The notes under the pieces were generated by a model. That model did not search any database. It saw only the letters and a list, made by a program, of their open reading frames with translations, and was not told the DNA's origin. A stretch of 32,285 bases of DNA from a virus. Position numbers and translations under genes: made by a program. Every line of letters starts with the position of its first letter. Position 1 is the first letter of the stretch. The stretch is from the IMG/VR virus record IMGVR_UViG_3300043427_002445, positions 1 to 32,285 of that record; one strand, written 5' to 3'. Below are positions 1 through 32,285 of this stretch, one piece after another.

Positions 1-1
1 A

Positions 2-136
2 GGTGTGGCTGGATTGGATATTCCAACATATTGTCGCCTTGCTGAAACTGGAATGAAGAATTTCTTTGTAAAAACAAATATGTACAACGATTATATGGCT
101 CTTAGAGCAGAGGCAGAAAAATATGAAATAAAATAA
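2..136 (+). CDS. C-terminal fragment of an unidentified protein
   Basis: An open frame enters from the left edge and gives the last 44 residues before a TAA stop. The fragment contains GVAGLDIPTYCRLAETG and ends in a charged helix-like stretch. I do not recognise the family. It lies upstream of a glycosyltransferase cluster, so a related surface-sugar function is possible, but this rests only on position. Confidence 0.55.
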   Translation, partial: GVAGLDIPTYCRLAETGMKNFFVKTNMYNDYMALRAEAEKYEIK

Positions 137-137
137 G

Positions 138-176
138 TATTTATACGACGTTTTATGTCACAACGCTATATTTATA
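138..176 (+). promoter_or_regulatory. Two TATTTATA motifs, putative phage promoter
   Basis: TATTTATA lies at 138-145 and TATATTTATA at 167-176, 15 bases before the ATG at 192. The same decamer occurs in the same gene-relative orientation upstream of several other genes in this window. It resembles the T4 late promoter core TATAAATA read on the opposite strand. Promoter function is inferred from recurrence and position. Confidence 0.5.
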
Positions 177-191
177 GTTGATGAATACTAT

Positions 192-335
192 ATGGGACGA
201 AAGAAACTACACAGAACAAGAGAAGAGTTGCTTGAGCAGCAACGCCAGCGATCCAAGCGGTTCTATGAAAGAAATAAGAAGCGGCTCAATGATGAACGCA
301 TGGCACGCTATTGGAAGTCTAAATTGGATGTATAA
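192..335 (+). CDS. Small basic protein, MGRKK family, copy A
   Basis: A 47-residue ORF begins MGRKKLHRTREELLEQQ and contains RSKRFYERNKKRLN and RYWKSK. It is very basic and probably helical. Copy B at 2016-2171 shares 28 of the first 44 residues, with mostly conservative changes (K/R, E/D, Y/F) elsewhere, which argues that this frame is translated. An alternative frame across the same bases would extend the next gene N-terminally, but that peptide shows no such conservation. The last 8 bases overlap the start of the GIY-YIG gene. A nucleic-acid-binding role is plausible from the charge; function is unknown. Confidence 0.7.
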   Translation: MGRKKLHRTREELLEQQRQRSKRFYERNKKRLNDERMARYWKSKLDV

Positions 336-1068
336 ACTTTGCTACAATGGAGAGACTGGCGAATATCTTGGAGACAACAAGTCCCACGTAGTATATCTAT
401 GGACAGAAACAAGAGATGGGGTGGAGTATCCTTGTTATGTTGGACAGACATATCAAAAAATAAAAAGCAGATGTATTTCGCATATAAGAAAGCAAAAAGC
501 CTATTTGTTTCAACGAAAATTGAGGAAATATCCGAAAAGGTTCAAATGTTATATTTTAGAGCATAATACCGACATTGGTAGATTGAATGAACTGGAAAGA
601 TTTTATATAAAAATGTTTAGCACATTTGTAAATGACAACCCGCTAGGATACAATCTTACCGACGGAGGAAATAACGCAAAGCAATCTATAGAGTCCAGAG
701 CAAAACGCTCTAAAAAGTTGAAAGGACGAATTTTTTCCGAAGAAAGTAAGAAAAAAATGTCAGACTCGCAGAAAAAAGTAAGCAGAGATTGGGTTATTAC
801 AGATGAAACTAGAGAAAAATTATCCGCAGCAATGACTGGTAGGAAATGGACAGATGAAATGCGACGAAACATGTCAAATTCAATAAAAGGAAGGAAATTA
901 TCCCCAGAATGGATAAAAAATATGGCATTGTCTAGAATGGGCAAGAAGAGAAAGCCACATAGCGAAGAAACAAAGCGAAAATTATCTTTGGCCACGAAAA
1001 TACAATTCGGAACAGCCACAGAAAGTGAAATAAAAGAATATAAATTAGGAAAAAAGAACAATGAGTAA
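328..1068 (+). CDS. GIY-YIG homing endonuclease with NUMOD3 repeats
   Basis: Predicted 246-residue site-specific nuclease. From the chosen ATG, VVYLW (about 21-25) and CYVGQT (36-41) form the GIY-YIG core, followed by the arginine helix (KSRCISH), the glutamate helix (LNELERFYIKMF) and GYNLTDGGNN. Residues about 125-225 carry repeated NUMOD3-type DNA-binding motifs such as SEESKKKMSDSQKK and SDETREKL-like units ending in GRK. The frame is open back to 178, but 192-335 encodes the conserved MGRKK protein in another frame, so 328 is preferred as the start. The 3' end overlaps the glycosyltransferase by 8 bases. A free-standing, T4 Seg-like mobile gene is the simplest reading. Confidence 0.88.
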   Translation: MYKLCYNGETGEYLGDNKSHVVYLWTETRDGVEYPCYVGQTYQKIKSRCISHIRKQKAYLFQRKLRKYPKRFKCYILEHNTDIGRLNELERFYIKMFSTFVNDNPLGYNLTDGGNNAKQSIESRAKRSKKLKGRIFSEESKKKMSDSQKKVSRDWVITDETREKLSAAMTGRKWTDEMRRNMSNSIKGRKLSPEWIKNMALSRMGKKRKPHSEETKRKLSLATKIQFGTATESEIKEYKLGKKNNE

Positions 1069-1957
1069 ATTTACATGGGTCTTGAACACATATAAAAGTT
1101 TGCCTTACTTACGGCTCGCCGTGGAGTCCATAAGAGACAACTCTTTTTATAAAAACCAACCAATAATTGTATTTTGTGAGAATGACGAGGAAACCTACGA
1201 ATGGTTGAAACAGCAACCGGATATTGAAACTATATATGAAAGAAATGAAGTTCCAAGAGGAATTGGTGGAGGTGTAAATGTTGCGGTGTCAAAAGTAAAA
1301 ACTGACATATTTTCTTTGATACACTCGGACATGTATATATCAAAAAAATACGATGCTCCGCTGTATGATCTTGTTTCAAGCACAGAAAAACCGTTAGTTG
1401 CTTGTGCTTGGCGTCTGGAACCCAACATATTCAATAACGAAGATAGGGTTGGAACAATGTTTGCCCCAGTAAATGGTGGGTTTGGTGTATATCATCACGA
1501 TTTTCTAAAAGAGGAGTTTTTATATTGGGCCGATCATTTCGTACAATCTCCAAACCCATCTGGTTTTAGAAAAGTAGAAGGCGTATCATATATGATGCGA
1601 ACCAAGTATTTTATGAAAAATTCAGATGCTTGGCGTCCCACATCTTATGAAGACCACGACCAGAGTGTAAGAATGCAACTCGAAGGATACGACTTTGTGG
1701 TTACTTCAAAAGCACTTGTATGGCACTTTGGAGCACGCAGCAGTCATTTTCTTGGGCAACACGACAAACTACTGGGGACATCTGACCGCCAAAGGATAAC
1801 AGAGTCACGAAATTATCACCGATGGCTAAAAATTTGGGGGGAAAGTCCAAAATTTGACTCGTTGGGATTTATCCAAGTAACTGATAATATGCGTGAAATA
1901 TACAAGAAAAACAGAGATAAATATTTAGTCGGGGACTACGAAGAAATAATAAAATAA
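1061..1957 (+). CDS. Glycosyltransferase, GT-A fold (family 2-like)
   Basis: A 298-residue protein starts with a beta-strand/helix pattern (FTWVLNTYKSLPYLRLAVESI) typical of GT-A glycosyltransferases. HSDMY at 89-92 is in the place of the DxD metal and nucleotide-sugar motif, with Asp90 first. Later parts contain EGVSYMMRTKYF and SYEDHDQSVRMQLEGYD, like the acceptor side with an acidic catalytic residue. The N-terminal half is paralogous to the gene at 3154-4338, with the DMY triad at the same residue number. Expected role: sugar transfer to a phage surface protein, phage DNA or host glycan; the target is not visible. No signal peptide or membrane segment. Confidence 0.82.
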   Translation: MSKFTWVLNTYKSLPYLRLAVESIRDNSFYKNQPIIVFCENDEETYEWLKQQPDIETIYERNEVPRGIGGGVNVAVSKVKTDIFSLIHSDMYISKKYDAPLYDLVSSTEKPLVACAWRLEPNIFNNEDRVGTMFAPVNGGFGVYHHDFLKEEFLYWADHFVQSPNPSGFRKVEGVSYMMRTKYFMKNSDAWRPTSYEDHDQSVRMQLEGYDFVVTSKALVWHFGARSSHFLGQHDKLLGTSDRQRITESRNYHRWLKIWGESPKFDSLGFIQVTDNMREIYKKNRDKYLVGDYEEIIK

Positions 1958-1992
1958 AATAACTATTTTTATGACGTTTTATTCTATGACGT

Positions 1993-2002
1993 TATATTTA
2001 TA
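1993..2002 (+). promoter_or_regulatory. TATATTTATA motif, putative phage promoter
   Basis: The exact decamer TATATTTATA lies 13 bases upstream of the ATG at 2016. A GGAG ribosome-binding site at 2003-2006 follows directly, spaced correctly for 2016 and too close for the alternative ATG at 2008. Confidence 0.5.
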
Positions 2003-2015
2003 GGAGTATGAACAA

Positions 2016-2171
2016 ATGGGACGAAAAAAATTACATAAGACAAAAGACGAACTCCTTGAGCAGCAACGAGCAAGAGCCAAGCGATATTACGATAAGCATA
2101 AAGAGCGACTCAACGCAGCCGCTATGGAAAGATACTGGAGGAATAAAAATGTGGAGAAGAAGCTGTCCTGA
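2016..2171 (+). CDS. Small basic protein, MGRKK family, copy B
   Basis: A 51-residue ORF begins MGRKKLHKTKDELLEQQ and contains RAKRYYDKHKERLN and ERYWRNK, matching copy A at 192-335. GGAG nine bases upstream supports this start over the ATG at 2008. The 3' 23 bases overlap the next nuclease gene. Basic, probably helical, no cysteine; possibly a small DNA- or RNA-binding protein. Conservation between two sites next to unrelated nucleases suggests a partner, target or regulator of the mobile genes rather than a chance ORF. Confidence 0.72.
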   Translation: MGRKKLHKTKDELLEQQRARAKRYYDKHKERLNAAAMERYWRNKNVEKKLS

Positions 2172-2988
2172 ATGCAACAAGGATATATGGACAAAGAGTA
2201 AATGTTTGATAAAATCTAAATGTCTATGTCAAGAATGTGGATATAAATTAAATAGCCGACGAACCAAAGTTGTATATACCGAAGAAGAACTGTCGAGAAA
2301 ATGTCCGAAGTGTAGATGTCAAATATTTTATAAAGAAATAAAAGCAAAGCGTGTGGCTGACAGAAAAATGACGGTATGTAAGTCGTGCCAATCAAATCAA
2401 ACTTCCGAAGCATATAAGGGAAAATCGTTTGAAGAACGGCTTGGTAAGAACAAAGCAAAAATTGTAAAACGTAAAATATCACAGAGCAACAAGGGAAGGA
2501 TTTTTTCACAAAGCACGCGGCAACTGATAAGCGGACATAGAAAAGAATATTACAAGAAAAATCCTTTCGCTGCATCTGGGAAGAACAATCCGATGCACGG
2601 AATACACAGATACGGAAAAAATAATCCGAATTACAGACAAAATTGGTCGGAGGAACGCAAAGATGCAGCAAGAGTATCATCATCTATACCACACAGATAT
2701 AATAAAAATGCTTGTTTATATTTGAATAAATTGTCCGAAGAAATGGGGTGGAATTTACAGCACGCGGAAAACGGGGGAGAATGTTTGATAAAAAGATATT
2801 TTGTGGACGGATATGATAAGGAACGAAATATTGTAGTGGAGTATGATGAGAGACATCATTATAGTGGAGGAAAACTAAAACAAAAAGATATTGACAGAAT
2901 GAACAAAATCATACAGTATACTGGCTGTAGATTTTACAGATACAACGAGAGAACAAAAGAACTAAAATTATATGACAGAAGCTGCTAA
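2149..2988 (+). CDS. Homing endonuclease, Vsr/EDxHD-like with zinc ribbons and NUMOD3
   Basis: Predicted 279-residue nuclease. GGAGGA lies eight bases before this ATG and fixes the start; the open frame back to 2008 overlaps the MGRKK ORF. Two zinc-ribbon-like units come first (C6-C9 with C27-C30; C52-C55 with C77-C80). Residues about 107-160 hold NUMOD3-like segments (SQSNKGRIFS, GKNNPMHG). The C-terminus, about 210-268, reads YFVDGYDKERNIVVEYDERH, then a KQKDIDR helix and CRFYRYNE. This matches the Vsr-like EDxHD variant of the PD-(D/E)XK fold, with Asp220, Glu231, Asp233 and His236/237 as candidate catalytic residues. The gene sits between a glycosyltransferase and a small gene it overlaps by 17 bases. 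Confidence 0.82.
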   Translation: MWRRSCPECNKDIWTKSKCLIKSKCLCQECGYKLNSRRTKVVYTEEELSRKCPKCRCQIFYKEIKAKRVADRKMTVCKSCQSNQTSEAYKGKSFEERLGKNKAKIVKRKISQSNKGRIFSQSTRQLISGHRKEYYKKNPFAASGKNNPMHGIHRYGKNNPNYRQNWSEERKDAARVSSSIPHRYNKNACLYLNKLSEEMGWNLQHAENGGECLIKRYFVDGYDKERNIVVEYDERHHYSGGKLKQKDIDRMNKIIQYTGCRFYRYNERTKELKLYDRSC

Positions 2989-3157
2989 AAAATATTTTGA
3001 GTTGTATTATAAACTACAACGCTGCATTGATGAAGGCGAGAAGGATGGTTTGCTTGCCAACAAGACGCGAAAAGAAATGTATAGAGTATACAACGAAATG
3101 ACTGAAAAAGAACAACAACTACTTGATGTAGTTGGTATAGAACACGGAAAAACATGA
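2972..3157 (+). CDS. Small helical protein of unknown function
   Basis: A 61-residue ORF (MTEAAKKYFELYYKLQRC...) that looks fully helical and charged. It overlaps the upstream nuclease by 17 bases and the downstream glycosyltransferase by 4, so it is probably co-transcribed with the sugar genes. No family recognised. Confidence 0.6.
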   Translation: MTEAAKKYFELYYKLQRCIDEGEKDGLLANKTRKEMYRVYNEMTEKEQQLLDVVGIEHGKT

Positions 3158-4338
3158 AAATATCATACTGCCTGCCAACAAAAAACAACCTTAGATATTT
3201 GAAGGGTTCTATACAATCTATCAAGGAGAACTCTATACTTCAATATGAAATAGTTGTGTATATTGATGCCGATAATGACGGCACAGAAGAATGGCTGAAG
3301 TATAATGCTCCCGAAGTAAAATATACCAAGAACACTTCAAGTGAGTATAAAGGTATTGCTTATGGATATAATCGCTGTATAGAACAATCTACATCAGATG
3401 TTGTATGTATGTTTCACGCTGATATGTATATGGGCAAGGGATTTGATGTTAATCTAATAAAGCATCTAAAGGCAGATACTGTTGTGGCGGCTACTAGAAT
3501 AGAACCCCCATTACATCCAGCGGGAAAGGAAAAGATAGTAGAGCACTTTGGAATGTATCCTGAAGATTTCAAGAAGAGCGAGTTTGATGCTTATGTCGCA
3601 AACTTGAATGTCAAAAACAAGGATGCTATTACCAACGGAATATTTGCACCGTGGCTGACATACAAGAAGACATTGACAGATATTGGTATGCACGATGAAA
3701 CGCTGCATTCATATTATGAAGACTCTGATATATTCCAGAGAATGATATTGAGTGGATGTAAAATGATACAATCGTGGGATGCTCTTGTATATCATTTTAC
3801 TTGTAGAGGCGGGCAGTTTCAAGATGGCGTTGAAAAGCAAACACAAGATCCGAAGTTTCATGCTATGCGAAATCGTTCTGCCAGATATTATATGAGAAAG
3901 TGGCAGAGTTGGATTCAGAATAATCAATACCAACATCCAATCATATCAAAGAAACTGAATATTGGATTTGTAGTTACAGATGTTACCGATGAAAACTTTA
4001 TTTATCATATAGAGCCATATGCTACGCACATCTATATCAACAACTCTATATTGGCAGAACGATATATAGCCAGAGAACAGCCAAATTCTACCGTAGATTT
4101 AAGAACTCGTATATTCAATCACGATTATATTGAACAAAACAAAAACAATATGCTATTGTATTTTTCACAGAAGGATTTTATCGCTAACAATCCTATGGAA
4201 AATATGAGCATCATACAAAATCTTGGTACGATAATATCGGAAGGGTATGAGCCAGATTCGGAAATGATGCTTGGGATATTTAAACTGAAAACGATTGGAG
4301 AATTAAAGGACATTACACCGTCGCTGATTAAGTTATGA
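3154..4338 (+). CDS. Glycosyltransferase, GT-A fold (family 2-like)
   Basis: A 394-residue protein whose first 230 residues are a GT-2-type domain: MKISYCLPTKNNLRYLKGSI, YIDADNDGT at 36-43 and FHADMY at 87-92 as the DxD equivalent, then TNGIFAPWLTYKKTL and YYEDSDIFQRMILSG with acidic residues in the catalytic-base region. It is paralogous to 1061-1957. The extra C-terminal part, about 260-394, has no motif I recognise and may bind the acceptor or another sugar nucleotide. It overlaps its neighbours by 4 bases on each side, tying it to the sulfotransferase in one operon. Soluble; no signal peptide. Confidence 0.83.
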   Translation: MKISYCLPTKNNLRYLKGSIQSIKENSILQYEIVVYIDADNDGTEEWLKYNAPEVKYTKNTSSEYKGIAYGYNRCIEQSTSDVVCMFHADMYMGKGFDVNLIKHLKADTVVAATRIEPPLHPAGKEKIVEHFGMYPEDFKKSEFDAYVANLNVKNKDAITNGIFAPWLTYKKTLTDIGMHDETLHSYYEDSDIFQRMILSGCKMIQSWDALVYHFTCRGGQFQDGVEKQTQDPKFHAMRNRSARYYMRKWQSWIQNNQYQHPIISKKLNIGFVVTDVTDENFIYHIEPYATHIYINNSILAERYIAREQPNSTVDLRTRIFNHDYIEQNKNNMLLYFSQKDFIANNPMENMSIIQNLGTIISEGYEPDSEMMLGIFKLKTIGELKDITPSLIKL

Positions 4339-4946
4339 GCAATATTCTTTTGCGTAAATCTAGCTTTATTCACATTCCAAAATGTGGTGGGTCTATAGTA
4401 CAAAATTTTTTGTTCAGGTTAAAGCTTGGGTTAAAGAGATATACTGAACCACAGAATGGTCATTTATTTTTGCACCAGATGGTAGAAAGTGAAAACATAT
4501 ATAATTTTTGTTTCGTGAGACATCCTTACACTTGGTGGCCATCCTTTTGGCAATGGAGTAAAAAAGATAGATTTAGTTTCATGGAAAGAGAATGTCCAGA
4601 TTTTGATACTTGGATAAATGATTATGGCCCTTTTTGGATGGGACATTATTCTAAACTTGTGTCGAGGTATATAGGCGATGATCCAATATATAGTTCAAAT
4701 GTAAAAATGAATTTTATTGGAAAAACGGAAAATCTTTTTTCTGACCTTCATATCGCATTAACAAACGCCCAAGAAAAATTTTCGGATGATGATTTTAAGT
4801 TTCTGGTGGATAATGTAAACAAAGACCAGAGGTTGATACATAGTCAAAACCGACAAGAATACAACAGAAGTATATCCGATAAATCTAAAGAAATAATATA
4901 TAAAACCGAAAAGTATATGTTTGATAAATTTAATTATGAACCCTAA
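4335..4946 (+). CDS. Sulfotransferase family protein
   Basis: A 203-residue protein with both PAPS-binding signatures of sulfotransferases. FIHIPKCGGS at 11-20 is the 5'-phosphosulfate loop, and FVRHPYTWWPSFW at 60-72 is the 3'-phosphate-binding segment with Arg62 and Ser70. It would move sulfate from PAPS onto a carbohydrate or other hydroxyl. Its position, overlapping the glycosyltransferase by 4 bases, suggests the product is a sulfated glycan. At 203 residues it is short for the family. The gene is noticeably AT-rich. The acceptor is unknown. Confidence 0.83.
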   Translation: MSNILLRKSSFIHIPKCGGSIVQNFLFRLKLGLKRYTEPQNGHLFLHQMVESENIYNFCFVRHPYTWWPSFWQWSKKDRFSFMERECPDFDTWINDYGPFWMGHYSKLVSRYIGDDPIYSSNVKMNFIGKTENLFSDLHIALTNAQEKFSDDDFKFLVDNVNKDQRLIHSQNRQEYNRSISDKSKEIIYKTEKYMFDKFNYEP

Positions 4947-5244
4947 AAATCTTTTTATATTCGCAGTTGAATATGTTCGCAATCTTGGAGGAAATGGTCG
5001 TGGAGTTGTTATTGTAAGAAAAACTCCGTTGGAGCAGATTACTAAGTTGTTTGATGAGTTCCTACTAGAACCAGAAATAGCCAAGTTTGTAAAATACAAG
5101 AAAGTAACATCCGAAGAACATCCAAATATGGTGATATATCGAGTTGAAGGAACCGAAGAACATATAATATTTGGAGTTAGTGAAGAAGGTTGGAAAGGTG
5201 ATTATGGATTGACACATACCGATTTGGTAGTTAGTGTATATTAA
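4936..5244 (+). CDS. Hypothetical protein
   Basis: A 102-residue ORF starting MNPKNLFIFAVEYVRN, chosen because the longer frame would start with TTG at 4921. It overlaps the sulfotransferase end by 11 bases. Mixed alpha/beta composition with VIVRKTPLEQITKLFDEFL and THTDLVVSVY. No signal peptide or known motif. It lies directly before the dUTPase, six bases away, and may share its transcript. Confidence 0.65.
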   Translation: MNPKNLFIFAVEYVRNLGGNGRGVVIVRKTPLEQITKLFDEFLLEPEIAKFVKYKKVTSEEHPNMVIYRVEGTEEHIIFGVSEEGWKGDYGLTHTDLVVSVY

Positions 5245-5250
5245 AATTTT

Positions 5251-5904
5251 ATGAAAAAAGTATCTATTACAAAACTAGAAAGCAAGGCAATAATTCCCAC
5301 ACGAGGAAGTACTGGAGCAGCGGGGTATGACCTGTACACTACAGAGTTTTATGTATTGAAACCTGGTGAAAGAAAATTGTTCAAGACAGGATTATCTATG
5401 TCTATTCCATCTGGGATGTATGGTAGAATCGCACCAAGAAGCGGTCTGGCATACAAAAAGGGTATAGATGTTATGGCAGGTGTAATCGATGAAGATTATC
5501 GTGGAGAAATTGGAGTCATTCTTATCAACCTCGGTCAAGAAGATGTCAATGTAATTATTGGAGATAAGATTGCTCAAATTATATTTGAGTTTTATAACCC
5601 CGTTGATTTTGTTGAAACAAATAATTTGGATAATACTCAGCGAGGCGGAGGCGGATTTGGGTCAACAGATATACTATCCAAACCGGAATTTAAAAAATTT
5701 ACGCTAAAAAAAGCAACAACCGTTAAAAAGTTTTTTGCGGAAAATAAAACCGGAGAACTCAACATGGAAAAAGTTGAAGTTTATATGGGAAATTTTCATG
5801 GTGAAATATATGAGTATGAAGAAAGTGGAATGAAAGGACTTTGTGTTGTAGATGATTCTGGTACAGTTCATCCTTATTCCAAAACTTTGATTGTAAAACT
5901 ATAA
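5251..5904 (+). CDS. dut: dUTPase with C-terminal extension
   Basis: Trimeric-type dUTP pyrophosphatase, converting dUTP to dUMP and pyrophosphate. All five motifs are present in order: AAGYDLYT (23-30), GRIAPRSGLAYK (58-69), GVIDEDYRGEIGVILIN (77-93), GDKIAQIIF (104-112) and the glycine-rich RGGGGFGST (131-139) that closes over the active site. The family normally ends here; this protein continues for about 78 residues (140-217), with a lysine-rich linker and a small beta-rich tail (VEVYMGNFHGEIYEYEES, SKTLIVKL). The tail is not part of known dUTPases that I can identify. Role: nucleotide hygiene during phage DNA synthesis. Confidence 0.93.
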   Translation: MKKVSITKLESKAIIPTRGSTGAAGYDLYTTEFYVLKPGERKLFKTGLSMSIPSGMYGRIAPRSGLAYKKGIDVMAGVIDEDYRGEIGVILINLGQEDVNVIIGDKIAQIIFEFYNPVDFVETNNLDNTQRGGGGFGSTDILSKPEFKKFTLKKATTVKKFFAENKTGELNMEKVEVYMGNFHGEIYEYEESGMKGLCVVDDSGTVHPYSKTLIVKL

Positions 5905-5933
5905 TTTATAGTTAATTGTTTTATTTTTTACCT

Positions 5934-5943
5934 TATATTTATA
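5934..5943 (+). promoter_or_regulatory. TATATTTATA motif, putative phage promoter
   Basis: Exact decamer 25 bases upstream of the ATG at 5969, inside the 64-base gap after the dUTPase. The gap is otherwise AT-rich with nothing else recognisable. Confidence 0.45.
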
Positions 5944-5968
5944 TTTGTAAAGTTTATTGCAGAATAAC

Positions 5969-6130
5969 ATGAGCAAAAATAATTATAGATACAAAGAAGA
6001 TTATTCAAATATTGACGTAGAAGAACTCGACGAAATTGAAACTGAAAAGTTTGAAAAATTTCGTCCCAAGAAAAAAGGCAAGAACAAGCCTAAACAAAAA
6101 GACGCTCATCAAGAAGACGATGAGCGTTGA
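5969..6130 (+). CDS. Small charged protein, acidic N-half and basic C-half
   Basis: A 53-residue ORF (MSKNNYRYKEDYSNIDVEEL...). The first 30 residues are acidic, then KKKGKNKPKQK is strongly basic, then an acidic end. Probably disordered. It follows a TATATTTATA motif and overlaps the next small gene by 11 bases. Function unknown. Confidence 0.55.
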   Translation: MSKNNYRYKEDYSNIDVEELDEIETEKFEKFRPKKKGKNKPKQKDAHQEDDER

Positions 6131-6293
6131 TGATAAATGTGTAGATTATCTTGAATTGTTCCGCGATGCTAAGTATCTGGAACTGTCTCAAAAACTAGAA
6201 AAAGAAAACGCCGCTGTTGTAGCGGCGTTTTGTTATTATTTGAGCAAGTATGAAGGAGTAAATCACTTGGATTTTCTCCGCAAGTTGCTTTAG
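6120..6293 (+). CDS. Small helical protein of unknown function
   Basis: A 57-residue ORF from the ATG at 6120 (MSVDDKCVDYLELFRDAKYL...), overlapping the previous gene. It looks helical and plausible as protein (ENAAVVAAFCYYLSKYEG). Its coding sequence contains a perfect 11-bp hairpin at 6205-6231 resembling an intrinsic terminator, so full translation depends on read-through. Its last 4 bases overlap the end of the convergent GMP reductase gene. Confidence 0.5.
   Translation: MSVDDKCVDYLELFRDAKYLELSQKLEKENAAVVAAFCYYLSKYEGVNHLDFLRKLL
6205..6231. terminator. Bidirectional intrinsic terminator-like hairpin inside a coding sequence
   Basis: A perfect stem AAAACGCCGCT / AGCGGCGTTTT with a 5-base loop. 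On the plus strand it ends in TTTTG; on the minus strand it is followed by a CTTTTTC tract. It lies 59 bases past the stop of the minus-strand GMP reductase, so it could end both convergent transcripts. Confidence 0.75.
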
Positions 6294-7369
6294 TGTTTGT
6301 GGTAGATAATACCCCAATCGGCGAGGCGAATGTCTCCACCGGCATATGACATACTGCTTTGTAGGCTCTCAGTCATTTCCTTGAGTTTCTGTTCGTATGT
6401 AACTCCATTACATTCGAGCGTAACCAATCTTCCCTCGACGTGAGTATTTGATCCCTTGTTGATGGCAGAAGCGGAGCCGTAATACTGCTTATACTTTTTC
6501 TTGGCAAGCATTTCATCCAGACTTTGTTCAAGAACTCCTTTTGGACTGACCTTCATTGTTTCTTTTAGTTCGTTCATTCTTACGACCTTCTGGATGGTTT
6601 CGGCGGGAGAGTCAACACAAGCAGCGAACACGCTGCCTACCATAACCATCTGACCGCCAGCACGAATAGCCTTGGCAATATCTCCATTCATTCTAATTCC
6701 ACCATCAGCGACCAATGGCTTTCTGGCAGCAGCAGAACATTCTAGCATACAAGTGAACATAGGCATACCAAATCCGGTCTGACCATATGTTGTGCAGGCA
6801 TCGCCTTGAGCAATACCAACCTTCACGCTGTCCGCTCCCCAGTTTTCAAGATCAACAACCGCTGCGGATGTTGCCACATTTCCAGCGATAATAAAAGGCT
6901 TTTCAACTGAACAAATGCTGCTGCGATACATACGCACAATATAAGCAAGCATCTCTCTCATTCTAATGCTGTGTGCGTGAGCAATATCAATGGTGATATA
7001 ATCAATACGAAGATTCTTTTTGATGCAATGCTCAACCAGATCCATATCTTCCTGCTTTACGCCAAGACTGATGCTGATGTTCTTCCAGTTCTCTTCATTG
7101 GCTTTTTCAATGAAGTTGATATTATCAGTATTAGGAGTGTCGTGATGGCTGATATTGAAGCGATGCATCACATAAAAATAGTCATTTTCACTCATCCATT
7201 TTGCCGTCTTGGCATCAATGGTGCATTTCATATTAGCGGGAGTAACAGGCAACTTGAACTTCTTTGGTCCAAATTCTACAGAAACATCTGCTTCTGAGCG
7301 AGAATGATACTTTGAGTATTGCGGCTTTAGAAAAACGTCCTGATATGATAGATATTGTGATTTTTGCAT
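6290..7369 (-). CDS. guaC: GMP reductase / IMP dehydrogenase family protein
   Basis: A 359-residue TIM-barrel protein. The catalytic loop is GIAQGDACTTYGQTGFGMP, with Cys192 followed by Thr193-Thr194; the phosphate-binding segment is ADGGIRMNGDIAKAIRAGG (221-239), followed by VMVGSVFAA. No CBS domain pair is present, and Thr-Thr after the cysteine and the length fit GMP reductase (GMP + NADPH to IMP + ammonia) better than IMP dehydrogenase. The loop differs from the usual GIGPG(S/R)xCTT form. It is the only purine-salvage gene here and runs against its neighbours. The start ATG is just after the TTTTGCATAATTTATTTTACGTC region; no TATTTATA motif is seen upstream. Confidence 0.87.
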   Translation of the reverse strand: MQKSQYLSYQDVFLKPQYSKYHSRSEADVSVEFGPKKFKLPVTPANMKCTIDAKTAKWMSENDYFYVMHRFNISHHDTPNTDNINFIEKANEENWKNISISLGVKQEDMDLVEHCIKKNLRIDYITIDIAHAHSIRMREMLAYIVRMYRSSICSVEKPFIIAGNVATSAAVVDLENWGADSVKVGIAQGDACTTYGQTGFGMPMFTCMLECSAAARKPLVADGGIRMNGDIAKAIRAGGQMVMVGSVFAACVDSPAETIQKVVRMNELKETMKVSPKGVLEQSLDEMLAKKKYKQYYGSASAINKGSNTHVEGRLVTLECNGVTYEQKLKEMTESLQSSMSYAGGDIRLADWGIIYHKH

Positions 7370-7432
7370 AATTTATTTTACGTCACCTATTTTAGGGGCA
7401 CCTAAAAAAGTGTCAATTTATATAAAGTGGTA

Positions 7433-7442
7433 TATATTTATT
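7433..7442 (+). promoter_or_regulatory. TATATTTATT motif, putative phage promoter
   Basis: A one-mismatch copy of the TATATTTATA decamer ends 3 bases before the ATG at 7446. It lies in the 76-base divergent gap between the GMP reductase and the metallopeptidase. If it is a promoter -10, the transcript would be nearly leaderless. Confidence 0.4.
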
Positions 7443-7445
7443 ATT

Positions 7446-7871
7446 ATGAATGCTAAGTTAGTAATAGTCAAAGGATGCCCTAAAATAGACGAAGATAGTC
7501 AACGTCTTATTGCCAAGTATGTAAAATATGCTGTTGAGCAACTTGGATTGGATGATACGCCTATTACTATCAGATTACTTGGACCAAATCCAAACGAACC
7601 TATTACTACTGGGGCATATAGTCCAAAAGATAAAACAGTAAGTAGTATAGCGGGCGGGCGACATCTTGTAGATTATTGTAGAACGATTGCTCACGAACTA
7701 ACTCATATGAAGCAGGACATCAATGGCGAACTAGATGAACCATATCCTGAAATCGGTGGGCCAATAGAAGATGAAGCAAATACTATGAGTGGCAGAATCA
7801 CCAAACATTTTGTAAAAAATATATTGACTCCAGAAGAAAAGCAGAAGTTGGGCCTTGGCAGTTATAGATGA
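7446..7871 (+). CDS. Small HExxH zinc metallopeptidase-like protein
   Basis: A 141-residue protein starting MNAKLVIVKGCPK. HELTHMKQ at 83-90 is a classical HExxH zinc site, and GGPIEDEANTMS about 20 residues later offers Glu108 or Glu110 as a third ligand, the arrangement of gluzincin-type minimal peptidases. The upstream frame extends to 7410, but the TATTTATT motif and conserved-looking protein favour 7446. No signal peptide. Similar short HExxH proteins occur in large phages; the substrate is unknown, with virion maturation or host-protein cleavage as options. Confidence 0.75.
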   Translation: MNAKLVIVKGCPKIDEDSQRLIAKYVKYAVEQLGLDDTPITIRLLGPNPNEPITTGAYSPKDKTVSSIAGGRHLVDYCRTIAHELTHMKQDINGELDEPYPEIGGPIEDEANTMSGRITKHFVKNILTPEEKQKLGLGSYR

Positions 7872-7960
7872 TAAAAAAACTAAAACACGCAATCCAAAAT
7901 GTTGCGGCGATGGTGTTCATAATATGGATAGTATTGGTTATGTTGGATATGTTCTTTTGA
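7868..7960 (+). CDS. 30-residue single-span membrane protein
   Basis: ATG overlaps the TGA of the metallopeptidase (ATGA). The peptide is MIKKLKHAIQN followed by VAAMVFIIWIVLVMLDMFF, one strong membrane helix after a basic N-terminus. Translational coupling with the peptidase is likely. Possible small membrane effector; function unknown. Confidence 0.5.
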   Translation: MIKKLKHAIQNVAAMVFIIWIVLVMLDMFF

Positions 7961-7991
7961 TATATAAAAAGACATATTACATGTTCTGGTT

Positions 7992-8001
7992 TATATTTAT
8001 A
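7992..8001 (+). promoter_or_regulatory. TATATTTATA motif, putative phage promoter
   Basis: Exact decamer 13 bases before the ATG at 8015, the same spacing as at 1993-2002. Confidence 0.5.
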
Positions 8002-8014
8002 TAAGACCATATAT

Positions 8015-8308
8015 ATGAATGAATCTTGGCCAATGCTAAATACATCTATGCTTAGACCAACTGGTAAAGCAAAGGACGAAGTATCTTTATCAGATATTAC
8101 AAATATGCTGAAGAATCGTTCATCTGAACCAGCCACTATGGAATATAATCCTGAAGATGTAAAGGAACTGGAAAAATTTTGTAATGAACACGGCATTCTT
8201 GGCGTGAATTTTGGCAAGATGAATCCAAGAGCAGCACTCAATATGCTGAAAGGAAAAATGGGAGTGCGTAATGAGCCAACAATCAAAAAAGGAATGCTTT
8301 ATGGATGA
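8015..8308 (+). CDS. Hypothetical protein
   Basis: A 97-residue ORF (MNESWPMLNTSMLRPTGKAK...). The middle has YNPEDVKELEKFCNEHGILGVNFG and the end RAALNMLKGKMG. It is mixed and soluble, with no recognised motif. Preceded by a TATATTTATA motif and overlapping the next gene by 8 bases, it begins a run of co-oriented genes that looks like a late, structural-type operon. Confidence 0.7.
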   Translation: MNESWPMLNTSMLRPTGKAKDEVSLSDITNMLKNRSSEPATMEYNPEDVKELEKFCNEHGILGVNFGKMNPRAALNMLKGKMGVRNEPTIKKGMLYG

Positions 8309-9311
8309 TACTGAAAACACAATAAAAGTTGGCGACTACGTTGAAATCAATACGCCGGATGATTTGGATTGGCACCAAAGAACAGGTAAGGTAGTACAGA
8401 TAAATGGTGAAAACTGCTTGGTGAAACTTGATGATACAAACGACGGCTTGATGGTACGAATACAAGACTTGAAACCGACCGAACCGGATATATCATTGAT
8501 AGAATATTACGTTGGTCAATCTGCTGGATATGGCGGCGGAGCAATGGCTGGAGGTGCTGTAGCACCAACAAACTGGGCAGGCACGTTCTCAAGCAATCAA
8601 ACATCACGCCGCCTAAAAGATTATCCAGCAAGCCGTAGATACACATATATGCAGGGCAATACCGTGATTGGTAGTTCATTATATGATACAATCACTCAAG
8701 ATGACCTGAAGGATGACAGATTTGATTCAGATGAAATAATGGCAGGACTACGTTGGGAAATGAAACATATGGAATATCCAAGCAAGGATGTTGCCCGCCC
8801 AATCGTAATCAAAAATCTACAAACCAATCCCAAGTATTATAGCGACTTGGATATGTATTTTAAATCAGACAAACAAGGAAAAATTATGGAAAACGTTGAC
8901 CCTAAAGAACTAGAAATGGGTATGGCAGTTGAAAAAGAACATACTCAAGATGAAGCACTAGCAAAGAAGATTGCCATGGATCATTTGGCAGAAGATCCAA
9001 AGTACTATAGCAAACTCAAGGCTGCTGGTCTTGAAGAATGTGGTGATATGGATACTCCTACGGTCGCTGTAGTAACTCTTGCTGCTCCGGTTGGACCAGA
9101 AGTAGATGCTCAAAAGCCTCTCAAGAGTTCTGGTCTTGGAGCCGGTGCTCCTGCTCCGTTGAAGTCAACACACCTAACTGCACCAGAAACAAAGGTAGTC
9201 AATGACAAGAACACGGTGGTATATGGGAAAACACCAACCATCACTGGTCCAGCAGATCCACTAAACCACTTCGCAAGTCAAATCCAAGCAGGTATTCACG
9301 AAAAATGGTAA
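8301..9311 (+). CDS. Possible virion-associated protein with SH3/KOW-like N-terminus and DUF5661-like repeats
   Basis: A 336-residue protein. AAGGA nine bases upstream supports the start at 8301 over 8271. Residues about 8-60 (VGDYVEINTPDDLDWHQRTGKVVQINGENCLVKLD) look like a KOW/SH3 barrel. A Gly/Ala-rich stretch follows (AGYGGGAMAGGAVAP). Two related segments come next: KHMEYPSKDVARPIVIKN with NPKYYSDL, and MAVEKEHTQDEALAKKIAMD with DPKYYSKL; the second resembles the DUF5661 family. The Pro/Ala-rich tail ends DPLNHFASQIQAGIHEKW, echoed at the start of the next gene. A virion or packaging-related role is inferred from composition and context only. Confidence 0.7.
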   Translation: MDDTENTIKVGDYVEINTPDDLDWHQRTGKVVQINGENCLVKLDDTNDGLMVRIQDLKPTEPDISLIEYYVGQSAGYGGGAMAGGAVAPTNWAGTFSSNQTSRRLKDYPASRRYTYMQGNTVIGSSLYDTITQDDLKDDRFDSDEIMAGLRWEMKHMEYPSKDVARPIVIKNLQTNPKYYSDLDMYFKSDKQGKIMENVDPKELEMGMAVEKEHTQDEALAKKIAMDHLAEDPKYYSKLKAAGLEECGDMDTPTVAVVTLAAPVGPEVDAQKPLKSSGLGAGAPAPLKSTHLTAPETKVVNDKNTVVYGKTPTITGPADPLNHFASQIQAGIHEKW

Positions 9312-9502
9312 ACTATGATCCAATCGACCATTATTGCTTTCTTATACAGGAAGCAATAAACGAGGGAGGTTCAAATATAAAAGAACCTCGTGCCGGTATT
9401 ACTAGCGATATGTCTGGTCGCTGGACAATAAAAGCATTTGATACTGATACGCATAATAAAAAAGAAACTCCTCCGATGAAAGAGGAAGATGTTATAGAAT
9501 AA
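9305..9502 (+). CDS. Small protein sharing a motif with the upstream gene product
   Basis: A 65-residue ORF overlapping the previous gene by 7 bases. Its N-terminus, YDPIDHYCFLIQEAINEGG, resembles the C-terminus of the preceding protein (DPLNHFASQIQAGIHEKW), suggesting a repeated interaction motif. The rest is hydrophilic (AGITSDMSGRWTIKAFDTD). A hairpin with 7-bp stem (9366-9389) lies within the gene, without a T tract. Function unknown. Confidence 0.65.
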   Translation: MVNYDPIDHYCFLIQEAINEGGSNIKEPRAGITSDMSGRWTIKAFDTDTHNKKETPPMKEEDVIE

Positions 9503-9503
9503 T

Positions 9504-10619
9504 ATGAAAACAACGGTTTTATTGTTTGCGATGCTATTGATGCTGACTGGTTGCCAATCTTACGTGGCAATGACGCAGAAAGATCTGGAAGATAAATATG
9601 TCAAAAAAGCACAAGCAGAGTCGCAACTAAAAGAACTAAAAGACAAATACAACAAGGATTTGATTGAAGTTCAAGAACGTATATCATCCGCAAAAGACAG
9701 CGTTATAATCGCTCAAGAAAAACAGATACAGAGTGCGGCAAACTCGTTATATTCTATAAATCAAGCATATGCTTTTTTTCCAAAGCTTGGTGCACTTGAG
9801 TATTCAAAGCGTGAAACTGGACTTGGCTTTGCTGCTCTTGGTAAATCTCCAACCATCGACGAAATATTGAATGGTCCAAAAAAACTACAAGAATATATTG
9901 ATGCTTTTGATAAAGATAACAAGGATGAAATAAAGCGTCTACAAGAAGAAAACAAAAAGTTGTTGGCGGAAAAAGGAGTGCTGGTAAAAACTACAGAAGA
10001 AGCAAAGCAAGAAGTAAAACAACTTCAAGTACAAAAAGAAGAAATCAAAGAAACTGCCGCTAAACAAATAACAGTAGCACAGGAAAAAGTGAATCAAGCA
10101 AACAGCGAAGCACTTGCTTCATCCGCCGCCGCTATTGCTGCTGAAAAAGAAAGACGCGAAAGTGCCGAAAAACTTGAAAAGACTAAACGCGAGATAATGA
10201 TATGGTGTGGCATAGGAGCAGCAATAGCAATGGCGGGTGCGGTATATTCTCCGGTTGGCAAGGGTGGATTGGCAGTTATATCATTTGTGTTGGCATTTGT
10301 AGCCGTGGCAATAATGTATATTCAACCTTGGATGGTATTGACCGTTGGATTGGTTGGAGCCGCCGCTGCTATTGGTTTTGTATTATACAAACATAACATT
10401 GCTGAAACAAGTAATGATAATATGGTAAACGCCATACAAGATCTCAAGGAAACTTCCGGCGAAACATATGGTCAGGTAAAAAAGAGTCTGCAAGAATGGA
10501 ATACAAAATACAAGACCAACAAGAGTGGAGAAGTTGTTGAAGTAGCAGACAAGACCATTGAGAAGTATATAGATCAAAAACTTGCTGAATACGGCAGGCT
10601 AACAACCAAAAAGAAGTAA
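9504..10619 (+). CDS. Lipoprotein with coiled coils and three C-terminal membrane helices
   Basis: A 371-residue protein starting with a lipoprotein signal peptide; the lipobox is LTGC, with Cys17 as the lipidation site. Residues about 24-75 and 135-230 are Lys/Glu/Gln-rich coiled coil. Three hydrophobic segments follow at about 231-248, 255-273 and 276-295, then a charged tail of 75 residues. A lipid anchor at one end and membrane helices at the other is the layout of phage unimolecular spanins, which join inner and outer membranes in lysis, but this protein is much larger and has three spans. It could instead be a superinfection or envelope protein. The following gene is convergent. Confidence 0.75.
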   Translation: MKTTVLLFAMLLMLTGCQSYVAMTQKDLEDKYVKKAQAESQLKELKDKYNKDLIEVQERISSAKDSVIIAQEKQIQSAANSLYSINQAYAFFPKLGALEYSKRETGLGFAALGKSPTIDEILNGPKKLQEYIDAFDKDNKDEIKRLQEENKKLLAEKGVLVKTTEEAKQEVKQLQVQKEEIKETAAKQITVAQEKVNQANSEALASSAAAIAAEKERRESAEKLEKTKREIMIWCGIGAAIAMAGAVYSPVGKGGLAVISFVLAFVAVAIMYIQPWMVLTVGLVGAAAAIGFVLYKHNIAETSNDNMVNAIQDLKETSGETYGQVKKSLQEWNTKYKTNKSGEVVEVADKTIEKYIDQKLAEYGRLTTKKK

Positions 10620-10629
10620 TCAACTTCTT
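10611..10629. terminator. Hairpin across two convergent stop codons
   Basis: AAGAAGT / ACTTCTT with loop AATCA spans the TAA of the lipoprotein gene and the TGA of the minus-strand GNAT gene. On the minus strand the stem runs into a T-rich tract, so it may act mainly on the GNAT transcript. Confidence 0.5.
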
Positions 10630-11021
10630 GGCATTCTATACATCGTTGTGGCAAAAGGCATACTAAATGTATAATCCATACGTTTGCCTTTGTTTATTAT
10701 AAATCCAAACTTCTTATAAAAATCCATCAACTTTTTTGGTGAAATATTGTCATCATCCGGTTCCGGTATTAGAACAATAGGCAAGTTTTCAGCATCTGCG
10801 AACTTAGTTATACTATTCATTACTTTTGTGCCCACTCCAGTTCCTCTGTGCTCTTCTTTTACATAAAGGTCGCTAAGAAACAAACTGCCATTACTACGAT
10901 CATAATACATTCCTACTTTATCCAACTCTGGGTATGATGATTGCAGTGTGCGTTCAAATGCCGCCACTTTATTTTCTATATCACCACCTTGTTGTTCTAG
11001 TATTTTCTTTAGTAAAGCCAT
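10620..11021 (-). CDS. GNAT family N-acetyltransferase
   Basis: A 133-residue acyltransferase. GSLFLSDLYVKEEHRGTGVG (45-64) is the strand followed by the acetyl-CoA pyrophosphate loop (R-G-T-G-V-G, residues 59-64). NLPIVLIPEPDDD and LMDFYKKFGFIINKGKRMDYTF form the rest of the fold. The substrate is unknown: host protein, antibiotic or small amine. The gene is on the minus strand with a TATATTTATA motif in sense orientation three bases before the ATG. It abuts the lipoprotein gene with no gap. Confidence 0.85.
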   Translation of the reverse strand: MALLKKILEQQGGDIENKVAAFERTLQSSYPELDKVGMYYDRSNGSLFLSDLYVKEEHRGTGVGTKVMNSITKFADAENLPIVLIPEPDDDNISPKKLMDFYKKFGFIINKGKRMDYTFSMPFATTMYRMPRS

Positions 11022-11024
11022 GTA

Positions 11025-11034
11025 TATAAATATA
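11025..11034 (-). promoter_or_regulatory. TATATTTATA motif on the minus strand
   Basis: Read on the minus strand this is the exact decamer, ending 3 bases before the GNAT start codon at 11021. Together with the sites near 19571 and 21125 it shows that the motif follows gene orientation on both strands. Confidence 0.5.
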
Positions 11035-11036
11035 TG

Positions 11037-11065
11037 TTGACAAACACATTATCAACGTTCATTAT
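11037..11065 (+). promoter_or_regulatory. Sigma-70-like promoter for the helicase operon
   Basis: TTGACA at 11037-11042, a 17-base spacer, then CATTAT at 11060-11065. It would transcribe the small gene at 11110 and the helicase operon. Only one mismatch in the -10 box; position in an 88-base divergent gap fits. Confidence 0.55.
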
Positions 11066-11109
11066 GCTTTCAAGCTTATACTTATATATACAACCATATA
11101 TATCACACT

Positions 11110-11265
11110 ATGTACACCGGACAAATCTATTATCAAAACAATCCTATCACTGTTCAGCAGGCTGTTGATCTCAATCTAATAGACGTTGACGCAAATGGTG
11201 ATATTTGGCTCAAGAACGACGTTACGCATCTTGTTAGGATCACGGGCGATTTGAGGTTAGGCTAA
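11110..11265 (+). CDS. Hypothetical 51-residue protein
   Basis: ORF MYTGQIYYQNNPITVQQAVD..., with IDVDANGDIWLKNDVTHLVRI. The pattern looks like a small beta-rich domain and the frame fills the gap between the promoter at 11037 and the gene at 11288. No family recognised. Confidence 0.5.
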   Translation: MYTGQIYYQNNPITVQQAVDLNLIDVDANGDIWLKNDVTHLVRITGDLRLG

Positions 11266-11287
11266 AAACAACTTATACAAAGGTCAT

Positions 11288-11605
11288 ATGTCAAAATATT
11301 ATATCGTAGATAGTACCGTCAAACAGAACGGCAAAAATCCAGTAATGCTATTTGAAAGCATACCTGGCGTTATTAAACATTTAGAAGTAATGTGCCAGCG
11401 TCAGTTTAAGCACACTCGTGCTCAATATATGAACAATGCAGAAAGTGTTGGTCATTCTGCCGACGAACCTACTGGCAGAGCATTTTACGAAATGATGGAA
11501 CAATATTTCAATATTGGCGTTATTCGCAAGGACTCTAGTCCTGTAAAATGCAATATCTTTGAAGCGGACAGATTTATTCGCAGCAAAGACGTTCATGGGA
11601 ACTGA
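11288..11605 (+). CDS. Hypothetical protein upstream of helicase
   Basis: A 105-residue ORF starting MSKYYIVDSTVKQNG, with AAAGGT seven bases before the ATG. It contains IPGVIKHLEVMCQRQFKHTRAQYMNN and AFYEMMEQYFNIGVIRKD, and looks like a small alpha/beta protein. It overlaps the helicase gene by 11 bases, so the two are likely translationally coupled. No motif identified. Confidence 0.7.
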   Translation: MSKYYIVDSTVKQNGKNPVMLFESIPGVIKHLEVMCQRQFKHTRAQYMNNAESVGHSADEPTGRAFYEMMEQYFNIGVIRKDSSPVKCNIFEADRFIRSKDVHGN

Positions 11606-13238
11606 CAAAAAACTATTCATCAACTGGTCAGAACCCAACAAGACATACACCAAGTATGGTCAAAAGTGGGTTCGCTGGTGGGTTATACCTCAAGATTATC
11701 TTGAGGGGTTTTTTGTATTTTGGAACAATAACAAAGTAAAGTTGAAGGCACAGGGATATAGCATTGGAAAAAACAAACTCAATCAATGGGCATTATATGA
11801 ATGGCAGACTTATAAGTCAGATTTTCGGCAAGATTTTGGGCAAGATAATCCTGCTAAGAAGATTGATATTCCTACACAGAGCAATCTTGAAGATTATCAG
11901 GTTAAGCAGACGACGGGGCTAAGAGAGTTTCAAATTCCCATCGTAGGCAAGTTGTGTGCGGCGATCAAGGCTCACGGAGCAGCACTGGATGGTAGTGATA
12001 CTGGTGCAGGAAAAACATATGCTGCGGTTGCTGTAGCAAGAGAACTTGGTATGAAAATCGCCGTGGTATGTCCCAAGGCAGTTATATCTTCGTGGCAAAA
12101 AGTTATTACCAAGCATTATGGATTGAAGCCAGAGTTTATACTCAACTATGAGTCGGTAAAGACGGGGAAATATAAAGAGATTGGATGTTGGAAGCCAGTT
12201 AGTCGTACAAGCAACCGAGAGTATTTTCAATGGAACATAGCCAAGAATACTCTTATCATATTTGATGAAAGTCACCGTCTAAAAGGACACGGTACTATCA
12301 ACTCTGAAATCGCTATTGCGGCACACAAGCAAGGCTATAAGATACTATGCTGTAGTGCGACTAATGCCATCAATCCCATAGAACTAAAAACTGTAGGACT
12401 TATTACAGGAATATACAAAGGCGGCAAATGGACAACATTTTTGCGTGAACACGGTTGTGAAAAAGGTAGATTTGGCTGGGAGTTCAATGGAGACAAAGAT
12501 GTATTGAGAAAACTACACGCCGATTTGTTTTTGGAACGTGGCGTAAGAATACGCCGTGAAGACATCAAAGGCTTTCCTGATTGCGATGTGCTCGCCGAAG
12601 CATATAACATAGATGAACAGTCAGAGAAAGAACTAAAGAAGATATATGAGGAAATGGATAAAGAACTCGCATATCTAAAGGCTGTATGTAAGAATACCAA
12701 AGAATATAAACTAAATGCTATGACAATCATGCTGCGTGCCAGACAGCAGGCAGAACTTATCAAGGTTCCGTTGTTTGTTGAAATGGCAGAAGACGCTATA
12801 GAAAATGGTATGAGTGTGGCAATATTTGTAAACTTCAGCGAAACTGTGCGAGCACTTAGTAAGCGATTGGATACAAACTGCGTTGTATGGGGAGAAAACA
12901 AGGGTGACGAACGTGATAGAAACATTGCCGACTTTCAAGCCGATAAAAAAAGAGTTATTATAATCAATGTAAAGGCTGGCGGTGCTGGCTTATCTCTGCA
13001 CGATCTAAATGGAAACTATCCAAGAATAGCATTATTGTCTCCAACACCTTCTGCTGTTGACTTACGCCAGGCACTTGGTAGAGTATGGCGTGAAGGTGGT
13101 AAGACAAAGGCACTACAAAAAATAGTGTTTGTTGCCAACACCGTCGAAGAAGAAGTATGCGAAAAAGTAAAAATAAAACTACAAGCACTAGACACAATAA
13201 ATGATGGCGATGTTTCAATAGGAACAGATTTTAACTGA
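11595..13238 (+). CDS. SNF2/superfamily 2 helicase
   Basis: A 547-residue helicase. Walker A GSDTGAGKT at 133-141, Walker B IIFDESH with DESH at 224-227, motif III SAT at 254-256, motif V GGAGLSL at 462-468 and motif VI QALGRVWR at 492-499. The DESH box and motif VI fit SNF2/UvsW-like enzymes that remodel branched DNA or move along duplexes in phage recombination and replication. The first 120 residues are a separate domain without a recognised motif. The start at 11595 is chosen over 11559 because it overlaps the upstream gene by only 11 bases. A strong terminator-like hairpin lies near codons 32-40. Confidence 0.9.
   Translation: MGTDKKLFINWSEPNKTYTKYGQKWVRWWVIPQDYLEGFFVFWNNNKVKLKAQGYSIGKNKLNQWALYEWQTYKSDFRQDFGQDNPAKKIDIPTQSNLEDYQVKQTTGLREFQIPIVGKLCAAIKAHGAALDGSDTGAGKTYAAVAVARELGMKIAVVCPKAVISSWQKVITKHYGLKPEFILNYESVKTGKYKEIGCWKPVSRTSNREYFQWNIAKNTLIIFDESHRLKGHGTINSEIAIAAHKQGYKILCCSATNAINPIELKTVGLITGIYKGGKWTTFLREHGCEKGRFGWEFNGDKDVLRKLHADLFLERGVRIRREDIKGFPDCDVLAEAYNIDEQSEKELKKIYEEMDKELAYLKAVCKNTKEYKLNAMTIMLRARQQAELIKVPLFVEMAEDAIENGMSVAIFVNFSETVRALSKRLDTNCVVWGENKGDERDRNIADFQADKKRVIIINVKAGGAGLSLHDLNGNYPRIALLSPTPSAVDLRQALGRVWREGGKTKALQKIVFVANTVEEEVCEKVKIKLQALDTINDGDVSIGTDFN
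11688..11714 (+). terminator. Terminator-like hairpin inside the helicase gene
   Basis: Stem CCTCAAGA / TCTTGAGG with a 3-base loop, then GG and six T residues (11709-11714). It has all the marks of an intrinsic terminator but lies about 95 bases into the helicase coding region. It could limit helicase expression unless ribosomes or antitermination allow read-through. Confidence 0.65.
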
Positions 13239-13246
13239 TATTTATA
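13239..13246 (+). promoter_or_regulatory. TATTTATA motif, putative phage promoter
   Basis: The octamer lies one base before the ATG at 13248 and 13 bases before a second in-frame ATG at 13260. The 13-base spacing equals that at 1993 and 7992, which would favour 13260 as the real start. Confidence 0.4.
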
Positions 13247-13247
13247 T

Positions 13248-13607
13248 ATGAATAATGAAATGAGTTCTAAAACAAAGAATGTAACATACTATGTTGAAGG
13301 CCCGGACTGGGTACAAACAGTATCATTGGATACTAATGCATTTGATACAGAAGAAGTTCAAATCATCGAAGCGGGCACACGAGCCATTGAACAAGAAATG
13401 GAGAAGACAGACAATTTCAATATTGGTGCCATGCTTGTAATTAGAAAAAGCAAGAAAGCAAAGACTGAAAAGTTTGTGAATGCTTATCTATGCCTAAACA
13501 ATGCGGCTCAATATTCATTGGCAGAAGATTTGAGAAAGAACTACAAGGCACAAACCGGAAACGATTTGGCTGTGGATGATATGGGAATGTCGGAGTGGGA
13601 CAAATGA
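13248..13607 (+). CDS. Hypothetical protein
   Basis: A 119-residue ORF; ATG at 13248 or 13260 (MSSKTKNVTYYVEGPDWVQTV). It has a beta-rich first half and a helical C-terminal half (LAEDLRKNYKAQTGND). EKTDNFNIGAMLVIRKSKKAK suggests a small folded enzyme or structural protein, but no family is recognised. It overlaps the next gene by 4 bases, starting a four-gene coupled run. Confidence 0.7.
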   Translation: MNNEMSSKTKNVTYYVEGPDWVQTVSLDTNAFDTEEVQIIEAGTRAIEQEMEKTDNFNIGAMLVIRKSKKAKTEKFVNAYLCLNNAAQYSLAEDLRKNYKAQTGNDLAVDDMGMSEWDK

Positions 13608-13873
13608 CAAAAAAACAAGCGTTACAACTACAGGCAGATTGGGGAAGTCATATAACACCAGAAGACTTTAGTGAAACGCTTTATTTGTATATCAAAGATG
13701 TAGGTACACAAGTATTCAAGCAATGCTGCTATCACGAACAAGACAACTATATTTTCATATGGACAAAGAATGAAAGCTTTCTTGTAAACAAAAAAGACAT
13801 TGGCGATTTTGTCGCTATAGTAAACCCGACAGATACTATCATTTCAAAAGCAAACAATAAAAAGGTTGTATAA
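13604..13873 (+). CDS. Hypothetical protein
   Basis: An 89-residue ORF (MTKKQALQLQADWGSHITPEDF...) whose ATG overlaps the TGA of the previous gene. The middle (LYLYIKDVGTQVFKQCCYHEQDNYIFIWTKNE) is beta-rich. No motif recognised. Probably co-translated with its neighbours. Confidence 0.7.
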   Translation: MTKKQALQLQADWGSHITPEDFSETLYLYIKDVGTQVFKQCCYHEQDNYIFIWTKNESFLVNKKDIGDFVAIVNPTDTIISKANNKKVV

Positions 13874-13876
13874 TAT

Positions 13877-14503
13877 ATGCTAATAAAAGGAAGACCAAGA
13901 AAAATGCTGCTTGAAAGCGAAGTTCTTGCGGCACAAAGTATAAGTAAGACAGAAGCCGAATGTGCCCGCAAGTTGGGCGTTTCGTTCATGACATATAGAA
14001 AATACGCCAAAATGTATGGAGTATATGGCAGAGTTGCTAATATGGCTGGCAAAGGCATAAGCAAAGCCATCAAGAATGAAGACAGCGGAAAGTATCCACT
14101 TGCTCAAATATTAGCCAACAAACATCCAAACTATAGCACAAACAGGCTCAAAGTAAGATTGATACGTTCTAACCGCATAGAAGAAAAGTGTAATAAGTGT
14201 AATTTTGATACACGCAGAATAGATAATGCCACACCATTATTGCTGAACTATATAGACGGCAACAGAAAAAACAAACTGCGAGACAATCTTGAACTATTGT
14301 GCTATAACTGCTACTTTTTATATGTAAATAATCCGTTTGGTTGTAAAAAGACATTCAAGATAAAAGAACTTGATACAGCAGTTGAAGATGGTGAAGAAGT
14401 TGAAACGCCGCAGCCAAATGAAATATCGCCAGAAAACATACAACTATCTGAAGAAGAACTAAACGACATCAAGATACAAGTTCAAAACGAAAACCAACCA
14501 TGA
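13877..14503 (+). CDS. HTH plus degenerate HNH-like zinc protein
   Basis: A 208-residue protein. Residues about 20-50 (SKTEAECARKLGVSFMTYRKYAKMYG) look like a helix-turn-helix. Residues 105-147 hold CNKCNF, LLNYIDGNRKNKLRDNLELL and CYNCYFL, the zinc-binding frame of an HNH/ENDO VII-type fold with C105-C108 and C142-C145. The catalytic histidine normally before the DGN motif is replaced by Asn-Tyr, so DNA cleavage is doubtful. The acidic C-terminus (VEDGEEVETPQPNE) is disordered. Related proteins are common in large T4-like phages; a DNA-binding or regulatory role is more likely than nuclease. Overlaps the next gene by 4 bases. Confidence 0.75.
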   Translation: MLIKGRPRKMLLESEVLAAQSISKTEAECARKLGVSFMTYRKYAKMYGVYGRVANMAGKGISKAIKNEDSGKYPLAQILANKHPNYSTNRLKVRLIRSNRIEEKCNKCNFDTRRIDNATPLLLNYIDGNRKNKLRDNLELLCYNCYFLYVNNPFGCKKTFKIKELDTAVEDGEEVETPQPNEISPENIQLSEEELNDIKIQVQNENQP

Positions 14504-14805
14504 GCACAGAAAATGTTATACAAGACGAAATCAAGGCGACGCCAAACGATCAAATAACTGATGAAAAGAAGATGTATTTGCTCAATGAGTGGAAGAAGAA
14601 GGTAGAAGAAGAAATATCCGACTATAATACCGAAAAAGACAAGATTTTTCAGGTTTATAAAAAGCAAAAAGACAAGTTTGATAAGATACTTGGCGTAAAG
14701 TTGAAGAAGATGAAGAAATACGATGCTGTCATCAATAGCCGCAAAAAGGTGCTTAACGAGGTCATAAAAGAAATAGAGAACTTGACCACGCCTCCGCAGC
14801 AATAA
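14500..14805 (+). CDS. Coiled-coil protein of unknown function
   Basis: A 101-residue ORF whose ATG overlaps the previous TGA. Residues about 20-95 are an almost continuous Lys/Glu-rich coiled coil (LLNEWKKKVEEEISDYNTEK, KKQKDKFDKILGVKLKKM). No membrane segment. Possibly a chaperone, scaffold or oligomerising partner of the preceding zinc protein. Confidence 0.7.
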   Translation: MSTENVIQDEIKATPNDQITDEKKMYLLNEWKKKVEEEISDYNTEKDKIFQVYKKQKDKFDKILGVKLKKMKKYDAVINSRKKVLNEVIKEIENLTTPPQQ

Positions 14806-14832
14806 TATAATAACTCAAAGGTGTAACAATCT

Positions 14833-14842
14833 AATATTTATT
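14833..14842 (+). promoter_or_regulatory. AATATTTATT motif, putative phage promoter
   Basis: A two-mismatch copy of the decamer, 4 bases before the ATG at 14847, at the start of a probable structural gene. AAGGTG at 14818-14823 may also contribute. Confidence 0.35.
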
Positions 14843-14846
14843 ATAT

Positions 14847-15641
14847 ATGAGATTTTTGCCTTTGACGAGACAAGTTGAGTTGGACATTGCCAATCCAGAA
14901 AAAGTCATTTCTGGGTTTCCTGGTACATACTTTTATCGTGAAGGCAATGACAGATTTTATCTTATACGCAACAATGTACATCAAAGAATAGATGTAAGAA
15001 AACGCAGTTTTACGTTAGCATATCAAAATGAAACGTGGTTTCCTACTATACAAAACAATGATATAGTATTTTCGGAACCATACGAACTCTGGATAAAGCA
15101 AGGGGATGGAAATAATGCAGTTGGTTGGAAGTTTTTGGCATATAAATCGTTAAAGACGGAAGAATTAATAGGTAGGTCTCCGACTCCTACACCCACCGTA
15201 ACACCGACCCCCAGTATAACACCATCTATCACTCCTTCAATAAGCACTACCCCTTCTCCAACCCCGACGCTAACTTCCACCGTAACGCCGACGGTAACGG
15301 CAACAACAACACCGATGCCGACGGTAACGCCATCTGTGACTCCGACGCTAACCTCTACCGTAACTCCAACGGTCACTAGTACAACTACTCCAACGCTCAC
15401 ATTAACTCCAACCCCGTCATCCACTCCGGTAGAATTGCCAACATCTTCATTTGACGGGTTTGAATCATATTCTCTTGGTAGCATATCCGTTCTTGACTCT
15501 GGTTCAAACTGGGCGGGATTTGGATATATAACCTCATCATTTTATCCAACGGGCAGTGATGATTTTGAATCATATTCTCTTGGAACCATAACAATATTAA
15601 CAAGTGGAAGTGGATGGAGCAATAGCGGACAAATATTTTAA
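14847..15641 (+). CDS. Probable virion or adhesin protein with Pro/Thr-rich linker
   Basis: A 264-residue protein. The N-terminal 110 residues form a compact domain (NDRFYLIRNNVHQRIDVRKR, EPYELWIKQGDG). Residues about 111-198 are a Pro/Thr/Ser/Val-rich spacer with a repeated TPTLTSTVTPTVT unit. The C-terminus has two related copies, FDGFESYSLGSISVL and DDFESYSLGTITIL, each followed by GSxW. This layout of head, mucin-like stalk and repeated tip is typical of displayed adhesins or decoration proteins of environmental phages. A TATTTATT motif precedes it. No signal peptide. Confidence 0.78.
   Translation: MRFLPLTRQVELDIANPEKVISGFPGTYFYREGNDRFYLIRNNVHQRIDVRKRSFTLAYQNETWFPTIQNNDIVFSEPYELWIKQGDGNNAVGWKFLAYKSLKTEELIGRSPTPTPTVTPTPSITPSITPSISTTPSPTPTLTSTVTPTVTATTTPMPTVTPSVTPTLTSTVTPTVTSTTTPTLTLTPTPSSTPVELPTSSFDGFESYSLGSISVLDSGSNWAGFGYITSSFYPTGSDDFESYSLGTITILTSGSGWSNSGQIF
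15177..15440 (+). repeat. Low-complexity Pro/Thr codon repeat
   Basis: About 88 codons, nearly all Pro, Thr, Ser or Val. A unit encoding TPTLTSTVTPTVT occurs twice with many synonymous differences, so selection is on the protein and not the DNA. Confidence 0.8.
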
Positions 15642-15662
15642 TAACACTAAAAATAAAATCTT

Positions 15663-16391
15663 ATGGCTAAAATAATGTATCAGAGCGAGAATAACCTACT
15701 TTTGGAACCAAGAGAGGCATTTTACAGACCATTTAATTTTGGTGAATGGACAGAAATGAGAATTGGTATGTTGTTTAGATTGGTCAGCACAACATCCGAT
15801 TCAGCGTCGATAATAACCGAAAGTATAACAATAAACAGTGATTCTGACAAAATTTATATTGGATTGAAAGACAGTGGAAGCAATATGCCTGGCGTATCCG
15901 GTACTAATTTCATAGGAATGGCAAGCGTGACTGGTTCGGGAACAAGAACGGATCCTAGTAATTCCTCATACATTTCATTCGGAGACTCTTTTAATACTTA
16001 TCACCGTTTATATCTTACCGCATTTTCTGGCTCTAATATGTATAGAGCATATTTTCACGAAAACACTACTATTTCACCAGAATTTTCTTCCAGTGCCTCT
16101 GGTTCAAACTACAATGGTTTTTACGGAGTAAAATTTACACTATTGAATTCTGGCTCCGCAAATCAGCAAGTTGAAGTTCAATATAGAAGAATATATCTTA
16201 CTTCGGCGGGGTCAAGTTCTGCGGACTTACATTCTCAACTCGTCAATAATACCGGATGGACAAATCCACCAGCATCTTCTACCGCAAGCTGGGCCACCGG
16301 ATTACCACTGCCAAATAGTTTCTTCGTATATTCTCCGCTTTACAATAATAGATTGAGAATGGCCGCGATAGAAGCAATTAAAATAAGTTGA
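15663..16391 (+). CDS. Probable virion structural or surface protein
   Basis: A 242-residue Ser/Gly/Asn-rich, beta-rich protein (FGEWTEMRIGMLFRLVSTTS, NQQVEVQYRRIYLTSAGSSS). The pattern of strands with short polar loops, absence of catalytic motifs, and position 21 bases after the Pro/Thr-stalk gene suggest a jelly-roll or lectin-like domain of the same surface structure. The C-terminus ends in a helix (LRMAAIEAIKIS). No start ambiguity. Function is inferred from composition and context. Confidence 0.68.
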   Translation: MAKIMYQSENNLLLEPREAFYRPFNFGEWTEMRIGMLFRLVSTTSDSASIITESITINSDSDKIYIGLKDSGSNMPGVSGTNFIGMASVTGSGTRTDPSNSSYISFGDSFNTYHRLYLTAFSGSNMYRAYFHENTTISPEFSSSASGSNYNGFYGVKFTLLNSGSANQQVEVQYRRIYLTSAGSSSADLHSQLVNNTGWTNPPASSTASWATGLPLPNSFFVYSPLYNNRLRMAAIEAIKIS

Positions 16392-16401
16392 TAAATCGTT
16401 C

Positions 16402-16418
16402 TTGACATTCTATAAAAA
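16402..16418 (+). promoter_or_regulatory. TTGACATTCTATAAAAA promoter block
   Basis: The block occurs in nearly the same form at 24000, 24276, 24545 and 25033. It can be read as a sigma-70 -35 box with the -10 further downstream, or as a compact phage-specific promoter with TATAAA. It serves the RNase Z-like gene. Confidence 0.6.
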
Positions 16419-16437
16419 CTAGAACAATGTTGAGGCT

Positions 16438-17286
16438 GTGAATAACGGTCTCAACATTTCTGTTTTTAGCAAGGCACTATATAGCAACTGGTGTCACGAC
16501 AAAACTCGCAATCTTATGTTTGATTGCGGCGAGGGTGCTGCTACAAGCATTGGCAACTTTCTTGCTGGTATTGATAAGATTTTTATTACCCACGATCACG
16601 GAGACCATACTCTTGGTTTGCCAAGTATTATTGGTTGCCGAAATGCTGGCAGGGGTATGAGTCGCAATGTTGATACAATGGATAATAACAAGCCTCTTAC
16701 GGTATATTATCCAGAAGACAACTATTTGATGAATGACCTTATTCAGTTTTGCAAACTTCGTGCTGGCAACTGGTTGCGTTATGATCTGAAGTTTGTGCCT
16801 ATTTCATCTGGATTCGAACTTGACCTTGGTAACAAGCAGTTTTTGCGTGCGTTTGATATGAAGCATCAAAAGAACAAAAGCACACTTGGTTATGTCATTT
16901 ATGAAAATCGCACTCGCTTGAAGAAAGAGTTCCAAGGATTGGACATTCCTTCTTTTATTCGCAGAGGAGTTACTGGCGATAAACTCAACGAAACTTATCG
17001 TGCTAATCTATTTGCTTATTGTCTTGACGCTTATCAAATCAATGATGCTACTGATTTGATGGATGTGAAGGATATTATAATGGATTGTACTTTTCTTGAT
17101 GCTAAAGATAGAGATGATCCTACGCATTTTACTCTTGACGAAGCATATAATTTTTGTCAAGGTATTCGTGCTAAAAATATGATTGCTGCTCATTTGTCTG
17201 GTCGCTACAACTATAACAATCTTGTAGAGAATAACAAATACAGCGGCGTCAAGTTTATCAACCCGTACAAAGTAAATGACTTATGA
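16438..17286 (+). CDS. RNase Z-like metallo-beta-lactamase fold hydrolase
   Basis: A 282-residue metallohydrolase. THDHGDH (51-57) is the HxHxDH zinc motif; His143 (MKHQ), Asp216 (MDCTF) and His252 supply the other ligands. HLSGRY at 252-257 matches the HFSQRY-type motif of RNase Z, which trims the 3' end of tRNA precursors, so a tRNA- or RNA-processing role fits best. No ATG is available; the frame starts at GTG 16438. That codon lies in a potential hairpin GTTGAG (16429-16434) / CTCAAC (16450-16455). The exosite arm of cellular RNase Z is not obvious. Overlaps the next gene by 4 bases. Confidence 0.83.
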   Translation: MNNGLNISVFSKALYSNWCHDKTRNLMFDCGEGAATSIGNFLAGIDKIFITHDHGDHTLGLPSIIGCRNAGRGMSRNVDTMDNNKPLTVYYPEDNYLMNDLIQFCKLRAGNWLRYDLKFVPISSGFELDLGNKQFLRAFDMKHQKNKSTLGYVIYENRTRLKKEFQGLDIPSFIRRGVTGDKLNETYRANLFAYCLDAYQINDATDLMDVKDIIMDCTFLDAKDRDDPTHFTLDEAYNFCQGIRAKNMIAAHLSGRYNYNNLVENNKYSGVKFINPYKVNDL

Positions 17287-18029
17287 GTTTTGAACAAAGA
17301 ATGCAGGCCATCAAAATGCCAGATGGTGAATACAAGCCTACGCTAAAGGACAAGATTGTAAACGTTCTAGAGAGTATGGACGATATACTATACGAATATG
17401 TATGTTGCGACACATTGGAAGATTACAAGAAGTTGCCATATAAGGATAGACATCTATGGTATTTCTGGTATCTAAAGCCGCATACCAGCGATGTTAGAGA
17501 ACTTTTTCGCAGCGACAGCGAAGTAAACAAGTATCTACGAAAGAAGTATCCAGTTCAGTATTTTATACGAAACAAGATACTTGTTCGCTTTACGTATCGT
17601 CGAATGCATGATTGGTTTTATAGAAACATAGAATGTACTATGTTTCCTAAGCAGCGTTGGCTGATCAAGGATATTCCAAACACTTGGACAGATAAAGTAT
17701 GGCTTATTCCACACGTAAATTTTACAATGGTGCTACATTTCGTAGAGCAGGAAAACTGCTTTGAGACTGTTGATTATACCAACTCAAGTGAGATTCACGC
17801 CAAGTTTGAGAAAGAACTTAGAGAGTGTTATGATTATATCAAGTTTGATCGCGGCGAATATGAAAAAAAGATAGAAGCATCATATCCAAGTGCGGAAATA
17901 TCAATCAACGCATCTGCTACATATGAAGAAGCATATGGCGAAGTCAATCGTCTTGAAAAAGAACTGGAAGAACTTGACACCAAGTGGCTGGTATGGATTG
18001 TTGAAAACAGAAACTTCTTCTGGGCATAA
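17283..18029 (+). CDS. Hypothetical protein
   Basis: A 248-residue ORF coupled to the RNase Z-like gene by ATGA overlap. It is rich in aromatic and charged residues (RHLWYFWYLKPHTSDVRELF, RRMHDWFYRNIECTMFPKQR) and ends in a coiled-coil helix (EEAYGEVNRLEKELEELDTK) and WLVWIVENRNFFWA. No signal peptide, membrane span or catalytic motif is visible. The coupling suggests a function with the RNase Z-like protein. Confidence 0.75.
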   Translation: MSFEQRMQAIKMPDGEYKPTLKDKIVNVLESMDDILYEYVCCDTLEDYKKLPYKDRHLWYFWYLKPHTSDVRELFRSDSEVNKYLRKKYPVQYFIRNKILVRFTYRRMHDWFYRNIECTMFPKQRWLIKDIPNTWTDKVWLIPHVNFTMVLHFVEQENCFETVDYTNSSEIHAKFEKELRECYDYIKFDRGEYEKKIEASYPSAEISINASATYEEAYGEVNRLEKELEELDTKWLVWIVENRNFFWA

Positions 18030-18033
18030 TTTT

Positions 18034-18348
18034 ATGAATAACGATATTAGAAAGCAACTTTGTAAAGATGATTTTTATCATATGATGGGAAATTCCATCG
18101 TTGAATCTGGCGGCAAGTTTGATATTGAACAACTGAAGAAAATGACGCTGCAAGATTTTGCTCATATGTTTGCCACAAATGGTATTCGTGTGGCATATAT
18201 GCCAGATAAGCATATGGACAGCATCAAGATCAGTTGGGAAGCAGCCAAGCCTGACAATACTCCTAAGAAGAAGCAACTGCTTTGCGACCAAATGGATAAA
18301 GGAGATGAAGGTTATGGTTGGGCTGGTCCAACGTCGCGGGTTGGGTAA
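18034..18348 (+). CDS. Hypothetical protein
   Basis: A 104-residue ORF from the ATG at 18034, four bases after the previous stop; longer in-frame upstream sequence overlaps the preceding gene and is unlikely. It has IEQLKKMTLQDFAHMFATNG and ISWEAAKPDNTPKKKQLL. No recognised family. Its stop codon is directly followed by the ATG of the HNH gene. Confidence 0.68.
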   Translation: MNNDIRKQLCKDDFYHMMGNSIVESGGKFDIEQLKKMTLQDFAHMFATNGIRVAYMPDKHMDSIKISWEAAKPDNTPKKKQLLCDQMDKGDEGYGWAGPTSRVG

Positions 18349-18717
18349 ATGAAACATACTATCCATATGGACGATGTGCATATAAAAAGTTATGCACATC
18401 TGGTATTACTGAACAAAGTATATTCCAGTATGGAGAGTAAGCGATGGAACAGAGCCCGAGCCGCTTTTCTCAAACAAGAAATAAAAAGCAAGGGCTGTTT
18501 GATTTGTTCTTATTGCGGTAAAACAAATCTAAAGATGAAATCTACCAAACGTGGAGAACAAGCCACGGTAGATCATTATATGCCCAAGTCAGGTGGAGGT
18601 GACCCATTTAGTCCATCTAACTTTGCTGTATGCTGTCACAGTTGCAATCAAAAGAAAGCAGCAATGAAGCCAGAAGATTTCATAAACAGCGATTATATAA
18701 AGAAGAAACGTTCTTGA
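18349..18717 (+). CDS. HNH endonuclease
   Basis: A 122-residue nuclease of the classical HNH type: CSYCGK (C53, C56), VDHYMPKSGGGDPFSPSN with His76 and Asn91, and CCHSCNQKK (C96, C99), forming the beta-beta-alpha metal site with a zinc knuckle. The basic N-terminus may contact DNA. It starts at the base after the previous stop, as expected for a free-standing homing gene inserted neatly between genes, though it could be a fixed phage nuclease. Its TGA lies inside a TTGACA element (18714-18719). Confidence 0.85.
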   Translation: MKHTIHMDDVHIKSYAHLVLLNKVYSSMESKRWNRARAAFLKQEIKSKGCLICSYCGKTNLKMKSTKRGEQATVDHYMPKSGGGDPFSPSNFAVCCHSCNQKKAAMKPEDFINSDYIKKKRS

Positions 18718-18734
18718 CAAAATTTGGGCATCTC

Positions 18735-19550
18735 CTATCGCATCTGTAAAGTACAGATCGCTTCCATTCTTGCCTTCATTGCTTCTTTTTCCGTTTTATA
18801 CCATCCGATATGTTTTTCTTTTATTTTAGTTTCGGATTGTAATAAAGTCGCTTTCCAATATCCATTTTTCTTATTGAAGCACACCCCTTTCATAGAAGAT
18901 GTTTTTTCTTTTTTTCCCTTGCTTTTTAGAAAGTGGAACTTATCCCATTTTCTTTTCATCCCTATCGGGTTGCTGTCATATCCTTTATATATATAATCCG
19001 AAAACTTGATTATATCATCGTATTTGTAAAAAACAACACAAGAAGAATCGCCACATTTTCTTTGGTATGTTCTTATGATATGTTTTATATCAAGATTGTT
19101 TAGCACCTCAACAAGCAAACACCAATCTTGGTCAATAGTTCCCCAGAAAGCAACCTCCTTCTTGCGTCTATTTTTGGTTGGAACTTGGATATGACCATCG
19201 CCATCAAAAAATCCTCGCCAGAATAGATGATGTTTTTCTTTTGATATTTTTGACAATATTATTTGTGGGGAATCTTTTGATTTAGTATTGAATCCGTTTT
19301 CAGAAAGAAACTTTTTATTGAAATCCGAATAAGAGAAGTAAACTATTCCTTGAAGGCTTCCCCAAGGCTTACCATTTTTCATTCGTTGGTGTTTTTTGAC
19401 CGTGAACCCGTGAGATTCTATCCATTTTTCCATATATACCATATCCTCATATTTACAGGATATTGCATTTGTTTTTCCCCACCCATCTGCCCAGTACCAT
19501 CCGAGAAAGTATATAAAAGTATCATTGTTTAGGTTGACAAAGTTTATCAT
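18735..19550 (-). CDS. LAGLIDADG homing endonuclease with AP2-like C-terminus
   Basis: A 271-residue protein on the minus strand. FLGWYWADG (15-23) and FWRGFFDGDG (110-119) are the two LAGLIDADG helices with Asp22 and Asp118 as metal-binding acids. The C-terminal part, about 220-265 (KGVCFNKKNGYWKATL, HIGWYKTEKEAMKAR), resembles the AP2 DNA-binding domain. The combination fits a free-standing homing endonuclease; LAGLIDADG enzymes are uncommon in phages. It lies convergent to the HNH gene, 17 bases apart, with a TATTTATA motif upstream on its own strand. Confidence 0.88.
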   Translation of the reverse strand: MINFVNLNNDTFIYFLGWYWADGWGKTNAISCKYEDMVYMEKWIESHGFTVKKHQRMKNGKPWGSLQGIVYFSYSDFNKKFLSENGFNTKSKDSPQIILSKISKEKHHLFWRGFFDGDGHIQVPTKNRRKKEVAFWGTIDQDWCLLVEVLNNLDIKHIIRTYQRKCGDSSCVVFYKYDDIIKFSDYIYKGYDSNPIGMKRKWDKFHFLKSKGKKEKTSSMKGVCFNKKNGYWKATLLQSETKIKEKHIGWYKTEKEAMKARMEAICTLQMR

Positions 19551-19570
19551 AATGTTATTGTTGTTTCACA

Positions 19571-19578
19571 TATAAATA
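19571..19578 (-). promoter_or_regulatory. TATTTATA motif in a divergent gap
   Basis: On the minus strand TATTTATA lies 20 bases before the LAGLIDADG start. On the plus strand the same bases read TATAAATA, the exact T4 late core, 28 bases before the phosphoesterase ATG. It is the only such motif in the 56-base divergent gap, so it may serve either or both genes. Confidence 0.45.
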
Positions 19579-19606
19579 TCTCACGACACACATTATACAT
19601 CAAAAA

Positions 19607-20473
19607 ATGACAAAAATTTTAACTTTATCGGATATTCACAACAAAGTACTGACCGCTCAAAGGGTGATTGATGAGGTATCTCACGACAAGTGTATTTTGT
19701 TGGGAGATTACTTTGACTCATACGGAGACACCCCAACAGACGCCAGAAAAACAGCAATATGGCTCAAAGAGTGCGTGTTACATAATCCAAAAATTGTTCC
19801 ACTTATGGGAAACCATTGCACTTCATACATCTATAAGGACAATATCAATTTTCGCTGTAGCGGATATTCTACCAGCAAAAACATTGAAATCAACAAGATA
19901 CTTACTGACGAAGACAAAAGCAGATTCAAGGTATATCATATCGAGCAAAACTTTCTTTTTAGCCACGCTGGCTTGACCAAGCCTATATGGCAAGTATGGG
20001 CGGATGCTATTGATGCGGACAGAGAATACTCACTTGAGTTTGTAGATGAAGTGCTGTCAGAAGCAGTAACCGAAGACATAGAACGAGCAAAAAAGGGAGA
20101 AAGTGCTATGCTGTTTGGTGCAGGATGGGATAGAGGCGGCATACAAATGCACGGTGGAATCAATTGGGTTGATTGGAATTCATTTTCTCCTATCAAGAAT
20201 ATAAATCAAATCGTTGGACACAGCAGACACAGAGTGCCGCATATACTTGTGCAGCAAAAAGGTGGCGGTATATATCAAGGTCCAATCACAGAATATTATA
20301 AACGCAAGTTCAAAAACCCACTCAGCGTAAATTATGCATTAGATACAGACAGCAATCACTATATGATTATTGAAGATGGCGTCGTTGAGATATACGATAG
20401 TATGCACCACGTAAATCTAAGAGACGCTGGCACTATATCAATCAACGAAAGTGAGATGAATAATCTTACTTGA
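19607..20473 (+). CDS. Calcineurin-like metallophosphoesterase
   Basis: A 288-residue phosphoesterase. SDIH (8-11), GDYFD (33-37), GNH (68-70), SHAG (119-122) and GHSRH (about 203) are the five metal and phosphate-binding motifs in canonical order. The protein is soluble. Candidate substrates include protein phosphate and Ap4A-like dinucleotides; sequence does not decide. Its last 8 bases overlap the end of the convergent gene at 20466. Confidence 0.9.
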   Translation: MTKILTLSDIHNKVLTAQRVIDEVSHDKCILLGDYFDSYGDTPTDARKTAIWLKECVLHNPKIVPLMGNHCTSYIYKDNINFRCSGYSTSKNIEINKILTDEDKSRFKVYHIEQNFLFSHAGLTKPIWQVWADAIDADREYSLEFVDEVLSEAVTEDIERAKKGESAMLFGAGWDRGGIQMHGGINWVDWNSFSPIKNINQIVGHSRHRVPHILVQQKGGGIYQGPITEYYKRKFKNPLSVNYALDTDSNHYMIIEDGVVEIYDSMHHVNLRDAGTISINESEMNNLT

Positions 20474-21119
20474 TACTATACTTGGCTTTACTGCTTAGTA
20501 TAGATAATGCCTTATTTACCATATCTTCTATGCCTTTTGGAAAACCAACACCGTGTTGTACTTCATCGTCAAGATATACAACACAATGTTTTTCATTGTT
20601 CATCCACACATTATACTTGTCTCGCCATAAGTTTAGATGCAGTTCAAGTTGATTTAGTTGTTTGGCAAACTCACTGCCAAAATCAATAGTGCGTAGTTCC
20701 TTTACGCTATTTATCTTGAACTCTCTGTCTGCTTGTATCCATTTCTCCAACTCTTGATTTACAATATTGATAGAGTTGGTGGTTGTGCCGCGTATGACTG
20801 AATGAGTATCCCTTTCAACATCAGTCATATTATCATAATTTTGAGAAAGAAAATGCTCATATCCGCGTGTATTGTATGTGGCATCACATTTTATGCGTTC
20901 GCACACTTCATTTGACAATCTACGAAGCAACTTGTTCTGCATCACAAAAAGATTCTTGCTTTCTTCAAGCATACTCTTCAAGTCTTCAAGCTTGCGTATT
21001 CTTTCCTGCTTCAACTGCTTTCTGCTATTGTAATAATCCCATAGGTATTTGACGAGAAATCCAACCAGTGCTGGAGCGCCAGTTTTGATAGAGTCCATTA
21101 TCCAAGATACATTTTCCAT
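20466..21119 (-). CDS. N-terminally membrane-anchored coiled-coil protein
   Basis: A 217-residue minus-strand ORF. Residues about 12-30 (TGAPALVGFLVKYLWDYY) form one probable membrane helix, followed by a long charged helix (KQLKQERIRKLEDLKSMLEE). The rest is soluble and helical. No enzyme motif. A TATTTATA motif in sense orientation ends 5 bases before its ATG. The isolated antisense position with its own promoter motif resembles an accessory gene, such as an envelope or defence-interacting protein, but this is a guess. Confidence 0.72.
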   Translation of the reverse strand: MENVSWIMDSIKTGAPALVGFLVKYLWDYYNSRKQLKQERIRKLEDLKSMLEESKNLFVMQNKLLRRLSNEVCERIKCDATYNTRGYEHFLSQNYDNMTDVERDTHSVIRGTTTNSINIVNQELEKWIQADREFKINSVKELRTIDFGSEFAKQLNQLELHLNLWRDKYNVWMNNEKHCVVYLDDEVQHGVGFPKGIEDMVNKALSILSSKAKYSIK

Positions 21120-21124
21120 AATAT

Positions 21125-21132
21125 TATAAATA
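21125..21132 (-). promoter_or_regulatory. TATTTATA motif on the minus strand
   Basis: Read on the minus strand, TATTTATA ends 5 bases before the ATG at 21119 of the membrane-anchored coiled-coil gene. Confidence 0.45.
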
Positions 21133-21144
21133 GTAATAATCTGA

Positions 21145-21162
21145 TTGACAAACCATAAAAAA
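21145..21162 (+). promoter_or_regulatory. TTGACA promoter element
   Basis: TTGACA at 21145-21150 followed by CATAAAAAA at about 21154-21162, a looser version of the TTGAC...TATAAAA block. GTATAT further on at about 21171 could be the -10. It would transcribe the paralog pair at 21197 and 21549. Confidence 0.45.
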
Positions 21163-21196
21163 TGTGTAGCGTATATACAGAATACATAAAAAATTT

Positions 21197-21547
21197 ATGA
21201 AAATGAACGTTCAATACTGCGAGTCCTTTCGGGCTTTTCTGCGATACGACAAATACACGATTGATACAGATAATTTTCCAGAACTGGAAAACTTGGACTA
21301 TGAGTATGTGACTCAGTGGGTGATCGAGAACTCGGAAAACTTGTCTGCAAAATACAACGATGGTAAATATGAGATTGTTCCATATGACAGCAGTCTTACT
21401 ATTCTTGCTGATACATTGACCGAAGGTGGTGTCCAGAGTGAGAAGACCACAGACAGTGAAAACTGGTTTGAATATCTCGGCAACGATGACGACGAAGAGT
21501 CTGATGACGAGGACGAGGACGAAGATGAAGAGGACGAGGACGAATAA
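21197..21547 (+). CDS. Acidic-tailed protein, member 1 of a tandem paralog pair
   Basis: A 116-residue ORF; start at 21197 or 21203. The N-terminal 75 residues (NVQYCESFRAFLRYDKYTID, FPELENLDYEYVTQWVIENS, YEIVPYDSSLT) are clearly related to the next gene product. The last 24 residues are almost all Asp and Glu (GNDDDEESDDEDEDED...). Such tails mimic DNA or bind basic proteins. No known family. A repeated GAC/GAG codon tract encodes the tail. Confidence 0.78.
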   Translation: MKMNVQYCESFRAFLRYDKYTIDTDNFPELENLDYEYVTQWVIENSENLSAKYNDGKYEIVPYDSSLTILADTLTEGGVQSEKTTDSENWFEYLGNDDDEESDDEDEDEDEEDEDE

Positions 21548-21548
21548 T

Positions 21549-21896
21549 ATGAAAATGCGTCTAATGTATGGTGAGTCATTTGTCACATATTGTGGCTTTG
21601 ACGATTATGTTATTGATTTGGAAAAATTTCCAGAACTACAGGATAAAACTGGAGAAGAAATTGCCGATTGGGCATATGAAAACTCAAACAAATTGAGTGT
21701 GGACGAAGATTATGATGATAATAATCCCCGACCTGGCCAAGGTTCGGCATACGAGATTGTGCCACACGACCCAGAACTTACTTCGTTGACTGAAAGTTTT
21801 GGCTACAACGGAATGAAGTTCGACAAAATCAAGGACGAAAAAGAATATATGCGATTCATTCGTGCAGAAACCGAAGAAGATGAAACGACTGCCTGA
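21549..21896 (+). CDS. Tandem paralog, member 2
   Basis: A 115-residue ORF from the ATG at 21549, two bases after the previous stop. It aligns with member 1 (MYGESFVTYCGFDDYVIDLE, FPELQDKTGEEIADWAYENS, YEIVPHDPELTSL) but lacks the poly-acidic tail; instead it ends FIRAETEEDETTA. The pair is a local duplication with moderate divergence. Function unknown. Confidence 0.75.
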   Translation: MKMRLMYGESFVTYCGFDDYVIDLEKFPELQDKTGEEIADWAYENSNKLSVDEDYDDNNPRPGQGSAYEIVPHDPELTSLTESFGYNGMKFDKIKDEKEYMRFIRAETEEDETTA

Positions 21897-22155
21897 AATG
21901 AAAAAGGAAAACGAACTACACATCACTTGCGATTGTCATACACACGAACTTCATTTTGAGAGAGATGATGAACTTGGTGTGTGGTATGTTTCATTTTGGC
22001 AACGAGGATATGCCTCAGATACACCTTGGAAGTATCGTCTAAAGTGTATTTGGCATATTCTTAAATACGGCAGACCATATGGCGATGAAGTTATTTTGAG
22101 CAAGAATAGCGTAATCAAACTAAAAAAATATTTGGATAAGCAGTTGTCTACTTGA
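21880..22155 (+). CDS. Hypothetical protein
   Basis: A 91-residue ORF. ATG at 21880 overlaps the previous gene by 17 bases; an ATG at 21898, two bases after that gene's stop, is equally possible. It contains ELHITCDCHTHELHFERDDE and GVWYVSFWQRG, a small beta-rich fold with a Cys-x-Cys-x-x-His cluster that might bind a metal, then KCIWHILKYGRPYGDEVILS. Short proteins with this pattern are frequent in phages; no function assigned. Confidence 0.7.
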   Translation: MKRLPEMKKENELHITCDCHTHELHFERDDELGVWYVSFWQRGYASDTPWKYRLKCIWHILKYGRPYGDEVILSKNSVIKLKKYLDKQLST

Positions 22156-22157
22156 AT

Positions 22158-22352
22158 ATGAACGATGATAAGACACAAGCATTTGAGGATTTCAATAAAA
22201 AAGAACCTCGTACTCAATCATATTTTCGCGCAGCAGCGGTACAAAGTCTTGTTATAGAAGGCATTGAAATAAATAAAACAAACATAGATAACGAATTATA
22301 TGCTCGTTGGGTAAAGAATGGAAAAATTTGGTCAAAACCAAATAGAGCTTGA
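22158..22352 (+). CDS. Hypothetical 64-residue protein
   Basis: ORF from the ATG at 22158 (MNDDKTQAFEDFNKKEPR...), two bases after the previous stop; the in-frame TTG at 22152 is less likely. It is helical, with AAAVQSLVIEGIEINKTNID and WVKNGKIWSK. Its TGA is contained in the TTGACA element that precedes the restriction gene. Confidence 0.6.
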   Translation: MNDDKTQAFEDFNKKEPRTQSYFRAAAVQSLVIEGIEINKTNIDNELYARWVKNGKIWSKPNRA

Positions 22353-22360
22353 CATATACT
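22349..22360 (+). promoter_or_regulatory. TTGACA element before the restriction gene
   Basis: TTGACA at 22349-22354 includes the TGA stop of the upstream gene. TATACT follows at once (22355-22360). A clear -10 at the standard 17-base distance is missing, so promoter strength is uncertain. Confidence 0.4.
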
Positions 22361-22383
22361 AAAATTAATTATTGCGATCTAAT

Positions 22384-23049
22384 ATGAATATCATAAAAAA
22401 TGAAATTCAGAAAATTGTAAAAAAACGTTGCGACGAACTTTCGTGCAAACTTAAAAAAGACAATATGGTAGACAGGAGCTTTAATCCGTTTTTATACGGA
22501 TTTAGCGCACGCGATTCTTTCATCATGTCCCTCGAAAGGAGCTTGCTTTCCAAGTCTGGAAATACGATGGAAGACATTATCTCGGACATACAGAAAATGG
22601 TGAATCCCGAATTAGAATTCATAAACAGAATACGCCCGATAGAAACATCCAAACTTGGCAAGAAGATGAATAAAAAAGATGTAGATAATTGTTTCAAGGA
22701 CGATGCCAGCAAGAGTATTTATATATTTGAAATAAAAACTGGGGGGAAGCTTGACAAAAATAAATCAAAAAAAGACATAGAAGCATTACAAGAAAAAACA
22801 AAAATACTAAAAGAAAAGTATCCCGATTTCCAAATATTTCCATCTGCTTGTGTATTATTTACAGACTCAAAGGAAACTGGTCTTGGTGGTTTGAAGAGCG
22901 AATGTAAAAAATACAATATTCCACTTTACATTGGTAAAGCTGCATTTCGCGGGTTGAAACTTTCGGATGATCATTTCGATGCAATGATGGAAGGCATAAA
23001 GAAATGGTCCGTTGAATATAATAGCGACGTAATATCCAATATCTGTTGA
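22384..23049 (+). CDS. Putative type II restriction endonuclease
   Basis: A 221-residue protein from the ATG at 22384; the in-frame TTG at 22372 is less likely. DDASKSIYIFEIKTGGKLDK (106-125) has the D...ExK spacing of a PD-(D/E)XK nuclease, with Asp106 or Asp107, Glu116 and Lys118. The N-terminal FNPFLYGFSARDSFIMSLER and SGNTMEDIISDIQK resemble the TdeIII/MjaII restriction enzyme family from memory, not a search. It is followed after 31 bases by an adenine methyltransferase, the usual type II order. The gene is AT-rich compared with its neighbours, consistent with transfer. Its specificity is unknown. Confidence 0.65.
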   Translation: MNIIKNEIQKIVKKRCDELSCKLKKDNMVDRSFNPFLYGFSARDSFIMSLERSLLSKSGNTMEDIISDIQKMVNPELEFINRIRPIETSKLGKKMNKKDVDNCFKDDASKSIYIFEIKTGGKLDKNKSKKDIEALQEKTKILKEKYPDFQIFPSACVLFTDSKETGLGGLKSECKKYNIPLYIGKAAFRGLKLSDDHFDAMMEGIKKWSVEYNSDVISNIC

Positions 23050-23074
23050 CATCGGGCTAACAAACTATTAACGT
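23046..23074 (+). promoter_or_regulatory. TTGACA promoter before the methyltransferase
   Basis: TTGACA at 23046-23051 contains the TGA stop of the restriction gene. Seventeen bases later is TAACGT, a weak -10. A separate methyltransferase promoter would let protection be set apart from restriction. Confidence 0.4.
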
Positions 23075-23080
23075 AATTAA

Positions 23081-23953
23081 ATGACTAAAAATTTAAAACC
23101 AATGTTTAAGTGGGCAGGTGCAAAACACAGCGAAATACCAGATTTCTGTAATTTTTTTCCATCCAAATTTGAAAATTTTATAGAACCTTTTGTTGGTGGA
23201 GGCTCTGTTTTTTTCCATTTGAATAGACCAAATTCAACCATATGCGATAATAATCCGGAGCTTATAAATTTTTACAAACAAATTTCTATCGGAAATTCCA
23301 AAGATATAGTAGATATTTGCAACTCGTTCGGCCTAAAAGAAGAAACTTATTATAAAATAAGAGATGAATACATTCCAAAAAATGACATAGAACGAGCCTG
23401 TAAATATTTTTATATTTTAAAAACATGTTACAGAGGAATGACTCGTTACAATAAAAAAGGAAAGTTCAATATTCCGTGGGGCAGATACAAGAGTGTTAAT
23501 TTTGAGGAGATATTGTCTCCCGACCACATTGATCTATTAAAAAATACACGCATTTTACATGGAAACTATTTGGAAGCCATGAATTATGCTACCAAAAACA
23601 GTTTTGTATTTTTTGATCCACCGTATGACTCGGAATTTAAAAATTATTATTTGCCGTTTGGAAAAGAAGAACACACAAAGCTGGCGGATTATTTTAAAAA
23701 AACGGAATTCTATTCTATGATGGTTATTGCAAAAACGGATTTCATTTTTTCCTTATATGCCGATAACATAATTCACGAATATGATAAATCTTATCGATTT
23801 AGACTTACTAAAGATCGAGTAAAAAAAGATCAACTTGAAGTTAAACATCTTGTAATCGTAAACGACAAACTTAAGCAGAATTTGTTGCAAAGCGCAGACG
23901 ATGTCGAAACTAGGTCAAATGCCTCAAGTCTTGAACAACAATTTTTTGTATAA
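23081..23953 (+). CDS. D12-class N6-adenine DNA methyltransferase (Dam-like)
   Basis: A 290-residue enzyme that would methylate adenine using S-adenosylmethionine. FKWAGAK (9-15) is motif X, IEPFVGGGS (34-42) is motif I, FNIPWGRY (129-136) is the segment typical of Dam/DpnM relatives, and DPPY (179-182) is catalytic motif IV. The tail about 270-290 is polar (DDVETRSNASSLEQQ). The site could be GATC or a related one. Many GATC sites remain in this window, so GATC is not avoided. It can protect phage DNA alone or work with the adjacent nuclease. Confidence 0.92.
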   Translation: MTKNLKPMFKWAGAKHSEIPDFCNFFPSKFENFIEPFVGGGSVFFHLNRPNSTICDNNPELINFYKQISIGNSKDIVDICNSFGLKEETYYKIRDEYIPKNDIERACKYFYILKTCYRGMTRYNKKGKFNIPWGRYKSVNFEEILSPDHIDLLKNTRILHGNYLEAMNYATKNSFVFFDPPYDSEFKNYYLPFGKEEHTKLADYFKKTEFYSMMVIAKTDFIFSLYADNIIHEYDKSYRFRLTKDRVKKDQLEVKHLVIVNDKLKQNLLQSADDVETRSNASSLEQQFFV

Positions 23954-23961
23954 AACACAAT

Positions 23962-23982
23962 AGGCATTGCAAAAAGTTGCCT
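23962..23982 (+). terminator. Weak hairpin after the methyltransferase
   Basis: AGGCA / TGCCT with an 11-base loop, followed about 8 bases later by a T-rich stretch. Possible terminator in the 83-base gap, but weak. Confidence 0.25.
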
Positions 23983-23999
23983 GCGCTGGTTTGTTTCTT

Positions 24000-24016
24000 T
24001 TGACTTTCTATAAAAA
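24000..24016 (+). promoter_or_regulatory. TTGACTTTCTATAAAAA promoter block
   Basis: Exact 17-base block 20 bases before the ATG at 24037; TAGTGT downstream is a poor -10. One of five near-identical copies in the window. Confidence 0.6.
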
Positions 24017-24036
24017 GTAATCATAGTGTTGGTAAT

Positions 24037-24279
24037 ATGAAAAAGCGAAAATTCATGAAAACCAAACACGGTATGAAGTATCTACTTGTGACCGCAAGTG
24101 GTATGTTTGGTCCCGAAGTGTTTTATTTTGATAGCATCAAGGATATCAAGCCCAGTTATAGAGATATGGTCAAGCGCCGCGAGGCAGCGGTATGGCGTGC
24201 GCATGGCGACAAAATCTATTCCGTTGGACTATCGGGTCGCTTACCAGAAGATGTATTGAATGTAGCAAATAATTCTTGA
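24037..24279 (+). CDS. Small probable early protein
   Basis: An 80-residue ORF (MKKRKFMKTKHGMKYLLVTA...), basic at its N-terminus, with EVFYFDSIKDIKPSYRDMVK and ending DVLNVANNS. It has its own promoter block, and its TGA overlaps the next one. No family recognised. Confidence 0.65.
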   Translation: MKKRKFMKTKHGMKYLLVTASGMFGPEVFYFDSIKDIKPSYRDMVKRREAAVWRAHGDKIYSVGLSGRLPEDVLNVANNS

Positions 24280-24292
24280 CTTTTTTATAAAA
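24276..24292 (+). promoter_or_regulatory. TTGACTTTTTTATAAAA promoter block
   Basis: Variant of the block with a T-rich middle. The TGA stop of the upstream gene (24277-24279) lies inside TTGACT. TTCTAT follows as a possible -10 with long spacing. Confidence 0.55.
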
Positions 24293-24311
24293 AGTAGACA
24301 TTCTATTCAGT

Positions 24312-24548
24312 ATGAAAATCAAAGTCATTTCCAACTACGATGGTTGTGTTGAAGTAAAAGATATGGATGTAAGCAAAGCCGTATTCAAAGATAATAAGCG
24401 TTTGTGGAAAGCTTGGTTGGAAACTAACGAGGATCTACCCAGATACAGCAGAGAACTGAAATATTGGCATAATACGCGATCCAAGGGCGTATTCGTCGTC
24501 AGTTATGATGATGACAGTTTTTCGTTTGTTCCCACGGAAGTATCTTGA
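24312..24548 (+). CDS. Small probable early protein
   Basis: A 78-residue ORF (MKIKVISNYDGCVEVKDMDV...), aromatic and charged, ending in acidic DDDSFSFVPTEVS. Between two promoter blocks, so likely transcribed alone. No family recognised. Confidence 0.65.
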   Translation: MKIKVISNYDGCVEVKDMDVSKAVFKDNKRLWKAWLETNEDLPRYSRELKYWHNTRSKGVFVVSYDDDSFSFVPTEVS

Positions 24549-24561
24549 CTTTCTATAAAAA
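24545..24561 (+). promoter_or_regulatory. TTGACTTTCTATAAAAA promoter block
   Basis: Exact 17-base block; the TGA of the upstream gene (24546-24548) is inside TTGACT. CTCTATA downstream is a possible -10. Confidence 0.6.
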
Positions 24562-24581
24562 GCAGTCACTCTATATTCAAC

Positions 24582-25019
24582 ATGAAGACTGTCACTCTGA
24601 ATAAGCTCCGCGCCGCCCGCAAGGCTCTGGACGCCAAGATCAATCGCTTGGAGAATAACATTCCCATCAAAGTTGGCGACATTGTTTATCTCAAGAAAAA
24701 TAGCATTGACGCTTATGGGTATTGGGCATTTGAAGCCTATTATGCCTACGCTCCTTTTAACAATGAGTGGCGCATTGAATACAAGGTCGTTGAAGTCAAG
24801 GGCAACAACGTCACGATCATTCCGATTCAAGAATATGATCCCAAGGGACATAAAACTGCCGTGTACAATCGCAAGAATGTTTATCCCTGCAAGAAGCCAC
24901 AGGAGGAAGCTGCGTGGATGTATTTTTATCTAAAGGACTTGATCTGGAAGGGATGGGAGAAAGCTACTGGCAAGCGCCGTCCTTGGGACTGGGACATCGA
25001 ATGCAAGGCGCCGTGGTGA
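24582..25019 (+). CDS. Hypothetical protein, possible SH3-like fold
   Basis: A 145-residue ORF. A helical N-terminus (LRAARKALDAKINRLENN) is followed by VGDIVYLKKNSIDAYGYWAF and YKVVEVKGNNVTIIP, which look like a small barrel of the KOW/SH3 type, then a Trp-rich tail (KGWEKATGKRRPWDWDIECK). Codons are richer in C and G (CGC, GCC, AAG) than in flanking genes. Own promoter block. Function unknown. Confidence 0.7.
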   Translation: MKTVTLNKLRAARKALDAKINRLENNIPIKVGDIVYLKKNSIDAYGYWAFEAYYAYAPFNNEWRIEYKVVEVKGNNVTIIPIQEYDPKGHKTAVYNRKNVYPCKKPQEEAAWMYFYLKDLIWKGWEKATGKRRPWDWDIECKAPW

Positions 25020-25032
25020 TAACAGTATTGAC

Positions 25033-25049
25033 TTGACTTTCTATAAAAA
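25033..25049 (+). promoter_or_regulatory. TTGACTTTCTATAAAAA promoter block for DNA ligase
   Basis: Exact 17-base block, 18 bases before the ATG at 25068, with CTCTATA between. Unlike its neighbours, this copy does not overlap the preceding stop codon. Confidence 0.6.
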
Positions 25050-25067
25050 CCTGCTACTCTATACGGT

Positions 25068-26213
25068 ATGAAATCACTTCCTACATTGTTCTCTCGCACT
25101 TCTACTGGTGCCGTTCAGCAATGGACGGTGCAGATTGATGGCAACAAGTTCCGCGTTGAGTCTGGCCAGACAGATGGCAAGAAGGTCTTGAGTGAATGGA
25201 CGGTCTGCGAGCCCAAGAATGTTGGGCGTGCTAATGCTACAACTGCCAATGAACAGGCAATCAGCGAAGCTCAAGCCAAGTGGGACAAGAAAGTCAAGCT
25301 CGGTTATACTACTGATGTAACCAAGATTGACAGTTCTACTTCATTTGTTGAGCCTATGCTTGCCAAGGATTATGATGATTATCGTGACAAGATGGATTGG
25401 GAAGAGGGTGTGTTTGTTCAGAACAAGTATAATGGTGTTCGCTGTGTTGCTACACTTGAAGGTTGCGAGGTTGTGCTCAAGAGTCGCAAGGGCGAGAAGT
25501 GGGTCAGCGTGCCTCATATCAACAAGGACTTGGAAAAGTTCTTCCAGCAGTATCCTTCGGCGGTTTTGGATGGTGAACTCTATTGCTATGAACATCGTCA
25601 GAAGTTGAATGAGTTGGTGAAACTTGTTCGCAAGACAAAGAACATCTCTGCTGAAGATCTCAAGAAGAGTGAAGAGATGGTTCGTTTCTATGTGTACGAT
25701 GGGTACTCATTTGGCCCCGCAACTGATGTTTGTGTCAAGTATTCTGTTCGCAAGGCTCGTCTTGATGAACTCCTTCCACAGTATAGTAAGTATTATCGCA
25801 AGGTAGATACTACTCTTGTTCATTCACAGAAGGAACTTGATGAACTGTATAACAAGTTTCTTGACGATGGTGAAGAAGGTGCGATTATTCGTATTCCACA
25901 CTCTCCTTATGAGGGAAAGCGAAGCAAGTATTTGCTCAAGTATAAGCCCGAAAATTCGGATGAAGGTGTTATTGTCAAACTTATTGAAGGTGGCGGTAAC
26001 TGGGCGAATACTGCCAAGACCGCCACTATTGAGTGGAATGGCAAGATTTTTGATGCTACATTTACTGGCACATATGAGCAGGGTGTTGATCGTCTGAAAA
26101 ACAAGAAGGATTGGGAAGGCAAGACAGTCACTTTTATGTATATGAATACAACTGGTTTGGGAGTGCCGAACTATCCTCGCATCAATCCAGATAATTGTTT
26201 TCGTGCTGATTGA
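25068..26213 (+). CDS. ATP-dependent DNA ligase with WGR-like N-terminus
   Basis: A 381-residue ligase that joins nicks in DNA. Residues about 14-80 (AVQQWTVQIDGNKFRVESGQ, NVGRANATTANEQAISEAQ) resemble a WGR domain. The adenylation domain has Lys120 in KYNGVR, where the usual form is KxDG(V/I)R, so Asn replaces Asp. DGELY at 168-172, EGAIIR at 270-275 and LLKYKP at 289-294 are motifs III, IV and V. A C-terminal OB fold follows (GKTVTFMYMNTTGLGVPNYP). Length fits phage and Vibrio-type small ligases. Own promoter block. Confidence 0.92.
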   Translation: MKSLPTLFSRTSTGAVQQWTVQIDGNKFRVESGQTDGKKVLSEWTVCEPKNVGRANATTANEQAISEAQAKWDKKVKLGYTTDVTKIDSSTSFVEPMLAKDYDDYRDKMDWEEGVFVQNKYNGVRCVATLEGCEVVLKSRKGEKWVSVPHINKDLEKFFQQYPSAVLDGELYCYEHRQKLNELVKLVRKTKNISAEDLKKSEEMVRFYVYDGYSFGPATDVCVKYSVRKARLDELLPQYSKYYRKVDTTLVHSQKELDELYNKFLDDGEEGAIIRIPHSPYEGKRSKYLLKYKPENSDEGVIVKLIEGGGNWANTAKTATIEWNGKIFDATFTGTYEQGVDRLKNKKDWEGKTVTFMYMNTTGLGVPNYPRINPDNCFRAD

Positions 26214-26215
26214 TT

Positions 26216-26614
26216 ATGAGCCTCATTCTCGAAGATTATATTGATTGGCCGCTTGTATTGTCTCAACCTCGTTGTGCTGGTGGACACGAAGATGTAATGC
26301 GTAATATCTTTGGCAAAAATGCTGAAGTTATATCTTGGTATACTTCTGGTGATTGGCAGGGTGTTATTGCTATTGCTTATAAGTTTAGTAATGGTGAAGT
26401 TGCTATTATGACTGATTATTATGGCAGTTGCAGTGGTTGTGATGATTGGGAGGACTCAACTGAAAAAGAGGCTCGTAATATGATACTTGGATTGTGTGGC
26501 ACTGCCAAGCAGTTTAGTAATGTAGAACTTGCGAAAGAATGGATAAAAGACATTGACAGCCAGAAAAATCCGTGGCACTATCCTTGGCAAGCAGCAGCAG
26601 AACTAAAGTTATGA
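26216..26614 (+). CDS. Hypothetical protein
   Basis: A 132-residue ORF from the ATG at 26216, two bases after the ligase stop; an in-frame TTG at 26210 is less likely. It contains GDWQGVIAIAYKFSNGEVAI and TDYYGSCSGCDDWED, a compact beta-rich region with a Cys-x-x-Cys. It is probably co-transcribed with the ligase. Similar short proteins occur in many phages without known function. Confidence 0.7.
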   Translation: MSLILEDYIDWPLVLSQPRCAGGHEDVMRNIFGKNAEVISWYTSGDWQGVIAIAYKFSNGEVAIMTDYYGSCSGCDDWEDSTEKEARNMILGLCGTAKQFSNVELAKEWIKDIDSQKNPWHYPWQAAAELKL

Positions 26615-26820
26615 AAGCAACATTAGAATATAATCTACCAGAAGAACGAAGCGAACATCTTCGTGCCATACATTCTGCTACTGCGTGGAATGCGTTGTAT
26701 AATATTGACAGTATGCTGAGAAATCATCTCAAGTATGGTTCTACCTGTAATACAACGGAAGAAGTTGCGACTGAAATCAGACACGAAATAAACGACGTGC
26801 TAAAACTTTTAGATGAATAA
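26611..26820 (+). CDS. Small conserved-type phage protein
   Basis: A 69-residue ORF whose ATG overlaps the previous TGA. It begins MKATLEYNLPEERSEHLRAIH, continues with ALYNIDSMLRNHLKYG, and ends in a charged helix. This N-terminal pattern (acidic after NLPE, then helices) is common among small phage proteins, unassigned. Overlaps the next gene by 8 bases. Confidence 0.72.
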   Translation: MKATLEYNLPEERSEHLRAIHSATAWNALYNIDSMLRNHLKYGSTCNTTEEVATEIRHEINDVLKLLDE

Positions 26821-27070
26821 AATTATCATATTAGCATCTGCTTTGTTGTTGCTGCCTGCTTGTAAGGTTGAAAATAAAAAGATTGTTGAGAATAACAGAA
26901 GCAACGATAAGAACCAGTTTATGGTTCGTTATAACGTAAGTGCTTTTCCAGAAATGTATAGCACAAGCAAGATTACTTGGCGTGGACCAAATACCATACA
27001 TTTTATTGATCAAAATGGCAATTCTCGCACCGTAAGCGGAACATTTGAGATTATGTATTTGACGGACTGA
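26813..27070 (+). CDS. Small lipoprotein
   Basis: An 85-residue protein with a lipoprotein signal peptide MNKIIILASALLLLPAC; the lipobox is LPAC with Cys17. The mature part is a small beta-rich domain (ITWRGPNTIHFIDQNGNSRT). A surface lipoprotein expressed early could be a superinfection-exclusion factor; this is a guess from its type. Overlaps the upstream gene by 8 bases. Confidence 0.75.
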   Translation: MNKIIILASALLLLPACKVENKKIVENNRSNDKNQFMVRYNVSAFPEMYSTSKITWRGPNTIHFIDQNGNSRTVSGTFEIMYLTD

Positions 27071-27073
27071 TTT

Positions 27074-27382
27074 ATGAAAATTAATAATAAAATAGAGACA
27101 CTAAAAGAGATATCAGGAGTAGTATTTGTATTGATTCTTTTTTCTGTAGGGGTTGGTATGGCAGCATTTGCTCCTGTACTTGCCGTTGATGCCGATGGAG
27201 CAACCAGAGTATTACACGCCAGTGGATATAAAGATATCAAAATTACTGGATATAAATGGTTCAATGGCACACAAGATTATTTTAACACAGGATTTATAGC
27301 AATTGCTCCAGATGGAACCAAAGTGTCTGGTAATGTAAGCAGAGGTATTTTCTTCAAGGGCTCAACTGTAAGATTGGATTGA
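27074..27382 (+). CDS. Small membrane or exported protein
   Basis: A 102-residue ORF. Residues about 15-37 (GVVFVLILFSVGVGMAAFAP) form one membrane segment, and the rest (AVDADGATRVLHASGYKDIKI, SRGIFFKGSTVRLD) is a beta-rich domain presumably outside the cytoplasm. It lies 3 bases after the lipoprotein gene and probably shares its transcript. Confidence 0.68.
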   Translation: MKINNKIETLKEISGVVFVLILFSVGVGMAAFAPVLAVDADGATRVLHASGYKDIKITGYKWFNGTQDYFNTGFIAIAPDGTKVSGNVSRGIFFKGSTVRLD

Positions 27383-27386
27383 TGTT

Positions 27387-27683
27387 ATGAACAACAAAGA
27401 AGCTACCGAACTTATACGGCGTTTTCCCGAAACATTCGCAACTTTGCGAGAATATATTGAAAAACTTGAACGTGAGAACGAGACACTGCGGACAGCCTTG
27501 AAAACCGCATTGGCAATTGAATCACTCGACGAATCCAACCTCGACGAACTGATTGCACGATGCCGTACCGTCATACGTGAGCAAAAAATAAAACAAATGA
27601 CTGATGCGGCTTCACTGGATATTGGACATAGTTGCCTTTCCGGCGATAAATGGATGCGTGACGCATCTTATTATGGCAACTAA
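27387..27683 (+). CDS. Coiled-coil protein with atypical base composition
   Basis: A 98-residue ORF (MNNKEATELIRRFPETFATL...). LREYIEKLERENETLRTALK is a coiled coil. Its DNA is richer in GC than its neighbours, like 29614-29895, which also has an EREN..LR segment. Function unknown. Confidence 0.68.
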   Translation: MNNKEATELIRRFPETFATLREYIEKLERENETLRTALKTALAIESLDESNLDELIARCRTVIREQKIKQMTDAASLDIGHSCLSGDKWMRDASYYGN

Positions 27684-27695
27684 AGCATTATCAAA

Positions 27696-28415
27696 ATGAA
27701 TAAATTACTAAAACTAATCGGCTATAAGCATAACTACGGCGGCAGAGGTCGCTCATATAAATTTTCGTGGGGCGAAATTGCTCCATTGAATAAAGACATC
27801 TCGTTTAGATGGAGTGGTCCTTATTATTGTTATGAGCCTAAACTAATTATCGGTCTATATTTTATATCATTTTATATTCGCACTCCATCGTTTGGAGTAA
27901 AGGCCGCACAAAGTTCCAAAGAAGAACGCAACTATGGCTTTTATCTTTATCCTAATCTAAACAACTGGGAAGCAACGGTGTTTCAGTTTTATAATAAATC
28001 ACTGCACATTGAAATGCCTTGGACATATAAATGGAAGCGTACTGAACTGCTTGATTGGGATATGAAGACAGTATGTAAAGAAGAATCTGGCGAAAGAGAT
28101 TGGCACAAATGGTATAATGAAAAAGAGGCTTGGGTAAAAGACAATGCCAAGACATATGATTATACATATGTTCTAAAGAATGGCACGGTACAAAACCGTA
28201 AAGCAACTTGTCATATTGAACGCAGAACTTGGAGTGTAAGATGGGCTCCTTGGGTCAAGATGGTTAGCACTACATTGGATGTAAAGTTTGATGATGAAGT
28301 AGGAGAGAGAAGCGGTTCTTGGAAAGGTGGAACTATTGGCTGCTCATATGAAATGCTGCATAATGAAACACCCGAACAAACACTTCGCAGAATGGAAAGT
28401 GAAAGGAAATTCTAA
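27696..28415 (+). CDS. Conserved-type phage protein of unknown function
   Basis: A 239-residue ORF. Aromatic-rich strands at the start (ISFRWSGPYYCYEPKLIIGL) are followed by KRTELLDWDMKTVCKEESGE and a C-terminus with CHIERRTWSVRWAPWVKM, FDDEVGERSGSWKGGTIGCS and ETPEQTLRRMESERKF. I recall similar sequences from other phages without a function. No membrane segment or catalytic motif. Its TAA overlaps the next ATG by one base. Confidence 0.75.
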   Translation: MNKLLKLIGYKHNYGGRGRSYKFSWGEIAPLNKDISFRWSGPYYCYEPKLIIGLYFISFYIRTPSFGVKAAQSSKEERNYGFYLYPNLNNWEATVFQFYNKSLHIEMPWTYKWKRTELLDWDMKTVCKEESGERDWHKWYNEKEAWVKDNAKTYDYTYVLKNGTVQNRKATCHIERRTWSVRWAPWVKMVSTTLDVKFDDEVGERSGSWKGGTIGCSYEMLHNETPEQTLRRMESERKF

Positions 28416-28723
28416 TGATAAAAATATCCAAAATTATTTACGCTGGCGGCGCTTGTCCATATCAACTTGAAGCAAATACAGATGATGGTAAATGGCTGTA
28501 TATAAGATACAGAAATGGTATGCTGCGATATGTTGTTGCTCAAAATCATACACAATGGGCCAAGAGCAAAAAGGATAGTTGGTATGATTTTAGCCAAAAG
28601 ATTGGTGAAGATTTTGATGGTGTTGCTGAACACGATAAAATCTATCCATATCTAAAAGGTCATATTGACTTTCCCGAGGAATTCAAGATACAATCATATC
28701 CATACATTGGAGAACAACCGTGA
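28415..28723 (+). CDS. Hypothetical protein
   Basis: A 102-residue ORF (MIKISKIIYAGGACPYQLEA...), starting inside the stop codon of the previous gene (TAATG). It has IYAGGACPYQLEANTDDGKW and YIRYRNGMLRYVVAQN, a beta-meander-like pattern. No family assigned; probably translated together with its neighbours. Confidence 0.7.
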   Translation: MIKISKIIYAGGACPYQLEANTDDGKWLYIRYRNGMLRYVVAQNHTQWAKSKKDSWYDFSQKIGEDFDGVAEHDKIYPYLKGHIDFPEEFKIQSYPYIGEQP

Positions 28724-29070
28724 ATAAATACAAATCATATTTATGTTTTCTGGAACATTTCGCAACTGGAGAAGGATTGACTTTCTCTATTGCCGTAGTT
28801 AGTGGAAAGTCAAAAAAAGAAGCAAAAGTAAAGTTTATTGAAACGCATATCTGTAATGGTGAATATTCTAAAGAAGAACATAAGCAAGAATGCGTAAGCT
28901 ACTTTTCACACGGCGTATTAGTATATGACTTTGATGATAATAAAGAATATAATAAGATAGAAGATATTATGAACAAGTTATTTTCTGAAGCCGTAACCAA
29001 ATCTATGCTTGATGCGAGAAAAATCGCACTTATGGAATTTTACTTCAAGATGCACACAAATTATAGTTGA
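28720..29070 (+). CDS. Hypothetical protein, GTG start
   Basis: A 116-residue ORF starting at GTG 28720, overlapping the previous stop by 4 bases (GTGA). It contains FATGEGLTFSIAVVSGKSKK and HGVLVYDFDDNKEYNKIEDI. No ATG is available nearby, and the overlap supports the GTG. Its stop is inside a TTGACA promoter element. Function unknown. Confidence 0.65.
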   Translation: MNKYKSYLCFLEHFATGEGLTFSIAVVSGKSKKEAKVKFIETHICNGEYSKEEHKQECVSYFSHGVLVYDFDDNKEYNKIEDIMNKLFSEAVTKSMLDARKIALMEFYFKMHTNYS

Positions 29071-29095
29071 CAGATAAAATATCTGTATCATAATA
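29067..29095 (+). promoter_or_regulatory. Sigma-70-like promoter
   Basis: TTGACA at 29067-29072, 17-base spacer, ATAATA at 29090-29095. The best canonical promoter in the window. Its -35 contains the TGA of the upstream gene (29068-29070). Confidence 0.65.
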
Positions 29096-29101
29096 ACGAA
29101 T

Positions 29102-29599
29102 ATGAAAACCAAAACCGACGCAGAAACTATTGAGTATTACAAGAACGAAGTTAAGCGGCTTCATAATCAACTCAATTTCAAGTTTCAATCTGATCCTGTA
29201 TCTCATCGAGCTTCTATCAAAGAAGATCAGCGGCTTTATCGTAAGGTAGGCAAGAAGTTCATTCCTGATAATGACCCTTATGCTTATGAGGGGCTTCGCA
29301 ATGGCTTTTGGCTGATTCACGTCAAGGACGGTTCTACGGCGATTCGCCAAGAGATTTATCCAGACAGGGCTCATATCTCTGCTGCTGCTCGTGTAATGGA
29401 AGACAAGCTGGTTGATATTATTCGTAAAGCTGGTGAGGCTCGTCCATCTAAAACTCTTCTTACTGAAGAGCAAAAGAAGGACTGGGATAAGTTTATCAAG
29501 AAGCACGGTGAAGCTTTCAATACGCTTGCTTATCCTTCTATTCAAGAGAATGCTGAAAAGATCGTTGCGGGTTTGCTGCAAACCCGTAACGATTTGTGA
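29102..29599 (+). CDS. Hypothetical protein
   Basis: A 165-residue ORF directly after the promoter at 29067. It begins with a helix (TDAETIEYYKNEVKRLHNQL), continues with NGFWLIHVKDGSTAIRQEIY and ends QENAEKIVAGLLQTRNDL. Soluble; no motif recognised. Codons are more GC-ending than the flanking small genes. A hairpin lies over its last codons. Confidence 0.7.
   Translation: MKTKTDAETIEYYKNEVKRLHNQLNFKFQSDPVSHRASIKEDQRLYRKVGKKFIPDNDPYAYEGLRNGFWLIHVKDGSTAIRQEIYPDRAHISAAARVMEDKLVDIIRKAGEARPSKTLLTEEQKKDWDKFIKKHGEAFNTLAYPSIQENAEKIVAGLLQTRNDL
29568..29586. terminator. Hairpin near the end of a hypothetical gene
   Basis: CGGGTTTG / CAAACCCG, 8-bp stem, 3-base loop, ending 13 bases before the end of the gene. 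No T tract follows, so it could be an RNA-stabilising hairpin rather than a terminator. Confidence 0.4.
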
Positions 29600-29613
29600 A
29601 AAAACATTAAGCA

Positions 29614-29895
29614 ATGACTAACGCTAAAGAAACCCTGCTATTCCTAGCCAACTTCAATAGTTGGAGACGCGGAAATGATGATGCCGCGTTTCCCGATCCT
29701 GCCGAGGTTGGGGCCGCAATCGATGACGCCGTAAATCTGCTTCGTCGTTACGATGATATCGAACGCGAGAACGCCGCACTGCGGGCGGATAAGGAGCGGC
29801 TAGACTGGTTACAGAAGAATGAATGGTATTGGAATAGTAAACGTCGTGATTTACGAAAAGCCATTGACCGCTCACGAAAAGAGGTGCAGTTGTGA
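29614..29895 (+). CDS. Hypothetical protein with GC-rich codons
   Basis: A 93-residue ORF (MTNAKETLLFLANFNSWRRG...). DIERENAALRADKERLDWLQ is a coiled coil of a type often seen in short phage and prophage proteins. The DNA is distinctly GC-richer than its neighbours, suggesting recent acquisition. It overlaps the next gene by 4 bases. Confidence 0.7.
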   Translation: MTNAKETLLFLANFNSWRRGNDDAAFPDPAEVGAAIDDAVNLLRRYDDIERENAALRADKERLDWLQKNEWYWNSKRRDLRKAIDRSRKEVQL

Positions 29896-30098
29896 GCGAT
29901 ACACCTTTATACACAAATGAACCCGGTTTGACTTTGTGTGAGCATAATCCAAATCCAGAAATAAATTTTATGTCTGGAAAAGAAGTTATGTTGCGATTGA
30001 CAAAAGAGGGATTTCATTATCAAGGTAAAGTCATACACGATCACGGCGAAGCATATGATCTTTTTAGAAAATGGCTTGCTACTACAACAAAATATTAG
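29892..30098 (+). CDS. Hypothetical protein, GTG start
   Basis: A 68-residue ORF starting at GTG 29892, overlapping the previous TGA by 4 bases. It contains SGKEVMLRLTKEGFHYQGKV and HDHGEAYDLFRKWL. No recognised motif. The base composition returns to AT-rich at this boundary. Confidence 0.62.
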   Translation: MSDTPLYTNEPGLTLCEHNPNPEINFMSGKEVMLRLTKEGFHYQGKVIHDHGEAYDLFRKWLATTTKY

Positions 30099-30104
30099 CA
30101 TACA

Positions 30105-30194
30105 ATGACATCTGAACAAAAGTTCCAAATCATAAAGAAAGTGCTTGCGTCTGTGGCTATATTGGTTATTATTATTGCTCTAATCAAGTTATGA
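30105..30194 (+). CDS. 29-residue single-span membrane protein
   Basis: ORF MTSEQKFQIIKKVLAS followed by VAILVIIIALIKL, a membrane helix. Its TGA overlaps the ATG of the phosphoesterase gene. It resembles the microprotein at 7868-7960 in layout, not sequence. Function unknown. Confidence 0.5.
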   Translation: MTSEQKFQIIKKVLASVAILVIIIALIKL

Positions 30195-30880
30195 CACGTA
30201 TTGTATCCATCTCTGACACCCACGGAAGCCATTTTGGTATAAAAATACCAGACGGCGATGTGTTGGTGCATTGTGGAGATTTTTGCTCTGATGGCAATGT
30301 GCGTGATGCTATGATTTTTATGAGATGGTTCAATACGCATCCTCATAAGCACAAGATTTTTATCGCAGGCAATCACGATTGGATTTGTGAAAAAGATCCG
30401 TCGTTGTTTAGAGGATTGCTGACAGAGTTTCCAGATTTGACTTATCTAGAAGACAATGCTTGTAAAGTTGAAGGACTGAAGTTCTGGGGCTCTCCAGTCC
30501 AGCCCTTTTTTTATAACTGGGCGTTCAATCGTCATAGAGGCGAAGAAATCAAGCATCATTGGGATATTATACCAGATGATACTGATGTATTGATTACGCA
30601 CGGTCCTCCGTATGGCATTTGTGATAGAGCATATCGTGTTGGATTTGATACTACAGAAAATACAGGCTGTAAAGATTTGCTTGATGCTACATTGCGTATT
30701 TCCCCTAAACTACATTTGTTTGGGCATATTCACTACGACGGTCAAACTCAATATATTGGTCCAAAGACAACATATGCTAATGTATCTATGCTAAACGAGG
30801 CATATCTTGTTTGGGGCAAGCCTACTATTTTTGATATTGACAAAGATGGAATTGTAAGCATAATGTCGGAAAATGAATAA
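30191..30880 (+). CDS. Metallophosphoesterase, MPPED/UPF0046-like
   Basis: A 229-residue calcineurin-fold phosphoesterase. SDTHG (8-12), GDFC (29-32), GNHD (60-63), LITHGPPYG and LFGHIH are the metal-binding motifs. Asp9, His11, Asp30, Asn61 and the later histidines are all present. The THGPP and GHIH patterns resemble the MPPED/UPF0046 group, acting on small phosphodiesters. It differs from the phosphoesterase at 19607 in sequence and length. Overlaps the microprotein by 4 bases and the next gene by 8. Confidence 0.9.
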   Translation: MTRIVSISDTHGSHFGIKIPDGDVLVHCGDFCSDGNVRDAMIFMRWFNTHPHKHKIFIAGNHDWICEKDPSLFRGLLTEFPDLTYLEDNACKVEGLKFWGSPVQPFFYNWAFNRHRGEEIKHHWDIIPDDTDVLITHGPPYGICDRAYRVGFDTTENTGCKDLLDATLRISPKLHLFGHIHYDGQTQYIGPKTTYANVSMLNEAYLVWGKPTIFDIDKDGIVSIMSENE

Positions 30881-31103
30881 TATACTACTTGAAGGATTGT
30901 TTATATTCGGATGCTTATGGTCGCTCATTGGAGCAATCACGTATCCTATTTACTTTGGCAAGGTTGTATTACAGCCGCAAAAGATTACATTCTTTTTGAT
31001 GTGCGGACCATTGATTTGGTTCACGCTACCAATGGTATATGTAGTAAATAAAACAATAGATAATATTTTTGAGCCATTTTATATTTGGCTAACCAAGAGA
31101 TAA
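30873..31103 (+). CDS. Small two-span membrane protein
   Basis: A 76-residue ORF. Two hydrophobic segments (GLFIFGCLWSLIGAITYPIY and FFLMCGPLIWFTLPMVYVV) are joined by a short basic loop. It overlaps the phosphoesterase by 8 bases and precedes the heme oxygenase by 8. Function unknown. Confidence 0.68.
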   Translation: MNNILLEGLFIFGCLWSLIGAITYPIYFGKVVLQPQKITFFLMCGPLIWFTLPMVYVVNKTIDNIFEPFYIWLTKR

Positions 31104-31111
31104 AATAACTT

Positions 31112-31666
31112 ATGAGCACACTAAGAGAACTTACAGCAGAAAGTCATACTAAAGCAGAGAATACAGTATTTATGCGTTTGCTTATGGCAAAGGCACTTAC
31201 TCCATATGAATATATGGATTATCTGACTCAGTTTACGTTGGTATATGATGGGCTTGAATATGCTGCCAATAAGTTTGGCATACTACAAGAGTTTGATGGC
31301 ATTCAGCGTTCAGATAAAATCAAGGCAGACCTTGAAGAAGCAAATACTGTGAATGGTAAGAGATGCCTTATTCGCCTATGTACTACACTATATTACAACT
31401 ATCTTATCAATCTTGATGAAAAGGAAAAGGTTGCTGCTCATTTTTATGTAAGATTTGCTGGTGATATGTTTGGCGGTCAAATGCTAAAGAGCCTCGTGCC
31501 AAGCACAGGCAGAATGTATGATTTTGAGCATAATCTGCCTGCACTGCGTATGAAGATGCGTGAGTTTGCTAAACCCAACTTGGCAGAAGAAGCAAACAAG
31601 GCATTTGGCTATACCATTGACATTGTTGATGAAATATGCGGAGTCAAACGTGATCTTTGGTTATAA
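31112..31666 (+). CDS. ho1: Heme oxygenase
   Basis: A 184-residue enzyme that opens heme to biliverdin, carbon monoxide and iron, using reductant such as ferredoxin. LRELTAESHTKAEN gives the proximal heme ligand His12 in the family pattern TxxxHxxAE. FYVRFAGDMFGGQ (111-123) is the distal helix with the conserved GDxxGGQ. It is shorter than cyanobacterial heme oxygenase (about 240 residues). Its TAA shares one base with the ATG of the bilin reductase, so the two are translated together and biliverdin can pass directly to the next enzyme. Confidence 0.93.
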   Translation: MSTLRELTAESHTKAENTVFMRLLMAKALTPYEYMDYLTQFTLVYDGLEYAANKFGILQEFDGIQRSDKIKADLEEANTVNGKRCLIRLCTTLYYNYLINLDEKEKVAAHFYVRFAGDMFGGQMLKSLVPSTGRMYDFEHNLPALRMKMREFAKPNLAEEANKAFGYTIDIVDEICGVKRDLWL

Positions 31667-32285
31667 TGAGTGTTATATTTGACAAGATGCGAACCTTGAG
31701 CAGCGACTTGTATTTGTTGCTGGCCAAGGATAGTATTGAGATAGAACTACAAGAACTATCCAAGTATGCTTGGACAAATAGAATATTTCGCAATCTAAGA
31801 TTTCGCCGTGGTCATATTGAAGTGTTGGATGTGTCATCGTCAAAAAAGATGTGGATTATGCATATCTGCATCTTTCCACATCTTGATGATGGTTCTCCTA
31901 TCTTTGGATTTGATGTAATATGCGGAGCCAATAAAATCACAGGTGTATTTCTTGACTTTAGTATGGCTGACGAAAATCATCCTATGAATATATGGTTCAA
32001 GGAAAAGACCAAAGACCTTGTATGGAAAAAGGATAGAGAACTGCCAGATTGGGGCAAACGCATCTTTAGTCCAAATATGATTGCAGCGGGTATGGTAAAT
32101 ACAGACGAAGAACTAAATCAAGTCATTGATGTAGCAAAGGATTGTATGAAGTTTTATATTGAAAATGTTGGCGGGACGATTGGAAATGTCAATAATGCTC
32201 CTGCTCACAATCACTATTGCGTCAATCAAAAAAACAATATACATACATCACGCTTTCTTATAAACTGCGGTCATAAGGAAGAAGA
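31666..32285 (+). CDS. Ferredoxin-dependent bilin reductase (PcyA/PcyX-like), 3' end cut
   Basis: At least 206 residues; the gene runs off the right edge. It reduces biliverdin using ferredoxin. MHICIFPHLDDGSPIFGFD contains His66 and Asp83, 17 residues apart, matching the His88/Asp105 pair of Synechocystis PcyA; Glu52 is a possible counterpart of Glu76, two residues off. Overlap with the heme oxygenase by one base (TAATG) makes an operon. Among phage enzymes the candidates are PebS and PcyX (both giving phycoerythrobilin) and PcyA (phycocyanobilin); the His/Asp pair and gene pairing favour PcyX or PcyA. The product cannot be set from the partial sequence. Confidence 0.9.
   Translation, partial: MSVIFDKMRTLSSDLYLLLAKDSIEIELQELSKYAWTNRIFRNLRFRRGHIEVLDVSSSKKMWIMHICIFPHLDDGSPIFGFDVICGANKITGVFLDFSMADENHPMNIWFKEKTKDLVWKKDRELPDWGKRIFSPNMIAAGMVNTDEELNQVIDVAKDCMKFYIENVGGTIGNVNNAPAHNHYCVNQKNNIHTSRFLINCGHKEE

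Follow-up and report, generated by a model that had tools for sequence, protein, structure and literature searches.

A restriction-modification (R-M) pair is normally a bacterial weapon against viruses. The question raised by this locus is whether a virus itself carries such a pair. The window is the whole stretch of DNA analysed, the 32,285-base IMG/VR record IMGVR_UViG_3300043427_002445, whose viral status is taken from the IMG/VR listing. Matches to phage families were found in it for a helicase, a dUTPase, a ligase and homing-type genes; neither a capsid gene nor a terminase gene was detected within the 32,285 bases. The preferred reading, given a probability of about 0.8, is a phage-borne type II R-M cassette: the methylase would mark phage DNA and the nuclease would cut unmarked DNA. 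It is supported by the gene identities (restriction-enzyme profiles, PD-(D/E)XK model), by intact catalytic residues and by a linkage conserved in about 20 phages; the initial annotation, which had proposed a phage-carried type II R-M candidate, is thereby largely upheld.

The first gene, a putative restriction endonuclease gene of the PD-(D/E)XK fold (22384..23049, + strand), has an ATG start and encodes 221 aa; an in-frame TTG at 22372 would give 225 aa. The initial annotation had recognized a PD-(D/E)XK-type protein from FEIK and an upstream Asp. FEIK corresponds to residues 115-118 and the Asp to D101. The codon of D101, the 'PD' aspartate of the catalytic motif, lies at 22684..22686 (+), and E116-I-K118, the (D/E)XK part of the motif, is encoded at 22729..22737 (+). 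The motif is no chance match, since D101, E116 and K118 do not vary among 21 phage homologues, and the assignment was borne out. Also invariant across the 21 nuclease sequences are G59, D124 and K127. E63 is almost so: this core-helix Glu (codon 22570..22572, +; 21-sequence alignment) may be a second-metal ligand, by analogy with the core-helix Glu E123 of AvaII (PMC7337904). Cellular HinfI- and TdeIII-like relatives, when aligned, retain D101, E116, K118 and D124.

A profile search of 22384-23049 against restriction enzyme families matched the window nuclease, weakly yet significantly, to HpyAIV (NF045832; 29 bits, E=6.9e-7, the curated cut-off of 160 bits not being reached) and to the PADLOC REase_II model (E=1e-7). 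These scores point to a distant relative of HpyAIV, placed outside the NF045832 equivalog. Among the 21 phage homologues, five match the HinfI model (best 1e-7) and five the HpyAIV model; five PADLOC type II REase models gave 15 member matches in total (E<=0.01, best 9.5e-13). The homologue carried by the 61-kb contig L005 matches RE_TdeIII (PF09520) with 24.9 bits (E=1.9e-5), below the gathering cut-off of 27.2 bits; the window nuclease had no match to this family in the Pfam search. No LAGLIDADG, HNH or GIY-YIG domain was matched in the 221-aa protein by profile searches, which says nothing against homing enzymes of the PD-(D/E)XK type. Used as sole query, the window nuclease retrieved no homologue among phages, plasmids, viral contigs and genome contigs. 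PDB sequence searches gave chance-like matches only.

The AlphaFold model of the nuclease, obtained from the 21-member alignment, has a pLDDT of 86.4 and a pTM of 0.81. Its best VIA-align match is EcoO109I (Z 10.1, 204 of 221 residues aligned); the top two rows are both EcoO109I entries (Z 10.1 and 9.3, over 200 residues). PspGI, McrBC, EndoMS, PfoI and Bse634I, all PD-(D/E)XK enzymes, come after them in the list. Since Z values below about 8 arise often by chance, EcoO109I alone stands out, and modestly. Foldseek by itself was weak on the model (EndoMS top, E=2.9e-4; BstEII, 0.011). The nuclease is predicted from this model to have a restriction-type fold with intact catalytic residues. Similarity to nucleases (restriction-enzyme profile matches) and a PD-(D/E)XK core (confident model) were both found.

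The second gene (23081..23953, +, 290 aa) encodes a DNA adenine-N6 methyltransferase of the Dam family. The spacing between the two genes is exactly 31 bases, on the same strand. The ORF positions and the match to TIGR00571 dam (188.9 bits, over the curated cut-off of 114.85) confirm the Dam-like adenine methyltransferase that had been described 31 bases downstream of the nuclease. PF02086 matches with E=4.5e-38, with D12-class catalytic motifs. The nearest solved structure by sequence is M.DpnII (E=2.4e-31). According to the translation, SAM-binding motif I (EPFVGGG) is encoded at 23183..23203 (+) and catalytic motif IV (DPPY) at 23615..23626 (+); in the methyltransferase alignment the former is conserved and the latter invariant. 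The residues of E. coli Dam that contact GATC are K9, Y119, L122, R124 and P134 (PMC10073500). They align with K10, Y117, M120, R122 and P132 of the window methyltransferase, M120 replacing L122. GATC is the first guess for its target because the base-contact positions of Dam are kept; it would thus be a GATC methyltransferase.

The block formed by the two genes is AT-rich, as initially described: its GC content is 32.2% vs 38.1% in the remainder of the window, and a value this low is found in just 0.3% of equal-sized windows. TTGACA elements overlapping the preceding stop codons had also been pointed out. Both overlaps are real: one box (22349..22354, +) covers the TGA stop of the upstream gene and the other (23046..23051, +) that of the nuclease gene. 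A promoter role is not supported, however. The window shows no enrichment of TTGACA (35 occurrences vs 27.8 +/- 5.3 expected), and no promoter-like -35/-10 pair was found at either box by consensus scan. The overlap therefore carries little weight, and the boxes were dropped as promoters. Another intergenic box, TTGACTTTCTATAAAAAG, is repeated shortly 5' of start codons (window 16402, 21145, 24000, 24276, 24545 and 25033, +). Its pattern, with at most 3 mismatches, was found 11 times in the window vs 3.1 +/- 2.0 expected; these boxes probably form a family of phage promoters. None is present 5' of the nuclease gene or of the methyltransferase gene. Several homing-type nuclease genes are found at window 178-2988 and 18349-19550 (GIY-YIG/NUMOD-like, by eye; HNH; LAGLIDADG), and the modules at 178-2988 are present again in the L005 contig. 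A heme-oxygenase-like gene was recognized by eye from its translation (window 31112-31666, +); the sole PHROGs match of its product is a family without assigned function (E=7e-8).

Homologues were reached through the methyltransferase: viral contigs were searched with it, then the neighbouring ORFs. In L004 and L005, the methyltransferase is 69% identical to that of the window and the upstream gene encodes the nuclease (46.8% identical in L005). A profile from 8 seed nucleases was run on 4,484 ORFs from 165 loci. It matched in 26 of the 85 viral loci (21 distinct sequences, about 20 distinct phages). All 26 matches are encoded on the methyltransferase strand, beside the methyltransferase or within 350 bp of it. 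The nuclease gene precedes the methyltransferase gene in 23 loci and follows it in 3; the two frames overlap in most loci. The 8 seeds were picked by their position beside the methyltransferase, so these first cases cannot count as independent support for the linkage; the remaining matches were not so picked. In the 80 cellular loci, which were chosen by their methyltransferase, no such nuclease was found beside it. In the methyltransferase tree, nuclease-linked rows concentrate in a single, largely viral group (23 of its 34 rows; support 93/78), and the nuclease label must have been gained or lost at least five times. The phage nuclease profile also matched, mostly weakly, in 13 of 386 cellular genomes of the phylum sample around the cyanobacterium of locus L085, and in 2 of 395 and 0 of 398 genomes of two further phylum samples; the matches being mostly weak, cellular relatives exist but are distant. 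Several features of a type II R-M system were thus found: nuclease and methyltransferase are encoded by separate genes that stay side by side (26 viral loci), and the methyltransferase has the SAM-binding EPFVGGG and the catalytic DPPY.

Two carriers, additional to the 26 loci, are isolated T4-like cyanophages (Kyanoviridae myoviruses): S-CAM8 (NC_021530; nuclease 41459-42022) and S-WAM2 (NC_031935; nuclease 44280-44846). In both, the nuclease gene is located directly 5' of a DNA methyltransferase gene and its product is annotated as 'hypothetical protein'. A T4-type gp23 capsid gene is found on five of the contigs. From established biology, the term 'lytic' of the initial annotation applies to the T4-like cyanophage isolates with the pair; the phage behind the window, a fragment in which no virion gene was found, may be lytic too. 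Among the hits listed in literature searches made mostly outside subscription journals, none reported the nuclease-methyltransferase pair in cyanophages. A more specific version of the reading can be proposed tentatively, at somewhat less than even odds: an R-M clade specific to a virus lineage and maintained in virulent T4-like phages including cultured cyanophages, in which a HinfI/EcoO109I-like nuclease and its Dam-type methyltransferase partner would serve as a weapon against competitors or host, self-protection being epigenetic via virion DNA.

In the R-M cassette, the methyltransferase would methylate the phage's own DNA. Virion DNA would then be already methylated, hence protected on entry into the next cell; a phage would be well placed for R-M because its virion DNA arrives pre-marked. 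The nuclease, a member of the broad HinfI/HpyAIV/TdeIII/EcoO109I-like group, would cut unmarked DNA: co-infecting phages, plasmids or the host chromosome. We infer that the nuclease is active as an enzyme, that the pair shares one recognition site and that host or competitor DNA is attacked. One version within this reading makes the host chromosome the main target, its degradation recycling nucleotides rather than serving as a weapon of competition. Host-DNA degradation for nucleotide recycling has been proposed for Chlorella viruses and host DNA degradation is common in virulent T4-like phages; nucleotide-metabolism genes, such as the dUTPase gene, are found in the window. This version is nevertheless rather doubtful: it requires a host unmethylated at the site, and the data fit an attack on competitors equally. 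For the Mom-nuclease fusions of jumbo phages, a phage modification and a fused nuclease have been proposed to act against the host or superinfecting phages (PMC7824862).

It is very unlikely that the methyltransferase alone matters, as an anti-restriction or regulatory Dam, and that the nuclease is an inactive or unrelated passenger. Phage methyltransferases are usually orphan (PMC4081073, PMC10711547), and the nuclease was not detected in some methyltransferase relatives, e.g. L017 and L118-L130, as this explanation would have it. The methyltransferase studied here does not belong to the orphan class: its nuclease neighbour is conserved, and the adjacency is seen again in many lineages. A decaying passenger would not preserve the catalytic D, E and K, which are invariant in 21 nucleases, 19 of them merely 12-22% identical to the window protein.

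Apart from the pair itself, homing-endonuclease-like modules are all that the window shares with the L005 contig, so horizontal movement of the pair would fit. PD-(D/E)XK homing enzymes are known, and both the homing-type genes of the window (HNH, LAGLIDADG, GIY-YIG) and the different context of the cassette in L005 could evoke a homing or mobile enzyme, no restriction enzyme, by which the nuclease and methyltransferase genes are carried from phage to phage. This is the least probable explanation, a highly improbable one, as the profile and fold matches go to type II restriction enzymes and the nuclease is always accompanied by a base methyltransferase, for which a homing enzyme has no use. 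Partners of the type II pair may be swapped: this is suggested by L101, inside the viral group, where the ORF upstream of the methyltransferase (L101:4001-4831) is a different one (L101:3341-3979) that shows a PD-(D/E)XK-like pattern, VDIYVETKNEILLIDPKG. The L101 methyltransferase, which belongs to the same clade, has DQPY in motif IV in place of DPPY. Among the nearest cellular methyltransferase relatives, L018, L019, L020 and L022 have a different gene of ~560 aa downstream (two ORFs in L019), which we take to resemble AlwI-type restriction enzymes.

Kinship with HinfI and HpyAIV suggests GANTC or a similar sequence as the site of the nuclease, at odds with the GATC suggested by the methyltransferase residues; a methylase reading GATC alone would leave GANTC unprotected. 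In the pooled loci, none of 32 palindromes is more depleted than GANTC (observed/expected 0.61). The picture is mixed when each phage is represented by more DNA: GANTC is strongly depleted (0.20-0.44) in G002 (0.24), G005, G007, G011, L114 and S-WAM2 (0.29); the depletion is absent in the carriers G003, G004 and G018 (1.03-1.37). The ratio is 1.06-1.22 in five further isolated cyanophages where the search did not detect the nuclease. For GANTC depletion, the Mann-Whitney p (0.003) includes no correction for kinship or for the number of motifs (32), and two other motifs, CCNGG and TCGA, perform equally in this comparison; the depletion, seen in part of the carriers, is no more than a hint of GANTC as the site. 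In the window, GATC (0.47) and GANTC (0.72) are not distinct from other depleted palindromes.

Known systems resemble either gene in part. The HinfI and HpyAIV R-M systems (GANTC) are like the phage nuclease at profile level, HpyAIV with a score far under the curated cut-off. In the HinfI-like cellular loci found with the phage profile, a HinfI-like nuclease adjoins a DPPY adenine methyltransferase, pair-like as in the phages. The adjacent methyltransferases in these cellular loci are mostly of another, CcrM-like type, whereas the phage partner is Dam-type (D12). EcoO109I (RGGNCCY), the top fold match, aligns over nearly the full length of the phage nuclease, with 13% identity; PDB searches did not detect it as a sequence match. 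AvaII (GGWCC), a relative of EcoO109I, has the same active-site layout: core-helix Glu, Asp and ExK (PMC7337904). The phage nuclease is unlikely to share the site of EcoO109I or AvaII. The phage methyltransferase is a clear member of the family of M.DpnII and E. coli Dam (GATC), with the GATC-contact positions kept, whereas the nuclease did not match the family of the DpnII restriction enzyme in Pfam searches. In the bacterial loci L266-L268, a Dam-like methyltransferase and a TdeIII/HpyAIV-like nuclease are encoded on one strand at one locus, as in the phage pair, but with an extra HNH gene between them and at low identity (methyltransferase ~31-34%, C-terminal part; nuclease ~26% over 72 residues). 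These loci may be a cellular equivalent of what the phages carry. Chlorella viruses also encode type II restriction enzymes with their methyltransferases, such as CviAII (PMC4081073), but infect eukaryotic algae, unlike the phages described here.

In a large survey of gut phages, the endonuclease was missing from most phage type II systems (PMC10711547). Here, complete-looking pairs are found in about 20 phages, with nucleases so divergent that they have stayed 'hypothetical protein'. Judged by their sequences, they form a distant branch of type II restriction enzymes that is concentrated in phages and has methyltransferases of the Dam type as partners. As the carriers S-CAM8 and S-WAM2 are isolates, offensive restriction by virulent phages is directly testable. 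Phage 'orphan' methyltransferases may have nuclease partners that have so far been overlooked.

Follow-up and report, generated by a model that had tools for sequence, protein, structure and literature searches.

The stretch of DNA analyzed here (the window, 32,285 nucleotides of a virus record from IMG/VR) ends in two adjacent genes that encode a heme oxygenase (HO) and a ferredoxin-dependent bilin reductase (FDBR). Their positions are listed in Table 1, together with those of the two preceding genes and of the codons for three active site residues in the FDBR.

Table 1. Genes and sequence features at the HO-FDBR locus of the window.
Feature	Position	Strand	Basis and remarks
Calcineurin-like phosphoesterase	30191..30880	+	PF00149, E 5e-9; synteny, kept in G001-G004
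Small membrane-type protein	30873..31103	+	Gene order; directly upstream of HO
Heme oxygenase (HO)	31112..31666	+	184 aa; start ATG 31112, stop TAA 31664-31666; PF01126 Heme_oxygenase, E 7e-16
TAATG, HO stop and FDBR start with one common base	31664..31668	+	Sequence; close spacing kept in kin
Ferredoxin-dependent bilin reductase (FDBR), 5' part	31666..32285	+	Start ATG 31666-31668; PF05996, E 1.6e-13; PDB 5owg, E 1.7e-43
Codon GAA, Glu52 (PcyA Glu76; Asp in PcyX)	31819..31821	+	Alignments
Codon CAT, His66 (PcyA His88)	31861..31863	+	Alignments
Codon GAT, Asp83 (PcyA Asp105)	31912..31914	+	Alignments

The HO protein is of normal length, as phage HOs of similar kind in the alignment span 174-201 aa, and it carries the residues expected of a heme oxygenase: the proximal ligand His12 and an intact distal Gly117-Asp118-x-x-Gly121-Gly122 motif. 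Its AlphaFold model has a pLDDT of 93.2, and the top PDB matches to the model are heme oxygenases. Among the other aligned HOs, only those of L010-L014 lack the distal Gly-Asp pair (Gly117 is replaced by Ala, and Asp118 by Leu or Ile); these proteins may differ in activity from the remaining HOs, all of which keep it.

The FDBR reading frame is open at the end of the window, where 206 codons are readable, and its missing 3' end was supplied by a contig from nearly the same phage (L002, FDBR 99% identical), giving a full-length protein of 225 aa. The protein matches Fe_bilin_red (PF05996) above the Pfam cut-off, shows the alpha/beta/alpha FDBR fold, with FDBRs as its PDB matches, and contains the central aspartate of the family, Asp83. 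Its closest solved relative is the phage PcyX enzyme (PDB 5owg), followed by PcyA (E 2.6e-12), and the AlphaFold model of the complete L002 version (pLDDT 93.6) likewise matches solved FDBRs, with 5owg PcyX at the top. Alignment to Synechocystis PcyA and to PcyX reveals a complete PcyA triad, in which Glu52, His66 and Asp83 correspond to Glu76, His88 and Asp105, the catalytic residues that define an AX-type PcyA. The original prediction had described a His/Asp pair at the PcyA spacing; the two residues are indeed 17 positions apart, exactly as in the Synechocystis enzyme, and the third residue of the triad accompanies them.

The shared base between the HO stop and the FDBR start, also read correctly in the original prediction, leads us to infer that translation of the two genes is coupled. 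The overlap is exact in the window and in L002, and in L003-L005 the HO stop ends 1 base ahead of the ATG. An HO gene is present in 13 of 13 first-round relatives among the IMG/VR viral records, and the two genes lie -68 to +22 nt apart in 85 of the 92 loci whose start codons were picked by script, so their pairing is not a product of chance. FDBR relatives were encoded by at least 550 stretches in each of two IMG/VR scans, and the gene as such is therefore common and widespread. Collectively, the Pfam and solved-structure matches and the constant presence of HO bear out the claim of an HO-FDBR pair in a phage, and the pair is real and well conserved; it very probably constitutes a working heme-to-bilin module.

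The small membrane-type protein encoded directly upstream of HO gave no match in a Pfam search; small proteins occupy the matching position in G001, G002 and G004, and the gene is possibly part of the same transcript as HO. The phosphoesterase that precedes it is not thought to belong to the bilin pathway. Elsewhere, the window encodes a protein (27696-28415, + strand) that matches the Pfam family Acb3, 'CBASS inhibitor Acb3' (E 7.6e-43), and is likely an anti-CBASS factor. It also encodes a protein with a metallo-beta-lactamase fold (16438-17286, + strand; kept in G002 and G004) that shows a weak, below-cut-off match to anti-Pycsar Apyc1, as well as two homing-endonuclease-like ORFs with NUMOD3 and LAGLIDADG matches (178-1068, + strand; 18735-19550, - strand).

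Genes that could supply or use the pathway were sought in related records. No match to 5-ALA synthase (TIGR01821) was found in eight of them (G001-G007 and G009, possibly incomplete), and a three-gene valaS-hemO-pcyA/X cassette was rejected on this basis. A plant-type ferredoxin was not found in the kin records searched, nor a flavodoxin in the window lineage (records possibly incomplete in both cases); a phage-encoded electron donor of either type was consequently rejected, and the electrons would presumably come from host ferredoxin. An FMN_red-type flavoprotein (PF03358, E 1e-5) is encoded in G002 (62738-63523), G001 (7851-8636) and G004 (182202-182984), and in G001 and G002 its gene lies ~4 kb downstream of the FDBR gene and faces it. 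We regard this protein as a possible redox partner of the FDBR, and do not claim it as the donor. Photosystem II reaction-centre genes (psbA) gave no match above cut-off in the kin records searched (possibly incomplete). A phytochrome PHY domain, a CpeT lyase or a phycobilisome protein was likewise not found in the window lineage (records possibly incomplete), and a photoreceptor or phycobiliprotein partner was rejected. In one of the 11 records searched, G009, a CpeT/CpcT-family gene does occur in the absence of phycobilisome genes (PF06206, E 1e-31; L054 12556-13158). This record also carries L010, which has a Glu-type FDBR, and the CpeT/CpcT-family gene directly follows that of an outer-membrane beta-barrel protein (L054 9177-12467) with CarboxypepD_reg domains, of a kind typical of Bacteroidota.

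The absence of a detected bilin-binding partner from the window lineage and the constant pairing of HO with the FDBR are consistent with heme salvage, in which the phage gains iron from heme through HO, while the FDBR merely disposes of biliverdin and the identity of the bilin is irrelevant. Such phages have been discussed in terms of iron supply (PMC11480375), and we consider this explanation quite possible, if not probable. However, a four-electron reduction is a costly means of removing biliverdin, and the triad is kept across a large divergence, which suggests that selection acts on the reduction itself.

To which type of FDBR the enzyme belongs was determined from alignments and trees that included PcyA, PcyX and PebS. 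The position of PcyA Glu76 is occupied by Asp in 136, Glu in 37, Gln in 4 and Ser in 1 of 178 aligned rows, a tally that includes near-duplicates; the natural Gln variants include L006 and L195, and the Ser variant is L202. The Asp-type FDBRs form one tree group (support 94/99 and 99/96 in the fuller trees, 75/53 in a thinned set). The window FDBR falls outside it, within a nine-member clade of Glu and Gln types (98/93). Further Glu-type enzymes also lie outside the Asp clade, in an L081-type clade (11 rows, 100/100) and a distant group formed by L010-L013. In the trees, PcyX is a closer neighbor of the window clade than cyanobacterial PcyA is. Nevertheless, AU tests argue against joining it to the characterized PcyX (5owg) subclade (p 0.002), as they do against joining it to cyanobacterial and cyanophage PcyA (p 0.015). 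Simple membership in PcyX was rejected, because the enzyme has Glu52 where PcyX has Asp55 and lies outside the 99/96 Asp clade that holds 5owg and the Mosig FDBR. The trees and the AU test likewise excluded identity with the cyanophage PcyAs; these share the Glu76/His88/Asp105 triad with the cyanobacterial enzyme (2d1e), but are only 22-23% identical to the window FDBR, and HO coupling was not found in the examples fetched (S-SSM4 and P-RSM4), unlike in the window. PebS of cyanophage P-SSM2 is also a phage-borne FDBR of the same fold, yet it was rejected because it has Val/Asn/Asp at the triad positions and is remote in the tree.

Judged by its sequence, the window FDBR thus belongs to the PcyA/PcyX (AX) lineage, outside PcyX. 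The tree and alignment keep it within the FDBR family, with its His/Asp pair, and outside PebS, as had been proposed; its designation as a PcyA-type enzyme needs to be qualified, since its nearest relatives are PcyX-like, yet it lies outside PcyX and retains the PcyA glutamate. Phage PcyX is thought to have descended from bacterial PcyA. A genome scan for bacterial AX-clade PcyA with which to root the tree yielded only two contigs from bacterial MAGs, both with PcyX-type FDBRs (L072, 335 kb, Neomarinimicrobiota; L073, Rickettsiales), and these are possibly phage contigs binned with bacteria. An alphaproteobacterial sample contained distant FDBR relatives, which were left out of the trees. Glutamate is likely the ancestral state at the Glu76 position; we do not word this more strongly because support for the Asp group is weaker in the thinned tree.

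This placement outside PcyX, together with the PcyA glutamate, changes the predicted product. Glu76 of PcyA is regarded as donating the first proton, and the initial reduction by this enzyme targets the D-ring vinyl group and yields 18EtBV (PMC9800206). The glutamate is reportedly missing in both PcyX and pre-PcyA (PMC10151467), and the change from Glu to Asp has previously been named as the likely cause of PcyX making phycoerythrobilin (PEB) and not phycocyanobilin (PCB). PcyX produces PEB, and Asp55 has been named as PcyX-specific; the FDBR of phage CB_2, which lacks this aspartate and whose partner HO is active, produces PCB (PMC11480375). Because the window FDBR keeps the Glu76/His88/Asp105 triad and lacks the PcyX aspartate, as does the PCB-forming CB_2 enzyme, its product is most likely PCB. 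It is conceivable that, despite its glutamate, the enzyme acts like phage PcyX and yields PEB via 15,16-dihydrobiliverdin, as PcyX is its best solved relative and top fold match and also stands closer to its clade than cyanobacterial PcyA does. Moreover, the structure and function of FDBRs, including product specificity, are not reliably predictable from sequence, and residue rules are weak (PMC13193486). We nonetheless consider a PEB product rather unlikely, given the glutamate at the position of Asp55, the location of the clade outside the Asp group and the product of the CB_2 enzyme.

The pair is carried by a large phage. Homologues of 31 window proteins are present, in largely the same order, in each of two longer records (L003/G002, 184,824 bp; L005/G004, 297,258 bp), which are T4-like: they have terminase, portal, capsid and sheath genes in common with cultured T4-like phages. 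No named phage matched L003 closely at the DNA level. G004 encodes 36 tRNAs and a tmRNA; the tmRNA, which also occurs in G002, has an unusually long predicted tag (AKRNLAKVSFLSVRKN...; L021 7795-8185 in G004, L031 8603-8996 in G002). G004 also encodes a UV endonuclease UvdE (L021 9044-10054, E 8e-40) and a cyclic-nucleotide-binding protein (L020 17097-17750, E 1e-16), both kept in G002. The terminase (TerL) is 52% identical to that of phage Mel-JY01, 51% to that of Flavobacterium phage immuto and about 30-32% to those of marine cyanophages, and gene sharing is as close to Mel-JY01 as to immuto. The nearest ThyX proteins among cultured phages are those of Nodularia and Pseudanabaena phages.

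Genes of the window lineage show no excess of Shine-Dalgarno (SD) sequences and are depleted of G at -7 to -12 upstream of their starts. Relative to the upstream background, the G ratio at these positions is 0.69 in G002, 0.73 in G003, 0.74 in G004 and 0.42-0.54 in G005, G017 and G009; the window alone (0.94, n=39) shows no clear depletion and is too short to decide. Similar depletion is seen in Flavobacterium phage immuto (0.48) and Cellulophaga phage phi10:1 (0.51), in contrast to six phages of cyanobacteria including Mel-JY01 (0.97-1.68), pelagiphage Mosig (2.37) and a PcyX phage (2.03). SD sequences are usually missing in Bacteroidetes, whose freshwater members are known to have large phages (PMC9723584). 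Across 120 loci with enough genes, the median ratio is 0.91 for phages with Glu/Gln-type FDBRs versus 1.56 for those with Asp-type enzymes (Mann-Whitney p 2e-10), a descriptive comparison given the non-independence of related loci. Intermediate ratios are seen in the L081-type Glu clade, whose longest record, G016, uses SD signals (1.69), so the glutamate does not always go together with an SD-less host. Ribosomal protein S21, sought as a host marker, is absent from the window-lineage records and present in G009.

Given the missing SD signals and a G depletion like that of Flavobacterium and Cellulophaga phages, the best guess for the host is a Bacteroidota-like, likely Flavobacterium-like, bacterium, in agreement with the non-cyanobacterial host that the original prediction had entertained. 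The kinship with Mel-JY01 and the ThyX affinities speak against this assignment. Mel-JY01 (PP395634) has Microcystis elabens as its recorded host; its TerL groups with Flavobacterium phages (through G004), its annotation lists no photosynthesis gene, and the host record may be worth checking. That the lineage instead infects freshwater cyanobacteria, where PCB would suit and feed the phycocyanin of the infected cell, would fit the Microcystis record of Mel-JY01 and the ThyX relatives but is unlikely, as photosystem II reaction-centre and CpeT matches are absent from the 72-297 kb relatives, G ratios in the lineage are below those of the six cyanophages compared, Mel-JY01 included, and the FDBR stands apart from cyanophage PcyA.

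On balance, we favor with modest confidence a two-enzyme pathway in a large T4-like phage with a Bacteroidota-like host that lacks phycobilisomes. During infection, the phage would express this compact pathway from a single coupled message. HO would convert heme to biliverdin IXalpha, iron and CO, and the FDBR would then reduce biliverdin with four electrons from host ferredoxin, acting first on the D-ring vinyl group and second on the A-ring to yield PCB. The bilin would not serve phycobilisome light harvesting. The phage may instead benefit from heme and iron turnover with removal of biliverdin, or from a bilin that acts as an antioxidant or as a chromophore for host proteins. A more specific and quite improbable version is that large phages of non-photosynthetic Bacteroidota load PCB into host bilin-binding proteins, such as bacteriophytochromes, and thereby alter light sensing or redox state; if true, this would be a pigment AMG aimed at signalling and not at photosynthesis.

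A bilin pathway in a phage of non-cyanobacteria is not the new puzzle that it had been taken for, as HO-FDBR cassettes in such phages are already known from Mosig and CB_2, and both a phytochrome chromophore and iron supply have been discussed for CB_2 (PMC11480375). Pelagibacter phage Mosig (EXVC030M, MT647606) is T4-like, has a non-cyanobacterial host and carries overlapping HO and FDBR genes, and its FDBR, like PcyX_EBK42635 (5owg), has the same fold and His/Asp pair as the window enzyme. The window FDBR differs in its glutamate and its separate clade, is 38% identical to the Mosig protein, and occurs in a lineage without SD signals, whereas PcyX phages use them. The freshwater phage CB_2, compared here by description, resembles the window in its HO (vHemO), in an FDBR without the PcyX aspartate (vPcyA) and in a predicted non-cyanobacterial host (PMC11480375). 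However, the host predicted for it is an alphaproteobacterial methanotroph, Methylocystis, and CB_2 carries alaS, which was not found in the eight kin records of the window (possibly incomplete).

What is new is the separate FDBR lineage, its Glu-type active site and the host signature. The aspartate marks a single phage clade, and a lineage outside that clade keeps the glutamate, which provides natural pairs of enzymes for testing how this residue relates to the product. The phages that carry the glutamate lineage, moreover, differ in their translation signature. These findings place bilin synthesis in phages whose probable host group lacks phycobilisomes, and the role of a phage bilin outside cyanobacteria becomes testable in culturable systems.
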